Assembly: GCA_018222605.1 (NCBI GenBank)
Contig: JAAEZZ010000006.1
Location: forward strand, 144,071-208,070
Source of the DNA: Alphaproteobacteria bacterium
GTDB lineage: Bacteria > Pseudomonadota > Alphaproteobacteria > Caulobacterales > Hyphomonadaceae
Direction: 5' to 3'
Length of the DNA: 64,000 nucleotides
The number at the start of each line of letters is the position of its first letter. The first letter of the stretch is position 1. Positions 1-64,000 of the stretch are shown here, piece after piece. The notes below the pieces were generated by a model, which was not told where the DNA came from, did not search any database, and was given only the letters and a program-made list of their open reading frames with translations. A program made the position numbers and the translations under genes.

Positions 1-663
1 TGCGATCTGGATTTCTACAAGGAAGCCGTGAAGTTTGCGCGCAAGCATGATCTGATCGTCTTGTCGGACCTTGCCTATAACGAGATCTATTTCGAAGAGC
101 CGACGCCCTCCATCCTTCAGGTGGATGGCGCGAAGGATATCGCGGTGGAGTTCACCACCATGTCCAAGACCTATTCGATGGCGGGCTGGCGGATCGGCTT
201 CGTGGCCGGCAATGAAAAGCTGGTCGGCGCACTGGCTCGCGTGAAATCCTATCTGGATTATGGCGCTTACACGCCCATCCAGGTGGCCGCGACGGCTGCG
301 CTGGATGGCCCGCAGGACTGCGTTGAGGAAACGCGTCAGATCTATCGCACGCGCCGGGATGTTCTGGTTGAGAGTTTCACCCGCGCAGGCTGGGCTGTGC
401 CGAGCCCGAAAGCGTCCATGTTTGCCTGGGCCCCGATCCCGGAGCCGCTGCGCGAGATGGGTAGCCTGGAATTCTCTCTGCAGCTGATCAATGAGGCCCA
501 TGTCGCGGTTGCACCAGGGGCTGGCTTTGGTGAGCAAGGAGACGGCCATGTCCGGATCGCGCTGGTGGAGAATGAACAACGTATCCGCCAGGCTGCACGG
601 AACATCCGCAAGTTCCTTCAGGCCCGTGGTGTGCAGGATATTTCCCCGGCTGCGGCGGAATAA
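1..663 (+). CDS. Class I/II aminotransferase (AlaC / LL-DAP aminotransferase-like), 5' end missing
   Basis: This is the C-terminal part of a PLP-dependent fold-type I aminotransferase; the reading frame is open to base 1, so the start lies outside the window. The internal GTG at 28 is not a believable start. The motif SKTYSMAGWRIGF at about codons 56-68 carries the PLP-binding lysine, and the DLAYNEIYF segment before it has the aspartate and tyrosine that contact the cofactor. The family includes the alanine transaminase AlaC and LL-diaminopimelate aminotransferase; the substrate cannot be fixed from the sequence. It lies 74 bp upstream of hom on the same strand, an order I recall as common in alphaproteobacteria and consistent with aspartate-family amino acid metabolism. 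Confidence 0.88.
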   Translation, partial: CDLDFYKEAVKFARKHDLIVLSDLAYNEIYFEEPTPSILQVDGAKDIAVEFTTMSKTYSMAGWRIGFVAGNEKLVGALARVKSYLDYGAYTPIQVAATAALDGPQDCVEETRQIYRTRRDVLVESFTRAGWAVPSPKASMFAWAPIPEPLREMGSLEFSLQLINEAHVAVAPGAGFGEQGDGHVRIALVENEQRIRQAARNIRKFLQARGVQDISPAAAE

Positions 664-737
664 CACCCACCCTCGACGCCTGCCACCAAACCCGCTATGC
701 GCTGCCCTGACTGAACACTAAGCAGAAGGGGCACCAA

Positions 738-2021
738 GTGGCGCCATTACGGATAGGTATCGCAGGGCTCGGCCATGTCGGCTGTGGTCTCATTGAACTG
801 GTTGAACGGCAGGATCGCCTGCGGATTCCGGGTCAGATTGAGATTACAGGCGTCAGCGCGCGCAGCCAATCGCGAAACCGTCCGGTCGATACCAGCAAGT
901 ATCGCTGGTTCGATGATGCCGCCACCTTGGCCGAAGACCCGGATGTCGATGTCTTTGTCGAGCTTATCGGCGGGTCTGATGGGCCGGCTAAGTTCGCAGT
1001 TGAAGAGGCGTTGAAGGCAGGCAAGCCGGTGATCACGGCCAACAAGGCCCTGATTGCCAAGCATGGCATGGCGCTCGCCAAGCTGGCTGAGGAGAAGCAG
1101 GTTGACCTGCTCTTCGAGGCGGCTGTGGCGGGCGGCATCCCGGTCGTGCGCGTCCTGCGCGACAGCCTGGCCGGCGTCGAGATCAAGCGCGTGTCGGGCA
1201 TTCTGAACGGTACATGCAACTTCCTCACAACGACAATGCTGGAAACCGGCCGGTCGTATGATGACGTACTGGCCGAAGCCCAGAAGCTTGGCTACGCTGA
1301 AGCGGACCCGACGTTGGACGTGTCCGGCATGGACGCTGCCCACAAGGCAGCGATCCTGTCGGCCATCGCCTTTTCCGCTGATCTGGACTTCTCGAAAGTG
1401 AAGGTCTCCGGGGTCGATACGATCGAGCTTCAGGATCTGCGTTTGGCTGATCGCCTGGGCCTGCGGATCAAGCTGATTGCCGAGGGCGTGCTGACCGATG
1501 ACGGGGTTGTGTGCCGGGTTGAGCCAATGGCGCTGCCGGTTTCGCATCCCTTGGCGCGCATCGACGGCTCCCTGAACACGGTTCGCATTGAGGGCGACCC
1601 GGTGGGCGCGGTGACGCTGACGGGGCCCGGCGCGGGCGCTGGTCCGACGGCGAGCGCGGTGATGGGCGATGTCGCAAAGATGTTCCGCCCGGCCATCCGT
1701 CCGGCCTTTGGCCGTGCAGAACACCATATGGCCCGCCCATTTACCGAAGGGCGCGGGGACGAAGTCTCTGCCTTCTTCCTGAGCATGAGGCTGGCTGACA
1801 AGCCGGGTGCATTGGCAGCCCTGTCGGAATCGCTGGCAGCGGAAGGCGTCTCTGTCGACAAGATCCTCCAGGACTCTGCAGATGAAAGCGGAGCGAGCCC
1901 GGTCGCCATTGTTACGCACAGATGTGCGCGGTCAAACATGCAGGCAGCCTTGGCCCGACTGCAAAAATTTGCAATTCCTGTCGACCCGCCGCGCCTTATT
2001 CGCATAGAAGCGGCAAGCTAA
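738..2021 (+). CDS. hom: Homoserine dehydrogenase
   Basis: Homoserine dehydrogenase reduces aspartate semialdehyde to homoserine, the branch point to threonine and methionine. The 427-residue protein has the N-terminal Rossmann motif GIAGLGHVGCG (residues 6-16), the family signature around ITANKALIAKHG, the substrate region GILNGTCNFLTT, and a C-terminal ACT domain (from about residue 345, FFLSMRLADKPGALAAL) typical of feedback-regulated enzymes of the Gram-negative type. The start is GTG at 738, preceded by GAAGGGG at a proper distance. It follows the aminotransferase and precedes glpX with a short gap, so cotranscription is possible. Confidence 0.96.
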   Translation: MAPLRIGIAGLGHVGCGLIELVERQDRLRIPGQIEITGVSARSQSRNRPVDTSKYRWFDDAATLAEDPDVDVFVELIGGSDGPAKFAVEEALKAGKPVITANKALIAKHGMALAKLAEEKQVDLLFEAAVAGGIPVVRVLRDSLAGVEIKRVSGILNGTCNFLTTTMLETGRSYDDVLAEAQKLGYAEADPTLDVSGMDAAHKAAILSAIAFSADLDFSKVKVSGVDTIELQDLRLADRLGLRIKLIAEGVLTDDGVVCRVEPMALPVSHPLARIDGSLNTVRIEGDPVGAVTLTGPGAGAGPTASAVMGDVAKMFRPAIRPAFGRAEHHMARPFTEGRGDEVSAFFLSMRLADKPGALAALSESLAAEGVSVDKILQDSADESGASPVAIVTHRCARSNMQAALARLQKFAIPVDPPRLIRIEAAS

Positions 2022-2077
2022 TTGCTTTAGCCACACGCATAGCCAACTGATTTTTGCGTTCGGAGACAATAATATCC

Positions 2078-3031
2078 ATGAAAAATAATGTTCTGACGCC
2101 CAGCCTCGCGGACTCTATGGTTCGCGTGACCGAAATTGCTGCCATTGCTGCAGCCAGCCTGGTGGGACGGGGCGATGAGAAGAAAGCGGATGCGGCGGCG
2201 GTCGATGCCATGCGCAGCGCTTTCAACGAAGTTGAGTTCCAGGGCCGCGTGGTCATTGGTGAAGGCGAGCGTGACGAAGCGCCAATGCTGTATATCGGCG
2301 AGGAAGTCGGCACGGGCAAAGGTCCTGAGATCGACATCGCCCTCGATCCGCTGGAAGGCACCACGCTGACCGCCAAGGCCATGGCAAACGCCCTCGCCGT
2401 ACTGGCAATCGCTCCGCGCGGCGGCCTGCTGCATGCGCCGGACACCTATATGGACAAGATTGCGGTTGGCCCTGGTTATCCGGAAGGCATTATCAGCCTT
2501 GATGCAACGCCGGCTGAAAACATTACAGCACTGGCCAAGCACAAGGGTGTGGATGTCAGCGAGATGACCGCCTGCGTGCTGGATCGCCCGCGCCATGAGG
2601 GAATCGTTGAGAGTCTGCGCTCTGTCGGTGCGCGCATCGCGCTGATTACCGATGGGGATGTGGCAGGCGTGATCGCGACGACCAACCCGCATACCGGCAT
2701 TGATCTCTATGTCGGTCAGGGCGGTGCCCCTGAAGGCGTTCTTGCTGCTGCAGCGCTCAAATGTGTCGGCGGCCAGATGTTCGGCCGTCTCGTCTTCCGC
2801 AATGAAGACGAGAAGAAGCGCGCCGAACGCGTTGGCATCACAGATTTCGGTCGCACCTATGCGCTGAACGAGCTGGCCTCTGGCGAGACCGTGTTCTGCG
2901 CCACAGGGGTCACCGATGGCTCCATGCTAACCGGTGTGAAGTCCAAGGGCGGCCGTGTGCATACTCACACGCTGGTCATGACTTCTTCAGATGGCATGGT
3001 GCGCTATGTGCGCTCTGATCGGCGCGCCTGA
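2078..3031 (+). CDS. glpX: Fructose-1,6-bisphosphatase class II
   Basis: GlpX hydrolyses fructose 1,6-bisphosphate to fructose 6-phosphate in gluconeogenesis. The 317-residue protein shows the class II signatures GEGERDEAPMLYIGEEVG and the metal-binding DPLEGTTL, followed by the conserved glycine-rich GGAPEGVLAAAALK. An upstream TTG at 2054 would add eight residues, but ATG at 2078 begins the usual MKNN..LADSMVRVTE N-terminus and has CGGAGA about 11 bases ahead, so I use 2078. It sits between hom and recJ, all co-directional. Confidence 0.95.
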   Translation: MKNNVLTPSLADSMVRVTEIAAIAAASLVGRGDEKKADAAAVDAMRSAFNEVEFQGRVVIGEGERDEAPMLYIGEEVGTGKGPEIDIALDPLEGTTLTAKAMANALAVLAIAPRGGLLHAPDTYMDKIAVGPGYPEGIISLDATPAENITALAKHKGVDVSEMTACVLDRPRHEGIVESLRSVGARIALITDGDVAGVIATTNPHTGIDLYVGQGGAPEGVLAAAALKCVGGQMFGRLVFRNEDEKKRAERVGITDFGRTYALNELASGETVFCATGVTDGSMLTGVKSKGGRVHTHTLVMTSSDGMVRYVRSDRRA

Positions 3032-3067
3032 TCCATCTGATTCCAGTTACACGCCATATGCGTTAGA

Positions 3068-3093
3068 GTCTCCGGGAAGCGATTCCCGGAGAC
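3068..3093 (+). promoter_or_regulatory. Perfect hairpin covering the recJ ribosome-binding site
   Basis: An 11-bp perfect inverted repeat (3068-3078 with 3083-3093) closes on the four bases GCGA, a GNRA tetraloop. The 3' arm contains GGAG (3088-3091), which is the Shine-Dalgarno site of recJ, five bases before its ATG at 3097. There is no T-run after it, so a simple terminator for glpX is unlikely, though transcript-end processing remains possible. The structure is seen directly; a role in limiting recJ translation is inference. Confidence 0.7.
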
Positions 3094-3096
3094 TGC

Positions 3097-4890
3097 ATGG
3101 CTGATCCTGCCTTAAAGCAAGACAATACACTGTTTGACGTCCAGAGGTCCGCCACGGGCCGGTTCTGGACCCTGGCAGATGTCGATGAGGCACTTGTGCG
3201 GCGTCTGGCGCCCAGCGTAGGCGGTTCTGACCTGCTCGCGCGTCTGCTGGCTGGCCGGGATGTCAGTCCCGAACAGGCAGCAGGGTATCTCTCGCCCACA
3301 TTGCGCGACACCTTTCCCGACCCCTCCAGTTTCGTAGACATGGACAAGGCCGCAGAGATCGTCATGGACGCGATCCTGGCAAAGAAGCGCGTCACTGTCT
3401 TTGCTGACTATGATGTCGATGGCGGTACCAGCTCCGCCACGCTGGCGCGCTATTTCCGTGCCTGGGGGCAGGATCTCGGGCTTTATGTGCCGGACAGGCT
3501 GGAAGAAGGCTATGGCCCCTCACCGGAGGCCTTCCGTCATCTGAAGGACAAGGGCGCAGAACTCGTGATCACGGTGGATTGCGGTGCGGCGGCTACGGCA
3601 GCGCTGGAAGAGGCAGAGCGTATCGGCCTGCCGGTCGTCGTGATCGACCACCATTTGATGGCAGGCCATAACCCGCCTGCGGCAGCGCTCGTCAATCCGA
3701 ACCGGCCGGACGATACGTCCGGCTGCGGGCATCTCGCCGCTGCAGGTGTTGTCTTCGTCTTTGTGGCGGCCCTGAACCGTCTGGCCAGAGAGCGCGGCAT
3801 TGCGCCGCCAGAGGGCCTGCCGGATATCATGGCGTTCCTGGACCTCGCTGCCCTTGGCACGCTGTGTGACATGTCTCCGCTGCGCGGCGTGAATCGGGCT
3901 TTTGTGAAGCAGGGCCTCACCATCCTGTCGCGTGGACAGAATGAAGGCCTGCGCGCCCTGGCCGAGGTGTCCGGCATCAGCAAGGTGGACAGTGTCTATC
4001 ACGCGACCTTCATGCTGGGGCCGCGCCTCAATGCCGGTGGCCGTGTTGGCGATCCGTGGATTGCTGCAAAACTTCTGGCTACGGATGACCGGGCTGAGGC
4101 TATCGCTCTCGCCGAGCGGCTGCATGCCCTCAATGATGAGCGCAAAGCTGTCGAGGCCGCCATTCTTGACCAAGCCACTGCGCAGGCCGAGCAGGCGCTG
4201 GCGCGCAAGCCTGATCGCGGGATCATCATTGCGGGCGGCGAGGGGTGGCACCCCGGCGTGATCGGCATTGTTGCCGGGCGTCTGAAGGAGCGCTTCCATC
4301 TGCCCAGTATTGTGATCGGCTGGGGGCAGGGGCTCGGACCGGTCGCCAAAGGATCTGGACGATCCGTAACCGGAGTAAATATAGGTGATGCGATTTCCGC
4401 TGCAGCGCGCGAGGGCGTTATTCTCTCGGGCGGCGGACACGCCATGGCAGGCGGCCTCAGCCTGGAGCCGGAGCAGATACCGGCCTTTGACGAATGGATG
4501 GTCAGCCACATGGCGCAATTCACGGCGGAGCGCGCCGCTGCGCTGGAGCTGGCCGTAGACGCCATTCTGGCGCCGGGCGCTGCCTCACCGGCGCTGGTCG
4601 ATCAGATCGCGGGAATCGGTCCGTTTGGCGTTGGCTCGCCTGAGCCTGTCTTTGCCATGCAGTCCGTGCATGTCACGGGCGTGCGCCAGGTCGGTGCCAA
4701 CCATTTGAAATTCGTCGCAGAAGATTCCAGCGGACGCCTCGACTGCATCGCCTGGCGCAGCGCAGACCAGCCTCTGGGAGAGGTTATCCGTCCAAATTCA
4801 AGGCTCCACATTGTCGGTCGCCTCAAAGCGGATGAGTGGAATGGCCGGCGCCGGGTGCAGCTGGATGTCAGCGACGCAGCGGCCGACTGA
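3097..4890 (+). CDS. recJ: Single-stranded-DNA-specific exonuclease RecJ
   Basis: RecJ degrades single-stranded DNA 5' to 3' in recombination and mismatch/base-excision repair. The 597-residue protein has the DHH-family motifs in order: FADYDVDGGTSSA (about 104-116), VITVDCGAAAT (about 152-162), VVIDHH (about 182-187), the NAGGR segment in LGPRLNAGGRVGD, and the DHHA1 glycine motif SGGGHAMAGG (about 446-455), followed by a C-terminal OB-like domain that ends in the VGRLKADEWNGRRRVQL region. Length is normal for the family. Its start at ATG 3097 follows the GNRA hairpin that hides the Shine-Dalgarno sequence. Confidence 0.95.
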   Translation: MADPALKQDNTLFDVQRSATGRFWTLADVDEALVRRLAPSVGGSDLLARLLAGRDVSPEQAAGYLSPTLRDTFPDPSSFVDMDKAAEIVMDAILAKKRVTVFADYDVDGGTSSATLARYFRAWGQDLGLYVPDRLEEGYGPSPEAFRHLKDKGAELVITVDCGAAATAALEEAERIGLPVVVIDHHLMAGHNPPAAALVNPNRPDDTSGCGHLAAAGVVFVFVAALNRLARERGIAPPEGLPDIMAFLDLAALGTLCDMSPLRGVNRAFVKQGLTILSRGQNEGLRALAEVSGISKVDSVYHATFMLGPRLNAGGRVGDPWIAAKLLATDDRAEAIALAERLHALNDERKAVEAAILDQATAQAEQALARKPDRGIIIAGGEGWHPGVIGIVAGRLKERFHLPSIVIGWGQGLGPVAKGSGRSVTGVNIGDAISAAAREGVILSGGGHAMAGGLSLEPEQIPAFDEWMVSHMAQFTAERAAALELAVDAILAPGAASPALVDQIAGIGPFGVGSPEPVFAMQSVHVTGVRQVGANHLKFVAEDSSGRLDCIAWRSADQPLGEVIRPNSRLHIVGRLKADEWNGRRRVQLDVSDAAAD

Positions 4891-4969
4891 ATAAAGTGCA
4901 GAAAGATGTACGAATAGCGCTTTACGAGCCGGAACTGAGCCGCTATATCGCCGGTCTTCGAGCCGGTGC

Positions 4970-5044
4970 GGTCCCTTCGTCTATCGGTTAGGACGCCAGG
5001 TTTTCAACCTGGAAAGAGGGGTTCGATTCCCCTAGGGACTGCCA
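4970..5044 (+). tRNA. tRNA-Glu (anticodon TTC)
   Basis: A full cloverleaf can be folded. The acceptor stem pairs GGTCCCT with AGGGACT, the first pair being G-T. The anticodon arm is CCAGG-TTTTCAA-CCTGG with anticodon TTC, and the T arm is AGGGG-TTCGATT-CCCCT. The discriminator is G, followed by an encoded CCA at 5042-5044. An AT-rich stretch with a broken integrase gene begins right after the 3' end, the usual position for elements that use a tRNA gene as attachment site. Confidence 0.96.
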
Positions 5045-5077
5045 CGGCACGCTTTTCGTTAAAAGACAACGTGTTAT

Positions 5078-5099
5078 GAGATATATTATCTCTGTTTTT
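5078..5099 (+). terminator. Weak T-tailed hairpin after tRNA-Glu
   Basis: GAGATA (5078-5083) pairs with TATCTC (5087-5092) and is followed by TG and five T residues (5095-5099). The stem is short and AT-rich, but its place 34 bases after the tRNA end and its T-run fit an intrinsic terminator. It may be part of the inserted element and not the original tRNA terminator. Confidence 0.4.
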
Positions 5100-5189
5100 C
5101 AACACAATTTAGTGCCGTTAAAACGCATCTCCCCGGGGGCCTTTTGACCGCCGGAAAGGTTGAATATGCGTGCGAGAAGATATCGTTCT

Positions 5190-5705
5190 ATGGGCTATGT
5201 TTATAAGAGGTCCAATGGCTTCTTTGAGATCAGGTATCCGATCTCTTCTGATGTCGTGAGCTACTTTCCAAAGCCCAATGGAAAGAGTTTTAAAACTCAC
5301 ACAATCAAGTCACTTGGGACACGCGATCAGCAGGAAACCAACAAGGTGGTCATTGATTGCGCCAGGGAGATTGAGGGGACGTTTTCTTTCCTGAGAGACG
5401 GTTCGATCTCCTTTAGCAAACGCAGAACGTCCTTTATCAGAATACCGCGTCTGAGACATCGCCAATCCCTCCCGAACCGCCAAAACCACTAAGCTCAACT
5501 TGGCCCAGTTTTAAAGGGGAAGGACACGGGCTTTGAGCATAAGAACGAAAGGATAACTAAGGGAAAAGATTTTTCTAGAGTACCATGGTCTAATGAATTC
5601 GACACGGATGGGTTTGTCGGGTTTCAAAGAGAGTTAGCCGTTATATTTGGTGTTAATTGGCAAATAGGCTTTGTGGTTCCATCCGATGGTTCGTGTGCTA
5701 ATTAG
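5190..5705 (+). pseudogene. Degraded tyrosine-recombinase (phage-type integrase) remnant
   Basis: The first 75-80 codons from ATG 5190 (MGYVYKRSNGFFEIRYPISS...) look like the N-terminal arm and start of the core-binding region of phage-type integrases of the kind that often carry a DUF6538-like N-terminus. Near 5420-5440 the likely frame shifts: another frame reads a plausible continuation (QNTASETSPIPPEPPKPLSS), which ends at about 5535. The first frame then reopens (GFEHKNERITKGKDFSRVPW...) until a stop at 5703-5705. The catalytic R-H-R-Y domain is absent. This is therefore a frameshifted, truncated relic. Its position immediately 3' of tRNA-Glu and its low GC support origin from an integrated element. 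The exact frameshift points are my estimate. Confidence 0.65.
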
Positions 5706-5738
5706 AACTCAGTACAGAGAGGGGTTATTTCTTTTTCA

Positions 5739-6224
5739 TTGTTTAGGTATCCGGCGATGGTTCTTACATTAGTAATCTTAGCGCTAACGACGTCGGTCTT
5801 AGTGGGTTCTATATATGGGTGGAGCGCAAGCGGTACTATGGAGGCATTCTTGGCGGGGTATGTCGTGACCGCACTTTGGTGGATAATGTTTGCATCCTAT
5901 AGTTTAGGGAATATTCAGCCTAATATAAATATTCCAATTCTCACCAGTGGGTTTGTGCTTGCTTCATCAGCATCATGCTTACTTTATGTTTTACTAAAGA
6001 ATCCCTTGGGAGATATTCCACTGCGCATGTACGGGATAGGAGTAACAGTGTTGGTTGCTTGTGTTTTTTCTTTTGCCGCCTTAATGGCCGATAAAGTATC
6101 AGACACCGTATTTAGCAGACTGATAAAGTGGTATTGTATAATTGGCTGGCCCTTTTTTGGGTTTGCAGTTTTTAAGGAATTACAAAATGCCGTCGAGGCG
6201 AACACCAAAGTAAATGATGTTTAG
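5739..6224 (+). CDS. Orphan four-helix membrane protein in AT-rich insert
   Basis: I do not recognise this 161-residue protein. It has about four hydrophobic segments (residues roughly 5-25, 33-55, 63-85, 95-117) and a further weak one near 130-148, and no catalytic motif. The start is probably TTG 5739, with AGAGAGGGG about 14 bases upstream; ATG 5757 is the alternative. Its base composition is far more AT-rich than the genes on both sides, as expected for cargo of the element that left the integrase relic upstream. It could be an immunity-type or other accessory membrane protein, but nothing in the sequence proves that. Confidence 0.55.
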   Translation: MFRYPAMVLTLVILALTTSVLVGSIYGWSASGTMEAFLAGYVVTALWWIMFASYSLGNIQPNINIPILTSGFVLASSASCLLYVLLKNPLGDIPLRMYGIGVTVLVACVFSFAALMADKVSDTVFSRLIKWYCIIGWPFFGFAVFKELQNAVEANTKVNDV

Positions 6225-6488
6225 ACGGCTGATTTTGGTGATTAGCTTGTTGAATTGGTAATCATCTCAAAAAAAAGCAATTTGCGAATTGGACTTCTCC
6301 AGTCCCCACTATTATGGAGACGACTGTCCAGTACCCTTTTATGGGCTCAGGTCAGAGTGACTGCCATTTTCTTCCCACATTGCCGCACTATGGCTGGGCA
6401 TGGCTATGGAAATCTCATGACAGATGTGAAGATCGCGTGACAAGCGCGTTAACACATTCTAGGTTTCGTGATTGGGGAATATGGGTTG
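6225..6488 (+). other. AT-rich tail of the insert, no gene seen
   Basis: Two short overlapping reading frames here have no codon bias or recognisable family and I do not call them. The octamer GACTGCCA at 6359-6366 repeats the last eight bases of tRNA-Glu (5037-5044) and might be the decayed distal attachment site, but eight bases is also possible by chance. Normal GC content resumes at about 6500. Confidence 0.45.
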
Positions 6489-7013
6489 ATGACAAGAATT
6501 GCCGCCAAACCAGAATCTGACGCGTCACCGGAAGACGACGCTGTGCGTGTAATCGGCCGCGTCAAATGGTTCGACACGGTGAAAGGCTATGGATTCATAG
6601 TCGCTGAGTCGACTTCGGACGCAAGCTTGTCCGGCGATGTGATGCTCCACGTTTCCTGTCTGCGCAATTATGGCGAATCCTATGCCGATGAAGGCGCGCG
6701 GATCGTATGCGATGCTGTGCGTGGCGAGCGGGGCTGGCAGACGGCCAACATCATTGAAATGGAACGTCCTCGCGCGGTTGTGGCCAAGGAAAAGGGCATT
6801 GTCCGCGAATATGTGGATGTCACCCTGAAATGGTTCAATCGCACACGCGGCTACGGCTTCGTGCAGAAGGATGGCGTTGAGGAAGACATCTTCGTTCACG
6901 CCGTTGTGCTGCGCAAAGCGGGCTATGAAGAGATTGAGCCTGGCACACGCCTTGAGGTAACCCTCGAGAATGGTGCCAAGGGCGAGCATGTGAGCTACAT
7001 TAAGCCTCGGTGA
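6489..7013 (+). CDS. Two-domain cold-shock protein
   Basis: This 174-residue protein holds two cold-shock (OB-fold) domains. The first spans about residues 20-88 with GRVKWFDTVKGYGFIVAE, the second about 105-172 with VTLKWFNRTRGYGFVQ followed by DIFVHAVVL. The RNP1-like KGYGFI and RGYGFV motifs that contact single-stranded nucleic acid are visible in both. Double-CSD proteins of this size are a known alphaproteobacterial type. ATG 6489 is preferred over GTG 6468 because GGGGA lies nine bases before it. It marks the return to the chromosomal backbone after the insert and is followed closely by the DUF192 gene. Confidence 0.9.
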   Translation: MTRIAAKPESDASPEDDAVRVIGRVKWFDTVKGYGFIVAESTSDASLSGDVMLHVSCLRNYGESYADEGARIVCDAVRGERGWQTANIIEMERPRAVVAKEKGIVREYVDVTLKWFNRTRGYGFVQKDGVEEDIFVHAVVLRKAGYEEIEPGTRLEVTLENGAKGEHVSYIKPR

Positions 7014-7066
7014 GATACAGCCAAGATCGCTTGCGGCAGGGCAGGCGCCCGGCTAAACCATTCCGC

Positions 7067-7522
7067 ATGATACGCTTTCTTACCTCTGCGATAGCATCGC
7101 TGTTTCTGCTTCTGCCTGCGGCGTATGCCCAGCTTGAAACAGGTCCTCTGAAAATTGTGTCCGGTGACACTGTGCACGCATTCACCGTTGAACTGGCGAA
7201 TGATCCTGAAGAGGTTCAGATGGGCCTGATGAATCGCGAAGAGATGGCGCCGGATGCTGGCATGATCTTCGATTTCGGTGCCCCGCGCGAAGCCAATATG
7301 TGGATGAAGAATACGCTGATCCCGCTGGACATGCTGTTCCTGGATACCGACGGCACCATCCTGGCGATTGCCCGCAACGCAGTGCCGGGCTCCCTGCGCC
7401 GCATCAATCCGGGCGTGCCGGTCAAAGGCGTTCTGGAACTGAATGGTGGACGCGCGGCAGAACTCGGCATCGAGCCGGGTGATGTGGTCGAGCACAAGAT
7501 TTTCGGAAATCTGGGTGAGTGA
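7067..7522 (+). CDS. DUF192 family exported protein
   Basis: The 151-residue product starts with a clear Sec signal peptide (MIRFLTSAIASLFLLLPAAYA, likely cut after AYA), so it acts outside the cytoplasm. The rest matches DUF192: the sequence EEVQMGLMNREEMAPDAGMI, the core MWMKNTLIPLDMLFLD and the end segment VLELNGGRAAELGIEPGD. The biochemical role of the family is not settled. An upstream start at 7010 would place 19 charged residues before the signal peptide, so I use ATG 7067. Its last eight bases overlap the next gene. Confidence 0.9.
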   Translation: MIRFLTSAIASLFLLLPAAYAQLETGPLKIVSGDTVHAFTVELANDPEEVQMGLMNREEMAPDAGMIFDFGAPREANMWMKNTLIPLDMLFLDTDGTILAIARNAVPGSLRRINPGVPVKGVLELNGGRAAELGIEPGDVVEHKIFGNLGE

Positions 7523-7946
7523 CGCCAACGCGCCACTGACACCTCCGCCGCCGGGATTTGCACCAACGCCGTCCCGCGGAAAATTCACTCTGCACAATGG
7601 TCCGACCTTCCGGGCCAGTGCCCCCGGAGATTTGCGTACAGGTCTCTGGGTGCTGGACCGTCACTGCAACGGTATGGGCTTTCTGCATGGCGGAATGACC
7701 TGCTCCTTCGCCGACAGCGCCCTGGCCTGGGCTGTCTGGAGCGAAACGGGCAAGATGTCCGTTACGATCAAGCTCAACATGGAATTCATGGATATTGTCA
7801 AAGAGGGCTGCTGGCTTGAAGCCCACCCTCATGTTACCCTCGTCGACGGCGATCTTGTTCATGTCAGTGCGCGCCTGATGAAAGATGATGGGGGCATAGC
7901 CGCGCGGGCTGATGCGATATTCCGGACCCTGCGCCGCAAGGCGTAA
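7515..7946 (+). CDS. PaaI-type hotdog thioesterase
   Basis: The 143-residue protein has the single hotdog fold of the PaaI group of acyl-CoA thioesterases. The helix motif CNGMGFLHGGMTCSFADSALA (about residues 53-73) holds the HGG turn, and later strands VTIKLNMEFMD and HVSARLMKDDGGIAARADAIF are typical. Such enzymes hydrolyse small or aromatic acyl-CoA thioesters in the cytosol; the actual substrate is unknown. GTG 7515 overlaps the end of the DUF192 gene by eight bases, suggesting translational coupling. A longer reading frame from 7443 would run through the DUF192 gene and is rejected. Confidence 0.85.
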   Translation: MSDANAPLTPPPPGFAPTPSRGKFTLHNGPTFRASAPGDLRTGLWVLDRHCNGMGFLHGGMTCSFADSALAWAVWSETGKMSVTIKLNMEFMDIVKEGCWLEAHPHVTLVDGDLVHVSARLMKDDGGIAARADAIFRTLRRKA

Positions 7947-8051
7947 CAGAGACCTGTAGCTGCGTCAGACCATCGCGCGGCAGGACGTCCGGTGTAACGC
8001 TTTCTTTAAGTATATTATTAAGATTGCATATAACCATCCGGAGCCAGCCTC

Positions 8052-9470
8052 ATGGAATTTGATGCACTTCTACTATCGCGGCTACAATTTGCGTTCGTCG
8101 TCGCGTTTCACATTCTTTTCCCCGCTTTCACAATTGGTCTCGCTGCCTTCCTGGCAGTCTGCGAGGGCCTGTGGCTGAAAACGGGCAAGGAAGTTTTTAA
8201 ACGCCTCTACCTGCATTGGGTGAAGATCTTCGCGCTGGCCTTTGCGATGGGCGTCGTTTCCGGCGTCGTGATGAGCTACCAGTTCGGCACGAACTGGAGT
8301 GTATTCTCCGAGATCACCGGCAGTGTCATGGGGCCCATGCTGGCCTATGAAGTGCTGACAGCCTTCTTCCTGGAAGCGACATTCCTGGGGGTCATGCTGT
8401 TCGGTTGGCAGAAGGTGGGGCGCAAGTTGCACTTTGTGGCAACCTGCGCCGTGGCCATCGGCACGACCATCTCTGCCTTCTGGATTCTGGCTGCGAACAG
8501 CTGGATGCAAACACCTGCGGGCTTCGCGATTGATCCCGAGACAGGCAATTTCTACGCAACCAGCTTTGTGGAAGCGATCTTCAACCCCAGCCTTCCGAGC
8601 CGCATGGCACACATGCTGCTGGCGGCCTATACAACAACTGCTGCGGTCGTCATGGCTGCCGGTGCCTATCAGGTTTTGAAGGGCCGCATCACAGAGCCGA
8701 CCAAATGGCAGTTGCGCATGGCAGGCGGCACGCTGGCCGTTCTGATGCCACTACAAATTCTTGCTGGCCACTGGTCCGGTGAGGTCGCGCATGAGCATCA
8801 GCCTGCAAAAATTGCAGTTGTCGAAGGCTGGTGTGAAACCAGCGAAGTTCAGGGCACAATGGTGCTCGCCTGGCCGGATGATTCCGAATGCGGCCATACA
8901 GGCATCACCATTCCGAATACCAGCCCACTCCTGTTCCCGAGTGTGCCGAAAGGTGAAGAGCTGAAAGGCATGGACAGCTTCGCGCGGGAAGATCGCCCGC
9001 CGATGTGGCTGATCTTTTATTCCTTCCGCATCATGGTCGGCGCTGGCCTTGGCATGCTGGCCATTGGCCTGTGGGCATGCTTCCTGTGGTGGCGCGGCAA
9101 GCTGGACAAGCCAGGCCTGTTCCACATGGCGGCTGTTCCGGCCGGGGCCTTTGGTTTCCTGGCGGTCGTAACCGGCTGGATCACGGCAGAGGTTGGGCGC
9201 CAGCCATACACCGTGTACGGACACTTGCGCACGGTGGACAGCCTCTCTCCGGTCACGGCCGGGCAGGTGGCGACCTCGCTGCTTGTCTTCATGATTGTCT
9301 ACGCCATCATCTTCACAGCTGGCGTTGTCTATATGGCGCGTATCGCAACGCGTGGCTTTGATGACAAGCCGACGGATCCCGCTGGGCGCGAGCGCCGACC
9401 ACCCGGTTCGCCACTCGGCTCTGTCGATGACAAAGCTGAGGAAGCCGACGACATCGTGGCTACGGAATAG
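8052..9470 (+). CDS. cydA: Cytochrome bd-type quinol oxidase subunit I (CIO-like)
   Basis: Subunit I of a cytochrome bd quinol oxidase, an inner-membrane terminal oxidase that passes electrons from quinol to oxygen. It has nine or so membrane helices. Haem-ligand histidines are visible at residue 20 (FHILFPAFTIG) and near 187 (SRMAHMLLAAYT), and the GWITAEVGRQPY signature lies near 375-386. At 472 residues with a short Q-loop it resembles the cyanide-insensitive CIO branch more than E. coli CydA (522). ATG 8052 follows GGAGCCAG. cydB starts nine bases after the stop. The upstream 100 bases are AT-rich but show no convincing FNR or Anr box. Confidence 0.94.
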   Translation: MEFDALLLSRLQFAFVVAFHILFPAFTIGLAAFLAVCEGLWLKTGKEVFKRLYLHWVKIFALAFAMGVVSGVVMSYQFGTNWSVFSEITGSVMGPMLAYEVLTAFFLEATFLGVMLFGWQKVGRKLHFVATCAVAIGTTISAFWILAANSWMQTPAGFAIDPETGNFYATSFVEAIFNPSLPSRMAHMLLAAYTTTAAVVMAAGAYQVLKGRITEPTKWQLRMAGGTLAVLMPLQILAGHWSGEVAHEHQPAKIAVVEGWCETSEVQGTMVLAWPDDSECGHTGITIPNTSPLLFPSVPKGEELKGMDSFAREDRPPMWLIFYSFRIMVGAGLGMLAIGLWACFLWWRGKLDKPGLFHMAAVPAGAFGFLAVVTGWITAEVGRQPYTVYGHLRTVDSLSPVTAGQVATSLLVFMIVYAIIFTAGVVYMARIATRGFDDKPTDPAGRERRPPGSPLGSVDDKAEEADDIVATE

Positions 9471-9479
9471 GAGGTTCCC

Positions 9480-10535
9480 ATGGATATTGATCTACCCCTC
9501 ATCTGGGCTCTCATCCTCGCCATTGGTGTCATGATGTATGTGCTGCTCGACGGTTTTGATCTCGGCGTCGGCATATTCACCGCCATCGCCAAGGATGAAG
9601 AAGAACGCAACATGATGACCGCCACGGTCGAGCCGGTCTGGGATGGCAACGAGACCTGGTTGATCATTGGCGGCGGCGGCCTGTTCGCGGCTTTCCCGAC
9701 AGCCTACGCCATCATCATGCCTGCCTTTTACCTGCCGGTCCTGATCATGCTGGCTGCATTGATCTTTCGCGGCGTGGCGTTTGAGTTTCGTCACAAGGCG
9801 GTGCGCAAACCAACACGCCTGTTCTGGAATGGTGCTTTCTATGGCGGTTCGTTCACAGCAGCTCTGGCCCAAGGCATCATGCTGGGCGGAATGGTGCAAG
9901 GTGTCCGGGTTGAAGGCGGCGCCTTTGCAGGCGGTACATTTGACTGGCTTACCCCGTTCACGCTACTGACCGGTATTTCCGTTGTCATCGGCTATATGTT
10001 GCTGGGGGCGTGCTGGCTCGTTCTGAAGACAGAGAACGAGTTGCACATGAAGGCCCGCAAATGGGCGCGAATGGCACTGATCGGCGTGGCCATCTGTTTC
10101 CTGGCAGTCAGCTTCGCGACCCTGTCGCTTGACCCGTCCATTGGGGATCGCTGGGGCTTCAGCATGAGCCATATTGACCCTGCGCGCTTCCTGCCGCTGG
10201 CGCCTGTGCCGCTTGCCGGTATGGCTTTGTGCCTCTGGCTGTGGCGGGATCTTTCCATGAAGCCGGGCGCGCTCGGCTCTGCGCCTGACTGGCGGCCTTA
10301 TCTGCTGGCCGTGGGTATCTTCCTCAGTGGCTACATCGGCCTGGGTGTCAGCCTGTTTCCCTTCATCGTGCCATACGAGGTGTCTGTGTGGGAGGCTGCT
10401 GCGGCGGACAATGCCTTGATGCTGATGCTGGTCGGCGCCGTGATCATGTTGCCGATCATCTTGACGTACACGGCCTATGTCTACAGCCTGTTCTGGGGCA
10501 AGGTGAAACCGGGAGACGGATACCATGCGTCTTGA
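9480..10535 (+). CDS. cydB: Cytochrome bd-type quinol oxidase subunit II
   Basis: The second subunit of the bd oxidase, 351 residues with eight predicted membrane helices. The N-terminal stretch YVLLDGFDLGVGIF and the motif VWDGNETWLIIGGGGLFAAFP are hallmarks of CydB/CioB. The start ATG 9480 has a strong AGGAGG eight bases ahead, and it overlaps the small downstream gene by 11 bp. Together with CydA it forms the core heterodimer; the overlap with the DUF2474 gene suggests all three are made in step. Confidence 0.95.
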   Translation: MDIDLPLIWALILAIGVMMYVLLDGFDLGVGIFTAIAKDEEERNMMTATVEPVWDGNETWLIIGGGGLFAAFPTAYAIIMPAFYLPVLIMLAALIFRGVAFEFRHKAVRKPTRLFWNGAFYGGSFTAALAQGIMLGGMVQGVRVEGGAFAGGTFDWLTPFTLLTGISVVIGYMLLGACWLVLKTENELHMKARKWARMALIGVAICFLAVSFATLSLDPSIGDRWGFSMSHIDPARFLPLAPVPLAGMALCLWLWRDLSMKPGALGSAPDWRPYLLAVGIFLSGYIGLGVSLFPFIVPYEVSVWEAAAADNALMLMLVGAVIMLPIILTYTAYVYSLFWGKVKPGDGYHAS

Positions 10536-10671
10536 ACCGGTTCAGCCCGGGGATGACAAAGAGGAGCCACTTGGCAAGCGGCTCCTCTGGTTCTTCGGTA
10601 TAGCTTTCGTGTCCATGCTGGTCGTGGCGGCGGTTGCCTACACGCTGCGCGGTTTCCTGCTCATTGGCTGA
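10525..10671 (+). CDS. DUF2474-type small membrane subunit of the bd oxidase operon
   Basis: A 48-residue frame overlaps the end of cydB by 11 bp. It has a charged N-terminus (MRLEPVQPGDDKEEPLGKRL) and one membrane helix (LLWFFGIAFVSMLVVAAVAYTLR). Size, position and the tail YTLRGFLLIG match DUF2474 proteins that follow cioAB-type genes and probably play the role of CydX, a small stabilising subunit. The gene would be missed by usual length cut-offs. Its last 11 bases overlap, tail to tail, the end of the acyl-CoA synthetase gene on the other strand. Confidence 0.8.
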   Translation: MRLEPVQPGDDKEEPLGKRLLWFFGIAFVSMLVVAAVAYTLRGFLLIG

Positions 10672-12283
10672 TGCCCAATTGCTGCAGAGCGTACGCCTTG
10701 ATGGATTTGTAGTCTGCCTTACCATTTGGCGCGCGGCCAAGGTCCGTCTTGAACAGGATGGATTTCGGCGCCTTGTAGCGCGCGATGCGGCTCTGCACGA
10801 AGCTGCGCAATTCGTCTTCGCTGACATCACTGTCGGTTGAGACAATTGCTGTCACCGCGCTGCCCCATTTGTCGTCGGGTACACCCACGACCAGCGCGTC
10901 TTTGACGGCGGCATGTTCCTTCAAAGCCTCTTCCACCTCTTCAGGGTAGACTTTTTCGCCGGCCGTATTGATGCAATTGGACCCTCGCCCCAGTAGGGTA
11001 ATCGTGCCGTCTTCCTCGACCGTGCACCAGTCGCCCGGAATGGCGTATCGCATGCCATTGATGGTCCTGAAGGTCTTGGCGGACTTTTCCTCATCCTTGT
11101 AATAGCCAAGGGGGACAGCGCCGCCCCGTGCGATGAAGCCGGGTTCTCCGCTGCCGGGTGTCACTTCCCGGTCATCCTCCGTGAAGACTTTGCATTTCGG
11201 CCCGATCTCGAACTTTGAGGTCTTTGTGCCGCCTTCCAGCGTGGTCGTGGACGAGCCAAAGCCTACGGCTTCTGACGCGCCGAAGCTGTCCATCATGGCG
11301 GCTTGCGGCATGTGACGCAGCAGGCCCTGTTTCACTTCCGCACTCCACATTACGCCGGAGGAGACAATGCTCTGTACAGAGCTGACATCCCAGCGACCGG
11401 GGTTTTCATCCAGAGCCTTCAGCATCGGTTTGCCGAACGCGTCGCCGACAATGGCCATGCTGGTTACACCGTGTGCGGAGACAGTGTCCCACAGGTTTTC
11501 AGGATCAAATCCGGTATTCTGCTCCAGCGTGATGATTGCGCCGCCGCCCAGAATGGCGCCCATGGCCGTGAACAGCCCCGTGCCGTGCATCAGCGGGCAG
11601 GCCGGCACTTGGCGTGCCGTTTTTCCCAACAATTGCACGGCCGGTAGGAATTCCTCCATGGTGGAAGGATAGGGCAGGCCGGCTTGCTCAGCGCCCTCTT
11701 TTGCGGCCTGCCGCCAGATGCGTTGTGACCACATCACGCCTTTGGGCATGCCGGTTGTCCCACCCGTATAAAGGAAGAGGAGATCATCCGGGGACCGCTC
11801 AATGCCGAGTGGAGACGGATCGCCCTCAGTTGCCAGCTTATCATAGCTGTGGGCCCAGATCGGCACCTGTCCGCCGCCGATCTGTACCCAGATTTTAACG
11901 TCCGGTAGCCGCCCCCGCACAAGTTCCACCTGATCCATGAACTGGACATCGTAAAACACGACCGTCGCATCGGAATTATCGAAGATGTAGAACAGCTCAT
12001 CCGCCAGGTAGCGGTAGTTGACATTCACATGCGTCAGCCGTGCCTTGAAGCAGGCGACCAGGGCTTCGGTATATTCCGTCTGATTGCGCAGATAGAAACC
12101 GGCCTTGTCGCCCGTTTTGGCCCCAAGCTCGCGCAGGTTTCGCGCCAGCCGGTTAGAGCGGGCTGTCAGCTCTGGCCAGTATATCTGCCGGTCGCCATGT
12201 GCAAGAGCCAGATCGTCCGGGCCCAGCATCTGCCCGATCGCGTCCAGCATATCGCCAAAGTTCATCTCTGAGGATGTCGTCAC
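10661..12283 (-). CDS. Fatty-acyl-CoA synthetase (AMP-dependent ligase)
   Basis: The 540-residue protein belongs to the ANL family of adenylate-forming enzymes, which activate carboxylic acids with ATP and join them to CoA. The P-loop-like motif LYTGGTTGMPKGVMWSQ lies near residues 171-187, the A5/A8 regions FGASEAVG and GDWCTVEEDGTITLLGRGSNCINTAG follow, and the C-terminal catalytic lysine region RAPNGKADYKSIK is present. It is closer to long-chain or steroid-side-chain acyl-CoA synthetases (FadD3/FadD-like) than to acetyl-CoA synthetase, but the chain preference is unknown. It is transcribed toward the cyd operon and overlaps its last gene by 11 bp. Confidence 0.9.
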   Translation of the reverse strand: MTTSSEMNFGDMLDAIGQMLGPDDLALAHGDRQIYWPELTARSNRLARNLRELGAKTGDKAGFYLRNQTEYTEALVACFKARLTHVNVNYRYLADELFYIFDNSDATVVFYDVQFMDQVELVRGRLPDVKIWVQIGGGQVPIWAHSYDKLATEGDPSPLGIERSPDDLLFLYTGGTTGMPKGVMWSQRIWRQAAKEGAEQAGLPYPSTMEEFLPAVQLLGKTARQVPACPLMHGTGLFTAMGAILGGGAIITLEQNTGFDPENLWDTVSAHGVTSMAIVGDAFGKPMLKALDENPGRWDVSSVQSIVSSGVMWSAEVKQGLLRHMPQAAMMDSFGASEAVGFGSSTTTLEGGTKTSKFEIGPKCKVFTEDDREVTPGSGEPGFIARGGAVPLGYYKDEEKSAKTFRTINGMRYAIPGDWCTVEEDGTITLLGRGSNCINTAGEKVYPEEVEEALKEHAAVKDALVVGVPDDKWGSAVTAIVSTDSDVSEDELRSFVQSRIARYKAPKSILFKTDLGRAPNGKADYKSIKAYALQQLGISQ

Positions 12284-12395
12284 GTCGCTTCTCTCCCATT
12301 ATATTTTGGTAGAGACTAAGCGGTTGCCGTAGCGGTAGAGAAGCTGAAATCATGACGCCCGCACCGAGGGGGGCGGGTAGCCGGTAGTAAGCCAC

Positions 12396-12427
12396 AAAAA
12401 AAGAGGCAGCACCGAAGTGCTGCCTCT
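12396..12427 (-). terminator. Intrinsic terminator of groESL
   Basis: Read on the minus strand, an 11-bp perfect stem (AGAGGCAGCAC with GTGCTGCCTCT, 12402-12427) closes on the tetraloop TTCG and is followed by seven T residues (12396-12402). It starts 28 bases after the groEL stop. This is a textbook Rho-independent terminator. Confidence 0.95.
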
Positions 12428-12454
12428 CTGAGACTTTGCGTCTGGGGAGAGAGC

Positions 12455-14110
<1,656 letters not shown>

Positions 14111-14161
14111 TTACCTCTTTTGAGTATATCTGTCTGATCGAAAACGATGGAGTGGAGGCGC

Positions 14162-14452
14162 TTAGCTCTCCAGAACACCCATGATGTCGCTCTCTTTCAT
14201 GATGAGCAGTTCTTCGCCGTCGACGGTCACTTCCGTGCCGGACCATTTGCCGAAGAGCACGCGGTCGCCTTTTTTGACGTCGAGCGGAATGCGCTCATTG
14301 TCGTCACCGATGGCGCCAGCGCCGACAGCAACGATTTCGCCTTCCTGCGGCTTTTCCTTGGCGGAGTCGGGAATGATGATCCCGCCCTTGGTTTTCTCTT
14401 CTTCCTTGACGCGGCGCACGACGACACGGTCGTGCAGGGGACGAAGTTTCAT
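14162..14452 (-). CDS. groS: Co-chaperonin GroES
   Basis: The 96-residue lid of the GroEL chaperonin. It begins [20 protein letters not shown] and has the mobile loop [19 protein letters not shown] and the ending [15 protein letters not shown], all family standard. It is the first gene of the operon; the leader upstream carries a CIRCE operator and a sigma-70-like promoter. Confidence 0.99.
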
Positions 14453-14522
14453 TGGTTTTGCCCTCTTGTCCTAATTGACGAGTTCTCTTGAATGTCTAGT
14501 CGTCAGCGCGCCGCCCAGGGGT

Positions 14523-14549
14523 TTAGCACTCGCCTGTGCTGACTGCTAA
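14523..14549 (-). promoter_or_regulatory. CIRCE operator for HrcA
   Basis: TTAGCACTC, nine bases, GACTGCTAA. This matches the CIRCE consensus (TTAGCACTC-N9-GAGTGCTAA) with one change in the right arm on this strand. It lies 70 bp upstream of groES in the leader, where HrcA is known to bind and repress. Apart from this site and the promoter, the roughly 410-base stretch between groES and the GGDEF gene (14453-14863) shows nothing else I can name. Confidence 0.93.
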
Positions 14550-14559
14550 CGGTGTTGCG

Positions 14560-14588
14560 GAGTTAAGGTCGCTACCTGTCAGCGTCAA
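14560..14588 (-). promoter_or_regulatory. Predicted groES promoter
   Basis: On the minus strand TTGACG (14583-14588) is separated by 17 bases from TAACTC (14560-14565). The CIRCE element begins ten bases after this -10 box, so the transcription start would fall at the edge of or inside the operator, the arrangement known for HrcA-controlled groESL. The -10 match is only moderate. Confidence 0.55.
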
Positions 14589-14863
14589 CAGGGAAGTTGC
14601 GAAATTTCTTCGAGTTAATCCGGAATGGACACACCGTTTTTCTGGCGATGGCGATTAAGCATGCCACTGGCAGACGCTGGCCAGGTTCTGCCCATGGCGG
14701 GCGCGGAAACTGTGCGACAGCTATCATTCCTGCAGCATGATGTACATGCGCCTCAGCGTGACGTTTCCAAAAGGTGAACGCCGGTTGCGGAAAGTTTTGT
14801 ATCGGATTGACGATAAAATATTCTTCTTGTGGGAAAAGGACGCTCCAGGATGGGAGAGTGAAG

Positions 14864-15619
14864 GTGTCAGATCGAACCAAAGATGTAATCGAGTCTCTGA
14901 CGTTTTTCGCATTTGTAGCGATTACGGCACTCTGCTTGTCATTTACGTTTTCAATTATTGTGTATTCTCTCGGGCTGCCAGCGGACCCTGAGAACTTTAT
15001 TGTCGCCAACCTGTTCATCGCGACCTGTGTCGCTGTGCCGACAGGTGCCATTGCCGCTCAGCACGAGTTTCGGATGCGTATTTATCAGCGCACCCTGGAG
15101 GACATTGCTTCCACCGATCCGCTGACAGGCCTGCTGAACCGGAAGTTCTTCCGACAGTTCGCTGTCGAGGAGCTGGCCCGCATGAAGCGCACAGAGGTGA
15201 CGTCCGCCATCGCACTGTTTGACCTGGACTACTTCAAGGCTGTCAACGACCGCTACGGTCACGGCGGCGGCGATGTTGTACTGCGCGAGATTGCAGCTGT
15301 GGCCTATTCCGAGTTGCGTGGACCGTTCGACCGTCTTGGCCGCTGGGGTGGTGAGGAATTCGTCATCATGCTCAGCAATGTCGAGATCGAGCAGGCCCAG
15401 AGCGTCTGTGAGCGTGTGCGGGCATCAATCGAGCGGCACATGATCTTTCTGGATGGCCAGCCGGTTAACGTGACGGCCAGCTTTGGTCTGGCGCTTCTTC
15501 CGCCGGGCGCTGACTTCGACAAGGTTCTTGAACAAGCTGACCACGCTCTATACGATTCCAAGGCTAAGGGACGTAACTGCGTGTCCGTTCTGGGAAGAGC
15601 CCAACGGGTTGCGGCCTGA
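14864..15619 (+). CDS. Membrane-anchored diguanylate cyclase (GGDEF)
   Basis: A 251-residue protein with two N-terminal membrane helices (about residues 10-32 and 42-62), a short linker helix, and a GGDEF domain from about 80 to 245. The active-site motif is GGEEF (in GRWGGEEFVIM), so it should make cyclic di-GMP from GTP. The position of the RxxD inhibitory site reads GPFD, so product inhibition at the I-site is probably missing. GTG 14864 has GGGAGAG six bases upstream; a longer frame from 14774 lacks such a site. It has no recognisable sensor beyond the membrane part. Confidence 0.87.
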   Translation: MSDRTKDVIESLTFFAFVAITALCLSFTFSIIVYSLGLPADPENFIVANLFIATCVAVPTGAIAAQHEFRMRIYQRTLEDIASTDPLTGLLNRKFFRQFAVEELARMKRTEVTSAIALFDLDYFKAVNDRYGHGGGDVVLREIAAVAYSELRGPFDRLGRWGGEEFVIMLSNVEIEQAQSVCERVRASIERHMIFLDGQPVNVTASFGLALLPPGADFDKVLEQADHALYDSKAKGRNCVSVLGRAQRVAA

Positions 15620-15662
15620 TGCGTCTGCCCTGACGGGCGGAGCATGGGGGGATCATTGAAGC

Positions 15663-16802
15663 ATGTCAGCACTACCGGAAACGGATTCCGGCGCCTCCGC
15701 GAGTGTGCCGGAACTGGCTGCAATTGCTGCTAGCAGACCGGAATTCGAACAGGCCCCGCGTATCTGGTCCGAAGTTCTCGTGCCCGAGCTTGCCCGCCGT
15801 GAATTAGATCGCAGGGCATCTATCAACCGGGCTGTACGCAACAGTGTGATCGCGGCCCTTGGGGTGCTGGTCATCTTCATCGCCTTGCACATTGCGGGGA
15901 TAATGGACGGGCTGGCGTTCAATTTCCCCTTGATGTTCTTTTCAATGTTTGTGGCAGTGGCGCTGTTTGCAGGTATCGCTTGGGCGCGTGTCTTCAATAT
16001 GAAGTCCCAGACCAAGCAATTGATCCTCTCTGCAGCCTGTACGCCGCTGGGATTCAAATATGACACGCTCCACCCCAATCTGGAGGGAGTTGAAGACTTC
16101 AAATCTCTTGGCGGCCGCCTGTCGGACTGGATGAAGTATCATAATTCCGGGGGCGGCCCGAAAGTTCAAACACCTTTCGGGGAGTTTGAGGCGTTAAATG
16201 GAGACAGGGCGCCGACACCAGCCTATGAGATTTTGAAAGCGGCTGGTTTGTTTCGGGGGCACTCCAAAAGTCGCTTTGAAGATCTGATTACGGGGGAGCG
16301 CGCCGGCGCGAAATTCGCCCTGGTCGAGGCAACCCTGGCGACGAGCGGCAAGAACAGTACGACTGTGTTCAAGGGCATTCTGGTGCATATCGAGTATCCC
16401 GAGCGCTTTCTCGGTCGTACCTTGATGGCCCGGTCCGGCTGGTGGAAGCGTGGCCGCAATGCTGCCGGCCTCAAGAAGGTTGACCTTGTCTCGAAGGAAC
16501 TTCAGCGCGCCTTTACGGTTTATTCGACCGATCAGGTAGAGGCGCGTGCCTTGCTGTCGCCTGACAGGATGGAGCGTCTCATCGCCCTTGAACGCCACTT
16601 CTCAGGCGGCAAGCTGCGCGGTGTGTTCGAGGATGGCCATATGAGCCTCGCCCTGGAGGCTGGCGACCAGTTTGAAGCAGGCTCCATCTTCAAGCCGCTT
16701 GTCGATGCAAGCCGGTTCACCTCCGCGCTGACAGAGCTTGGGCTTGTGTGTGATTTGATTGACGGTTTCCTGACCCGCGACTGGGTGAAGGGACGGCTCT
16801 GA
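15663..16802 (+). CDS. DUF3137 domain membrane protein
   Basis: The 379-residue product has two membrane helices at about residues 62-81 and 86-108 (VIAALGVLVIFIALHIAGI and the FPLMFFSMFVAVALFAGIA region), then a soluble domain with FKGILVHIEYPERFLGRTLMA and LSPDRMERLIALERHFSG. This layout fits DUF3137 proteins, which have no established function. It follows the GGDEF gene by 43 bp and ends nine bases from the convergent RDD gene. Confidence 0.78.
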   Translation: MSALPETDSGASASVPELAAIAASRPEFEQAPRIWSEVLVPELARRELDRRASINRAVRNSVIAALGVLVIFIALHIAGIMDGLAFNFPLMFFSMFVAVALFAGIAWARVFNMKSQTKQLILSAACTPLGFKYDTLHPNLEGVEDFKSLGGRLSDWMKYHNSGGGPKVQTPFGEFEALNGDRAPTPAYEILKAAGLFRGHSKSRFEDLITGERAGAKFALVEATLATSGKNSTTVFKGILVHIEYPERFLGRTLMARSGWWKRGRNAAGLKKVDLVSKELQRAFTVYSTDQVEARALLSPDRMERLIALERHFSGGKLRGVFEDGHMSLALEAGDQFEAGSIFKPLVDASRFTSALTELGLVCDLIDGFLTRDWVKGRL

Positions 16803-16811
16803 GAGGCCGTC

Positions 16812-17759
16812 TTATCGTGTGTCGTATTTGTCGGCCTTGCGATCGCCCAGCAGCATGCGCTGTTCCAAACGTCGGCGCAGGGAGGCGTAATAGGCTTCCA
16901 GAAAAGCGATGTCGGTTTCTCCTGGCTGGGGCTGCCAGCCGATCTTTGTACGGATACGCAGTGCGACTTGGGATTTCACCTCTTCAGTTGAGTTTCTCAG
17001 CACATCTTCCAGAACATGAAGCTCGTGAATGCCATAGGCATCGGCTTGTTCCGGCGTGAACGCAAACCTTCCCGGCAGCGCCTGACTGGCCGCAGAGGAG
17101 GAGATATCGCCCATCAGCTTGGTCTTGGGCGAGTGGATCACCCAGGTTCCGGCGATCAGGTCTCCGACCCGCATCTTGTCCTTGTTGAAGACAGGGAAGA
17201 ACAGGAAGATCCCGGACCAGACGAGGCCCAGAAGGGCGATCCAGCCCGAAACGCCTGTGCCGCCCATCATCAGAAACTGAAAGGGCAAGCCGACTTCGAT
17301 CTCACGGATGAAGTTCCGCGCGAGGACGGAATTGGCGGTCAGCCTGCCGCCATTGCGGGCCGCTACGCGTATGCCAAGCGCGCGTTTGCCCGGCGTGGCG
17401 GATTTCGGCCCCAGCTCAAAGAAGATGTAATAGAAGTTCCGAACGAAAAAGAAGAAGACCAGCCAGACGGCAAACGCGACATTCGCGCTGCCGCTTCCCA
17501 TGGCGCGCATCGCATAGCTTAGCCCGATCGATGTGGCGATCACGATGGCCCACTGGATGGCCACATCGATCAGGAAGGCCCCCGCGCGTTCGGCGGCGGT
17601 AGACAGTTTCAGATGAATGACCGCGCCTTCCGGCGTCACCAGCTCGCGGGCCAGCTTGGACTGGCGCTGGGTTTCCAGCATGCGCGCGCGGCGGCGCTGG
17701 TCGGCTTCGATCTGAAGGCGGCTCAGAGTCTGCGGGGCGTGAGGGACTGTTGCGTTCAT
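16812..17759 (-). CDS. RDD family membrane protein
   Basis: The last gene of the MoxR operon. The 315-residue protein has four hydrophobic segments between about residues 55 and 190, with the RDD-type motif AERAGAFLIDVAIQW at the first helix and the conserved GKRALGIRV stretch between helices. A C-terminal soluble part of about 110 residues carries no known motif. The start ATG 17759 shares an ATGA overlap with the SpoIIM-like gene, pointing to coupled translation; a longer frame to 17804 would overlap further and has no better start. RDD proteins have been linked to transport or membrane sensing, but the role here is unknown. Confidence 0.85.
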   Translation of the reverse strand: MNATVPHAPQTLSRLQIEADQRRRARMLETQRQSKLARELVTPEGAVIHLKLSTAAERAGAFLIDVAIQWAIVIATSIGLSYAMRAMGSGSANVAFAVWLVFFFFVRNFYYIFFELGPKSATPGKRALGIRVAARNGGRLTANSVLARNFIREIEVGLPFQFLMMGGTGVSGWIALLGLVWSGIFLFFPVFNKDKMRVGDLIAGTWVIHSPKTKLMGDISSSAASQALPGRFAFTPEQADAYGIHELHVLEDVLRNSTEEVKSQVALRIRTKIGWQPQPGETDIAFLEAYYASLRRRLEQRMLLGDRKADKYDTR

Positions 17760-18760
17760 GGCTTCGCCTCGTCCCGGCGCGGCAGGTAGAAATAAGCTAA
17801 CCACAGAAACATCATTCCGATGGCAATCGCATAGCGGATCACATCACTATTGATCATCTGACGACCGAAGCCTTCCAGTATGGCGGCCACGATCAGCATT
17901 ATGACGCAGCCCATAGCAATCGTCGCGGCCTTCTGCCCGGCATGGCGCGCAGAGGCGAGCCGGGTCATCCGTCCTGGAAAGGCGACCGCCCCGCCGATCA
18001 CAAACCCTGCCGCGCCTGCCAGAATGATCGCGAACAGTTCCGTCGTCCCATGGATCATCAGCCAGCCGGTGAATTCATAACCGAGGCCCTTGCTCCAGAA
18101 GACGGCATACATCGATCCCAGATGGACGCCATTATAGATCAATAGCCAGGCTGTCGGGATGCCGAAGGCAAAGCCAAGGGCGAAAGCGAACAGGGCGATC
18201 TGGGCATTGTTGTTGAACAGGAAGCTCGCAAACGAACTCAGTTGACCGTCTCCGGTCGTTGTCGGGTCGTGATAAATTGTGGAGCGCAAATAATCCACTG
18301 TCGCGTCGGGATTGCGCCCTTCCCAGAAACTGTTGCCATGGAAGGTCCAGAACCAGTCCATGTCCTGCATGCAAAGGAAGAAGGCCAGCGCGCCGCCTCC
18401 GAACAGAAACAAAGTTGCCAGAAGCGTCGGCCCGATCGCTGCGGAGACACAGGCCGGCCAGTCCCTGCGCAGGAAGTCCATGATCCGCTCGCCTATCGAC
18501 GCGCGGGTGCCATAGACGAAGAAATAGGCCCGTGTGCATAGGCTTTCGAGATAGGCTACGACGTTCTGGTCAAGAGAAATGGAACGTGCCACTGAAAGCG
18601 ATGATACCGCCTGCCGGTAGAGTCGCGGCAGGGCCATCATGTCTTCATCGCTCAATGCCTTCACGCCATTATTCTCGGCGCGAGTCAGGATCAAGTCCAG
18701 CTTTCGCCAGTCGGACTCGCGCTCTTCGCGGAAGCGATAGGATTTGAGAAGGTCGCTCAC
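17756..18760 (-). CDS. SpoIIM-like (stage II sporulation protein M family) membrane protein
   Basis: The 334-residue protein has a soluble N-terminal helix region of about 100 residues and then six or so membrane helices. The segment GFAFGIPTAWLLIYNGVHLGSMY and the following GWLMIHGTTELFAIILAGAAGF are the conserved core of the SpoIIM-like/DUF95 family. The family name comes from a Bacillus engulfment protein, but this organism is not expected to sporulate, so only the membrane fold is shared. GTG start 18760 overlaps the DUF58 stop by four bases. Confidence 0.87.
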   Translation of the reverse strand: MSDLLKSYRFREERESDWRKLDLILTRAENNGVKALSDEDMMALPRLYRQAVSSLSVARSISLDQNVVAYLESLCTRAYFFVYGTRASIGERIMDFLRRDWPACVSAAIGPTLLATLFLFGGGALAFFLCMQDMDWFWTFHGNSFWEGRNPDATVDYLRSTIYHDPTTTGDGQLSSFASFLFNNNAQIALFAFALGFAFGIPTAWLLIYNGVHLGSMYAVFWSKGLGYEFTGWLMIHGTTELFAIILAGAAGFVIGGAVAFPGRMTRLASARHAGQKAATIAMGCVIMLIVAAILEGFGRQMINSDVIRYAIAIGMMFLWLAYFYLPRRDEAKP

Positions 18761-20070
18761 AGCATGTCCCTCTGCTTGATCTGGATGTAGCGCGAGATCA
18801 GCTCCGCCCCGAACTCTTCCGGCCGCGTTTCGATCACCTGCACGCCCATGCGCTGCAGTCGGCGCAGTACGATATCGCGCTCTGCCATCAGTGTGTCTGC
18901 GATCACGGCGCGGCTGACATCCTCGGTCGTGAGGGGCTGGGCGTCGACCATGCCGGCCAGGGCCTCATCCTCAAACGTGGCAAACAGAACCAGATGGCGG
19001 TCTGTCAGGCGTTTGACATTTTCCAGCATCAGTTCCGCAGAGATCGTGTCCACGAAATCCGAAAAGATGATGATCAGGCTGCGTCGCTCCAGTCGGCTGG
19101 AGAGGTTTGACAGGGCAAGGGTGAAGTTTGCCTCTTCCGAGGAATAGTCGAGTTCTGCCGCCAGGCTCTGCGCTTTGGTGAAAGCGCGCCGTCCCGCCAG
19201 GAAGCCGCTCATCAGGCCAGGGCGTTCATCAAACCCGTAGATCATCGTCCGGTCGCCATTGCGTAGCGACACAAAGCTGAGCAGCAGACCGGCATTGATT
19301 GCCCGGTCAATCTTCGGCACCCCGCCCAGCGGCTCGCTCATCAGGCGGCCCGTGTCGAAGGCGAAGACAATATTGTGGTTGCGCTCTGTCCGGAACTCCT
19401 TGGCCAGCAGATGCCGGTGGCGGGCTGAATGTTTCCAGTCGATGGCGCGCCGGTCCATGCCGGTTGTGAATTCACGCAAGGCGTCAAACTCGCTGCCATC
19501 GCCGCGATCAATCTGCATCTTGATGCCGAACTCCGCGTCCCGCGAATACAGCCGAATGGCTTCATCCTTCACCCAGCGGATATTGGGTGTGACCGGGATG
19601 TCCTTATTCAGCTCCATCACGTGCCGCTTCTGCACCAAGCCCAGCGGCCCCTGCCATCGGCTCCACAGCTTCACCAGCTGCGCCATGCCGCGCCGCAGGG
19701 GCGTCAGCTCAAAGGCATAATTCCGCTCACGGTCATTCCAGCCGCGCAGGCCCTTGGCCGGCAAGTCCTCCAGATGCTCGTTCACTTCAAGCAGGATCTC
19801 GATCCGCCGGGGCAGCGCCCCTGAGGAGAATTCCATTGTCAGGTTCACAGGGTCAGTTCCGCCGACATAGAGCAGGGGCGGTGCATCCACCTTCACCTGA
19901 TAGGCGCGCAGTCTGGCCCCCACCATGGCGTCCAGCAAGATCAGGCCGCCAATGGCACCAATCCACCCGGCGCAGACTGTCCACAATTCCGGACGCATCA
20001 GCGCGATCAGCACCATCAGAGGCACGCCGAGCAGCATCAGGAAAATGGCGCGGGGGGTTGGAGAAATCAC
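18757..20070 (-). CDS. DUF58 domain protein with VWA-like fold
   Basis: The 437-residue product has two N-terminal membrane helices (about 7-27 and 30-48), a beta-rich middle, the DUF58 signature [24 protein letters not shown] (about residues 194-217), and a vWA-like C-terminal half with [11 protein letters not shown] and [13 protein letters not shown]58 proteins are typical partners of MoxR ATPases. The start is GTG 20070, overlapping the MoxR stop by four bases. Confidence 0.9.
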
Positions 20071-21023
20071 CGGGGCGCAGCCGTCTGTTCGATGATGGAC
20101 GCAAGCGTTTCGTCGGTTGTCTTGCCTTCAATCTCCGCGCCGGGCGACAGCAGAACGCGGTGACGCAGCGCAGGCAGGGCCAGCAGCTTCACATCATCCG
20201 GAATGACAAAGTCCCGTCCGTCCAGCGCCGCGCGGGCTCTGGCTGCGGTCGCAAGCGCTGCTGCCGCACGCGGGGAGGCGCCGGTTTCCAGGGCGGGCGA
20301 TGTCCGCGTCGCGCGGATGATGTCCACGATATAGGCGATGATGTCGTCCTGTAGGCGCGCTTCAGCCACAGACGCCACGGCCTCCGCAAGCTCCTCGGCT
20401 GAGACGACAGGTTCCACGCCGAAGCCTTGCGCAGTCTTCATGCCGGTGCGCGTACCATGCTGGGCGACAATGGCCAGCTCTTCCTCCCGGCTTGGATAAT
20501 CCAGCGTATGCTTGAACAGGAAACGGTCGAGCTGCGCTTCGGGTAGGGGATAGGTGCCCTGTTGCTCGATCGGGTTCTGCGTCGCGATGACGGTGAAGCG
20601 GTCGTTCAGGCTGTACGTGTCGCCGTCAATCGTCACCTTGCGCTCCTGCATCGCTTCCAGCAGGGCGGCCTGTGTCTTGGGCGGCGTCCGGTTGATCTCG
20701 TCCGCCAGCAGCAGGTCTGTAAAGATCGGCCCCTTGGTGAGGCTGAACTCGTTTGTCTGGAAGTTGAACAAATTCGTACCCAGAACATCTCCGGGCATCA
20801 GGTCCGGGGTGAACTGAATGCGGCCAAAGCCGAGAGAGATAGAGCGGGCAAAGCATTGTGCCAGCAGTGTCTTTGCCGTTCCGGGCGGGCCCTCCAGCAG
20901 AACGTGACCGGAAGAAAACAGGGCGGTCAAGAGAATATCGACGGTGCTGTCCTGGCCCACAACGGCCTTGCGCACCTCGCCGCGAATTCTGTCCGCCAGC
21001 GCCTTGATGTCATTTACGTTCAT
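20067..21023 (-). CDS. MoxR-family AAA+ ATPase
   Basis: A 318-residue AAA+ ATPase of the MoxR group, thought to act as a chaperone that assembles or activates vWA-domain partners. Walker A is GPPGTAKT (about residues 41-48), Walker B LLADEINR (about 105-112), sensor 1 [20 protein letters not shown], and the C-terminal lid includes [18 protein letters not shown]. It sits in the middle of a six-gene operon, overlapping its neighbours by 14 and 4 bases, right next to the vWA-like DUF58 protein that is its likely partner. Confidence 0.95.
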
Positions 21024-22236
21024 TCACGGATCTCCCAATAATCCCCTTGCGCCAGCGATACAGGTCGCGAGCCTTGTTCATGAGGTCTTCCCGGTTTGCA
21101 GCAGGTGCGCGCAGTCCGGCTTCCATTTCAGAAAAGCACTTTCCGGTCTTTTCATCCGGGCCAAGACGATCAAACAGGGCGGTCAGTTGCGCTTCGGTCA
21201 GTGTCTTCGGGGCGCCTATGTCGCGCGCCACGCGGCGGCGGATCATGTGCAAATATCCAGGTGCCATACGGCTTTCCCGGCGCGCCATGGTGACGAGACC
21301 TGCGGAATTGTCCGCTAGTGCCTGTTTTCCCAGAGCGATGGCGCGGCCTTCCCGGGCTGGTGGACCAAAGCGGACCAGCGCCGCCCAGCCGAGCAGCAGC
21401 GCGCTGGCCAAAGCGGCAAGCGTCGCGCCAATGAATGGAATGTCGAACACCATCTGCATGAGGTTTTCAGACCGGACAAAGCCATGCAGCGTTGCGTCAA
21501 AAATGATCGGCTCGGCATAGTCATAGCGTAGATAGTCGATCATCTGCACAGCAAAGCGCGCATTGGCGATGTTGGACAGGCCAAATGTGTTGATCATGTC
21601 CGGATCGCTGAGGATATAGATTGGCTGATCCGGCACCTTTGAGAGCAGGTATCCTCCCCCAAAGTTCGCAATCGGCACAAGGCTATCGCTGCGCAAGACC
21701 TGCATCTTTTTGTCCGGTTTCAGGGCCATCTTGCCGAACGGTGTCTCGGTTTCCCATGGCACATCAATTCGGTCGACCTCTGCATCGATGGAAAGATCCG
21801 ACAAAAGATCATTCACGGATGCCGTGCGCGTAAGTTTGACATCCCTTTGCCATTTCGGATTCATAGGGTCCGGTTGTCCAGTCCATTTGGGCAGGACAAG
21901 CAGAGTGGTCCGTCCTGGCTCATAGGCTTGCAGTTCTTCTGACATGCCCCGGTCGGCAAGTGTCAGCACAAGCAGGCCCCAGTCCGATTCTTTCAGGGTT
22001 CGTTCGGAGCGGGAGATTTCGACCGGATAATTCTGGGACTCCAGCAACTGGACAAAGCCATTATATCCCAGCGCCGAGGTGGAGAACGGATGATCACCCG
22101 CCCTGTTTTTGTCACGCAGTTCGGGCGACCAACTGGCCAGCACCATGATGCCGCCAAAGGACAGGATCGCAATCGCCAGAAGAATGCCAACGACACGCGC
22201 GGAAAAGGGAGACTCTGTCTGGGCGTCCCGGCTCAT
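21010..22236 (-). CDS. DUF4350 domain membrane protein
   Basis: A 408-residue protein with an N-terminal membrane helix (about 15-35) and a second one near 265-290 ([19 protein letters not shown]). Between them is a large extracytoplasmic part with the DUF4350-type features NPFS-like [20 protein letters not shown] and [16 protein letters not shown] short cytoplasmic tail follows. The start ATG 22236 gives an ATGA overlap with the DUF4129 gene and has GGGGA seven bases upstream; ATG 22242 is too close to that site. Function unknown; DUF4350 genes regularly accompany MoxR and DUF58. Confidence 0.82.
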
Positions 22237-23015
22237 GACCATTCCCCGCCAAAGGCAAAATCCTCATATGAGGCGCGGGCCGTTTTCCAGTTGGCCTCAT
22301 CCACGTCGCGGCCGCCGAAGAAGCTGTGCTCTACGATCCGGATGATCGGGTTCAGTGCGGCACGGACACGGTCTGGCAGGTAGCGCAGGCTGCCGATTTC
22401 CCGTGCGGTCAGAGAGCGTGGCACGCCGCCTTCCAGACGGGTCTGGATGTCTTCGATGGAGCGGAACAACAGAAGGTGTACGGCCTCGGCAAACTTGCCC
22501 TGTCTTGCCAGGGCGTCCGCCTCTTCCAGAAGGGTGCGCGCGACAGCAGCTTCCGGTCGGTAGTCCGGAATAATATCATCGCCATCCTTGTCTTTCTTGC
22601 TGCCATCACTGCCAAAGCGCACCCGCAGCGCTTCCCCGAACAGGAAATAGAGAACCCCGCCTATGATGGCGATGATGACCGCCCAGAACAGAATTTGAAA
22701 CAATGGGCCCAGAATGTTTAGAAACTCGAATAGCGCCCGCAGCCAATCAGGAGGCGGTTTCATGTCCGGCGGCTCGACTGGTTCGGCCTCTGGCCGCTCC
22801 AGCTGCATGTCTCCATTCCGCAGGAAGTCCCGATGAGCACGGTCCAGCGCGTTTAGGTCTGTTGCCAGCGGTTCATTGGCGTCGTCATCATCCGTTGCAG
22901 GGGCGTAGACCGGATCATCATGCAGGCCTTGCGACGCCCCCTGCTGAGCCGCAACAGGCCAGCCCATGGCTGCCGTGATCAGCAATGCGGCGCAAAGGCG
23001 TCCGGTCAGACTCAA
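22233..23015 (-). CDS. DUF4129 domain membrane protein, first gene of the MoxR operon
   Basis: The 260-residue product starts with a signal peptide (SLTGRLCAALLITAAMGWPVAAQ), has an acidic extracytoplasmic stretch, one membrane helix near residue 130 (LFQILFWAVIIAIIGGVLYFLFG) and a C-terminal DUF4129 domain (LTAREIGSL ... RIVEHSFFGG). I choose TTG 23015 because GGGGAGA lies at the right distance and the signal peptide then begins at once; TTG 23093 would add 26 residues with no purpose. Transcription diverges from msrC with about 140 bases between the two starts. Confidence 0.78.
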   Translation of the reverse strand: MSLTGRLCAALLITAAMGWPVAAQQGASQGLHDDPVYAPATDDDDANEPLATDLNALDRAHRDFLRNGDMQLERPEAEPVEPPDMKPPPDWLRALFEFLNILGPLFQILFWAVIIAIIGGVLYFLFGEALRVRFGSDGSKKDKDGDDIIPDYRPEAAVARTLLEEADALARQGKFAEAVHLLLFRSIEDIQTRLEGGVPRSLTAREIGSLRYLPDRVRAALNPIIRIVEHSFFGGRDVDEANWKTARASYEDFAFGGEWS

Positions 23016-23158
23016 ACAAATTCTCCCCACATGGTGGCGGCACCTACCGCCCTGACTCTTCCTGACTATTTCAGAGGTTGCAGACAGCTTCAACGGCCTA
23101 TTGCTTAACGGGTCTGGGATGCCGATATAGCGCCCTTAAGGCAGAGATGAGGCAGGAT

Positions 23159-23626
23159 ATGGACAAGGCAGAACTCTACAGGGATCTCAAGGCGGAAATC
23201 GATGCGGTCGTGGCGGGCGAAACCTCGATCACGGCGCGATATGCCACAGCCGCCTGTATCCTCGCGCAGGCCTTCAGGCCCCGCTTTTTCTGGACAGGTT
23301 TCTATGTCGTGGACCCGCTGAAAGAACGTGAATTGGTCGTTGGCCCCTATCAGGGAACCCTCGGCTGCCTGCGTATTCCATTTGGCAAAGGCGTCTGCGG
23401 CCATGTCGCCGCTAAGCAGGAGCCAATCATCGTGCCGGATGTGCACGCTTTCTCTGGCCACATTGCCTGTGACTCTGCGACCAATTCCGAAATTGTCGTG
23501 CCGGTATTCGATGGCGAGGGCCGATTGGCGGCTGTCCTCGACATCGACTCAACAGAGCACGATGCTTTCGACGAGATCGACCGTGACGGTCTAGTTGCTA
23601 TCTGTCAGGGGCTCCTCACCGCCTGA
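23159..23626 (+). CDS. msrC: Free methionine-R-sulfoxide reductase (GAF type)
   Basis: This GAF-domain enzyme reduces free methionine-(R)-sulfoxide in the cytosol. The three cysteines fall at residues 70, 80 and 104 (GCLRIPFGKGVCG and HIACDS), with spacings of 10 and 24 that equal those of the catalytic cysteines of E. coli MsrC/YebR. ATG 23159 begins MDKAELYRDLKAEIDAVVAG, aligning with the normal family N-terminus, and AGG lies six bases ahead; ATG 23147 is a possible alternative. The last 36 bases overlap the end of the esterase gene on the opposite strand. Confidence 0.9.
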   Translation: MDKAELYRDLKAEIDAVVAGETSITARYATAACILAQAFRPRFFWTGFYVVDPLKERELVVGPYQGTLGCLRIPFGKGVCGHVAAKQEPIIVPDVHAFSGHIACDSATNSEIVVPVFDGEGRLAAVLDIDSTEHDAFDEIDRDGLVAICQGLLTA

Positions 23627-25378
23627 TGCGTCCGGGGCGGATAGGCCAGAGGTCTCATCCGCCATCAGCGGCAGGTCGGTTCCTGCAATCAGGTCCAGAC
23701 GGTCATTCAGGGTCTCTTCCAGAATGTCCAGCTTGCGGGCACGCAGGCCGGATATGCGCTTGATCTCATGGTTCAGCTCAAGCCAGACGTCGCGATCCGG
23801 ATCATATTGCGGCCAGTCCGGCACGCCTTTGCCGTTAGGATCGCCCGTCTTGGCAAAATTGGTCCAGTAGGTCTGCATCGCCTCTGTTAGCGGCATATCA
23901 TCATCATTGGCGGGCAGGATGCCGCCATGACTGCCGAACACGAAGGGAATCTCCGCCGCATGATGGGCGCCCAGTGTCTGGCGTTTGCTCGGCGGCGTGC
24001 GCGTGAATTGGTAGACCCAGGTCGGCTGGCCTGCCTCAGTATTATGGCGGGCCATAAAGCGCGTATGTACGCCGAACAGATCATCGCCCAGCATGTCGGT
24101 TGCGCCCTTGTCCCATGTGGCCAGGCTGGTCATCCCGTACAGGGCTTGCAGAGCCTTGGCCGAGTTTTGTCCGAACACGCTCGCCAGCGCCGCTTCGCGC
24201 TCTTCCAGACTGCCTGTAATGTTTGGCCGCAGGATGGTGGGGGATTTGAAGGCATCGTAGAACAGCGTCGCTTCGTCTGCATTATAGCCGACCAGCACAG
24301 GCACATTATTGATCCTGTCCTCCCGGATCGCCTCTCCAATCGCTTCCGGTAGGATCTGGCCATCCACATTCGGCAGGAAATAGGCCGCGAGATCCGGTCG
24401 GCTATCGATGCGGGAGACAATCGCGCCTGACGGAATGGCGCGCAGCGTGTCTGCGGTTGCAGCATTGTCGACCAGGGTGGACAGGAATTCCTCCCCCACA
24501 TCCTCTGCGCTGCGGACGCCGGGCAGGGGCGAGCGGGACAGGTGAATGGCACTATAGCTGCTGACGCCGCTTTGCATGATGGCCTTTTGATACAGGCCGT
24601 TGGCCATAGGCGAAGCCATCAGCTCGCTGACCGATTGCGCGCCTGCGCTTTCTCCGAAGACGGTCACATTGTCCGGGTCTCCGCCAAACGCCGTGATGTT
24701 TCTCTGAACCCATTCAAGCGCAGCGATCTGGTCCAGCAGGCCGTAATTGCCCGACGTGCCGGCTTCTTCCGTGAGGGCCGGGTGGGCGAGATAGCCGAAC
24801 GGCCCAAGGCGGTAATTGATCGTCACCAGAACGACGCCATGTTCCACCAGGCCATTCGCCTGATACAAGTCTGTTGAGCCAGTGCCCGTCTGGTGAGAGC
24901 CGCCATGGATCCAGACCATGACCGGCTGAAGCTTTGGTTTTCCGCGATTGGCGGTGCGCACGTTCAGGAACAGGCAGTCTTCCACCTCTTCCGGCGCAGG
25001 CTGGGACGCAGCATATTGCGCCACAATCATGCGCTTCCACCATGGCATGCCGACACCTTTGGTAATGCGGCCGATAAAGTCGCCCAGACCGCCAGCCTGC
25101 TGCAGGCATTGCGGGCCGAATTCTCTCGTGTCCCGGGTAATCGCGCCCCATTGTGGCGGTGCTGAGGGCGCGGCCCAGCGGCGAGCGGTGGCGTAAGGTA
25201 TGCCATTATAGACCTGAACCTCCGGATTATCCCGGTCGATCCCACCCTTAATGACGCCCTGATCAATGCGCAGCGGCTCTGTCTGCGCCATGGGCTCTTC
25301 GGGCTTGTTCAGCTGAAACCAGCCCCATACGCCTGCGGCCAGCAGAACGAAGAAAATAACTATACTCACACGCTTCAT
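23591..25378 (-). CDS. Type B carboxylesterase, membrane-anchored or exported
   Basis: A 595-residue alpha/beta-hydrolase of the carboxylesterase type B family. The nucleophile serine lies in GESAGAQSV (about residue 224), the oxyanion region is VWIHGGSHQTG, and the acid and histidine lie in the GYNADEATLF and GAHHAAEIPFVFG regions. An N-terminal hydrophobic segment (residues 4-21) suggests a signal anchor or uncleaved signal, so the enzyme probably works in the periplasm. The natural ester is unknown. The 3' end overlaps msrC by 36 bp tail to tail. Confidence 0.9.
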   Translation of the reverse strand: MKRVSIVIFFVLLAAGVWGWFQLNKPEEPMAQTEPLRIDQGVIKGGIDRDNPEVQVYNGIPYATARRWAAPSAPPQWGAITRDTREFGPQCLQQAGGLGDFIGRITKGVGMPWWKRMIVAQYAASQPAPEEVEDCLFLNVRTANRGKPKLQPVMVWIHGGSHQTGTGSTDLYQANGLVEHGVVLVTINYRLGPFGYLAHPALTEEAGTSGNYGLLDQIAALEWVQRNITAFGGDPDNVTVFGESAGAQSVSELMASPMANGLYQKAIMQSGVSSYSAIHLSRSPLPGVRSAEDVGEEFLSTLVDNAATADTLRAIPSGAIVSRIDSRPDLAAYFLPNVDGQILPEAIGEAIREDRINNVPVLVGYNADEATLFYDAFKSPTILRPNITGSLEEREAALASVFGQNSAKALQALYGMTSLATWDKGATDMLGDDLFGVHTRFMARHNTEAGQPTWVYQFTRTPPSKRQTLGAHHAAEIPFVFGSHGGILPANDDDMPLTEAMQTYWTNFAKTGDPNGKGVPDWPQYDPDRDVWLELNHEIKRISGLRARKLDILEETLNDRLDLIAGTDLPLMADETSGLSAPDASGGEEPLTDSN

Positions 25379-25450
25379 GGATCAGACCCCGCCCATACCG
25401 GAGAGACGCTATACTAGTTGAGCGAAAAAGTCACTCGACATGACAGTGGT

Positions 25451-26560
25451 TCAGCCCAGGGTTTTCAGCGCCCTTTCTGTTGCAATAACAAGGTCTTCCG
25501 TAGGCTCAATCCCACACGCCAGACGCACGAATCCCTCTGCCACCTGATCGCCCCAGCGGATTCTGCACTCGGCGGACGTATGAACCCCGCCAAAGCTGGT
25601 TGCGGGAACAGACATCGCATTGTTTTCAATAAACATTTCTGCTGTTTTGCGGTCCTTCAGAGTGAAGCTGACAATCGGGCCATATGTCCGCATTTGGTGA
25701 GATGCCACGGCATGGCTCGCATCACGCGGCAGGCCAGGGTAGCGCACAGACTGCACGGCAGGGTGCTTTTCCAGCATTTGCGCCAGGGCGAGCGCATTCT
25801 GGTTTGCCCGGAAAACGCGTAGTTCCAGCGTCTCAAGCCCACGATGAAGCAGCCAGGCATCGAACGGGCTGACAATCGCCCCGCCAAGTCTCCGATAGGT
25901 GCGGATCTGGTTGATCAACGCCGTATCCCGGCTGGCGACATGTCCACACAGCACATCGGAGTGCCCGGCCATCGCCTTGGTGTCGGCCATAAGCACCATG
26001 TCCGCGCCTAGATCCATCGGCTGCTGGCAGATCGGCGTGGCGGTCGTGTTGTCCGCCACCAGCAGCGCGCCTTCGGCCTTGGCCCGGTCTGCCACGGCGG
26101 CAATGTCGCACACATCCAGCCCCGGATTGGAGGGCGTCTCGATCATGACCAGCCGACAGCCTGTCATGTCGGCTTCGGCCATCTCCGCCGTCGGGCAGGT
26201 CTCCATGATCACACCGCGCGGAACGAAATACTCCTGCAACAGGGCGCGCACATTGTAATAGCCGTCAGAGTGCACCAGTACCTTGTCGCCGGGCTTCAGC
26301 TGCGTGTGGAGGATCGCCGCCACCGCCGCCATCCCTGATGGGAATAGAACCACTTCAGCATTTTCCAGCAGGCCGATTTCCGCTTCCACGCTTTCCACCG
26401 TCGGGTTGCCATTGCGGCCATAGAAATGGCTGCCATCAGGGTTTCCCGGCAGCAGAAAAGTTGAACTTGGCATGATCGGCAGGGCCACCGGGTCTCCCTT
26501 GGACAATCCTCTCGCGCGGTGATGCAGCAATTCGGAAATGGCAGAGGGTTTCCAGGTCAT
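25451..26560 (-). CDS. Cys/Met-metabolism PLP-dependent enzyme (cystathionine lyase/synthase family)
   Basis: The 369-residue protein belongs to the trans-sulfuration family of PLP enzymes. The motif YGRNGNPTVESVEAEIGLLE (about 48-67) and FPSGMAAVAAIL bind phosphate and cofactor; VADNTTATP and DTKAMAGHSDVLCGHV (lysine about residue 195) form the PLP-lysine site. It may be a cystathionine gamma- or beta-lyase or a related enzyme; the substrate cannot be settled from the sequence alone. It stands 28 bases downstream of the caspase gene on the same strand. Confidence 0.87.
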   Translation of the reverse strand: MTWKPSAISELLHHRARGLSKGDPVALPIMPSSTFLLPGNPDGSHFYGRNGNPTVESVEAEIGLLENAEVVLFPSGMAAVAAILHTQLKPGDKVLVHSDGYYNVRALLQEYFVPRGVIMETCPTAEMAEADMTGCRLVMIETPSNPGLDVCDIAAVADRAKAEGALLVADNTTATPICQQPMDLGADMVLMADTKAMAGHSDVLCGHVASRDTALINQIRTYRRLGGAIVSPFDAWLLHRGLETLELRVFRANQNALALAQMLEKHPAVQSVRYPGLPRDASHAVASHQMRTYGPIVSFTLKDRKTAEMFIENNAMSVPATSFGGVHTSAECRIRWGDQVAEGFVRLACGIEPTEDLVIATERALKTLG

Positions 26561-26588
26561 GGGCAGTCTCTCCTTCAGGCGAGTCGGA

Positions 26589-28439
26589 TCAGTTGGATTC
26601 GCTGGACTGTGCGCTGTCTTCCGCCGGGTGGAAATAGAAATCCTGCATCAATCCATCGGAAATCCACGGTGTCTGCGTCTTGCGGGATTCGAAGTAGACA
26701 GTGCGCTGCGCTGTTTTGAACACATCCGTTGCATCCATGCCCGGCTGGCTCAGCGCGTCGGCCAGTGCCCTGGCATAGGGGCCGACAGTTTCCTCTGGCG
26801 CGTCGAACGCGGTTTCGCCCGGCGCCGTGGCATAGGCGACCAGCGCGCCGCCCACCCAGTCCACGCGCGACAGGCCCTTGCTGGCGCTCACGCTCTTCGT
26901 GCCGTTGCCTGCGGGCAGGCCCGGATCATTGCGGCAGGCATCCAGCACATAGAAGGCAAAGGAGGGCTCAAAGGCCTGCACATATTCAATCACCTTCTCA
27001 ATCGAAAGTGCGCGGATCAGATCCGTCTCCGAGGTCAGCTTCATGCCCACCGGCGCCAGATAGTTCGGTCCGTTCGGGTCAGGGGCAAATCCGTGACCTG
27101 AATAGTAGAAGAACACCGTTGGCGGCATCTCCTTGGGTTCCTTTGACAGGCGCGTTGCCAGATTGGAGAGAGACAACCCCATTTCATCAGGGTCCGCATC
27201 CCGGTAGAGAAACACTTCAAACCCCGCCTGGATCAGCCGGTCTTTCATCAACTGAACATCATTGTGCGGATTGGTCAGGTCGTTCAGGTTTGGCGCATAA
27301 GTCCTGTTGCCGATCAGCAGCGCGATCCGGGCCGGGCCGTCCATTTTGCGCGTCGGCATGAAATGCTCAAACCCTGCTTGCAGTTTTACCCCTGCAGGCG
27401 CGCGTAGGCTGAGGGCCTTCAGGCGCAGCCTCGCCTGATCCACCAGAACGCTGTCAGGGAATTTCTCGATAAAGTCAGACATCGCCTCAATCGAGTTGAG
27501 GCTGACGGCGGACTGCCAGACGGCGAGTTCTAGGGCGAGATCCTGTGACACGCTTTCGGCCCGCGGCGCACCGGACGCGCTGGATTGCACGAGCGGAACA
27601 GATTTCGTTGGCGCGGCCGCGCTGCCCGTGTCTTTCCCGCCTTTGCCCTCAAACAAAATGAGCGGGCGGGACGTGCTGATGATCGCCTCCGGAAATTGCT
27701 GGCCCTCTGACGCCTCGATGGTTTCCGATTGCACGCGCGCGAAAATCTCCGTCACCGTCAGGCCCGGCTCGCGCAGCGCGTCTGCCAGCGCCTGGCTGAA
27801 ATAAGACCCCTCCGGCGTCTCATAGGCATAGTCGCCAATGCGTGTTGCCCACAGCTGGTAGATTTCCGGCAGCCTCAATTCTTTCGGGGTGTCGCGCTGG
27901 CCGATGCCCTTGGAGCGCTGGCCGATATAGGCGCGGTTCGTATCAAAGGCGAGCACCAGTTGGCGCGGCCCGTCAAACACCATTTGAGCCAGCGCATCTT
28001 CCACAGAAACACTCTGCGATGTCATGCTCTGGCCCCGGCTGATCTGGGTGATGTCCAGGTTAACCGGGATGAAATAATCCTGTCCCGCGCCGCTGCCTAT
28101 GCCGTGGCCTGTGTAATAGATAAAGCCGGTGGAGTCCTCCGGGGCGTCCGCCAGTCTCTGCCGGAAATCCGCGAACGCCGCCTGCATTTGCGCCTGTGTG
28201 CCATCGGCCAGAACCGTGACATGAAAGCCGATCTCTTTTAGGGCGGCCTCCATTTTCTCCCGGTCGTGCGGCACGCCCGGCAGGGTTCCGACATAGTCAT
28301 CTAGATACGCTGAATTCGCGATCAGCAAGGCCAGCTTTTCGGGTGCGTCGTCTTCGGCAAAGGCAGACCCCGCGACCAGCAACAATGCACCTGCCAGGCT
28401 AACGGCCCAGCATCTCAGTATCTGCAGAGTACGGCCCAT
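26589..28439 (-). CDS. Exported protein with tandem caspase-like domains, first one lacking the catalytic cysteine
   Basis: The 616-residue product has a signal peptide (about 1-28) and two peptidase C14 (caspase/metacaspase-like) domains. Domain 1 (about 34-265) begins KLALLIANSAYL and has the histidine motif YYTGHG with His112, but the cysteine position reads FDTNR, with Asn168 where DACR is expected. Domain 2 (about 368-605) begins RIALLIGNRTYAP and is complete: YYSGHG with His449 and LDACRNDP with Cys502. The linker of about 100 residues contains a short helical repeat-like part. ATG 28439 is used because the signal peptide follows directly; the frame extends upstream without one. Substrate and role are unknown. 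It may be cotranscribed with the downstream PLP enzyme gene. Confidence 0.88.
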   Translation of the reverse strand: MGRTLQILRCWAVSLAGALLLVAGSAFAEDDAPEKLALLIANSAYLDDYVGTLPGVPHDREKMEAALKEIGFHVTVLADGTQAQMQAAFADFRQRLADAPEDSTGFIYYTGHGIGSGAGQDYFIPVNLDITQISRGQSMTSQSVSVEDALAQMVFDGPRQLVLAFDTNRAYIGQRSKGIGQRDTPKELRLPEIYQLWATRIGDYAYETPEGSYFSQALADALREPGLTVTEIFARVQSETIEASEGQQFPEAIISTSRPLILFEGKGGKDTGSAAAPTKSVPLVQSSASGAPRAESVSQDLALELAVWQSAVSLNSIEAMSDFIEKFPDSVLVDQARLRLKALSLRAPAGVKLQAGFEHFMPTRKMDGPARIALLIGNRTYAPNLNDLTNPHNDVQLMKDRLIQAGFEVFLYRDADPDEMGLSLSNLATRLSKEPKEMPPTVFFYYSGHGFAPDPNGPNYLAPVGMKLTSETDLIRALSIEKVIEYVQAFEPSFAFYVLDACRNDPGLPAGNGTKSVSASKGLSRVDWVGGALVAYATAPGETAFDAPEETVGPYARALADALSQPGMDATDVFKTAQRTVYFESRKTQTPWISDGLMQDFYFHPAEDSAQSSESN

Positions 28440-28509
28440 GCGTCTAGTCCTCCGTCCCCCAGGAGAACGGGAACTATACGCGGCTTGCGGCACAAATCCA
28501 GAGCCGAGC

Positions 28510-29505
28510 TTATCCGGCGCTGGCTTCCAGGATTTTGGCATTCGGGCCGATCCGTTCCGCCGCCTGTTCGCGCGTCGCCTCATCCAGCCGGTGCCAGGCC
28601 GCCCGCAGGGTTTGCAGGCATTTTACCTGATACTTGAACACACTCTGCTCATAGCGCCCGCCTTCGATCTCAAGTGAGAAACTGTCCTCTTCGGCATTCA
28701 GCGCGTCTTCATTGGCCTTCAGGAAGGGCAGGTAGGTGTCGCCAGCAATGGCCAGCAAGTCCTGAACAGGCTGGCTGAGGCCGTCTGCCCAGTCGCCTTC
28801 AATTCCGCTGGCATCATCGGCATGGTCCAGCCAGCGATAGAGATAGGGCGTCTCCGCGCGCATCCAGGCCATTGGCGTCGGGTCCACGCTCATCACTTTC
28901 AGCTGCCCGTAAAAGCCGAGATCGGCGAGCGAGATCCGGTTCCCAAACAGGAAGCGGTCTGGCCCGGTCGCCATGGCTTCCAGATGCCTGCAGACACGTT
29001 TCCAGCTTGCTTCGATCAGCGGCCCTGTGGCGGGTGTGCAGCCAACCAGCGCCATGCGGCTGATCTGCCGTTCACGGATCGTGGCGGCGGCCTCTTCCAC
29101 GCCTGCGCGGCCCGCATTGGGCAAGCTGTCAAACATCAGCCAGTTTGCACACCATTCGGCATCGTCCTCATAGGCCCAGCGATAATGGAACATCGCTTTC
29201 ATGAACCATTCGTCTGCCATGTCTTCCAGCAGCAGGCAAGCAAAATGCTCCAGCGGCCCGGGCGGCAACAGGCCCCGGCCTTCCTGTTCAAGGCTCAGCA
29301 GGAAGGGTGTCGAGTCATTCGTCCAGCTGCCATCCGGACGCTTGATGACGGGGATCACGGGCGCCTTCACATTCGGCATGATCTGCTGGCGGTCTTGCGC
29401 TGTCATGCCTGTCCATGTGTGTATCAGCCGTTTGGCCCGCATCGCGGCGCGCACCTTCATGGAATAGGGGGAGCCGAGTGCTCCGTAGACTTCATAATGG
29501 CTCAT
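28510..29505 (-). CDS. Glutathione S-transferase-like protein
   Basis: The 331-residue protein has an N-terminal thioredoxin-like part (YEVYGALGSPYSMKVRAAMRAKRL, with VIPVIKRPDGSWTNDSTPFL as the cis-proline and gamma-Glu site) and a helical C-terminal part with the N-capping-like LFGNRISLADLGFYGQL. It is longer than standard GSTs (about 210 residues) because of a C-terminal extension of roughly 80 residues. The substrate is unknown. It lies between the caspase gene and the DUF1330 gene on the same strand. Confidence 0.8.
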   Translation of the reverse strand: MSHYEVYGALGSPYSMKVRAAMRAKRLIHTWTGMTAQDRQQIMPNVKAPVIPVIKRPDGSWTNDSTPFLLSLEQEGRGLLPPGPLEHFACLLLEDMADEWFMKAMFHYRWAYEDDAEWCANWLMFDSLPNAGRAGVEEAAATIRERQISRMALVGCTPATGPLIEASWKRVCRHLEAMATGPDRFLFGNRISLADLGFYGQLKVMSVDPTPMAWMRAETPYLYRWLDHADDASGIEGDWADGLSQPVQDLLAIAGDTYLPFLKANEDALNAEEDSFSLEIEGGRYEQSVFKYQVKCLQTLRAAWHRLDEATREQAAERIGPNAKILEASAG

Positions 29506-29605
29506 ATAACCCTCCCGTTTATGTTCTTTTGTTGGATCAGATTCTTTGCGGGCAGGTTACTCGTGAAAGCGATATTGGCCGCTTTCAGCAGCGCAATATA
29601 GGCCG

Positions 29606-30028
29606 TCACCCTGTGATACCTTCTGCGCGCTCAACGCGTGTCGTGATAAGTTCCTGGCATAGCAGGCCCGCCTCCCGGTGCCGGGCCATGGACTGGTAAT
29701 CCTTGTGGTTCAGCGTGGCGATGAAAGCCTGCCGGTTCGGGAAATGCATCACCATCACCGCGTCCCAGTCGCCATTGCCAATGAAATAGCGCTCGGCCTT
29801 GCCCATCAGCAGGCAGGTGCCGCCCACGTCCGCCGCTGCCACGCCGAAGGCATCGGCATAGCGCTGATAGGCATCGCACCCCGGCTCGTCATTCCCGTGT
29901 TCGGGGTCGTCCGGCTGGTATTCCGCCTTCATGCGGAATTTCAGCAGATTCACCTGCGCGATGGGGCCGTCATACGGGTCATCCCGAAAGGCACGGAACT
30001 GGTCGGCGGTCGGCTGGAAGGCAGGCAT
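29606..30028 (-). CDS. DUF1330 family protein
   Basis: The 140-residue protein has a ferredoxin-like dimeric alpha/beta-barrel pattern. The segments PIAQVNLLKFR, YQRYADAFG, WDAVMVMHFPNRQAFIATL and the end segment TTRVERAE fit DUF1330. No catalytic role is known for this family. It is 11 bases downstream of the NUDIX gene and likely in the same transcript as the NUDIX and S9 peptidase genes. Confidence 0.82.
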   Translation of the reverse strand: MPAFQPTADQFRAFRDDPYDGPIAQVNLLKFRMKAEYQPDDPEHGNDEPGCDAYQRYADAFGVAAADVGGTCLLMGKAERYFIGNGDWDAVMVMHFPNRQAFIATLNHKDYQSMARHREAGLLCQELITTRVERAEGITG

Positions 30029-30039
30029 GGAGCTCTCCT

Positions 30040-30600
30040 TTAGGGTCTCAGATGAGGATGCTTGCCGAAATATCGCTCCGTGTAAAACAGTGCCGCCGCG
30101 TGATGGGAGTGCTGGGCCGGCAGATCTTCATAGGCCAGGAACTGCTTATACGGCATTTCCAGCACCTCGATTTCCTCATTCGGATCCAGCGATTGCGCGT
30201 GCGTGAGAGTGCAGCCTACAGCCAGGAAATAGTTCAGTTGGTTGTTCTGAACCGCCGGATTCGGATAGCATTTTCCGACGGGGATCATCTCCCGGGCCGA
30301 ATAACCTGTTTCCTCGCGCAGTTCCCGACGTGCGGCGGCTTCCGGGTCTGTTTCGCCCGGGTCCATCACGCCGCCGGGAAAGCCCAGTAGAACTATGCCG
30401 CACGCATGGCGATATTCGCGGATCAGAACGACATTGCCTGCGTTCGTAATCGGAATGATCGTCGCCCAGTCGGTGAATTCCAGCACATGATAGGCGGGTA
30501 CGATGTGCCCATCCTCACGCTCGCATTTGTCCGTGCGGACCGACAGGAAATTGTCCTTGAAGGTCTGTCGGCTCTCCAGAATTTTCCACGGCTTGATCAT
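30040..30600 (-). CDS. NUDIX hydrolase (ADP-ribose pyrophosphatase-like)
   Basis: The 186-residue protein has a complete Nudix box, GVMDPGETDPEAAARRELREET (about residues 75-96), with the REL-REET glutamates that bind metal. The general layout resembles ADP-ribose and nucleotide-sugar pyrophosphatases, though the substrate is not proven. Its start overlaps the stop of the S9 peptidase gene by four bases (30597-30600), so the two are probably translationally coupled. Confidence 0.88.
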   Translation of the reverse strand: MIKPWKILESRQTFKDNFLSVRTDKCEREDGHIVPAYHVLEFTDWATIIPITNAGNVVLIREYRHACGIVLLGFPGGVMDPGETDPEAAARRELREETGYSAREMIPVGKCYPNPAVQNNQLNYFLAVGCTLTHAQSLDPNEEIEVLEMPYKQFLAYEDLPAQHSHHAAALFYTERYFGKHPHLRP

Positions 30601-32990
30601 TCCGCGTCAGCCTTCAGATGGCGGTTCAGGAATTCCATCCGCGTTTTCATCAGGTGTACCTGCAAGGCTTCGCCGCGAACGCCGTGACGCTGGCCTGGAT
30701 AGGTCATCAGCTCGAACAGTTTCCCCTTTTCCTGCAGCATCGCCATCAGGCGCGTCGCATTGTCGAAAGTGACATTGTCGTCCGCCATGCCGTGGACCAG
30801 CAGCAGTGGGGTCTCCAGATTGTCGACATGGGGGAACACGCTGGAGGCGTCATAGCCTTCCGGATTGTTCTCTGGGGTACCCATGTAACGCTCCGTATAG
30901 AATGTGTCATAGAGGCTCCAGTCGGTCACGGCCGCGCCAGCCACGGCGGCAGCGAACGTGCCTTCAGGCGCCTGCAGAATGGTCATCAGTGTCATGTAGC
31001 CGCCATAGGACCAGCCTTGAATGGCAATCCGGTCAGCGTCCACAAAGGGCTGCGCCTTCAGCCATTTCACGCCCTCCAACTGGTCGGCCACTTCATGCTT
31101 TCCGGTCTGGTGATAGATCACATCCTCAAACTTCTTGCCGCGGTTCCAGCTGCCACGATTGTCCAGGCGGAATACGATATAGCCCTGCCGGGTGAGGTAT
31201 TGATCAGACAGGCTCTCCCAGTCACGGTCCACCGTCTGCACGTGCGGGCCGCCATAGACTTCCACAATCACTGGATACTTTTTTGATGCGTCGAAATCCG
31301 GTGGTGTCTGGATGGAAGAATACAGCGTCTGCCCATCATTGGCGGTCAGTATGCCATATTCAGGAACGGTATGTTGCTCCAGATACGGATAATAGGGATG
31401 GTTCTCGTCCAGCCTGTTCTCCAGCAGCCAGGCGATCAGCGTACCGTCAGTCTTGTAAAGGCCGGTCTGCGGCGGCTGGTCCGGCGCTGAGGAGGTGCCG
31501 ACAAAGCTTTTGCCGTCCGGGGCCATGGTGATGGACCAGCTCTTGCCCGCTTCGGTAATGCGCTGCGGGACAGGGCATTCCACCTTGATCAGGGCAGCCA
31601 TCGGTACCAGGTCTACGCAATTGCTGTCCGGCAGGGGCCGGGGGGCGGGGGCGCCATCGGCGTCCGTGTCCACCTCGTCGCTGTGTGTTGCCATCGGAAT
31701 GCTGTAGAGATGCTTCTCCAGCGGCGTATCGGTAAAGCCGGTGAAAAAGACAAGGCTCGCGCCCGTATCGACGCCTTCAATCGCGCTGACCACCCAGTCG
31801 CCACGCGTCAGCGGGATCAAGGCCCCGCCATTTTGGGGCAGTTCATAGACCTGACGGTAGCCTGTCTTCTCCGTCGTCTGAAGAATGCGATCCTTCAGTG
31901 GGATAAAGTCCTTGGACAGATTTACCCAGGTCTTCTGCGTTTCTTTGAACGGGCTCCACACCCGCCATGGCTTACCGTCAGAGCGGTGATAGCGGATTTC
32001 GGTCTGGTCGCGGTTCACGGTCTGGAACCAGATGCTGTCATCAGTCCAGTTGACCCGCGCCAGATAAGTGTCCGGCCCGACGGAATAGAGTTTCGTGGTC
32101 TCTCCCGTTTTGATGTCCAGCACGAACAGGTCCACCTTCGCGTTCGGGCGCCCGGCACGCGGATAACGCTGTTCGATCACGGTCACATCTTCTGCGGCAA
32201 TGTCGAACCGGGGCACGATATCCACCGGGCTCTCATCAACCCGCGTATAGGCGACATAGCTGTCATCCGGGCTCCACCAATACCCGGTGTAGCGGCTCAT
32301 CTCTTCCTGCGCGACAAATTCCGCCACGCCATAAGAGACGGCCTTGTCGGGCTCGGCTTCGGGGGAGAGGCGCTTTTCCTCTCCGCTCGCCAGATCGACC
32401 ATCCACAGGGCGCCATCGCGAATGAAGCTCGCATATTTGCCGCCGGGCGAGATATTTGCGTCATATTCGAATGTGTCAGTGTCGGTCAGCTGCCTGGTCT
32501 GCGGGCCATCCGGCGTCAGGGTGACCAGATGCAGATCGCCGCCTAGCGGGATCAGCATCGTGTCCGCCGTGCCCCAGGAATAATCCAGAATGCCGGTCTT
32601 GCCCGCCGTCCGCTTGCGCTCGCGCAGGGCCTTTGCTTCTTCCGACAACTCGACATCTTCCGGCTCCAGCAGCCGCGAGTCGACCAGCAGCGATTGTTCG
32701 CCCGTCGCCACATCGAACTGCCAAAGATCATACCGGGCCTGATCGGTTTCCTTGGCTTTCAGGAACGTCACCCGCTTGCCGTCCGGAGAGTATTTTACCC
32801 CCATCGGAGAGGGGCCATTCAGCGATGGCGATGCGTAAAGACGTTCAAGGGTCAAATCTGTCATGGGCTGGGAAACTGCCTTGGCGGGAGGGGAATCTGC
32901 GAAAGATGGCGTGGCAGCCAGGCTGGCGAAAATAGCCAATCCTGCAGCCGTAACACCAGTGTGAGCGATATTTCGAAGCGATATTTTCAT
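30597..32990 (-). CDS. Dipeptidyl-peptidase IV-type S9 serine peptidase
   Basis: The 797-residue product has an N-terminal signal peptide (about 1-32, ending PSFADS), a beta-propeller DPP-IV N-terminal domain (about 100-490) and a C-terminal alpha/beta-hydrolase domain. The nucleophile is in GWSYGGYM (about residue 660), followed by the aspartate in LVHGMADDNVTFDN and the histidine in PGQRHGVRG. The propeller shows the EFVAQEEMSRYTGYWWSPD segment with the paired glutamates that recognise the free N-terminus in DPP4 enzymes. It is expected to remove dipeptides from peptides in the periplasm. Confidence 0.93.
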   Translation of the reverse strand: MKISLRNIAHTGVTAAGLAIFASLAATPSFADSPPAKAVSQPMTDLTLERLYASPSLNGPSPMGVKYSPDGKRVTFLKAKETDQARYDLWQFDVATGEQSLLVDSRLLEPEDVELSEEAKALRERKRTAGKTGILDYSWGTADTMLIPLGGDLHLVTLTPDGPQTRQLTDTDTFEYDANISPGGKYASFIRDGALWMVDLASGEEKRLSPEAEPDKAVSYGVAEFVAQEEMSRYTGYWWSPDDSYVAYTRVDESPVDIVPRFDIAAEDVTVIEQRYPRAGRPNAKVDLFVLDIKTGETTKLYSVGPDTYLARVNWTDDSIWFQTVNRDQTEIRYHRSDGKPWRVWSPFKETQKTWVNLSKDFIPLKDRILQTTEKTGYRQVYELPQNGGALIPLTRGDWVVSAIEGVDTGASLVFFTGFTDTPLEKHLYSIPMATHSDEVDTDADGAPAPRPLPDSNCVDLVPMAALIKVECPVPQRITEAGKSWSITMAPDGKSFVGTSSAPDQPPQTGLYKTDGTLIAWLLENRLDENHPYYPYLEQHTVPEYGILTANDGQTLYSSIQTPPDFDASKKYPVIVEVYGGPHVQTVDRDWESLSDQYLTRQGYIVFRLDNRGSWNRGKKFEDVIYHQTGKHEVADQLEGVKWLKAQPFVDADRIAIQGWSYGGYMTLMTILQAPEGTFAAAVAGAAVTDWSLYDTFYTERYMGTPENNPEGYDASSVFPHVDNLETPLLLVHGMADDNVTFDNATRLMAMLQEKGKLFELMTYPGQRHGVRGEALQVHLMKTRMEFLNRHLKADAE

Positions 32991-33112
32991 GAGGGGAACT
33001 TAGCCGTCTGGATTTTCATGTCATCTGGTCTGATGACACGATTTAGCTTTTTTAGCTGTAAAACTGCGAATACGCGCTAGGCAAAGGCTCTGATTTCCAT
33101 ATCGTATCCCTC

Positions 33113-33736
33113 ATGGCGGATGGGCAATCTCTGTTTGAAAAAGCCTTCGCCTTGCTGATAGACGGCGAGGGGGGCGAGAGTTTGCTGAAGGCTTCGGCGC
33201 TCATGCGCCGTGCCGCTGACGAAGGTCACGCCGCTGCGGCCAATAATTTCGGGGCCATGCTGCATCATGGACGCGGCGTCCATCAGGATTTCGCTGCCGC
33301 GCGCGCCTATTATACGCAGGCCGCTGAAGCAGGACTCCCGACAGCTATTTTCAACCTCGGCTTCATGTATCTTCACGGCCTTGGCGGTGTGAAGGATGAA
33401 GAAAAAGCCCGCGAACACTTTGAGCGCGCGGCGGAAATGAGCGTCGTTGATGCCATCACTTATCTGGGCGCTATGCTGATGACCGGGGCCGGTGGCCCGC
33501 AGGCCTATGACGCCGCGCGCGAATGGTGGGGTAAGGGCGCAAATCTGGGGGATAGCCGCTGCGCCTTCAATCTGGGCATCGCCAATGCGGGAGGTCATGG
33601 CCAGAAGCCGGACTATGTCGAGGCTTGGCGTTGGTTCTCCCGCGCGCATGATATGGGCAGCCACAGTGCCGCGAACGAGCTGGAGCGTCTGGCGATCGTC
33701 ATGACGGAAGAAGAGCGCCGCCGCGCCGACGCCTGA
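33113..33736 (+). CDS. Sel1-like repeat protein
   Basis: A 207-residue protein made of about four Sel1-type helical repeats between residues 40 and 185, with the repeat pattern AANNFGAMLHHGRGVHQDF, AIFNLGFMYLHGLGG, AITYLGAMLMTGAGG and CAFNLGIANAGGHGQ. Such repeats bind proteins. No signal peptide is visible, so it is likely cytosolic. The gene diverges from the S9 peptidase. Confidence 0.88.
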   Translation: MADGQSLFEKAFALLIDGEGGESLLKASALMRRAADEGHAAAANNFGAMLHHGRGVHQDFAAARAYYTQAAEAGLPTAIFNLGFMYLHGLGGVKDEEKAREHFERAAEMSVVDAITYLGAMLMTGAGGPQAYDAAREWWGKGANLGDSRCAFNLGIANAGGHGQKPDYVEAWRWFSRAHDMGSHSAANELERLAIVMTEEERRRADA

Positions 33737-33753
33737 TTATCCTGCAATTCAGC

Positions 33754-34590
33754 TTATTCCGGGTTTGTTTCCAGGGCAGGTTCGTCTGATCGCTCCGCCG
33801 TCGTAGCAGCCGCATCCTGCTCATGTAGTTCATTCAGCGCCCGGCCGACATCCTGGCCAACCCAGAAGCCTGCTGTCAGGGACGCGGTTGTCGGCCCCAA
33901 TATACCGACGCATGATGTTACGAACCCCAGGAGCAGGGCGCGCCACAGCCTTGCGCCTTTTTCGTGCACGCCTTTCAGTCCTCGCCATGTGGTCAGGGCG
34001 TCGAATCCGAAGGTCACAAGTATCGAGAGCCCCCCGACGGCCATCATCAGGGAGAAAGGCAGCTTGGCCGTGGTGATCATCAGCACCGTCAGCAGCGTTG
34101 TGCTGGGAATGATGGCTGCAAAGAACAGGCGTATGCGCGTGATGGTTGGCGTGCCCTTGCCCCAGATGCGCATCAGCAAAGCCGTCAGGGTACACCAGAA
34201 GCCCACGGCAAATGGATAGACCAGCCAGTTCTTCTCCATCATGTCGTCAACCACCGCATTGACGTCGAGGCGGGGGTCCATCTGACGAAGCTTTTGTGCC
34301 GTGGTCTCGAAGGCCACTTGCATCATCGTGTTCTCGCTGGCCCAGAAGAATTTAAACAGGAAAAGGATGGCGATCAGGGAGAAGAACACGCGGAATGATG
34401 GCGTGTATGTGTGGCCAGCCCAGTCGGGCAGGCGTGCGGCCTGGAACACGCGGACGGGACGGCGAAACAGGTCCATGACCGTATGGGCCGCGCGAATGTT
34501 CAGCCCGAACACGTCTTCCATCATGTCGTCCAGGTCCGGCTGCCGTTTGTCATCCGTCTGATCCGGCTTGGCGGCGTAAAGGTCTGACAT
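33754..34590 (-). CDS. Multi-helix membrane protein, DUF3667-like
   Basis: A 278-residue protein with a soluble N-terminal part of about 60 residues and roughly five membrane helices (about 70-90, 124-142, 152-176, 180-198, 225-248). The stretch HTVMDLFRRPVRVFQAARLPDW followed by FRVFFSLIAILFLFKFFW resembles DUF3667-type proteins, a weak similarity. ATG 34590 has GGAGG ahead of it; the frame extends to 34659 without a better start. No function can be given. Confidence 0.65.
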   Translation of the reverse strand: MSDLYAAKPDQTDDKRQPDLDDMMEDVFGLNIRAAHTVMDLFRRPVRVFQAARLPDWAGHTYTPSFRVFFSLIAILFLFKFFWASENTMMQVAFETTAQKLRQMDPRLDVNAVVDDMMEKNWLVYPFAVGFWCTLTALLMRIWGKGTPTITRIRLFFAAIIPSTTLLTVLMITTAKLPFSLMMAVGGLSILVTFGFDALTTWRGLKGVHEKGARLWRALLLGFVTSCVGILGPTTASLTAGFWVGQDVGRALNELHEQDAAATTAERSDEPALETNPE

Positions 34591-34749
34591 CTGGCCTCCA
34601 TCTCGCGAACAGTTCACCTTCCCGGGTACAGTGCATTGTCTTGCTAATCCATAGATCATCTCGAATACGTGCGTCTGGACCGCTCAGGGGTGCGCCACGC
34701 TACAAATTCAGGCAGGCTTATCGCTTCGCAGAAGAAACAGGGGCCTGTC

Positions 34750-35031
34750 ATGAATTTATTTACTCACGAGAACCGTAATCAGAGCCCAGAGACCCGGCAG
34801 GCCTATGCGCTCTACGAAATCCTTCACACGGCGGTGGATTTCGTCGCCGCGATTTCATTTCTGGTTGGCTCGGTCCTGTTCTTCTGGAAAGACACCCAGT
34901 TCACCGCGACCTGGCTGTTTGTCATCGGCTCAGTCTTCTTCACGATGAAGCCAACCATTCGCCTCGTCCGGGAGATACGCCTCTACCAGATGGGACAGAA
35001 ACAGCGTCTGGCAAAACAGGCGGGAGCCTAG
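34750..35031 (+). CDS. YrhK-like small membrane protein
   Basis: A 93-residue protein with two membrane helices (about 28-46 and 52-68). The pattern YEILHTAVDFVAAISFLVGSVLFFW and WLFVIGSVFFTMKPTIRLVREI fits the YrhK domain found in small membrane proteins of unknown role. ATG 34750 is used; the frame from 34669 adds 27 residues of unlikely sequence. It precedes ettA by about 80 bases. Confidence 0.75.
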   Translation: MNLFTHENRNQSPETRQAYALYEILHTAVDFVAAISFLVGSVLFFWKDTQFTATWLFVIGSVFFTMKPTIRLVREIRLYQMGQKQRLAKQAGA

Positions 35032-35113
35032 GTTGCGTCTGCCCGCTTGATTTTCCTCCGCGCCCGCGTAACTGAGGCGACGTATTCCCCCTAAGTTTCA
35101 GGAGACGCTTCCA

Positions 35114-36778
35114 ATGGCCGGTCCCCAATACGTTTATCATATGCAGGATCTCTCCAAGACCTATCCTGGCGGCAAGAAGGTGTTCGAGAACATCCACCTC
35201 TCTTTCCTGCCGGATGCCAAGATCGGTGTCGTCGGCGTCAACGGTGCTGGTAAGTCCACCCTGCTGCGCATCATGGCCGGTCAGGACAAGGAATTTAACG
35301 GCGAGGCCTGGGCCGCTGATGGTGTGAAAGTCGGCTACCTGCCGCAGGAGCCGCAGCTCGACCCGTCCAAGAACGTGTTCGACAATATCGCCGCCTCCTG
35401 TCCGGAAAAGCAGATGCTGGACAAGTTCAACGAAATCTCAGGCAAGCTGGGCGAGGATTATTCCGACGAACTGATGGAAGAGATGACCGCGCTGCAGGAG
35501 CAGATCGACGCGGCAGATGCGTGGGACATTGATTCCAAGATCCAGATGGCCATGGAAGCGCTTCGCTGTCCGCCGGACAATGCGGACGTCAACAATCTCT
35601 CCGGGGGGGAGATTCGCCGCGTCGCGATCTGCGCGCTGCTGTTGTCCAAGCCTGACATGATCCTGATGGACGAACCGACCAACCACCTCGACGCCGAGAC
35701 GGTTGCCTGGCTCCAGAACTATCTGATCAACTTCAAGGGCTGTGTCATCCTCGTCACCCACGACCGTTACTTCCTGGATGACATCACCAGCTGGATTCTT
35801 GAGCTGGACCGCGGCCGCGGCGTGCCCTTCCAGGGCAACTATTCCGGCTGGGTTGAGCAGAAGGCCAAGCGGATGGAACAAGAGGCCCGTGAAGAGCGCG
35901 GCAAGCAGCGCTCGCTGGCCAAGGAACTGGAATGGGTCCGCTCCAGCCCGAAAGCCCGTCAGGCAAAATCCAAGGCGCGTATCCAGTCCTACGAACAGAA
36001 GGCTGCCGAGGCCGAGAAGGAAAAGGTCTCAACCGCGCAGATCCGCATTCCCCCGGGCCCGCGTCTCGGCAATGTGGTTCTGGAGGCCGAAGGCCTGCGC
36101 AAGGGCTTTGGCGACAACCTCCTGATCGAGGATCTGGAGTTCAAGCTGCCGCCGGGTGGCATTGTTGGCGTCATCGGCCCGAACGGCGCCGGTAAGTCCA
36201 CCCTGTTCAAGATGATCCTCGGCCAGGAAGAGCCGGATGCCGGTACGCTCCGCGTCGGTGACACAGTGAAATTCGGCTATGTTGACCAAAGCCGCAACAA
36301 GCTCGACGACAACAAGAATGTCTGGGAAGAGATTTCCGGCGGAACGGACGTCATCGACCTTGGCGGTGTGGAAGTGAACTCCCGCGCCTATGTCGGCGCC
36401 TTCAACTTCAAGGGCTCAGACCAGCAGAAGAAAGTTGGCCTCCTGTCCGGGGGTGAACGTAACCGTGTGCACCTCGCCAAGATGCTGAAACAGGCCTCCA
36501 ACGTCCTCCTGCTTGACGAACCGACCAACGATCTCGACGTGGAAACACTGCAGGCGCTGGAAGAGGGCCTCGACGCCTTCCCGGGCTGCGCCGTGATCAT
36601 TTCGCACGATCGCTGGTTCCTTGACCGCATGGCGACGCACATCCTGGCCTTCGAAGGCGACTCCCACGTGGAGTGGTTCGAAGGGGATTTCTCCTCCTAT
36701 CTGGAGGATAAAAAACGCCGCCTCGGCGAAGATGCCGTCAATCCCAAGCGCTTGAAATTCAAGAAGTTTGCGCGCTAG
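35114..36778 (+). CDS. ettA: Energy-dependent translational throttle protein EttA (ABC-F)
   Basis: EttA is a soluble ABC-F ATPase that binds the ribosomal E site and gates entry into elongation according to the ATP/ADP level. The 554-residue protein has two nucleotide-binding domains: Walker A GVNGAGKST (about 41-49) and GPNGAGKST (about 355-363), signature motifs LSGGEIRRVAICALLL and LSGGERNRVHLAKML, and Walker B MDEPTNHLD and LDEPTNDLD. The interdomain P-site tRNA interaction motif region is present between about 240 and 320. Length and the start MAGPQYVYHMQDLSK are family standard. Confidence 0.97.
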   Translation: MAGPQYVYHMQDLSKTYPGGKKVFENIHLSFLPDAKIGVVGVNGAGKSTLLRIMAGQDKEFNGEAWAADGVKVGYLPQEPQLDPSKNVFDNIAASCPEKQMLDKFNEISGKLGEDYSDELMEEMTALQEQIDAADAWDIDSKIQMAMEALRCPPDNADVNNLSGGEIRRVAICALLLSKPDMILMDEPTNHLDAETVAWLQNYLINFKGCVILVTHDRYFLDDITSWILELDRGRGVPFQGNYSGWVEQKAKRMEQEAREERGKQRSLAKELEWVRSSPKARQAKSKARIQSYEQKAAEAEKEKVSTAQIRIPPGPRLGNVVLEAEGLRKGFGDNLLIEDLEFKLPPGGIVGVIGPNGAGKSTLFKMILGQEEPDAGTLRVGDTVKFGYVDQSRNKLDDNKNVWEEISGGTDVIDLGGVEVNSRAYVGAFNFKGSDQQKKVGLLSGGERNRVHLAKMLKQASNVLLLDEPTNDLDVETLQALEEGLDAFPGCAVIISHDRWFLDRMATHILAFEGDSHVEWFEGDFSSYLEDKKRRLGEDAVNPKRLKFKKFAR

Positions 36779-36783
36779 ACAGC

Positions 36784-36810
36784 TTCCGGCGCTCCGTGTG
36801 GGCGCCGGAA
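36784..36810 (+). terminator. Hairpin after ettA
   Basis: A nine-base perfect stem (TTCCGGCGC, 36784-36792, with GCGCCGGAA, 36802-36810) starts five bases after the ettA stop. The downstream bases ATTCTCC give only a poor T-run, so termination may be partial or depend on Rho. Confidence 0.55.
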
Positions 36811-36843
36811 ATTCTCCGAAATGGAGCAATCTCAAATTAACAC

Positions 36844-36958
36844 ATTTTCTGTATCAGATTGGGCTGGGTAGGGGATATCAACCGACGTGGCCGAAGGGGG
36901 AGGTCGCGCCCAGATTACGGTGACCCGCATTGGCTCAGTCACAGGCGATACAGAAAAT
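36844..36958. repeat. 12-bp inverted repeat around the start of the GAF-GGDEF gene
   Basis: ATTTTCTGTATC at 36844-36855 is exactly complementary to GATACAGAAAAT at 36947-36958, with 91 bases between. The second arm falls just inside the predicted coding start. If the transcript begins upstream of 36844 the two arms could pair and enclose the start codon. Confidence 0.55.
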
Positions 36959-38075
36959 AGACGCCCCGGCCGCGGCAGACGGCTTGGCTGACACGACATC
37001 TTCCGATGCGGATATGATCCAGCAGGAAGGTCCATCGGCCGCCAATTTCGATAATCTCATTTCGCTGTTGCGCAGCATGTTGATGGTCGAAACTGTCACG
37101 ATTTCAATCGCTTACGGACAGCATGAGCACCTTCTGGCCTCGTCCGCCCTGCCGCAGGACGACATTTACAGCAGTGTCCAGTTCTTCGCCGGTGTCCCGA
37201 TCTATTCCTATGCGAATGAGATTATCGGTACGCTGTCCGTGATGGATTCGCGTGAGCGTGAGCTGACTGCCAATCAGCTGACCGCGCTAGAGGATGTATC
37301 GCGTGTCGCGGCGGACCTCTTCGAACTGCGCAAGCTCGCCTCGATTGACGGCCTGACCGGCCAGATGACCCGCCGGGCCTTTGAACAGGAGGCCACGCGC
37401 GTGCTGCAGCTGTCCTCACGTCACAAGCACAAGGTCTCGATGATCGGCCTGGATGTCGATCACTTCAAATCCATCAACGACACCTATGGCCACGCCGCCG
37501 GCGATGAGGTGCTGAAAAAGGTCGCCCAGACCTGCGCCGAGACGCTGCGGACCAGTGACATGCTGGGACGGCTTGGCGGCGAGGAGTTCGCGGTCCTCCT
37601 GCAGGAAACCGATGATGAGGGCGCCTCTCAAGTGGCCGAGAAGCTGCGCATGGCCATTTCGCTGCTGCGCTTCGAGTTCGATGGAAAGACGGTCGGCGTC
37701 ACCGCCAGCTTCGGCATTACGTCCAATGCGCATGCCGATTACGATCTTGCAAAGCTGATGGAACAGTCCGACGCTGCCATGTACAAGGCCAAGCAGACCG
37801 GCCGGAACCGCTGTGTGGCCTATGGAGACGAAAAGCTTCCCGAGCGTGTTGTGCGTCGCCGTGTGCTGAAATCCGGTCAGATCCAGTTCGCCGGAAACGC
37901 CGCCAATATCGATTGCACGGTCCGCCAGCTCGGCCAGGATGGCGCGGGGCTGGATCTGGTGACTACCGCGAATGTCCCGAACGAGTTCCGCCTGCACATC
38001 CGCTCTGACGGTCTGACTGCCAATTGCAAAGTGGTCGACCGCACCCAGACCCATCTGGACGTTATCTTCCGCTGA
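36930..38075 (+). CDS. GAF-GGDEF-PilZ diguanylate cyclase
   Basis: The 381-residue protein has a GAF-like N-terminal domain (about 40-135), a GGDEF domain (about 135-295) and a C-terminal PilZ-like domain (about 300-381; basic start RRRVLKSGQIQF, then TVRQLGQDGAGLDL). The active site is GGEEF in GRLGGEEFAVLL, and the inhibitory RxxD site is intact as RTSD. It should make cyclic di-GMP in the cytosol and may read its own product through the PilZ domain. The TTG at 36930 is the first start in frame but its ribosome-binding site is poor; ATG 37014 is the alternative and would leave the domains untouched. Confidence 0.85.
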   Translation: MAQSQAIQKIDAPAAADGLADTTSSDADMIQQEGPSAANFDNLISLLRSMLMVETVTISIAYGQHEHLLASSALPQDDIYSSVQFFAGVPIYSYANEIIGTLSVMDSRERELTANQLTALEDVSRVAADLFELRKLASIDGLTGQMTRRAFEQEATRVLQLSSRHKHKVSMIGLDVDHFKSINDTYGHAAGDEVLKKVAQTCAETLRTSDMLGRLGGEEFAVLLQETDDEGASQVAEKLRMAISLLRFEFDGKTVGVTASFGITSNAHADYDLAKLMEQSDAAMYKAKQTGRNRCVAYGDEKLPERVVRRRVLKSGQIQFAGNAANIDCTVRQLGQDGAGLDLVTTANVPNEFRLHIRSDGLTANCKVVDRTQTHLDVIFR

Positions 38076-38095
38076 CGCGTCCTGCGCACCCTTGC

Positions 38096-39469
38096 CTATT
38101 CGACCGGGCGGTTCTCATCCAGCAGGTCGCCTTTCTTGCTCTCGGCCCGCTCCTCGGCAACCTTCTGGTCAATATGCTCATCCGGCTTCACATCGGCCGC
38201 CTCGGTCGTATCAACCTGTACGGATGATTTTGGTTTTGACTCGGTCTTTGTATGTGCCGTCTTGCTGCCGGTCAGGTCCGGGCCATTGTCAAAGCGTAGG
38301 CGATAGATCGGCTCGGGCAGGGTGAAGCCTGCATCTTCCAGCACATCCTTCGCAGCGCTGATAGCCAGCCCCCGTGCCTTGGCGAAATTCGTCTCCCTTT
38401 GGTCCACCCAACCCATAAAGCGCAGCACGATATTGGAATCGCCCACCGTCTGGATAAACGCTTCCGGGTCTGGCGTGGTCAGCACGAAGGGCAGGCCCTT
38501 CAGCGTGTCGAGGCCCAGCTGCATCGCCGCAACAGGATCATCTGCTGCGTCTACGCCCAGATCAAACTCGAACCGGCGTTCCGGATTGCGCGTATAGTTC
38601 AGGATCACCGCCTTGAAGACGGTGGAGTTCGGGATACGCAGATGGTTGCCGTCCAGTGTCATCAGTACTGTTGAGCGCGATGTAAGCCGCACGACCTTGC
38701 CTTCATGCTGGTCGATCACGACATGCTCGTTTGCCCGAAAGGGCTGACGTACACTGAGCATGATGGAAGAGATATAATTCTCCAGTGTGTCACGCACCGC
38801 AAAGCCGACCGCGATGCCGATGACACCCGCGCCGCCCAGCACCGTACCCATAATGGCCGTTGCCCCCAGAAAGTTCATCGCCACCACCAGGCCGACCAAC
38901 AGCATGATGATGCGGAACGCCCCGGCGACCAATTCTGACAGAAACGGGTTTGGCATGATCACGCGCCAGAAATTCTTCCACGAGGCCAGCAAATGTCCGA
39001 TCAGGCCGATCAGCAGAAACACGGCCAGTGCCACACCATAAAGGGGAAGGGCGCGGTAGAAATTCTTCAGGCGGCTGGACGTGGAATCCAGAAAGGGGCT
39101 GACATTGTCCTGCACCGCCAGCGTCCGCTGCATATGGTCCTCCACCGTCACGACCCCCTGCAGACGCAGGGCAATCTGCTGGGCCCGGTTGGCTGCGGCG
39201 GCATTGGCCACATCCCCACGCAATGTCACCACGCCCTCGCGCACTTCAACGGTGACGGCCTTCAGCGTGTCGATCTCCTGAAAGATGGCTGTGATACGCT
39301 TTTGTATGTCGGCATCGCTCGCGGCCGGGTCCGGCGTCTGGATGATGGGGGCGGGGTCCTCCGACGCGGCCTGATCGGGTGACTGCGCCAGCGCATGCGG
39401 CGCAGACATGACAAGACAGAGCGCCAACAGCACGCGCCCCAGCCAGCTCTTCATATGGTTGGATATCAT
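38096..39469 (-). CDS. BON-domain mechanosensitive channel (MscS family)
   Basis: The 457-residue protein has a signal peptide (about 1-28), a periplasmic BON domain (about 52-115, with TVEVREGVVTLRGDVANAA), then three or so membrane helices and an MscS core. The pore helix reads TVLGGAGVIGIAVGFAVRDTLENYISSIML, with the glycine-alanine packing of MscS TM3, and the beta domain follows (EHVVIDQHEGKVVRLTSRSTVLMTLDGNHLRIPNS). It likely opens on membrane tension. A charged tail of about 60 residues ends the protein. It faces the GAF-GGDEF gene tail to tail. Confidence 0.9.
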   Translation of the reverse strand: MISNHMKSWLGRVLLALCLVMSAPHALAQSPDQAASEDPAPIIQTPDPAASDADIQKRITAIFQEIDTLKAVTVEVREGVVTLRGDVANAAAANRAQQIALRLQGVVTVEDHMQRTLAVQDNVSPFLDSTSSRLKNFYRALPLYGVALAVFLLIGLIGHLLASWKNFWRVIMPNPFLSELVAGAFRIIMLLVGLVVAMNFLGATAIMGTVLGGAGVIGIAVGFAVRDTLENYISSIMLSVRQPFRANEHVVIDQHEGKVVRLTSRSTVLMTLDGNHLRIPNSTVFKAVILNYTRNPERRFEFDLGVDAADDPVAAMQLGLDTLKGLPFVLTTPDPEAFIQTVGDSNIVLRFMGWVDQRETNFAKARGLAISAAKDVLEDAGFTLPEPIYRLRFDNGPDLTGSKTAHTKTESKPKSSVQVDTTEAADVKPDEHIDQKVAEERAESKKGDLLDENRPVE

Positions 39470-39579
39470 ACAATCAGTCTCCCCAGGGCCTAGCCTAACA
39501 ACCTACCTTGACTGTATCAGTTCCCAAAGCTCGGTATATGCTTCAGGGCCGCTGAACATTTATCCTCAAGGAGAGCCGC

Positions 39580-39605
39580 TCATCCTGAGCGAAGTCGAAG
39601 GATGA
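39580..39605. repeat. Short palindromic repeat element
   Basis: The 26-base unit starts TCATCCTGAGCGAAG and ends AGGATGA. TCATCCT (39580-39586) pairs with AGGATGA (39599-39605) and an inner CGA-AG-TCG forms a second small stem. I recall near-identical units dispersed between genes in many bacterial genomes, but their copy number here cannot be tested within one window. No gene is seen in the whole stretch 39470-39835. Confidence 0.6.
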
Positions 39606-39632
39606 CTGCTAAGAGAGATAATGCTCTTCCTT

Positions 39633-39730
39633 GTCACCCCGGAATTTGCAGAGCAAATATCCGGGGCCCAGAGCGGGGCCGCAAATGCGAACTGGGTCCG
39701 GGATAAATCCTTCGGATCTTCGGGGATGAC
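39633..39730. repeat. Composite palindromic repeat (cruciform-like)
   Basis: The outer arms GTCACCCC (39633-39640) and GGGGATGAC (39722-39730) pair with one bulge. Inside them are a hairpin ATTTGC-AGA-GCAAAT (39644-39658) and a larger stem in which 39658-39671 pairs with 39692-39705 with two mismatches, plus ATCC-TTC-GGAT near 39707-39717. The nested design is typical of non-coding interspersed elements (REP/MITE-like). There is no reading frame in it. Confidence 0.6.
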
Positions 39731-39835
39731 AGCATCGGCCACTTATCCCACAAAAAACCACCCCCAACCTGCAGCAAACACTGACCCAAAAATAAACTTT
39801 TCCGACACCCTCCGCACCCGGTGTATAGTGGATCC

Positions 39836-40210
39836 ATGTCTGATCCGCGTTTCGCCCCGGCCTATGCCTATGTCCACCCGGTCTTCTGGCCGTGGCTCTG
39901 GCTGCAGCTGTGGGCCATTGCGATTCATCAAAAAGAGACGGGTCAGGACTTTCTGCTCAACGTCACGCGTTGCGGCTTCGTTCGCATCAAATACGTGTCG
40001 GACGTTCGCAAGCCCAAGCCGAGCAATCTCTATACATATGAAGCGCCAGCTGTCCCAGCCTGGGAGCGCCCCGCGCTCGGTAGTGATCTTCCCATTGAGT
40101 TCGCAGAGGACGCCCAGCCGCTTATCCTGAGCGCGCTTGTGGACGCCCTGCGTGTGGCCCTCGCAGACCTGCGCGCGATCCATCCTGCCCCCAGCCTGGA
40201 CAGCTCCTGA
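39836..40210 (+). CDS. Unrecognised 124-residue protein
   Basis: I do not recognise this protein. It starts MSDPRFAPAYAYVHPVFWPWLW, is rich in tryptophan and proline near the N-terminus, has one weak hydrophobic stretch (about 17-32) and ends with a helical part (LILSALVDALRVALADLRAI). No signal peptide, catalytic motif or repeat is seen. Codon use is like the neighbouring real genes. A GTG at 39821 would add five residues. Confidence 0.55.
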   Translation: MSDPRFAPAYAYVHPVFWPWLWLQLWAIAIHQKETGQDFLLNVTRCGFVRIKYVSDVRKPKPSNLYTYEAPAVPAWERPALGSDLPIEFAEDAQPLILSALVDALRVALADLRAIHPAPSLDSS

Positions 40211-40541
40211 CACATCCCTGACGGCTGCATTCAACTTACCCCACCGGATGGCCCCCGCCATGCCGGGCGAACGTGCTGGCGGAAGGGGCATGTCCGCTTA
40301 TTCAGCGTCTGTTTTCTTTGTATCTAAGGATTTTTCACCTTATACGGGAATTCTTTATGGTAAATATATGGTTGAAATGATCTTCTTCATCTGATTATGA
40401 CTTAATTCCATGCTTTTTGAGAATTTTTAACCTTGGGGACGGGGAAGAGCTTTCTCAGGGCAGACGATTGTGCTTATGGGCTCTAATCGAAAGGGATGGG
40501 ATAGGTTTTTAAAAAGCCATTCCGGAATAAGTGGTGGGTAA
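40211..40541 (+). other. 331-base intergenic stretch, low GC, no gene
   Basis: From about 40300 the sequence drops to a markedly AT-rich composition up to the sulfotransferase start. A 34-codon frame at 40290 has no support. It probably holds the sulfotransferase promoter, but I cannot point to a specific -35/-10 pair. Confidence 0.5.
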
Positions 40542-41402
40542 ATGATGGACGTGTTGCACAAAACAAAGTGTGCGCCGGACGCGATCGTGATTGGTGCGAT
40601 GCGAGCGGGCACGACCGCTTTGTATAGAAGCCTTATGGAAAGTCAGCTGGTTGCCGTTCCTGAGGCAAAGGAAACGGATTATTATTTGACGCCGGACCAT
40701 CTGGCCCGCGGCGAGAAATGGTATCGCAGCCAGTTCCGCAATTCGGACCTGCCCTGGATCGATATCTGCCCAAACTATACCAAGCGGGATGTCTTCCCAG
40801 GTGCTGTTACCCGTGTCCACGAGAATGCTCCGGATGCGAAGCTTGTTTTCATCGCGCGCGATCCGGTGACACGCGCGGTATCGCAATACAATCATACGTT
40901 CATGCATAGGGCGTCCATTCCCGCACCTTCGGAACTGCTGGAGTCGAGCCAGGGGGAGCATATTCTCAAGGTCAGTAAGTATGCCTACCAGTTGCAGCCA
41001 TACTTTGAACGCTGGTCTGCGAAAGACATTCTGATCGTGGATTTTGATGAGTTTCTGGAGGCGCCAGAAGCTGTTCTTGTGCAGATCATGAAACATGTCG
41101 GGGTTGAGAATGTGCAGGCGTCTCCGGTGCAGACGTTGCGCAAGGTCAATTCAGGGGAAGACCTGCGCCACATGCCCCGCTGGTGGGGCCAGTTGCGCGA
41201 AACCCCGGTCGGGCAATATCTGCGTGCGCGGGCACCCAGAAAGCTCATTGATAGAACCCGCTCGGTGTTGAAATCCGACAAGCCTGTCGAAATTCCGTCT
41301 TTCGACAGGGATACCAAGGCGCGTCTGGCGGAATTGCTGCGGCCGGATGCCGAACGTTTCCGCAAGATGACAGGCCGCAAATTCGCCCACTGGTCGGTCT
41401 GA
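40542..41402 (+). CDS. PAPS-dependent sulfotransferase
   Basis: The 286-residue protein belongs to the sulfotransferase family, which transfers sulfate from PAPS to hydroxyl or amino groups. The 5'-phosphosulfate loop is IGAMRAGTTALY (about 16-28) and the 3'-phosphate site is FIARDPVTRAVSQYNH (about 102-117), in the right order and distance. It lacks membrane segments. It may sulfate a surface glycan, lipid or small molecule; the acceptor is unknown. It stands alone after an AT-rich gap, without glycan genes beside it. Confidence 0.88.
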   Translation: MMDVLHKTKCAPDAIVIGAMRAGTTALYRSLMESQLVAVPEAKETDYYLTPDHLARGEKWYRSQFRNSDLPWIDICPNYTKRDVFPGAVTRVHENAPDAKLVFIARDPVTRAVSQYNHTFMHRASIPAPSELLESSQGEHILKVSKYAYQLQPYFERWSAKDILIVDFDEFLEAPEAVLVQIMKHVGVENVQASPVQTLRKVNSGEDLRHMPRWWGQLRETPVGQYLRARAPRKLIDRTRSVLKSDKPVEIPSFDRDTKARLAELLRPDAERFRKMTGRKFAHWSV

Positions 41403-41468
41403 GCCGGGCTTGTAAATTTCAACCTGTCGTGCCCTAATCCCCGTTTGCCTGGTGAGATATCACGAAGC

Positions 41469-41486
41469 GCAGAGGCGCGCCTCTGC
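41469..41486. promoter_or_regulatory. Perfect 18-bp palindrome upstream of the AbgT gene
   Basis: GCAGAGGCG followed at once by its complement CGCCTCTGC lies 36 bases before the abgT-type start. The lack of a loop and the position between promoter region and start fit a dimeric repressor's operator more than a terminator. No regulator gene lies next to it. Confidence 0.45.
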
Positions 41487-41521
41487 CCGCCGGGTAACAG
41501 ATTCTGAATTCAGGGGAGAGC

Positions 41522-43123
41522 ATGACGGACCAACCACCCGCCACGACGCAGAAAGGTTTTCTGGGCTTTGTTGAACGCACGGGAAACCGGCTGCCAGACC
41601 CGGTATTCCTGTTCTTTTATCTCATCCTCGGCTTGATGGTCGTATCGCAGATCTGCGCATGGGCAGGGGTCTCTGCCTTTCATCCGACCCAGGTGACGGA
41701 TCAGGGCGCGCCGTTGCAGATCGAATCACAAAGCCTGTTCTCGCCCGAGAATATCCAGCGGCTGTGGGTCGATATGCCGGCCACCTTCACGCACTTCCAT
41801 CCCCTCGGCTATGTTCTGGTCGTGATGCTGGGAGCCGGGGTTGCCGAACGTTCCGGCCTGTTCTCCAGCGCCATTCGTGCCGCTGTGCGCGGGGCGCCGA
41901 AACTCTTGCTGACACCGCTGGTCGCGCTCGTGGCCATGCTGTCAAACCACGCTGCCGATGCAGGCTATGTGGTGATGATCCCGCTGGCGGGCATCCTCTT
42001 TGCCTCGGCTGGCCGGCATCCGCTGGCAGGCATCGCGGCAGCCTTTGCCGGGGTGTCCGGAGGCTTCTCGGCGAACATCTCCCCCGGCCAGCTCGATGCA
42101 CTTCTGTTCGGCATCACGGAGTCGGCCTATGAGGCCAGCGGCATTGATGCTGGCTGGACCATGAACATTGCCGGCAACACCTTCTTCATCATCGCGCTGC
42201 TGGTCATCTATCTGCCAGTGATCTGGTATGTGACAGACCGCATAATAGAACCGCGACTCGGCAAATGGACGCCCGTACCCGGCGCTGCGGTGCAGGCGGG
42301 CGATGAAGACAAGCCGCTGACGGATGTACAGCGCAAGGGCCTGCGCTATGCGGCTCTGGCCCTGCTGGGCGTCTGTGCCCTGTGGGCCTTGATGACCTTT
42401 GGTCCCGGCACGCCCTTGCTTGCAGATGGCCCAGGTACGGAAGGCAATCCCTGGTATCAGAAAGCTGGCCCCTTCTTTCGCTCTCTGGTCGCGGCCTTCT
42501 TCATTCTGTTCCTGGCGGCAGGCTGGGCCTATGGCGCCGCAGCCAACACGATCAACAATCACCGTGATCTTGTGAACATGATGGCCGAGTCCATGAAGGA
42601 TATGGGCTATTATCTCGTACTCGCCTTTGCGGCGGCACACTTCGTGGCGATGTTCGGTTGGTCCAATCTGGGGCTCATCTCTGCCGTGCATGGGGCGGAT
42701 GCGATCCAGAACAGCGGTTTGCCGCTACCCATTGTGCTCGGCCTGATTGTGCTTCTGACGGGACTGTTGAACCTGTTCGTCGGGTCGGCCAGTGCGAAAT
42801 GGGCTTTGCTGGCGCCTGTGCTCGTGCCGATGCTGATGCTGCTCGGTGTCAGTCCGGAAGGCGCCACGGCGGCCTATCGTGTGGGGGACGGCGCGACAAA
42901 TATCATCACGCCACTCATGGTTTACTTCCCGCTGATCCTGGTCTTCGCCCAGCGCTGGCAAAAGGATTTCGGCATCGGCAGCCTGACAGCGATGATGATT
43001 CCCTATTCGCTGTGGATGCTGATTGGTGGTGTTGCGCTGATGATGCTGTGGATCTTCCTGGGCATCCCGCTCGGGCCTGGTGCGCCGGTGCATATCGTAT
43101 TGCCGGAAGTCGCCACCCCATAA
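41522..43123 (+). CDS. AbgT family transporter
   Basis: The 533-residue protein has about eleven hydrophobic segments and the AbgT family motifs: FVERTGNRLPDPVFLFFYLIL near the N-terminus, LSNHAADAGYVVMIPLAG, GGFSANISPGQLDALLFGITE, and the late VGSASAKWALLAPVLVPM with DGATNIITPLMVYFPLIL. Members of this family import p-aminobenzoyl-glutamate or export sulfonamide-like compounds and use proton or sodium gradients. The substrate here cannot be told. It ends at a strong bidirectional terminator. Confidence 0.93.
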   Translation: MTDQPPATTQKGFLGFVERTGNRLPDPVFLFFYLILGLMVVSQICAWAGVSAFHPTQVTDQGAPLQIESQSLFSPENIQRLWVDMPATFTHFHPLGYVLVVMLGAGVAERSGLFSSAIRAAVRGAPKLLLTPLVALVAMLSNHAADAGYVVMIPLAGILFASAGRHPLAGIAAAFAGVSGGFSANISPGQLDALLFGITESAYEASGIDAGWTMNIAGNTFFIIALLVIYLPVIWYVTDRIIEPRLGKWTPVPGAAVQAGDEDKPLTDVQRKGLRYAALALLGVCALWALMTFGPGTPLLADGPGTEGNPWYQKAGPFFRSLVAAFFILFLAAGWAYGAAANTINNHRDLVNMMAESMKDMGYYLVLAFAAAHFVAMFGWSNLGLISAVHGADAIQNSGLPLPIVLGLIVLLTGLLNLFVGSASAKWALLAPVLVPMLMLLGVSPEGATAAYRVGDGATNIITPLMVYFPLILVFAQRWQKDFGIGSLTAMMIPYSLWMLIGGVALMMLWIFLGIPLGPGAPVHIVLPEVATP

Positions 43124-43128
43124 AACAA

Positions 43129-43158
43129 AGTGCCCCCGGATTTGCATCCGGGGGCACT
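43129..43158. terminator. Bidirectional terminator between AbgT and mlaC
   Basis: A perfect 13-bp stem (43129-43141 with 43146-43158) closes on TTGC. It begins six bases after the AbgT stop; an A-rich run precedes it and T residues follow it, so it can end transcription from both convergent genes. Confidence 0.9.
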
Positions 43159-43183
43159 GTTTGTCTGCTTCAGGAAAGCGGGC

Positions 43184-43813
43184 CTAGCTGCGCTTTTTGC
43201 TTTCTAGATTCTTCTTCATGTCTTCGATCTTGTCGATCAGCGCATCGGCAGAGCCATTGGTGCGGTCTAGCAGGGCCAGGAACTGGGCGCGCTGTTCAAT
43301 GGCCAGCCAGATCAGATTGCCATCCAGGTTCAGGGCCACATCGACGACCTGATACTTGCCGTCACGTGTCAGCACACGCCAGCGGACATCCATGTCCTTG
43401 CCGTCCTGACGCTTGATGACGGTGTTCACGATGGAATCGGTAGGGGAGCGATCTACGGAATCCTTCACAACCACGGCTTCGCCGCGATAGTCATCGAGTT
43501 CGTTTTCATACACGGCCAAAGCGTATTCGCGGAAAACCTTGCGATAGCGGGCCAACTCATCATCGGTGAAACGACGGGCATATTTGCCGATGGCAAAGTT
43601 CGATACGGCCGTCATGTCTGTGAATTCGTCCATATAGGCGTTGAATTTCTCCGTCCGCTCTTCAGCGTTCAGCGACGGGTCGTTCAGCGATGCCAGCACT
43701 TCACTGGCATTCTTCTGGACATAAGCTTCGGTTTTGGCATCCGCAAAGGCGGACGGCACGGTCATCATCACCACCGCGCCGGCCACAGCGAGGTGTCGGA
43801 ATAGGTGAGTCAC
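43184..43813 (-). CDS. mlaC: MlaC-type periplasmic phospholipid-binding protein
   Basis: The 209-residue product has a signal peptide (about 1-24, ending SAFA) and matches the MlaC/Ttg2D family: FTDMTAVSNFAIGKYARRFTDDELARYRKVFREY and VVVKDSV ... VRWRVLTRDGKYQVVDVALNLDGNLIWLA. MlaC ferries phospholipids between MlaA at the outer membrane and the MlaFEDB complex. Here it follows mlaA by 33 bases on the same strand, while the inner-membrane ABC genes are not in the window. Confidence 0.9.
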   Translation of the reverse strand: MTHLFRHLAVAGAVVMMTVPSAFADAKTEAYVQKNASEVLASLNDPSLNAEERTEKFNAYMDEFTDMTAVSNFAIGKYARRFTDDELARYRKVFREYALAVYENELDDYRGEAVVVKDSVDRSPTDSIVNTVIKRQDGKDMDVRWRVLTRDGKYQVVDVALNLDGNLIWLAIEQRAQFLALLDRTNGSADALIDKIEDMKKNLESKKRS

Positions 43814-43846
43814 TTCATTGCTCCTGTATCTGGTCTAAGGCCAGGG

Positions 43847-44602
43847 CTAGTCTTCAAATTCGTCAAAATCAGGGAGATCTTCGTACGCTTCTTCCTCATT
43901 CAGACGACCATTACGGATTGCTGCCTGACGCTGGGATGAATAGATGCGACGAAGCGCGACATAAGGTTCGGGCTGGGCGTTCAGCTGTTTGATCTGATCA
44001 TCCAGCGCGACACGGGCATTCAGCCCGCCAAGTACGGCGCGTCCAATGGCGATATGGTCATCCAGGTCGGGGTTATTGTCGAACTCGGTCCAGGTGAGGG
44101 GATCCATTGCACGGTCGACGCCGGTACCGAACAAGTCACGCGGTGTGGTAGGGCCCATCAGCGGCAGAACCAGATAGGGGCCGCTGTCGACGCCCCAGAC
44201 AGCCAACGTCTGGCCGAAATCCTCATTATGGCCTTCAATGCCATTATATTCTGCGACGTCCCACAGGCCGGCAATGCCAAACGTGGTGTTGACCATGAAG
44301 CGGCCCAGCGTGGTGCCAGCCCGGTCGCCTTCGCCTTGCAGCAGGTCATTCACAAAGATGACGGGGGACTTCAGGTTCTGCAGGAAATCGCCAATCCGGT
44401 CACGCGCAAACCGCGGGGTGACGGTTTCATAGGCGCTTGCGGCAGGGCCCAGAGCGTATTTGTCGACTTCATTATTGAAGGCGAACATCTGGCGATTGAA
44501 CCCTTCATAGGGGTCATTCACCACGCCTGTTTCCGCCGTTTGTGTGGAGGCGCAAGCCGTTAGACCCGCAACCATGGCACATGCTAAAAGCCGCTTCGAC
44601 AT
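43847..44602 (-). CDS. mlaA: MlaA/VacJ outer-membrane lipoprotein
   Basis: The 251-residue product starts with a lipoprotein signal (lipobox LTAC, Cys17) and shows the VacJ/MlaA signatures DPYEGFNRQMFAFNNEVDKYALGP, SPVIFVNDLLQGE and GPYLVLPLMGPTTPRDLFGTGVD. It removes phospholipids from the outer leaflet of the outer membrane and passes them to MlaC. It is the first gene of the mlaA-mlaC pair; the divergent gene is the SahR-like regulator. Confidence 0.93.
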   Translation of the reverse strand: MSKRLLACAMVAGLTACASTQTAETGVVNDPYEGFNRQMFAFNNEVDKYALGPAASAYETVTPRFARDRIGDFLQNLKSPVIFVNDLLQGEGDRAGTTLGRFMVNTTFGIAGLWDVAEYNGIEGHNEDFGQTLAVWGVDSGPYLVLPLMGPTTPRDLFGTGVDRAMDPLTWTEFDNNPDLDDHIAIGRAVLGGLNARVALDDQIKQLNAQPEPYVALRRIYSSQRQAAIRNGRLNEEEAYEDLPDFDEFED

Positions 44603-44675
44603 CGTATTAACCCCGCTGGTAGAAGTCGCTAAATGGTTGCTGTCAGTGTCACCTTCAACACTTAATTTTGTAATG

Positions 44676-44691
44676 TGTAATTAAAATTACA
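44676..44691. promoter_or_regulatory. AT-rich inverted repeat in the mlaA / regulator intergenic region
   Basis: TGTAATT (44676-44682) and AATTACA (44685-44691) form a 7-bp inverted repeat with a two-base centre. It lies 74 bases from the mlaA start and 50 from the regulator start, so it could act on either. A role as operator is inference. Confidence 0.4.
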
Positions 44692-44715
44692 TATGCAGAC
44701 TGCTATTGCTAAAAC

Positions 44716-44735
44716 ATATAAATCGATGTTTATAT
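44716..44735 (+). promoter_or_regulatory. Candidate autoregulatory operator of the ArsR-methyltransferase regulator
   Basis: ATATAAA, six bases TCGATG, then TTTATAT. This 20-base palindrome ends six bases before the regulator's ATG. Its size and place suit a winged-helix dimer that represses its own operon. Whether it matches the published SahR motif has to be checked by alignment. Confidence 0.5.
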
Positions 44736-44741
44736 CATTAA

Positions 44742-45719
44742 ATGAATTCCCAGCTTTCCCCCCTGATAGACTGTCTTCGCGCGGCAGGTGAACCTACGCG
44801 TCTGAGAATATTGGCTTTATTGCGTCAGAGAGACCTCTCTGTCGGGGAATTGGTGCAGCTTCTGGAGCAAAGTCAGCCCCGCCTGTCACACCATTTGAAG
44901 GCTTTGACGGCGGCTGGTCTGGTCGAAAGATTGCCGGAAGGGTCCTTCGTTTTTTATCGTTCTGCGACGCAGGGCATGGGCAAAACCTTCCTTGATTCGC
45001 TCTTCTCACAGCTTTCGGAAGATGATCCGGAACTCGCAAAGGATGCCGAGCGCCTGGAAGAGGTCAGCTCCGCACGCGCCACCTCCGCGGAGGCTTATTT
45101 CTCGTCCATCGCCGAGAACTGGGACCGGCTGCGCTCCATGCACTCGCCCAGCGAGGCCATTGAGAAGGCGCTGCTGGAACTGGCTGGGCCGGGCCCGTTC
45201 GCACGCATGTTGGACTTCGGAACCGGCACGGGCCGGATGCTGAGCCTGTTCGCGCCTCTGGCGGCGGAGGCGGAAGGTATTGATCTCAGCCATCACATGC
45301 TGACTGTGGCACGCGCCAATCTGGAGCGCGACGGCGTCGAGACTGCGCGTGTCCGCCAGGGCAATGTCACCTCTGTGCCGTTCGAGACGGCGAGCGCTGA
45401 CCTCGTGATCATCCATCAGGTGCTGCACTATATGGACGCCCCGAATCGCGCGATTGCCGAGGCAGGCCGTGTGCTGAAGCCCGGCGGGAAACTGCTGATC
45501 GTGGACTTTGCGCCCCATGATCTTGAATTCCTGCGCGCCGAGCATGGCCACCACCGTCTGGGCATGTCGCACGAGGCGATGTCAGCCTGGGCCAGCGATT
45601 CCGGCCTGACAATTGATCCCCCGCTTTCCTTCGCGCCCCCCGCCGGCGAGGAAGAAGGCCTTACCGTGAATATATGGAAGGCGGTCAAACCGGCCGCTTC
45701 CGTGGAGAATGCTGCATGA
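44742..45719 (+). CDS. ArsR-type regulator fused to a SAM-dependent methyltransferase domain (SahR-like)
   Basis: The 325-residue protein has an ArsR winged-helix domain (about 1-90; LVQLLEQSQPRLSHHLKALTAAGLV is the recognition helix region) fused to a class I methyltransferase domain (about 140-300) with motif I LDFGTGTGRML and IIHQVLHYM, LKPGGKLLIVDF. Fusions of this layout are known as SahR, regulators of the methionine cycle that bind S-adenosylhomocysteine; that assignment rests on architecture plus the downstream metF-metH genes. The fused domain may be a ligand sensor and not an enzyme. The stop overlaps the metF start (ATGA). A palindrome sits right before its start. Confidence 0.85.
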   Translation: MNSQLSPLIDCLRAAGEPTRLRILALLRQRDLSVGELVQLLEQSQPRLSHHLKALTAAGLVERLPEGSFVFYRSATQGMGKTFLDSLFSQLSEDDPELAKDAERLEEVSSARATSAEAYFSSIAENWDRLRSMHSPSEAIEKALLELAGPGPFARMLDFGTGTGRMLSLFAPLAAEAEGIDLSHHMLTVARANLERDGVETARVRQGNVTSVPFETASADLVIIHQVLHYMDAPNRAIAEAGRVLKPGGKLLIVDFAPHDLEFLRAEHGHHRLGMSHEAMSAWASDSGLTIDPPLSFAPPAGEEEGLTVNIWKAVKPAASVENAA

Positions 45720-46624
45720 GCCCGCTGTCATCTACCGCCAAAAGCGAAGCGCCGAACGTTTCCTTCGAATTCTTCCCGCCTAAGAGCGAGGCCATGGCCA
45801 CTCGCCTGTGGGAAACGGTTGAGCGCCTGCAGCCCATGGCGCCGGACTTTGTCTCTGTTACCTATGGGGCCGGTGGTTCCACGCGGGAGCGGACGCATGA
45901 CACAGTGCGCCGGATCGCTCAAGAGACCAGTCTTCGCCCTGCAGGCCATTTGACCTGTGTCGGGGCGACCAAGGAGGAAGTGCTCTCTGTCGCTGAAGAC
46001 TATTGGGACGCTGGCGTGAAGCATATCGTTGCCCTGCGCGGTGACCCGCCGGCAGGCATGGGCGAAAAGTTTGAGCAATATCCGGGCGGCTTCCGGGATT
46101 CGATTGATCTGATCCAGGGCATTCGCGAGCACCGTCCGGAGCTTGGTCGCTGTTTTGAAATCTCCGTATCCTGTTATCCGGAACTGCACCCGGAAAGCCA
46201 GGGCTGGGACGCCGAGATTGCGTTCCTGAAAGCCAAGCAGGATGCAGGCGCCGACCGCGCGATCACACAATTTTTCTTTGAGCCGCAGGTCTATCTAAAC
46301 TTTCTGGAAAAGGCGCGTGCGGGCGGTGTGACCATGCCGATCGTGCCTGGCATCATGCTGCAGCCAAACTTCAAGGGCCTGAAGCGCATCGCCGCGCTGT
46401 GCGGCTCCAGCCTGCCGGACTGGCTGCACGAGCTGTATGAAGGCCTGGATGAGGATGAAGAGACGCGCGAGCTGGTGACGGCAAATGTCGCGGCGGATCT
46501 TTGCCGTCAGTTGTCGGATGAAGGGGTACGCAACTTCCATTTCTATACGCTGAACCGGGCCGGGCTGGCGCTGTCCACTTGCCGCCTGCTGGGGCTGAAA
46601 CCCAATTCCGCAAAGGCGGCCTGA
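45716..46624 (+). CDS. metF: 5,10-Methylenetetrahydrofolate reductase
   Basis: MetF reduces 5,10-methylene-THF to 5-methyl-THF, the methyl donor for MetH. The 302-residue protein begins MSPLSSTAKSEAPNVSFEFFPPKSE; the FEFFPPK stretch, VTYGAGGSTRERT, HLTCVGATKEE and ALRGDPP are family signatures for FAD and folate binding. ATG 45716 overlaps the regulator's stop, so the two are coupled. It is the first enzyme of the methionine operon. Confidence 0.96.
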   Translation: MSPLSSTAKSEAPNVSFEFFPPKSEAMATRLWETVERLQPMAPDFVSVTYGAGGSTRERTHDTVRRIAQETSLRPAGHLTCVGATKEEVLSVAEDYWDAGVKHIVALRGDPPAGMGEKFEQYPGGFRDSIDLIQGIREHRPELGRCFEISVSCYPELHPESQGWDAEIAFLKAKQDAGADRAITQFFFEPQVYLNFLEKARAGGVTMPIVPGIMLQPNFKGLKRIAALCGSSLPDWLHELYEGLDEDEETRELVTANVAADLCRQLSDEGVRNFHFYTLNRAGLALSTCRLLGLKPNSAKAA

Positions 46625-46626
46625 TC

Positions 46627-47055
46627 ATGGCAGACAATCCGATCCACATCACGCTGGTCACGCTCGGCGTGGCAGACGTGCAGGCATCAGCCGCATATTA
46701 CGAGGCGCTTGGCCTGAAGCGGGCGGCAGCCTCTCAGGAGGCTGTTGCCTTCTTTGACATGGGCGGCGTCGCGCTCGGTCTGTTCGGGCGAGAATCTCTG
46801 GCAGAGGATGCCGGTGTGCCAGCAGCAGGCGACGGGTTTCGCGCTGTGACGCTGGCCTGGAACCAGGTTGACGAGGCCTCTGTCGATGCAGCGATCGAGC
46901 GCGCGGTGGCGGCCGGCGGCAGGCTGGTGAAAACCGCCGAAAAAGTATTCTGGGGTGGCTATTCCGGTTATTTTTCTGACCCTGACGGCCACCTCTGGGA
47001 AGTGGCCTACAACCCGTATGCGCCTTTGCGCGACGACGGATCAATGGAGCTGTAG
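46627..47055 (+). CDS. VOC (glyoxalase/bleomycin-resistance fold) protein
   Basis: The 142-residue protein has the paired beta-alpha-beta-beta-beta pattern of the vicinal oxygen chelate family: ITLVTLGVADVQASAAYYEALGLKR at the start and GYFSDPDGHLWEVAYNP near the end, with the DPDGHLWE part typical for one metal-ligand glutamate. The reaction is unknown. It lies between metF and the first metH half, three bases from each neighbour, so it belongs to the operon. Confidence 0.85.
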   Translation: MADNPIHITLVTLGVADVQASAAYYEALGLKRAAASQEAVAFFDMGGVALGLFGRESLAEDAGVPAAGDGFRAVTLAWNQVDEASVDAAIERAVAAGGRLVKTAEKVFWGGYSGYFSDPDGHLWEVAYNPYAPLRDDGSMEL

Positions 47056-47058
47056 ACA

Positions 47059-48132
47059 ATGAACAGACAGGAGCGCATTGCGGCGCTAAAGGCGGCTGCA
47101 AAGGAACGCATTCTCATTCTCGATGGCTCATGGGGCGTGATGATCCAGCGCCGGGGGCTGGAAGAGGCTGACTATCGCGCGGACCGTTTTGGCGAGGACA
47201 AATATCCCGGCCAGATGAAGGGGAATAATGATATTCTCTGCATCACACGGCCGGACATCGTGACCGACCTGCACGATGCCTATTATGGTGCGGGGGCGGA
47301 CATTTCAGAGACGAACACTTTCTCTGCGACCGTGATCGCGCAGGATGATTATAAGCTGGACCCGCAATCGGTGTGGGACATCAATCTGGAAGGCGCGAAG
47401 CTGGGCCGTGCCGCAGCCGATGCCTGGACGGCGAAGGAGCCGCACAAGCCGCGCTTCCTCGCTGGCTCTATCGGGCCGTTGAACAAGATGCTGTCCATGT
47501 CGTCCGATGTGAATGATCCGGGTGCGCGTTCTGTCACCTTTGATGAAGTATATGATGCCTATCGCCATCAGATTCGTGCCCTGAATGAGGGCGGCGTGGA
47601 CCTCTATCTGATCGAAACGATTACGGACACGCTGAACTGCAAGGCCTGCATCAAGGCGATCATGGATTTGGAAGAAGAGGGCATGGACAAGCTGCCGATC
47701 TGGATTTCCGGCACGATTACAGACCGGTCCGGCCGCACGCTTTCGGGGCAGACGGTCGAGGCGTTCTGGAATTCCGTGCGTCATGCCAAGCCCTTTGCAA
47801 TCGGCTTCAATTGCGCACTTGGCGCAGACCTGATGCGGCCGCACATCGCGGCGCTGTCGCGTGTAGCGGATACGCTGGTCGCGGCCTATCCAAATGCCGG
47901 CCTGCCGAACGAGATGGGGCAGTATGACGAGGAACCGGAAGAGACCTCCGGCTCTGTCGGCGGATGGGCAAAGGATGGCCTGGTGAACATTTTGGGTGGA
48001 TGCTGTGGTACGACGCCGGAACATATCGCCGCGATTGCGAAGGCCGTTGAAGGGGTGAAACCACGCACCCCAGTACCGAGCAAGCACACAATGCGCCTCG
48101 CAGGGCTAGAGCCGTTCGAGGTGGCATCATGA
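47059..48132 (+). CDS. metH: Methionine synthase, homocysteine-binding half (split MetH, N-terminal module)
   Basis: This 357-residue protein equals only the first module of cobalamin-dependent methionine synthase, the homocysteine S-methyltransferase barrel. [17 protein letters not shown] begins the barrel; the zinc-thiolate cysteines are in GFNCALG (about 253) and [11 protein letters not shown] (about 314-315). It must work with the separate folate/B12 protein encoded at 48554. Split MetH is known in several alphaproteobacteria. The stop overlaps the next start by four bases. Confidence 0.93.
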
Positions 48133-48557
48133 TGAAGGAGGATGTAAAAGCAGGCGACCTCTTCGTTTTCTATGGCCTGCTGAAGCTGGGCGCGGTAGGG
48201 CAGCCGGCGGATCTGCCGCTGTCGACGGCAGGTGCGTTTGGCGAGGCTTGCCGGTTCCGTGGGCGGATGGTCGATCTGGGCGGATTTCCGGGGGTCGTAG
48301 ATGGGGACGAACTATGCCATGGTATTCGCTGGCAGATCAGCGATCCGGCGATCATGCCCGCCATGGATGCCTTTGAGGATGTTACGGAAGACCCGGAAAC
48401 GAGCCTCTATCTGCGCACGCAAATTCCCCTGCTGGATGATGCAGGAAGCGAGACAGGCGAGATGGCCTGGATTTATTGGTATAACCGGCCCGTGGAAGGA
48501 TTTCCGCTCGTGGCTGATGGCAACTGGCCCCTCGATGCCGGGAAGACGAGAAAATGA
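48129..48557 (+). CDS. Gamma-glutamylcyclotransferase-like protein within the metH pair
   Basis: The 142-residue protein shows the GGCT/AIG2-like layout: [15 protein letters not shown] near the N-terminus, where the family has a YGxLK-type loop, then [17 protein letters not shown] and [12 protein letters not shown], where the acid residue expected for catalysis would sit in the MDAFED stretch. It may act on gamma-glutamyl compounds; no proof. It overlaps both metH halves by four bases (ATGA-type), so it is made together with them. Confidence 0.72.
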
Positions 48558-51187
48558 CAGCAGCAGCTTCGCAAACTTTTGTAAACGTTGGTGAGCGGAC
48601 GAATGTTACAGGCTCCGCACGCTTTCGCAAGATGATCACCGAAGGGCGCTATGCTGATGCGGTCGAGGTCGCGCGCCAGCAGGTGGAGAACGGCGCGCAG
48701 GTGATCGACGTCAATATGGATGAAGGCATGCTTGATGGCGCCGAGGCCATGCGTACCTTTCTCAATCTGATCGCGGCTGAGCCGGATATTGCCCGCGTAC
48801 CCGTGATGATCGACTCCTCGAAATGGGACGTCATCAAGGCTGGTCTTAAATGCGTGCAGGGCAAGGCCATTGTAAACTCCATCTCCATGAAGGAAGGGGA
48901 AGAACAATTCCGCAAGCAGGCCCGCGAATGCCTCGCTTTCGGGGCGGCAGTCGTTGTTATGGCCTTCGATGAGACAGGGCAGGCGGACACCAAGGCGCGC
49001 AAGGTAGAGATCTGTCAGCGTGCATTCCGTATCCTGACCGAAGAGGTGGGTTTCCCGGCAGAAGACATCATCTTTGACCCGAACATCTTCGCGGTCGCGA
49101 CAGGTATTGAAGAGCACAATAATTACGCCGTGGATTTCATCGAAGCGGCCAAGGTGATCCGCGAGACATGCCCCGGCTGTCATATTTCGGGCGGGCTCTC
49201 AAACGTGTCGTTCAGCTTTCGTGGTAACGAGCCGGTGCGCCGGGCGATGCACTCCGTATTCCTCTATTATGCCATCCCGGCGGGCCTGGATATGGCCATC
49301 GTCAATGCGGGCCAGCTGGATATCTATGATGATATCGAGCCTGAGCTGCGCGAACGGGTGGAGGACGTTATCCTCAACCGCCGCGATGACGCGACAGAAC
49401 GCCTGATCGAGATTGCCGAAGGTTTCAAGGGCCAGAAAGGCAAGGCGCAGGAGAAGGATCTTTCATGGCGCGAAGCCCCGGTCGAGAAGCGTCTGGAGCA
49501 CGCGCTGGTGCACGGCATCACGGAATTCATCAATGACGATACCGAAGAGGCGCGCCTGAAGGCGGACCGTCCGCTGCACGTCATTGAAGGGCCGCTGATG
49601 GACGGCATGAATGTGGTGGGAGACTTGTTCGGCTCCGGCAAGATGTTCCTGCCGCAGGTGGTGAAATCCGCGCGCGTGATGAAGCAGGCTGTGGCCTGGC
49701 TTGAACCCTATATGGAAGAGGAAAAGCAACGTCTTGGTACGGTTGATGTCTCCAATGGCAAGGTGTTGATGGCGACCGTGAAAGGCGATGTGCACGACAT
49801 TGGCAAGAATATTGTCGGCGTCGTGCTGGCCTGTAATGGTTATGAGATCCTGGACTTGGGCGTCATGGTGCCGGCGGAGACGATCCTCGACACGGCGGCG
49901 AATGAGAGTGTCGATATCATTGGCCTCTCCGGCCTGATCACACCGAGTCTGGACGAGATGGTCTATGTCGCATCCGAGATGGAACGCCGCGGCATGAAGC
50001 AACCACTGCTGATTGGCGGCGCGACGACCAGCCCGGCGCATACGGCGGTGAAGATCGAGCCGGCCATCCGCTGCGCGCCCGTGGTGCATGTGGCGGATGC
50101 GAGCCGTGCGGTGGGGGTCGTCAGCTCACTGCTGAGTGAAGACGAGAAAGACAATTTCGTCACCCAGACCAAAGCGCGCTATGAGCGTATGCGGGAATCC
50201 CGTGCGGGTGGGCCGCCGAAACCGCGCCTGCCGCTGGCAGAGGCGCGCGAGGCCCGGCTGAAGCTGGACTGGGATGCCTACAGCCCTCCCAAGCCGACCT
50301 ATGAGGGCGTGAAGACGTTCAAGGATTTCGACCTTGCCACGCTGGCGCGTTATATCGACTGGACGCCTTACTTCTCGGCCTGGGATCTTGCCGGAAAGTA
50401 TCCGCAAATTCTGAAGGACGAGATTGTCGGGGAAGCGGCCTCAAGCCTCTGGCGCGACACGCAGGCCATGATGCAGGTACTGATTGGCGAAAGCTGGTTC
50501 CAGCCGAAGGCTGTGGTTGGCTTCTGGAGGGCTAATTCCGATGGTGACGACATCCGTCTCGGCACGGGCGATGTGTTCCACACGCTGCGCCAGCAGATGG
50601 TGAAGGACAATACGCGCGCCAATTTTGCCCTGTCGGACTTCATCGCGCCGGAAGGCGATGACTGGATCGGGGGCTTTTGTGTGACCTCTGGTCTGCAGGC
50701 GGAAGAAATTGCCGAGGAGTTCAAGACCAAGGGCGACGATTATTCTTCTATCATGGTGAAAGCACTGGCAGACCGGTTTGCTGAGGCGCTGGCCGAATAC
50801 ATGCATGAGCGTGCCCGCAAGGAGCTGTGGGCCTATGCGCCGGAGGAGGACCTTTCCTGTGAGGAGCTGATTGCCGAGAAGTATCGCGGTATCCGCCCCG
50901 CGCCAGGCTATCCCAGCCAGCCGGAGCACACTGAAAAGGAAACCCTTTTCAAACTGCTGGATGTGGAAAACCGCATCGGCGTTTCCCTGACCAGCAGCTT
51001 TGCGATGACCCCGGCGGCCAGCGTTTCCGGCATGTACTTCGCGCATCCGGATAGTGTGTATTTCGCGGTCGGACGGATCGAGAAAGACCAGGTTGAGGAC
51101 TATGCCCGGCGCAAGGGGTGGGATACCCGCAAGGCTGAGCGCTGGCTGGCGCCAATCCTCAATTATGATCCGTTTGCGGTCGGTTAG
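48554..51187 (+). CDS. metH: Methionine synthase, folate/cobalamin/activation half (split MetH, C-terminal modules)
   Basis: The 877-residue protein carries the remaining modules of cobalamin-dependent methionine synthase. A pterin-binding (methyl-THF) barrel starts [16 protein letters not shown]; the B12 cap and Rossmann domain contain [12 protein letters not shown] (about 410-421) with the histidine that ligands cobalt, and [13 protein letters not shown]; the SAM-binding reactivation domain ends the protein with [15 protein letters not shown] and a [16 protein letters not shown] stretch. It should methylate homocysteine with the partner encoded at 47059. The stop overlaps the convergent DUF5694 stop by three bases. 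Confidence 0.96.
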
Positions 51188-52026
51188 TCTTCCAGATAGG
51201 GCTGGGTTTCAATCAGTTCATAGCCCGGCGTGTTCTGAATGAAATGGCGGAGCCAGTAATTGTGGCCTGCGCCATAGATGACGAGGATGCGGTCTCCGGG
51301 CCGGGCGGCTTCGGTCAGGTTTGAGAAAATCTCCGCATTGCGGGCGTACCAGCCATAATTGAGGGCTGCGCCGGCATGATCTTCCGCGTCTGAGAGCTTG
51401 AGGAGGCTATAATAGTAATCCTCATGCTCTGACTGGATGGTTTCAGGGCGATTGTGGTCTGTAAGGAGCTGGGAAATCGTTTCGGTTTTCTGGGCCTCTT
51501 CCTGCGCGGTTGCGCTTGCCTGGACCTTGGCAAGCATATCGTCGATCACCTGCGTCTGGCCGGTGCGCTCTGCAAAGGCCTGAACCCGGTCAAAGGGGAA
51601 GAAGGGAACCTCGCCCTCTCCCTCATCAATCGCGTAGACGCGATCCAGCCCCAGCTGTCCTGCAACGCGATAGCCGATCTGAACGGTCTCATTACGGTTT
51701 TCCGAAAGCATTGCGGGCGTATAGCTGGCAAAGCCTGGGTCTATGAGACTATCGGCCGGGCGTTGGCGCTCAATCGCAATGGCTGTTGGTTGAAACTCTG
51801 CCAAACGGTCGGCCAGGGCTTCAAGCTCTGTCTGCCGTTTCGGGGTTAGCACATCGTCAGCTTCGGTGTTTACAAGGTCCAGTCCCGGATTTGCGAAATG
51901 GTAGACGCCCAGCACCATGACTTGAACGGTATCGTCAGAGGTTGATGGAGTAGGAGCGGCAGTTTCAACAGGCTGCGCAGACGCGCACCCGGCGAACAGG
52001 AACAGCGCGGCGAACATGTATCTCAT
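51184..52026 (-). CDS. DUF5694 lipoprotein
   Basis: A 280-residue protein with a lipoprotein signal (LFLFAGCAS, Cys14) and a DUF5694-like body: [20 protein letters not shown] near residue 35, [10 protein letters not shown], and the late [25 protein letters not shown]. The GAGH histidine, the early HF motif and the ER pair recall the TraB/EreA-type fold. No reaction is established. Confidence 0.82.
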
Positions 52027-52179
52027 GACAGATCTCTCCTTTTCAGGTGAGATGCAGCGAGATGAGCATTTGGATGCAGGCGGCTGGCAATAAAATCACG
52101 ATGGACGCGACTGGCTTGTCTGGCAATCCGGAGACGAGTCGTATAAGAGAAAAGACAACCTTGTCATCGGGAGGCAGAC

Positions 52180-53604
52180 ATGGGCACCAAACGGCTTAGT
52201 GGCGAAAACGCCAAGATCGTTGCAACGCTTGGACCGGGCAGCCGCAGTCCGCGCGAAGTGCTCGCGCTGGCATATGCCGGTGTGGATGTCTTCCGCCTGA
52301 ATTTCAGCCACGGCGAACATGCGGCGCACCAGGAAGCGCTGAACGCAGTACGCGCGGCCGAGAAGGAGAGCGGCCGTCCGCTGGCCACGCTGGGAGATTT
52401 GCAGGGCCCGAAAGTGCGCGTCGGCAGCCTGCCAAATGGTGAACTGCGTCTGCGTTACAAACAGGAATATGCGCTCGTCGCCGCTGAGACGACGGATGCT
52501 GAAGACACTATCCCTGTGCCCCACGCAGAGATCGTCGACATGCTGGAAGAGGGCGATGTTATTCTGGTGGATGATGGCAAGCTGATCTTCACGGTGACGG
52601 CCGTGGGCGATGCCCCGAAAGTGCGCGCGGATGTGCCGGGCAAGCTGACCGACAAGAAGGGCTTCACGGTGCGCGGCAAGGCCCTGCCGGTGCGCGCGCT
52701 GACGGAGAAGGATCGCAAGGATCTCGATTTCGCGCTGGAGATCGGCGTGGACATCATCGCGCTGAGCTTCGTGCAGACGGTCGAGGATGTGGAAGAGGTG
52801 AAGGCCATCATTGATGGCCGGGCGCCGCTCGTTTCCAAGCTGGAAAAGCCTGCGGCCATCGCCGACCTGGATGCCATTGTCGAGGCGTCCGATGCTGTGA
52901 TGGTGGCGCGCGGAGATCTGGGCGTTGAGTTCGCGCCAGAGGAAGTGCCGATCATCCAGCGCCGGATTGTCCGGTGCGCGCGGGGGCTGGGCCGTCCGGT
53001 CATCGTGGCGACGCAGATGCTGGAATCCATGATCGAGAATGCTGCGCCGACCCGGGCCGAGGCGTCCGATGTGGCCACGGCGATCTATCAGGGCGCGGAT
53101 GCCGTGATGCTGTCTGCTGAAACCGCTGTGGGTCGTCACCCGGCGACAACGGTAACGATCATGTCGCGCATCATCCGGGCAACCGAAGAGGCTGAAGATT
53201 ATCGCCGATCTCTCTCGCAATTCTCAGGGGATGTGCCTGCGCGCAACGCCATCGATGTTGTGGCCGAGACGGCGCAAGGCATGGCGGAGGCAGAAGGCGC
53301 GACTGCGCTGGCCCTTCGCACGGGAGCTTTCTCGCGGCTGGCCAGATTTTCCCGCGTGCGAGGCGCTGCACCGATCCTGTATGGTTCGCTGGATGACCAG
53401 CGCCTGCGCACGGCATGTCTGCTGTGGGGCGTACATCCCCAGCGCCTGAATGCCGGGGCCGACTATTGGTATCGTGATCTGATGGATGCGGCAGGCCTTG
53501 ACGGCCGGGTCGCCTATGCCCGCTGGGCTGGCGATGATCAGCGTTTCGCTTGGGAAGTGGGCGTCGGCAAGGGCGAGGGCGGCGAGAAAATTACCGGCGT
53601 ATGA
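52180..53604 (+). CDS. pyk: Pyruvate kinase
   Basis: Pyruvate kinase converts phosphoenolpyruvate and ADP to pyruvate and ATP, the last step of glycolysis. The 474-residue protein has KIVATLGPGSRS at the start, VFRLNFSHGEH (metal and phosphate ligands), a nucleotide-binding B domain, SKLEKPAAIADLDAIVEASDAVMVARGDLGVE with the catalytic lysine, and the signature ATQMLESMIENAAPTRAEASD. The 3' end overlaps the aspartic protease gene of the opposite strand by 14 bp. Confidence 0.97.
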   Translation: MGTKRLSGENAKIVATLGPGSRSPREVLALAYAGVDVFRLNFSHGEHAAHQEALNAVRAAEKESGRPLATLGDLQGPKVRVGSLPNGELRLRYKQEYALVAAETTDAEDTIPVPHAEIVDMLEEGDVILVDDGKLIFTVTAVGDAPKVRADVPGKLTDKKGFTVRGKALPVRALTEKDRKDLDFALEIGVDIIALSFVQTVEDVEEVKAIIDGRAPLVSKLEKPAAIADLDAIVEASDAVMVARGDLGVEFAPEEVPIIQRRIVRCARGLGRPVIVATQMLESMIENAAPTRAEASDVATAIYQGADAVMLSAETAVGRHPATTVTIMSRIIRATEEAEDYRRSLSQFSGDVPARNAIDVVAETAQGMAEAEGATALALRTGAFSRLARFSRVRGAAPILYGSLDDQRLRTACLLWGVHPQRLNAGADYWYRDLMDAAGLDGRVAYARWAGDDQRFAWEVGVGKGEGGEKITGV

Positions 53605-54124
53605 TGAGCTGGCTTTGCTTGAACTCGTAGGAATAAAGCTCGCCCAGAAAGGTCATGCCGAGCAGCGACTGTTCCAGTTCGTCGCGCAGGACCATGGCGT
53701 CCACATTCTTCACTTCGACCCGGCCGATGCGGATACTGTCCAGGGTTACGGCGGCGCCATAGGTGATGCCGCCAGCGGTGCGGATCTCCCAGCGATAGTC
53801 CAGCTTTTCGGGGTTGAGGCCCATGCGCTGGGCATCGCGATAAGTGAGAGCGACCGTGCTGGCGCCGGTATCGACCATGAATTTGACTGCGGTGCCGTGA
53901 ACTTCGGCGCGCGTCCAGTAATGCCCGTCATTCTCGCGGCTGATTACGGCGGCATTGGCGAAGCTGACAGAGCTGGTTTTATCGGTCGGGGCGGGCAGGG
54001 ATTCCGGCGGCAGGGTCTCTACGTGGACACCGCGATTTTGCAGGCCCGGAACGACAAGAAAGGATACCGTGCCTGCGATCGCACAGGCGGTGACAGCTCC
54101 GGCTACAAGTTTCCCTGCAAACAT
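53591..54124 (-). CDS. Retropepsin-like aspartic protease (clan AA, TIGR02281-type)
   Basis: The 177-residue product has an N-terminal signal anchor (about 5-27) and a single aspartic-protease-like domain: FMVDTGASTVAL (about 92-103) is the DTG motif, and LLGMTFLGELYSYEF is the second flap-end segment. Such one-domain proteins dimerise in the periplasm. The function in bacteria is mostly unknown. It overlaps pyk by 14 bases, tail to tail. Confidence 0.87.
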   Translation of the reverse strand: MFAGKLVAGAVTACAIAGTVSFLVVPGLQNRGVHVETLPPESLPAPTDKTSSVSFANAAVISRENDGHYWTRAEVHGTAVKFMVDTGASTVALTYRDAQRMGLNPEKLDYRWEIRTAGGITYGAAVTLDSIRIGRVEVKNVDAMVLRDELEQSLLGMTFLGELYSYEFKQSQLIIRR

Positions 54125-54135
54125 CGCCCGTCTCC

Positions 54136-54330
54136 CTATCGCTTGTCGAGCTTTTCCAGGTGCGCAATGCGGGACGGAAGCTCAGCCATTACCTTTTCGC
54201 GGCCTGCTTCCCCCATGGAGACCCATTTGCCGATTTCTGGCAGGGTGCGGCCACAGCCAAGGCACAAGCCTGTAGCAGCATCTACAGCACACACTTTTAT
54301 ACACGGGGACTTTATTGATTGGACTGTCAT
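54136..54330 (-). CDS. DUF1289 small cysteine-rich protein
   Basis: A 64-residue protein with the DUF1289 pattern SPCIKVC ... GLCLGCGRTLPEIGKWVSM, whose four cysteines probably bind metal or an iron-sulfur cluster. The family ends in an arginine-rich helix, as here (LPSRIAHLEKLDKR). ATG 54330 is preferred; the frame from 54411 adds 27 residues unlike the family. It is co-directional with the aspartic protease gene, 11 bases ahead of it. Confidence 0.85.
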   Translation of the reverse strand: MTVQSIKSPCIKVCAVDAATGLCLGCGRTLPEIGKWVSMGEAGREKVMAELPSRIAHLEKLDKR

Positions 54331-54461
54331 AAATATAGGGTAACCAAGGCAGGCAGCAGAGCAAGTTGTCTCATGAATGAGGTAATAAATCCTTGTCGCA
54401 AGGCTCTGCAATTCTCTGTTATAGTATGAAACCCGTTACATATGGGTAAGGAGGGACTATC

Positions 54462-55463
54462 TTGAGCGAACCGGCCCGCGAAACTTCGCCGCTTGAAGAT
54501 GCGCGCTCGCTGATCCGTCAGCGCGTTGATCTGGACCGGACGCCCGGTCAGCAGGTCCGCGAAGCGTTGCTGGGCATGGGCCGCGAAGGCGATTTCGGTC
54601 GCCTGGGTGAAGCTGCAGAATGGCTGGCCAATTGGCAGCACAGATTTCCGCCGCGTATCGAGAAACCTGTCCTGGCGGTGTTCGCCAGTTCCCATGGCCT
54701 TCAGGAAGAAGGCGTCTCCATGTCGACAAAGTCCGACACCCGGGCGCATGTGGATGCGTTGCGCGAAGGCAAGGCGCCCCTCTCGGCCATCGCGACGCAG
54801 GCCGGTGCCGGTATCAGAGTGTTCGACCTTGCGATTGACAAGCCGACCCCCAGCATTGCCGAAGAAGCAGCCATGTCAGAGCGCGAATGTGCTGCGACCA
54901 TTGCCTATGGCTTTGAAGCGACCGAGGACAAGCCGGACCTGCTGGCGCTGGCCGTATCCGGCGCCGGTGTCGGCACGGCCGCCGCAGCTGTCGCCTGCGC
55001 GCTGTATGGCGGCTCTCCGGATTACTGGGTGCGCCCGAGCAGCCAGGCTACCGCAGAGCTGTCGCGCCGCCGGGTTGATCTGGTCAGCCGGGCGTTGGCC
55101 CTGCACCGAGGGCATCTGTCTGACCCGCTGGAGGCGCTGCGCTATCTGGGCGGACGTGAACTGGCGGCTTGTGTCGGCGCGATTATCGCGGCCCGCCATC
55201 AGGGCATTCCGGTCGTGCTGGATGGATTTGCCACCACAATTGCGGCGGGCGTGGTGCACGCAATCGACCCTGCGGCGATCAGTCATTGCATGGCGTCTCA
55301 TGTGACGCGCCGGCCTGCGCACGAGGCCGCGGTCGAGCGCCTGGGCTTGCGGCCCCTGCTGCAGCTGGAATTCCAGACGGGAGGCGGTCTGGGCTCTGCC
55401 ACCGCTATCAGTCTGCTCAAAACGGCATGTGCGCCTTTTATCGCACAGCCCGAAACAGGTTGA
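54462..55463 (+). CDS. cobT: Nicotinate-nucleotide--dimethylbenzimidazole phosphoribosyltransferase
   Basis: CobT makes alpha-ribazole phosphate from nicotinate mononucleotide and dimethylbenzimidazole, the lower-ligand step of cobalamin synthesis. The 333-residue protein has the CobT features KPVLAVFASSHG, the GAGIRVFDLAID region, TIAYGFEAT, GGRELAACVGAIIAARHQGIPVVLDGF and the GGGLGSATAI end motif. The start is TTG 54462, with an excellent AAGGAGG seven bases ahead; an extended -10 (TGTTATAGT, 54417-54425) lies upstream. The window holds a B12-dependent MetH 3 kb away, which would use the product. Confidence 0.92.
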   Translation: MSEPARETSPLEDARSLIRQRVDLDRTPGQQVREALLGMGREGDFGRLGEAAEWLANWQHRFPPRIEKPVLAVFASSHGLQEEGVSMSTKSDTRAHVDALREGKAPLSAIATQAGAGIRVFDLAIDKPTPSIAEEAAMSERECAATIAYGFEATEDKPDLLALAVSGAGVGTAAAAVACALYGGSPDYWVRPSSQATAELSRRRVDLVSRALALHRGHLSDPLEALRYLGGRELAACVGAIIAARHQGIPVVLDGFATTIAAGVVHAIDPAAISHCMASHVTRRPAHEAAVERLGLRPLLQLEFQTGGGLGSATAISLLKTACAPFIAQPETG

Positions 55464-55582
55464 CGCAGTTTCCCCGACGAGAACCTGACGTTTACGCGCA
55501 CGTCACCTTGCCATAACGGTAAAATGGCGGAAATAGAGTGTAGTATTCGACGCCCTCAAAGGGCGCGCAGTGAGGAGCCGTC

Positions 55583-56779
55583 ATGAATCTCGATTTTACA
55601 CCGGAAGAAATTGCCTTCCGAAACGAAGTTCGCGAATTTATCAGCGAAAACTATCCCAAAGAGCTCGAAGGAATGGGCACGCGCGAAGATCTGACGCGCG
55701 AACAATTCCTGGCCTGGCACAAAGTGCTTGGCAAAAAGGGCTGGTCTGCCCCCAGCTGGCCGGAGAAATACGGCGGCACGGGCTGGACATCCACTCAGAA
55801 ATATATCTGGTCCGAAGAGAATGCCCGCGTTGACGCGCTGATGCCGCTGCCCTTTGGCGTCTCCATGGTCGGCCCGGTGATCTACACCTTCGGCAATGAA
55901 GAACAGAAGGAACGCCATCTGCCCGGCATCCTGTCCGGGGATGTGTGGTGGTGCCAGGGCTATTCTGAGCCGGGCGCCGGCTCTGACCTTGCCAGCCTGA
56001 AAACCACGGCTGTGCGCGATGGCGACCATTATGTCATCAACGGCCAGAAGACCTGGACCACGCTGGCTCAGCATGCCGATTGGGGCTTCTTCCTGTGCCG
56101 GACGGACCCGAACGCGAAGAAACCGCAGGAAGGCATCAGCTTCATCCTGGTCGACATGAAGACGCCGGGCATCGAAGTGAAGCCGATCAAGCTGATCGAC
56201 GGTACGCACGAAGTGAACGAGACTTGGCTGACGGATGTCCGCGTGCCGGTCGAGAACCTCGTCGGTGTCGAGAATGAAGGCTGGACCTATGCCAAGTTCC
56301 TGCTGGCGCACGAGCGTTCCGGCATTGCCGGCGTTGCCCGCTCCAAGCGCGGTGTTGAGCGTCTGCGCAATATCGCGACCAACGAGTTGGTCGATGGTGA
56401 GCCGCTGCTGGAGCAGCCGGAATTTGCCCGCAAGATCAGCCAGCTGGAAATTGACCTGACGGCGCTGGAGTTCACCGAACTTCGCACGCTGGCGTCTGAA
56501 GCCGCTGGCAAGGGCCCCGGTCCTGAAAGCTCCATCCTAAAGGTGAAGGGTACGGAAATTCAGCAGCGTCTGACCGAACTGACCCTGGAAGCCGTCGGTT
56601 ATTATGGTGCGCCGTATGCCTATGGCATGGAAGCAGATGGCAACAATGATTTCGGCGTTGGCCCGGATCATTCGAACTATGCCGCCGAGACCTATTTCAA
56701 CATGCGTAAGACGTCGATCTATGGCGGATCGAACGAAATTCAGCGCAATATCATTTCAAAGATGATCCTCGGCCTTTAG
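55583..56779 (+). CDS. Acyl-CoA dehydrogenase, resembling pimeloyl-CoA dehydrogenase large subunit
   Basis: A 398-residue acyl-CoA dehydrogenase, which oxidises acyl-CoA to enoyl-CoA with FAD. Features are the YSEPGAGSDLASLKTTA flavin motif (about 132-148), INGQKTWTT, and the C-terminal IYGGSNEIQRNII. A glycine stands where medium-chain enzymes have the catalytic Glu of IYEGT; the acid in LLAHERSGIAG (about 242-252) is then the likely base, as in the long-chain and alpha/beta-type enzymes. It is 26 bases ahead of a second, different dehydrogenase gene, and the two resemble the PimC/PimD pair. Confidence 0.88.
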   Translation: MNLDFTPEEIAFRNEVREFISENYPKELEGMGTREDLTREQFLAWHKVLGKKGWSAPSWPEKYGGTGWTSTQKYIWSEENARVDALMPLPFGVSMVGPVIYTFGNEEQKERHLPGILSGDVWWCQGYSEPGAGSDLASLKTTAVRDGDHYVINGQKTWTTLAQHADWGFFLCRTDPNAKKPQEGISFILVDMKTPGIEVKPIKLIDGTHEVNETWLTDVRVPVENLVGVENEGWTYAKFLLAHERSGIAGVARSKRGVERLRNIATNELVDGEPLLEQPEFARKISQLEIDLTALEFTELRTLASEAAGKGPGPESSILKVKGTEIQQRLTELTLEAVGYYGAPYAYGMEADGNNDFGVGPDHSNYAAETYFNMRKTSIYGGSNEIQRNIISKMILGL

Positions 56780-56805
56780 GCGCACGAGGCAGGGAGGACC
56801 GAAAC

Positions 56806-57960
56806 ATGGACTTCAATTTCACAGAAGAACAGACAATGATCCGCGACAGCCTCGCAAGGCTGATCCGGGAGCAATATGACTTTGAGACCCGCCGCAAGGT
56901 GGTTGCCTCAGAGTCTGGCTGGCGTCCGGAAATGTGGGCCCAGTTCGCAGAACTTGGCCTGCTGATGGCACCGTTCAGCGAAGAAGATGGCGGCCTTGGT
57001 GGCGGCCCGATCGACGCAATGGTCGTGATGGAAGAGTTCGGCAAAGGCCTCGTGGTCGAGCCGTATCTGCCGAGCGTTGTGTGCGGCGGCGGCTTCCTGA
57101 AGCGGGGATCTGATGCCCAGAAGGAAGAATATCTCAGCGGCGTGATGTCGGGCGAGATGATCTTCGCATTCGCCTATGCCGAACCAAAAGGCCGCTACAA
57201 TCTGGCTGACCTTGAGACCACCGCGAAGAAAGACGGCTCCGGCTTCGTCCTGAACGGCCACAAGGCTGTCGTCATCGGTGCCCCTTGGGCGACGCACTTC
57301 ATCGTTACGGCTCGCACCTCCGGGGATCGCCGTGACAAGAATGGCGTGACGGTGTTCGTCGTGGCCAAGGATGCAGACGGGGTTTCCACTCGTGACTATC
57401 CGACGGTCGATGGCCGCCGCGCGTCTGAAGTATACTTCGAAAACGTCTCCGTCGGCGCAGAAGCCGTGATCGGCGAAGTCGACAATGGCCTGCCGCTGGT
57501 TGAGCTGGTGTCTGACGAAGCGATTGCTGCCCTGTGCGCAGAGGCCTGCGGCGCCATGAAAGTGGCCCATGCGATGACTGTGGACTACTCCCGTCAGCGC
57601 AAGCAGTTCGGCGTGCCGATCGGCAAGTTCCAGGTTCTGCAGCACCGCATGGTCGATATGTTCATGGAGTATGAGCAGTCGATTTCCATGACCTATATGG
57701 CCACGCTGAAGCTGGACGAGGATGAAGTGACCCGCAAGAAGGCTGCGTCTGCAGCCAAGGTGCGCATCGGCCAGGGCGGACGTTTTGTCGGTCAGGAAGC
57801 CGTTCAGATCCATGGCGGCATGGGCATGACGGACGAACTGGCTGTCGGCCACTACTTCAAGCGTATCACAATGATCGACTCCGAATTCGGAAACGTTGAT
57901 CATCACCTGAAACGTTACACCGACTTGTCCAGTACTGACATGGCAGTGGCCGCTGAGTAA
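56806..57960 (+). CDS. Acyl-CoA dehydrogenase, resembling pimeloyl-CoA dehydrogenase small subunit
   Basis: A 384-residue member of the acyl-CoA dehydrogenase family that starts MDFNFTEEQTMIRDSLARLIRE. The flavin motif is changed (FAYAEPKGRYNLADLETTA), and the C-terminus reads QIHGGMGMTDELAVGHYFKRI without an IYEGT-type base. These departures and its place right after the other dehydrogenase gene point to a partner chain of a heteromeric enzyme, as known for PimD and for mycobacterial FadE pairs. The substrate may be a dicarboxyl, sterol-like or long-chain acyl-CoA. Confidence 0.86.
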   Translation: MDFNFTEEQTMIRDSLARLIREQYDFETRRKVVASESGWRPEMWAQFAELGLLMAPFSEEDGGLGGGPIDAMVVMEEFGKGLVVEPYLPSVVCGGGFLKRGSDAQKEEYLSGVMSGEMIFAFAYAEPKGRYNLADLETTAKKDGSGFVLNGHKAVVIGAPWATHFIVTARTSGDRRDKNGVTVFVVAKDADGVSTRDYPTVDGRRASEVYFENVSVGAEAVIGEVDNGLPLVELVSDEAIAALCAEACGAMKVAHAMTVDYSRQRKQFGVPIGKFQVLQHRMVDMFMEYEQSISMTYMATLKLDEDEVTRKKAASAAKVRIGQGGRFVGQEAVQIHGGMGMTDELAVGHYFKRITMIDSEFGNVDHHLKRYTDLSSTDMAVAAE

Positions 57961-58318
57961 GCGCGTCAAAGCCTGAAAACAGGGCATTTCATCTGCAAGG
58001 TGATGCGCCCGCATTAATAATTAATATTTCCGGATTTGTGTTCGGATAGCTCGCCCGAGACGTGTAATTCGTGTCTCGGGCGTTCGCTTGTGCGTTGTAT
58101 TTCAAGAAAAATCCAAAGTCTGCCTTTTCTGCGCCCCAGTCCGGTCACGGTTGGGTGAGTAGGGGTACGTTTAATTTGACGGACTTTGCTTACGCGATGC
58201 ACATCGTATTCAATTATGAGGGCATCACTCTTTCCCCGAATTGATGGTATGAGTTTTGCTTGAGGTTTAGGTGGAAATACCGGTTTTTATGCCGGAAAGA
58301 TTATAATCCAGGGAAGTG
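57961..58318 (+). other. Intergenic stretch of 358 bases: terminator hairpin and leader of the barrel gene
   Basis: A 10-bp perfect stem (CGCCCGAGAC, 58052-58061, with GTCTCGGGCG, 58073-58082) suggests the end of the dehydrogenase transcript. A small CCGG-CCGG hairpin near 58281-58296 lies ahead of the barrel gene's ribosome-binding site. Reading frames here have no support. Confidence 0.6.
58052..58082 (+). terminator. Hairpin after the acyl-CoA dehydrogenase pair
   Basis: The 10-bp GC-rich stem encloses an 11-base loop and starts 91 bases after the stop codon. The following TTCGCTTG has few T residues, so it is a probable but not textbook terminator. Confidence 0.5.
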
Positions 58319-59617
58319 ATGGATATGTTGAGTGTTAAGCGTGTTAGCCTTGCGGGGGTCGCAACTGGCGCCATGATAACTGCAGTCGCAGGGACTGCAG
58401 TTGCCCAGTCTGGCGATTATTACAGCCGTAACAAATATGAAGCTGTCAGCGAACGCCGTCAGCCGCAATATGACCCGGAGCCGATCCGCCTTGGGGCGTT
58501 TCTGGTTAATTCCAATCTGAATGCGTCTGTAGCCTATACCAACAACGCGCTGGGTACGTCCTCCAATGAAGAGTCTGATGTCATCGCGCGCATTGGTGCA
58601 GATGTTTCCGCTCGCACCAATTGGAACGTTCACGAGATCGGCCTGGATGTTTCAGCCGCGCGCGATGAGTATCAGGATTTCAGCAAGCGCTCCGCAAACG
58701 ACATCAGCGCCCGCCTGCGCGGTCGTCTGGATGTGACGCGTGAGCTATCGCTCGGCGCGGCTGCCTTTGTTCAGGAGCGCGCCGACCAGGTTTCCGATCC
58801 GTCCAATGTGGCAGGCCTTCTGAAGCCGATTGTCTATACACGCACAGGTGCTGAAGTCAGCGCGAACTATACGAATGATCGTGTGCGCTGGAGAAACACC
58901 GCAAGTGTCAGCGAAACGGATTATGATGACGCCCAGACGGCGGACGGCGTGACGCTGGATCAGGACTTCCGCGATAATACGACGACGCAATTCTATTCGC
59001 GTCTGTCCTATGCGATTTCGCCGAACGTGGCCGTGTATGGCCAGGGCTCTGTGAATGAGCGGGATTACGACAATGAGGTCGTCATTGATGGTCTACCGCG
59101 CTCTCGTGACTCAAAGGGATATACTGTGTCCGTCGGTACGGATTTCGAGCTGAGCACCCTTGTTCGCGGTGATGTGTCCGTGGGTTACTTGAACGAAGAG
59201 AAGGATGATCCCTTCTTTGATGATGTCAGCGGCCTGGCCGTTGACGCCCGTGTTCAATGGTTCCCGTCCCGTCTTACCACGGTGACCTTTACTGGGGGCC
59301 GCCGCTCTGAAGATAGCGGCATTCGCAATGCGCCAAGCTCTGTTCGCAGCAATCTCGGCGCGCGCGTGGACCACGAACTGTATCGGAACGTCATTCTCTC
59401 AGCCGAGGCTGACTATTCGACCTATGACTTTGAAGAAGTCGACCGGAGCGACGACGTGATCGATCTAGGGCTGATGGGCACTTACAAAATGAACAAGCGC
59501 GTTCATTTGAACGCCTTTTACCGTCATGTCGACCGGGACCGCAGCGGTACTTTCTTTGCGGGTGATGAGAGCTTCACGGCTGATGTGATCGGCCTTGGTA
59601 TCCGCCTCTACCCATAG
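58319..59617 (+). CDS. Outer-membrane beta-barrel protein of the exopolysaccharide locus
   Basis: The product of about 432 residues has a signal peptide (ending GTAVAQ) and a long series of amphipathic beta strands such as YSRLSYAISPNVAVYGQGSV and GDVSVGYLNEEK, ending in a C-terminal GLGIRLYP like outer-membrane proteins. The layout fits the BBP2-type barrel family found with polysaccharide export genes. I choose ATG 58319; GTG 58316 and ATG 58325 are close alternatives around one AGGGAAG site. It opens the exopolysaccharide cluster, but the barrel may be a structural or export component. Confidence 0.82.
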   Translation: MDMLSVKRVSLAGVATGAMITAVAGTAVAQSGDYYSRNKYEAVSERRQPQYDPEPIRLGAFLVNSNLNASVAYTNNALGTSSNEESDVIARIGADVSARTNWNVHEIGLDVSAARDEYQDFSKRSANDISARLRGRLDVTRELSLGAAAFVQERADQVSDPSNVAGLLKPIVYTRTGAEVSANYTNDRVRWRNTASVSETDYDDAQTADGVTLDQDFRDNTTTQFYSRLSYAISPNVAVYGQGSVNERDYDNEVVIDGLPRSRDSKGYTVSVGTDFELSTLVRGDVSVGYLNEEKDDPFFDDVSGLAVDARVQWFPSRLTTVTFTGGRRSEDSGIRNAPSSVRSNLGARVDHELYRNVILSAEADYSTYDFEEVDRSDDVIDLGLMGTYKMNKRVHLNAFYRHVDRDRSGTFFAGDESFTADVIGLGIRLYP

Positions 59618-59630
59618 CCCCCTTGTGATC

Positions 59631-59656
59631 GGCGACCGGCAGAACAGTCGGTCGCC
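59631..59656 (+). terminator. Hairpin between barrel and Wzc-like genes
   Basis: GGCGACCG (59631-59638) pairs with CGGTCGCC (59649-59656) around a 10-base loop, 13 bases after the barrel stop. It has only a CTTAAC tail, so attenuation or RNA processing is as likely as full termination. Confidence 0.5.
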
Positions 59657-59694
59657 CTTAACATCTACGCAACACGAACCGTTGAGATAGTCTC

Positions 59695-62091
59695 TTGTCC
59701 AAGACATTCAGTTTCGAACTCCCGTCTCAAGTGCCCGCAGAAGCGGAGACGACCGGCAATGCCATGCCCACAGATCTGAAGTCGCTTCTCGGGACTGTCT
59801 ACAGACGGTTCTGGTTGATTGCGATCAGCTTCCTGACGGTTTTCGTGCTGGTGGCCTATGTCACCTTCACCGCCACGCCAACTTACAGATCGACGGCGGT
59901 TGTGCAGCTGGATACCGAGCAGCAGAACGTTATTGACCTCGGCAGTGTCCTTAGCGGGCTGGTTGCGTCTACCGCCGTGATCGACACCGAAGTCATGGTC
60001 ATGCAGTCCAAGTCACTGCTGACAAAAGTGGCTGAGAAACAGAAGCTGGACGAAGATGCGGAGTTCAACTGGACCCTGCGTGAAGAAAAGCCTGGCATGT
60101 TTGACGGGCTGAAGCGGCAAATCAAATCCCTGTTCGGCATGAGCACGGCGAAGAAGGACCCCTTTGCCGGCATGAGCGTGGATGAGCGCAATGCTGCTAT
60201 CGAGGACGCTGTTGTTGGTACACTAATGAACAAGGTGAGCGTTGGTCGCGTCGGCACAACTTACCTGATCAGCGTTACGGTCACGAGCGAGTCTCCGGAA
60301 ACAGCGGCGCGCCTGGCGAATGCGGTGGCGGACCAGTACCGCGTGCAGCAGATGGAAACCAAGCTGGACGCAACGCGCCGCGCCACGGAATGGCTTACCG
60401 ACCGGACCTCCGCTCTGAAGGCTGAAGTGGAAGAGAAGGAAAATCGTGTCGCCAAGTTCATTGCGGACAATGACATGGAAACTGCCATGGGTGGCACGAT
60501 TACCGAGCAGAACATTTCCTATCTGACGACCCAGAAGACTCAGGCTGAAGTCGAGCTGAACCGCGCCCGTTCGCGCTATGACAGCCTGCAGCGCCAGATC
60601 GCATCCGGCGCCGGTGTCGACGGCATTTCCGAGGTTCTGGAATCGCAGCTGATCACGAATTTGAAACAGCAATTGTCTTCCGTGCGCTCTCGCGTGGAAG
60701 ACCTGAAGACACGCCTTGGGCCTCAGCACCCTGAGCTGATTGGCGCCATGGCCGAGCAGGATGATATTGAACGCCAGATCCAGGCTGAGATGCAGCGTAT
60801 CGCCAATAACCTCGAGAATGAGGTGAAGGTGAAACGGGACCAGGTGAACCGTCTGCAGGCCCAGATCAATCAGGCGGGCTCAAAACTTCGCGGTAACAAT
60901 CTGGCGAATGTGCGCCTGCGCGAGCTGCAGCGGGATGCGGAAACCAGCCGTGTTCTGTATGAAGAGTTTATTTCCCGCTCAAAGGAGACGCGTGAGCAAA
61001 GTGACTTGATCGAACCGGATGCCGTTATTCTGTCAAGCGCATCAGTGCCACACAGCCCGAGCGCGCCGCGCACCAAGCTGAACCTGCTGATCGGCGCTGT
61101 TCTGGGCGGCATTTTGGGCGCAGGCTTGGCTCTGCTGGCCGAAATGTTCGACATGAAGATTTCCTCATCCGAGGACATCGAAAAGAAACTGGGCGTGAAT
61201 GCCATCGGCACAGTGCCGCTGATCAAGACCAGCAACGCACTTGGCTTTGGGCAGATGAACCCCGCAGACTATCTGATCGAAAATCCGTTATCGGCCTTTG
61301 CTGAAAGCGTCAGGTATTTGAGAGCCGCGATTGCCTTTTCTGACCTTGATAGCGAAACGAAGACGGTCGCGATCACATCCTCTCTGCCGGATGAAGGCAA
61401 AACCAGTCTTACACTTGCGCTCGGCCGCATGTCTGCAATGTCTGGTGCGCGCACACTGGTTATTGATGGCGACTTCCGCCGCCGCCAGCTGACGGAAGCG
61501 GCTGGCCTGAAGCCTGAAATCGGCTTCATTGAATATCTCTTCGGCGCGGGTCAGCTGTCTGACGCCATTACCAAGGACCCGAAGAGCATGCTGGACATCC
61601 TGCCGCTGTCGTTGACAGGGCACACGCCGCATGACGTGTTCGGCACGCGTGCGTTTGATGATCTGCTCGTCCGTTTGCGGTCAATGTATGACCTGATCTT
61701 GATCGACACCGGTCCGCTTTTGCTGATGGCAGAGGCGCGAGTTGTCGCCGGCAAGACCGACAAGGCGATCCTGGTTGTGCGCTGGCGCCATACGAACCGT
61801 TCTGCGGCGCGCCAGTCTCTCGGACTGCTGAAATCCTTCAAGGCGGACCTGCTGGGCGTGACGCTGAACATGGTCAACCTGAACCGCCGCCGCCACTATC
61901 GTGACCCGGGCGCTGGTTATGATGCCTATCGCAAATACTACCAGATCGAGACCAAGCCTTCGCTGTTTGGCTTCAAATGGAAGTCTGCCGGCAAGAAGGA
62001 TGATGGAAGCGTGCGGCCAAAGGCCATTCAGACGCCGCCGAGCCTGGCAGAACACAGCAGCGAAGCGCCCCCAAAAGTGGATGCTGAGTAG
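59695..62091 (+). CDS. Wzc-like polysaccharide co-polymerase and tyrosine autokinase
   Basis: The 798-residue protein joins a Wzz-type chain-length domain (membrane helices near 38-60 and 465-485, with a long coiled-coil part in between, about 200-440) to a cytoplasmic BY-kinase. The kinase has Walker A SLPDEGKTSLT (about 561-572), Walker A' TLVIDGDFRR and Walker B LILIDTGPLL. A tyrosine cluster at the C-terminal side (HYRDPGAGYDAYRKYYQIE, about 737-755) is the autophosphorylation site. It controls assembly of a surface polysaccharide. The TTG at 59695 is the first start; ATG 59764 is an alternative. Confidence 0.92.
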   Translation: MSKTFSFELPSQVPAEAETTGNAMPTDLKSLLGTVYRRFWLIAISFLTVFVLVAYVTFTATPTYRSTAVVQLDTEQQNVIDLGSVLSGLVASTAVIDTEVMVMQSKSLLTKVAEKQKLDEDAEFNWTLREEKPGMFDGLKRQIKSLFGMSTAKKDPFAGMSVDERNAAIEDAVVGTLMNKVSVGRVGTTYLISVTVTSESPETAARLANAVADQYRVQQMETKLDATRRATEWLTDRTSALKAEVEEKENRVAKFIADNDMETAMGGTITEQNISYLTTQKTQAEVELNRARSRYDSLQRQIASGAGVDGISEVLESQLITNLKQQLSSVRSRVEDLKTRLGPQHPELIGAMAEQDDIERQIQAEMQRIANNLENEVKVKRDQVNRLQAQINQAGSKLRGNNLANVRLRELQRDAETSRVLYEEFISRSKETREQSDLIEPDAVILSSASVPHSPSAPRTKLNLLIGAVLGGILGAGLALLAEMFDMKISSSEDIEKKLGVNAIGTVPLIKTSNALGFGQMNPADYLIENPLSAFAESVRYLRAAIAFSDLDSETKTVAITSSLPDEGKTSLTLALGRMSAMSGARTLVIDGDFRRRQLTEAAGLKPEIGFIEYLFGAGQLSDAITKDPKSMLDILPLSLTGHTPHDVFGTRAFDDLLVRLRSMYDLILIDTGPLLLMAEARVVAGKTDKAILVVRWRHTNRSAARQSLGLLKSFKADLLGVTLNMVNLNRRRHYRDPGAGYDAYRKYYQIETKPSLFGFKWKSAGKKDDGSVRPKAIQTPPSLAEHSSEAPPKVDAE

Positions 62092-62107
62092 CTCAACCCG
62101 AACAGGG

Positions 62108-62132
62108 CTGGCGGACTGACAAGGTCCGCCAG
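62108..62132 (+). terminator. Hairpin between Wzc-like and glycosyltransferase genes
   Basis: CTGGCGGAC (62108-62116) pairs exactly with GTCCGCCAG (62124-62132) around TGACAAG, 17 bases after the Wzc stop. It lacks a T-run. It is the second such hairpin in this cluster. Confidence 0.45.
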
Positions 62133-62167
62133 TTAGCGCGGCCGGTAACGGCGGAATGGATACTTCG

Positions 62168-63310
62168 ATGACCACAATTGCCTTTTTTGGTCATGATGCA
62201 GCGGACGCCGCCGTGCGCCGACGCGTGAAAGCGTTCCAGTCCGACGGGCTGAAGGTCATTGGGTTCATGATGCACCGCCGTGAGGTTGCCCCGGAATGGG
62301 ACAATGTCGATCTCGGCCTGACGCGCGATGGTGCTTTCATTCAGCGCTTCCGCCAGATTTTCGCTGGGGCACGCAAGGCAGCTGCAGAGGCAGAGCGTCT
62401 CAAATCGGCCGACGTTCTATATGCGCGTAATTTGGACATGCTTGCCTGCGCCTTCCTGGCGAAGCGCTATGCCAAGCTGAAGACGCCAGTCATCTATGAA
62501 AGCCTGGACGTTCATCGTCTGCTGACCCGGAAGGATATCATCGGGAAGGTTTTTCGCGGTCTCGAACATGCGCTGCTCAAGCGCAGCAAGGGACTGGTCG
62601 TCAGCTCTCCCGGATTTCTGAAAAACCATTTCGACCGCTACTATGCTGGTGATTTCAAGGCCTACCTGGTCGAGAACCGCTTACCCGCAGACAGTGATAT
62701 GGGCGCGCGACCTGAGCCAGATGGACGGAACGGGGCAGGGCAGGACAAGCTGGTGATCGGCTGGGTCGGCATGCTGCGCTGCCAGCGCTCACTGGATTTG
62801 CTTTGCCAGTTGGCGGACGCATTTCCGGACACACTGGAAGTGCGCTTGCATGGTATACCTGCACGGACGGAGATTCCTGTCTTTGAGCCGGAAATCGACA
62901 AGCGCCCAAACATGACCTTTCATGGGCGCTTCCAGTCACCGGAAGACCTTGGCGGCATTTATAATGCGCTTGATGTCGTCTGGGCGGGGGACTTTATGGA
63001 GGCTGGCTTCAATTCCGTCTGGCTGTTGCCGAACCGGATCTATGAAGGCGGCTACTACGTGACGCCCTCCATCGCGCCGGCGGGTACGGAAACGGCAGAA
63101 TGGATCGAGCGGAACAAGTGCGGCTTTGTTATCGACGAGCCGCTGGAGCAATCACTGCATCACCTGATCCAGCATTTGATTGACGACAGAAGCGACATTG
63201 GCGCATACAGCGCGCAATTGGCGGCGCTGCCGGAAGAAACTTTCATCCAGCCGCAAGGCTTTTTGCGTAAGGTCATTCTCAGCACTCTGGAAGGTGAGGT
63301 GGCCGCGTGA
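62168..63310 (+). CDS. Glycosyltransferase (GT-B type)
   Basis: The 380-residue protein begins MTTIAFFGHDAADAAVRRRVKAF and has two Rossmann-like halves, with YARNLDMLACAFLAKRYA and VIYESLDVHRLL in the first, and VIGWVGMLRCQRSLDLLCQLADAFPD with an LVEN..-to-VGM junction typical of GT4-like enzymes in the second. It lacks the usual E-x7-E motif in perfect form, so the family place is moderate. It should add a sugar to the lipid-linked repeat unit. ATG 62168 has a better ribosome-binding site than ATG 62156, which sits directly on GGCGGA. The stop overlaps the next start (GTGA). Confidence 0.8.
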   Translation: MTTIAFFGHDAADAAVRRRVKAFQSDGLKVIGFMMHRREVAPEWDNVDLGLTRDGAFIQRFRQIFAGARKAAAEAERLKSADVLYARNLDMLACAFLAKRYAKLKTPVIYESLDVHRLLTRKDIIGKVFRGLEHALLKRSKGLVVSSPGFLKNHFDRYYAGDFKAYLVENRLPADSDMGARPEPDGRNGAGQDKLVIGWVGMLRCQRSLDLLCQLADAFPDTLEVRLHGIPARTEIPVFEPEIDKRPNMTFHGRFQSPEDLGGIYNALDVVWAGDFMEAGFNSVWLLPNRIYEGGYYVTPSIAPAGTETAEWIERNKCGFVIDEPLEQSLHHLIQHLIDDRSDIGAYSAQLAALPEETFIQPQGFLRKVILSTLEGEVAA

Positions 63311-64000
63311 ACATTGCTGTTCCCCTGACTGGCGGAAAAGACACAGACATTGTCTGGGCCAATGCCTATGAGGAGCCTGAGGAGGCCCCCCTGTGGGAGC
63401 AGGGTCTGGTCACGATGTGGTTCCTGAACACGTTCGTGCCTCTGCCTCTGGAAACGCCTCTGCGCTATCTGCTCATGCTGTTCTTCATGGTGCAGCTGGT
63501 GCGCTACAAGGAGGTCATTCTCCCCATCGTATTGAAGTCCTGGCCGTTGTTCCTGCTGCCTATCTTTGGCCTGATGTCCGTGATGTGGGCTCCATCCTTT
63601 TCAGCTGCGTTACGGACGGGAGTTCTGTACCTGCTCACGCCGCTGGTGATTGTGATCATCATATCGCGGATGCAGATATCCACAGTGTTGCGCTGCCTGT
63701 TCCTGGCGGGGGCACTCGCCGTCGTGGTCTGTGCGCCGTATTTCAGTACGATGTCGCAGGGTGGTCCTTATCCACAGAAGAACTTCTTTGCACTGCAGAT
63801 GCTGTTTGTGTCCTTGCTGAGCTTGGCAACCCTGCTGAATGACAAGGCTCTGCGTTGGACGCGCCTTGTGGCGGCGGGAGTTTTCCCGATTGCCCTTTTC
63901 TTTATGCTGCAGGCGCCCTCAGCCACAGCGCTCGTGTTTGCGATTGTCGGCATTGCCGGTTTGCTCGGCGTGAAGTTTCTCTGGGTGACGGTCAGCCAGA
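63307..64000 (+). CDS. Wzy-like polysaccharide polymerase (O-antigen ligase family), 3' end outside window
   Basis: The first 231 codons of a membrane protein that begins GTG at 63307 and overlaps the glycosyltransferase stop by four bases. It has a cytosolic start of about 35 residues and then at least six hydrophobic segments. The stretch VMWAPSFSAALRTGVLYLLTPLVI is characteristic of the O-antigen polymerase/ligase family. It is expected to join repeat units in the periplasm in the Wzx/Wzy pathway. The window ends within the gene. Confidence 0.78.
   Translation, partial: MNIAVPLTGGKDTDIVWANAYEEPEEAPLWEQGLVTMWFLNTFVPLPLETPLRYLLMLFFMVQLVRYKEVILPIVLKSWPLFLLPIFGLMSVMWAPSFSAALRTGVLYLLTPLVIVIIISRMQISTVLRCLFLAGALAVVVCAPYFSTMSQGGPYPQKNFFALQMLFVSLLSLATLLNDKALRWTRLVAAGVFPIALFFMLQAPSATALVFAIVGIAGLLGVKFLWVTVSQ

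Follow-up and report, generated by a model that had tools for sequence, protein, structure and literature searches.

In the window (the whole stretch of 64,000 nucleotides analysed here), a minus-strand gene, in all likelihood that of a Hyphomonas species, encodes one protein with two caspase domains, the first dead and the second with an intact catalytic dyad, and its sequence suggests that the dead domain is likely a built-in, non-cutting partner of the predicted working protease behind it. The coding sequence, stop codon included, occupies 26589..28439 (minus strand, as are all features of the gene given below), is read from 28439 and specifies 616 aa without an internal stop. The profile search against C14 families that an earlier sequence-only reading had proposed places two PF00656 (Peptidase_C14) stretches on this protein (P0001; 190.7 bits, E 4.1e-56, cut-off 21.4), in line with that reading's picture of a dead and an intact caspase domain told apart by DTNR and DACR motifs. 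Domain 1 comprises residues 31-275 (27615..28349) and carries Y108-Y-T-G-H112-G and D166-T-N168-R; domain 2 comprises residues 367-608 (26616..27341; best PF00656 stretch 371-602) and carries Y445-Y-S-G-H449-G and D500-A-C502-R. The 616-aa translation reproduces the earlier numbering of Asn168 and Cys502 as well as YYxGHG in both domains. By alignment, His449 (27093..27095) and Cys502 (TGC, 26934..26936) are the catalytic His and Cys of domain 2, and this is the only PF00656 His-Cys dyad in the protein. In domain 1 the catalytic His position holds His112 (28104..28106), which is Gln or Asn in some relatives, and the catalytic Cys position holds Asn168 (AAC, 27936..27938). With its substituted dyad (HN), domain 1 taken by itself would be a pseudo-orthocaspase, whereas the whole protein also has an intact dyad. 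The gingipain profile C25 (PF01364) scored 14.6 bits (cut-off 23) and the NCBIfam profile caspase_w_EACC1 (NF047832) 79.3 bits (cut-off 140), both below threshold, and the C50 and CHAT families are absent from the protein's Pfam matches up to E 1. The linker between the domains (residues 276-366, 27342..27614) has no Pfam match and is predicted by the model to form helices at 299-314, 317-326 and 333-346; its pattern E-x-x-x-W ... FPD ... ARxRLxAL is also found behind the caspase domains of some single-domain relatives (alignment A2).

An alternative, longer ORF of 664 aa from an upstream start would overlap the GST-like gene, and we therefore placed the start at 28439, where a ribosome-binding-like GGAGG (28449..28453) lies nine bases 5' of the ATG. 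On our inspection residues 1-28 (28356..28439; hydrophobic core, AFA-E, model helix 2-26) form a predicted Sec-type signal peptide, and the protein is predicted to be periplasmic. The direct neighbours, which Pfam assigns as a PLP gene of Cys/Met metabolism and the GST-like gene, give no link to a protease and no sign of a defence island. PADLOC's caspase profile PDLC02987, for anti-phage candidates, matched at 40.3 bits with partial profile coverage and at the domain level only. The window's genome (3.70 Mb, 16 contigs) has one other caspase, at G000:C9:244266-244955 (L149); its 710-aa ORF opens with a lipobox-like LSGC, is proline-rich over a long N-terminal portion and carries a live caspase domain (GHG/DACR) at the C-terminal end.

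Domain 1 is predicted to adopt a caspase fold, as the sequence-only reading had supposed. In the predicted structure domains 1 and 2 each have six strands, edge strand included, and what looks like a p10-like half (two further strands plus helices); orthocaspases are defined by a p20 without p10 (PMC6426788). Fold comparison of the model gave MALT1 and caspases as the nearest folds. Gingipain and separase were not among the 50 matches listed for either dead-domain model, an absence that excludes nothing. The complete strand set with its edge strand, as modelled, and the nearness to MALT1 and caspases would suit a domain 1 that acts as an allosteric dimer partner, packing on domain 2 via the edge strand while its old active site stands idle, the chain thereby bringing its obligate partner with it, as in cFLIP-L/caspase-8 (PMC11121540) or gingipain (PMC4626109). 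The two domains also stay paired, with the same branching, throughout the family tree described below. The model itself (pTM 0.54) gives no reliable interdomain geometry for such packing, and an idle site by itself leaves unexplained the pattern of conservation in domain 1, to which we now turn.

We aligned the eight two-domain proteins found (alignment A1: P0001-P0006, P0008 and P0021); P0001-P0003 are near-copies, and the eight rows amount to about four independent lineages. The domain 1 dyad is HN in P0001-P0004, QC in P0005, NN in P0006 and HH in P0008 and P0021, so that the His column reads HHHHQNHH and the Cys column NNNNCNHH; among loci it is QC in L007 (from genome G066) and HN in L005, L006 and L034. 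Asn168, whose conservation in homologues the earlier reading had singled out for a survey, does not hold as a conserved feature (Asn 5/8, Cys 1/8, His 2/8). Cysteine did not turn up at random in domain 1 either: P0005 and L007, which keep it, have His replaced by Gln, and the domain 2 dyad is HC in 8/8 rows, with D394, H449, D500 and C502 each 8/8. What is conserved in domain 1 at the sequence level is a broken dyad with two pocket acids kept, not one given substitution. For the Cys column of domain 1, parsimony gives N or C at the root, with two changes. Since the QC rows keep Cys and the HN rows keep His, an intact domain 1 ancestor with separate losses is plausible; a regained Cys is also allowed by parsimony. 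The distant relatives P0008 and P0021 (about 27-28% identity) each have a further dead-live pair, with His-His replacing the domain 1 dyad, and the live domain of P0008 also matches CHAT (33.6 bits).

Nei-Gojobori dN/dS values for domain 1 and domain 2 were 0.24 and 0.13 between the window and L005, 0.12 and 0.07 between the window and L034 from Hyphomonas beringensis (0.118 for domain 1), 0.12 and 0.08 between L005 and L034, and 0.41 and 0.26 against L007, the last value being unsafe with dS >1. Domain 1 is under purifying selection, weaker than that on domain 2 in all four comparisons. It would be improbable, then, that domain 1 merely survives from an old fusion, keeping the chain soluble or anchored and having no specific role: the dyad is broken differently per lineage and domain 1 evolves faster than domain 2, as a leftover might, yet its dN/dS is well below 1 and its fold and pocket acids are kept.

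The pocket acids were identified by comparison with MALT1, in which the P1 arginine is in contact with Asp365 and Asp462 (PMC4626109). Asp59 of domain 1 (28263..28265) and Asp394 of domain 2 align in sequence with MALT1 Asp365, numbered after the structure match; Asp166 in DTNR (27942..27944) corresponds to Asp500 of domain 2 and to MALT1 Asp462, and Asp500/Cys502 align with MALT1 462/464. No counterpart could be assigned for the third MALT1 pocket residue (Glu500). Asp59 and Asp166 are invariant in 8/8 rows of A1 even though both catalytic columns of domain 1 vary. Invariant columns make up 19/245 of domain 1, and the chance that both acids fall among them is about 0.006, an after-the-fact figure drawn from few independent lineages. 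The acids may instead be kept for the fold.

Our leading but tentative reading is that domain 1 acts as a reader of basic sites that does not cut them and either docks substrate for domain 2 or restrains that domain. Having lost the catalytic pair and kept the acids of a predicted Arg/Lys pocket, domain 1 would bind basic sites and leave them uncut, and in the predicted periplasm it would either bring substrate to domain 2 or curb that domain's predicted protease activity. That domain 1 binds a ligand, that it prefers basic residues and that it acts on domain 2 are all inferred. Docking, with domain 1 as an exosite capturing Arg/Lys-containing substrate, seems more likely than restraint because domain 1 has retained a pocket for which a partner with a structural role alone would have no use. 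The same pocket argument, made from aligned sequences, is why we place a basic-site reader ahead of the dimer partner with an idle site, a possibility that ranks close behind it.

Three further genomes of the genus encode a full-length relative of the protein, namely G044 (95% identity), G038 (90%) and G066 (50%); the best named relative is that of H. beringensis (L034, 90%), which is counted once with G038. Full-length copies are found in 4/42 genomes of the genus, the window's own (G000) included, and in 4/105 family genomes searched. Chance occurrence is excluded by the full-length relatives in three genomes together with the purifying selection on domain 1. Gene order around the caspase gene in G044 and G038 is that of the window. 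In G066 (L136 compared with window 25451-30028) the caspase gene is on the opposite side of the GST-like gene, and it has either moved or been inserted separately inside one conserved neighbourhood.

When 398 genomes of the order were searched with a profile (E 1e-40), 10 matched, three of them with full-length copies (G000, G044 and G038) and seven with a live-domain match only; G066 is not among the matches listed. At the protein level, two clear caspase domains were present in 8/55 proteins, the window's own included (P0001-P0006, P0008 and P0021), and in P0009 the second caspase match is weak and partial. Plasmid records were also searched for tandem copies: 246 records match, 16 of them with 80% query coverage, and the ten matches listed were rejected as tandem copies, each spanning about 700-850 bases, that is, one domain matched by both query halves. 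In one 845-aa ORF (L018, genome G078) a live caspase domain precedes a highly degenerate stretch that still looks caspase-like (44.7 bits), and another region lies C-terminal to both. The sequence-only reading had called an active/inactive pair on one chain uncommon. Outside these relatives that description stands, with a second domain in 0/97 caspase ORFs from the 79 loci examined in other organisms (from the best 80 of at least 417 loci found by a live-site motif scan, L034 left out); within the genus it does not, for a pair in mirror order matches in 19/42 genomes.

The members of this mirror-ordered family (L114, L116, L117, L119-L128 and L132; P0070-P0104, of which P0070 is from H. adhaerens) have RR near the N-terminus, a live N-terminal caspase domain and a dead C-terminal one in which Tyr replaces His and Gly replaces Cys. 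No member was found in the window's own genome, where a profile-free search matched only the window's protein and the C9 caspase. Over 20 aligned rows the live domain has an intact dyad in 20/20, while in the dead domain the catalytic His and Cys are each retained in 0/20 (aligned column) and the two pocket acids in 19/20 and 20/20. The replacements are themselves fixed (Tyr 19/20, Gly 18/20), which speaks further against a functionless leftover. One relative of the family (P0099) combines the dead domain with matches to FtsH-like N-terminal and AAA models (PF06480, PF00004); this fusion could be a misassembly.

The residue just before the old site is also a Cys in the mirror dead domains (20/20 rows). 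Together with the Cys kept in P0005 and L007, it is what one might expect if dead domains had a chemistry of their own other than peptide cleavage, at Gln-Cys or His-Asn sites; we regard this as very improbable, in that no residue set is common to all rows and, in the window's domain 1, neither the site nor the residues next to it are Cys. An intramolecular inhibitor, with domain 1 or the linker blocking domain 2 until cut or displaced, is somewhat less remote, though still unlikely. Exported protease precursors are often kept inactive, and N-terminal self-inhibition is tabulated for gingipain and metacaspases (PMC4357240); however, the mirror family has its dead domain after the live one, which is unexpected for a shared propeptide-like mechanism, and domain 1 is a whole conserved fold, bigger than a propeptide needs.

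The tree, built from 67 domains, places domain 1 of five family members in one clade (100/100) and their domain 2 in another (100/99), and the branching within the two is identical. Because both clades branch alike, the two domains travelled together; a recent internal duplication, considered as their origin, is not favoured by these separate and well-supported clades. Each of the two domains of the mirror family likewise forms a clade at 100/100. The live domains of P0008 and P0021 are set apart from the window's live domain by starred branches, and at least two dead-live pairs (the window's family and P0008/P0021) were therefore probably assembled separately, as judged from the sequence tree. 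Support is weaker (94/95) for separating the mirror live domain from that of the window's protein, and for a possible shared ancestry of the dead domains in the window's family and in P0008/P0021 the values are 25/0.

It is possible, if somewhat doubtful, that Hyphomonas and its relatives repeatedly built two-caspase proteins in both orders, with one domain reading (chemistry gone, P1 pocket kept) and the other cutting, as a one-chain counterpart of cFLIP-L/caspase-8. If so, built-in pseudo-caspase partners would not be peculiar to animals or gingipain and would have arisen more than once, and in both orders, in one bacterial genus. Such proteins would also provide small, soluble two-domain systems for testing the effect of a dead domain on its live neighbour, be it as dimer partner, exosite or inhibitor. 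Surveys that credit each bacterial caspase with a single dyad can misfile them as simply active or simply dead.

The sequence-only reading knew of no described function for such a pair; precedents do exist within clan CD, in subdomain A of gingipain (PMC4626109) and in cFLIP-L/caspase-8 (PMC11121540). In the literature searched (open-licence PMC papers) we found no bacterial caspase with a live-dead tandem, though PMC3501461 groups consecutive domain repeats in its account of domains, and tandem C14 proteins could hide in its counts. The HEAT and TPR repeats of separase (C50) and TPR-CHAT (Csx29) are missing in the window's protein. Separase may have a 'pseudo-protease domain'. Separase and TPR-CHAT are, like the caspases, clan CD proteases; PMC4626109 tells of a second domain that it did not itself find, and a 2025 structure paper speaks of one protease domain (PMC12609080). 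The bacterial pseudo-orthocaspases (C14) likewise have substituted dyads, QC and HA among them, in Alphaproteobacteria and Cyanobacteria (PMC6426788), and HN and QC are also listed in PMC8283722; they differ in that each protein is treated as having a single p20, accompanied by trypsin-like, TPR or DUF partners, and the relevant sections of these sources describe no live-dead tandem. MALT1 (paracaspase, C14B) is the best structural and sequence match of both domains and shares the Arg pocket acids, but it is human and has a single caspase domain flanked by Ig domains. Gingipain R/K (C25, clan CD) has, on a single exported chain, an inactivated caspase-like subdomain A immediately followed by an active one, the two being arranged much like a caspase dimer (PMC4626109). 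The dead-then-live order is the same in the window's protein, whose relative packing the model does not fix at its pTM; the N-terminal subdomain of gingipain has four strands (PMC4357240) as against six in domain 1, which is still PF00656, its match to C25 being weak. In cFLIP-L/caspase-8 (C14A) a pseudocaspase pairs with an active caspase and alters its activity and substrate choice (PMC11121540), in animals and with two chains carrying death effector domains, whereas here a single bacterial chain holds both partners. We concluded that the kind is already known, since dead-live caspase pairs exist in clan CD, and that what is new, as far as our searches of open-licence papers go, is a C14 tandem in bacteria whose dead domain is whole, recognisable and retains its pocket, and which occurs in both orders within one genus.
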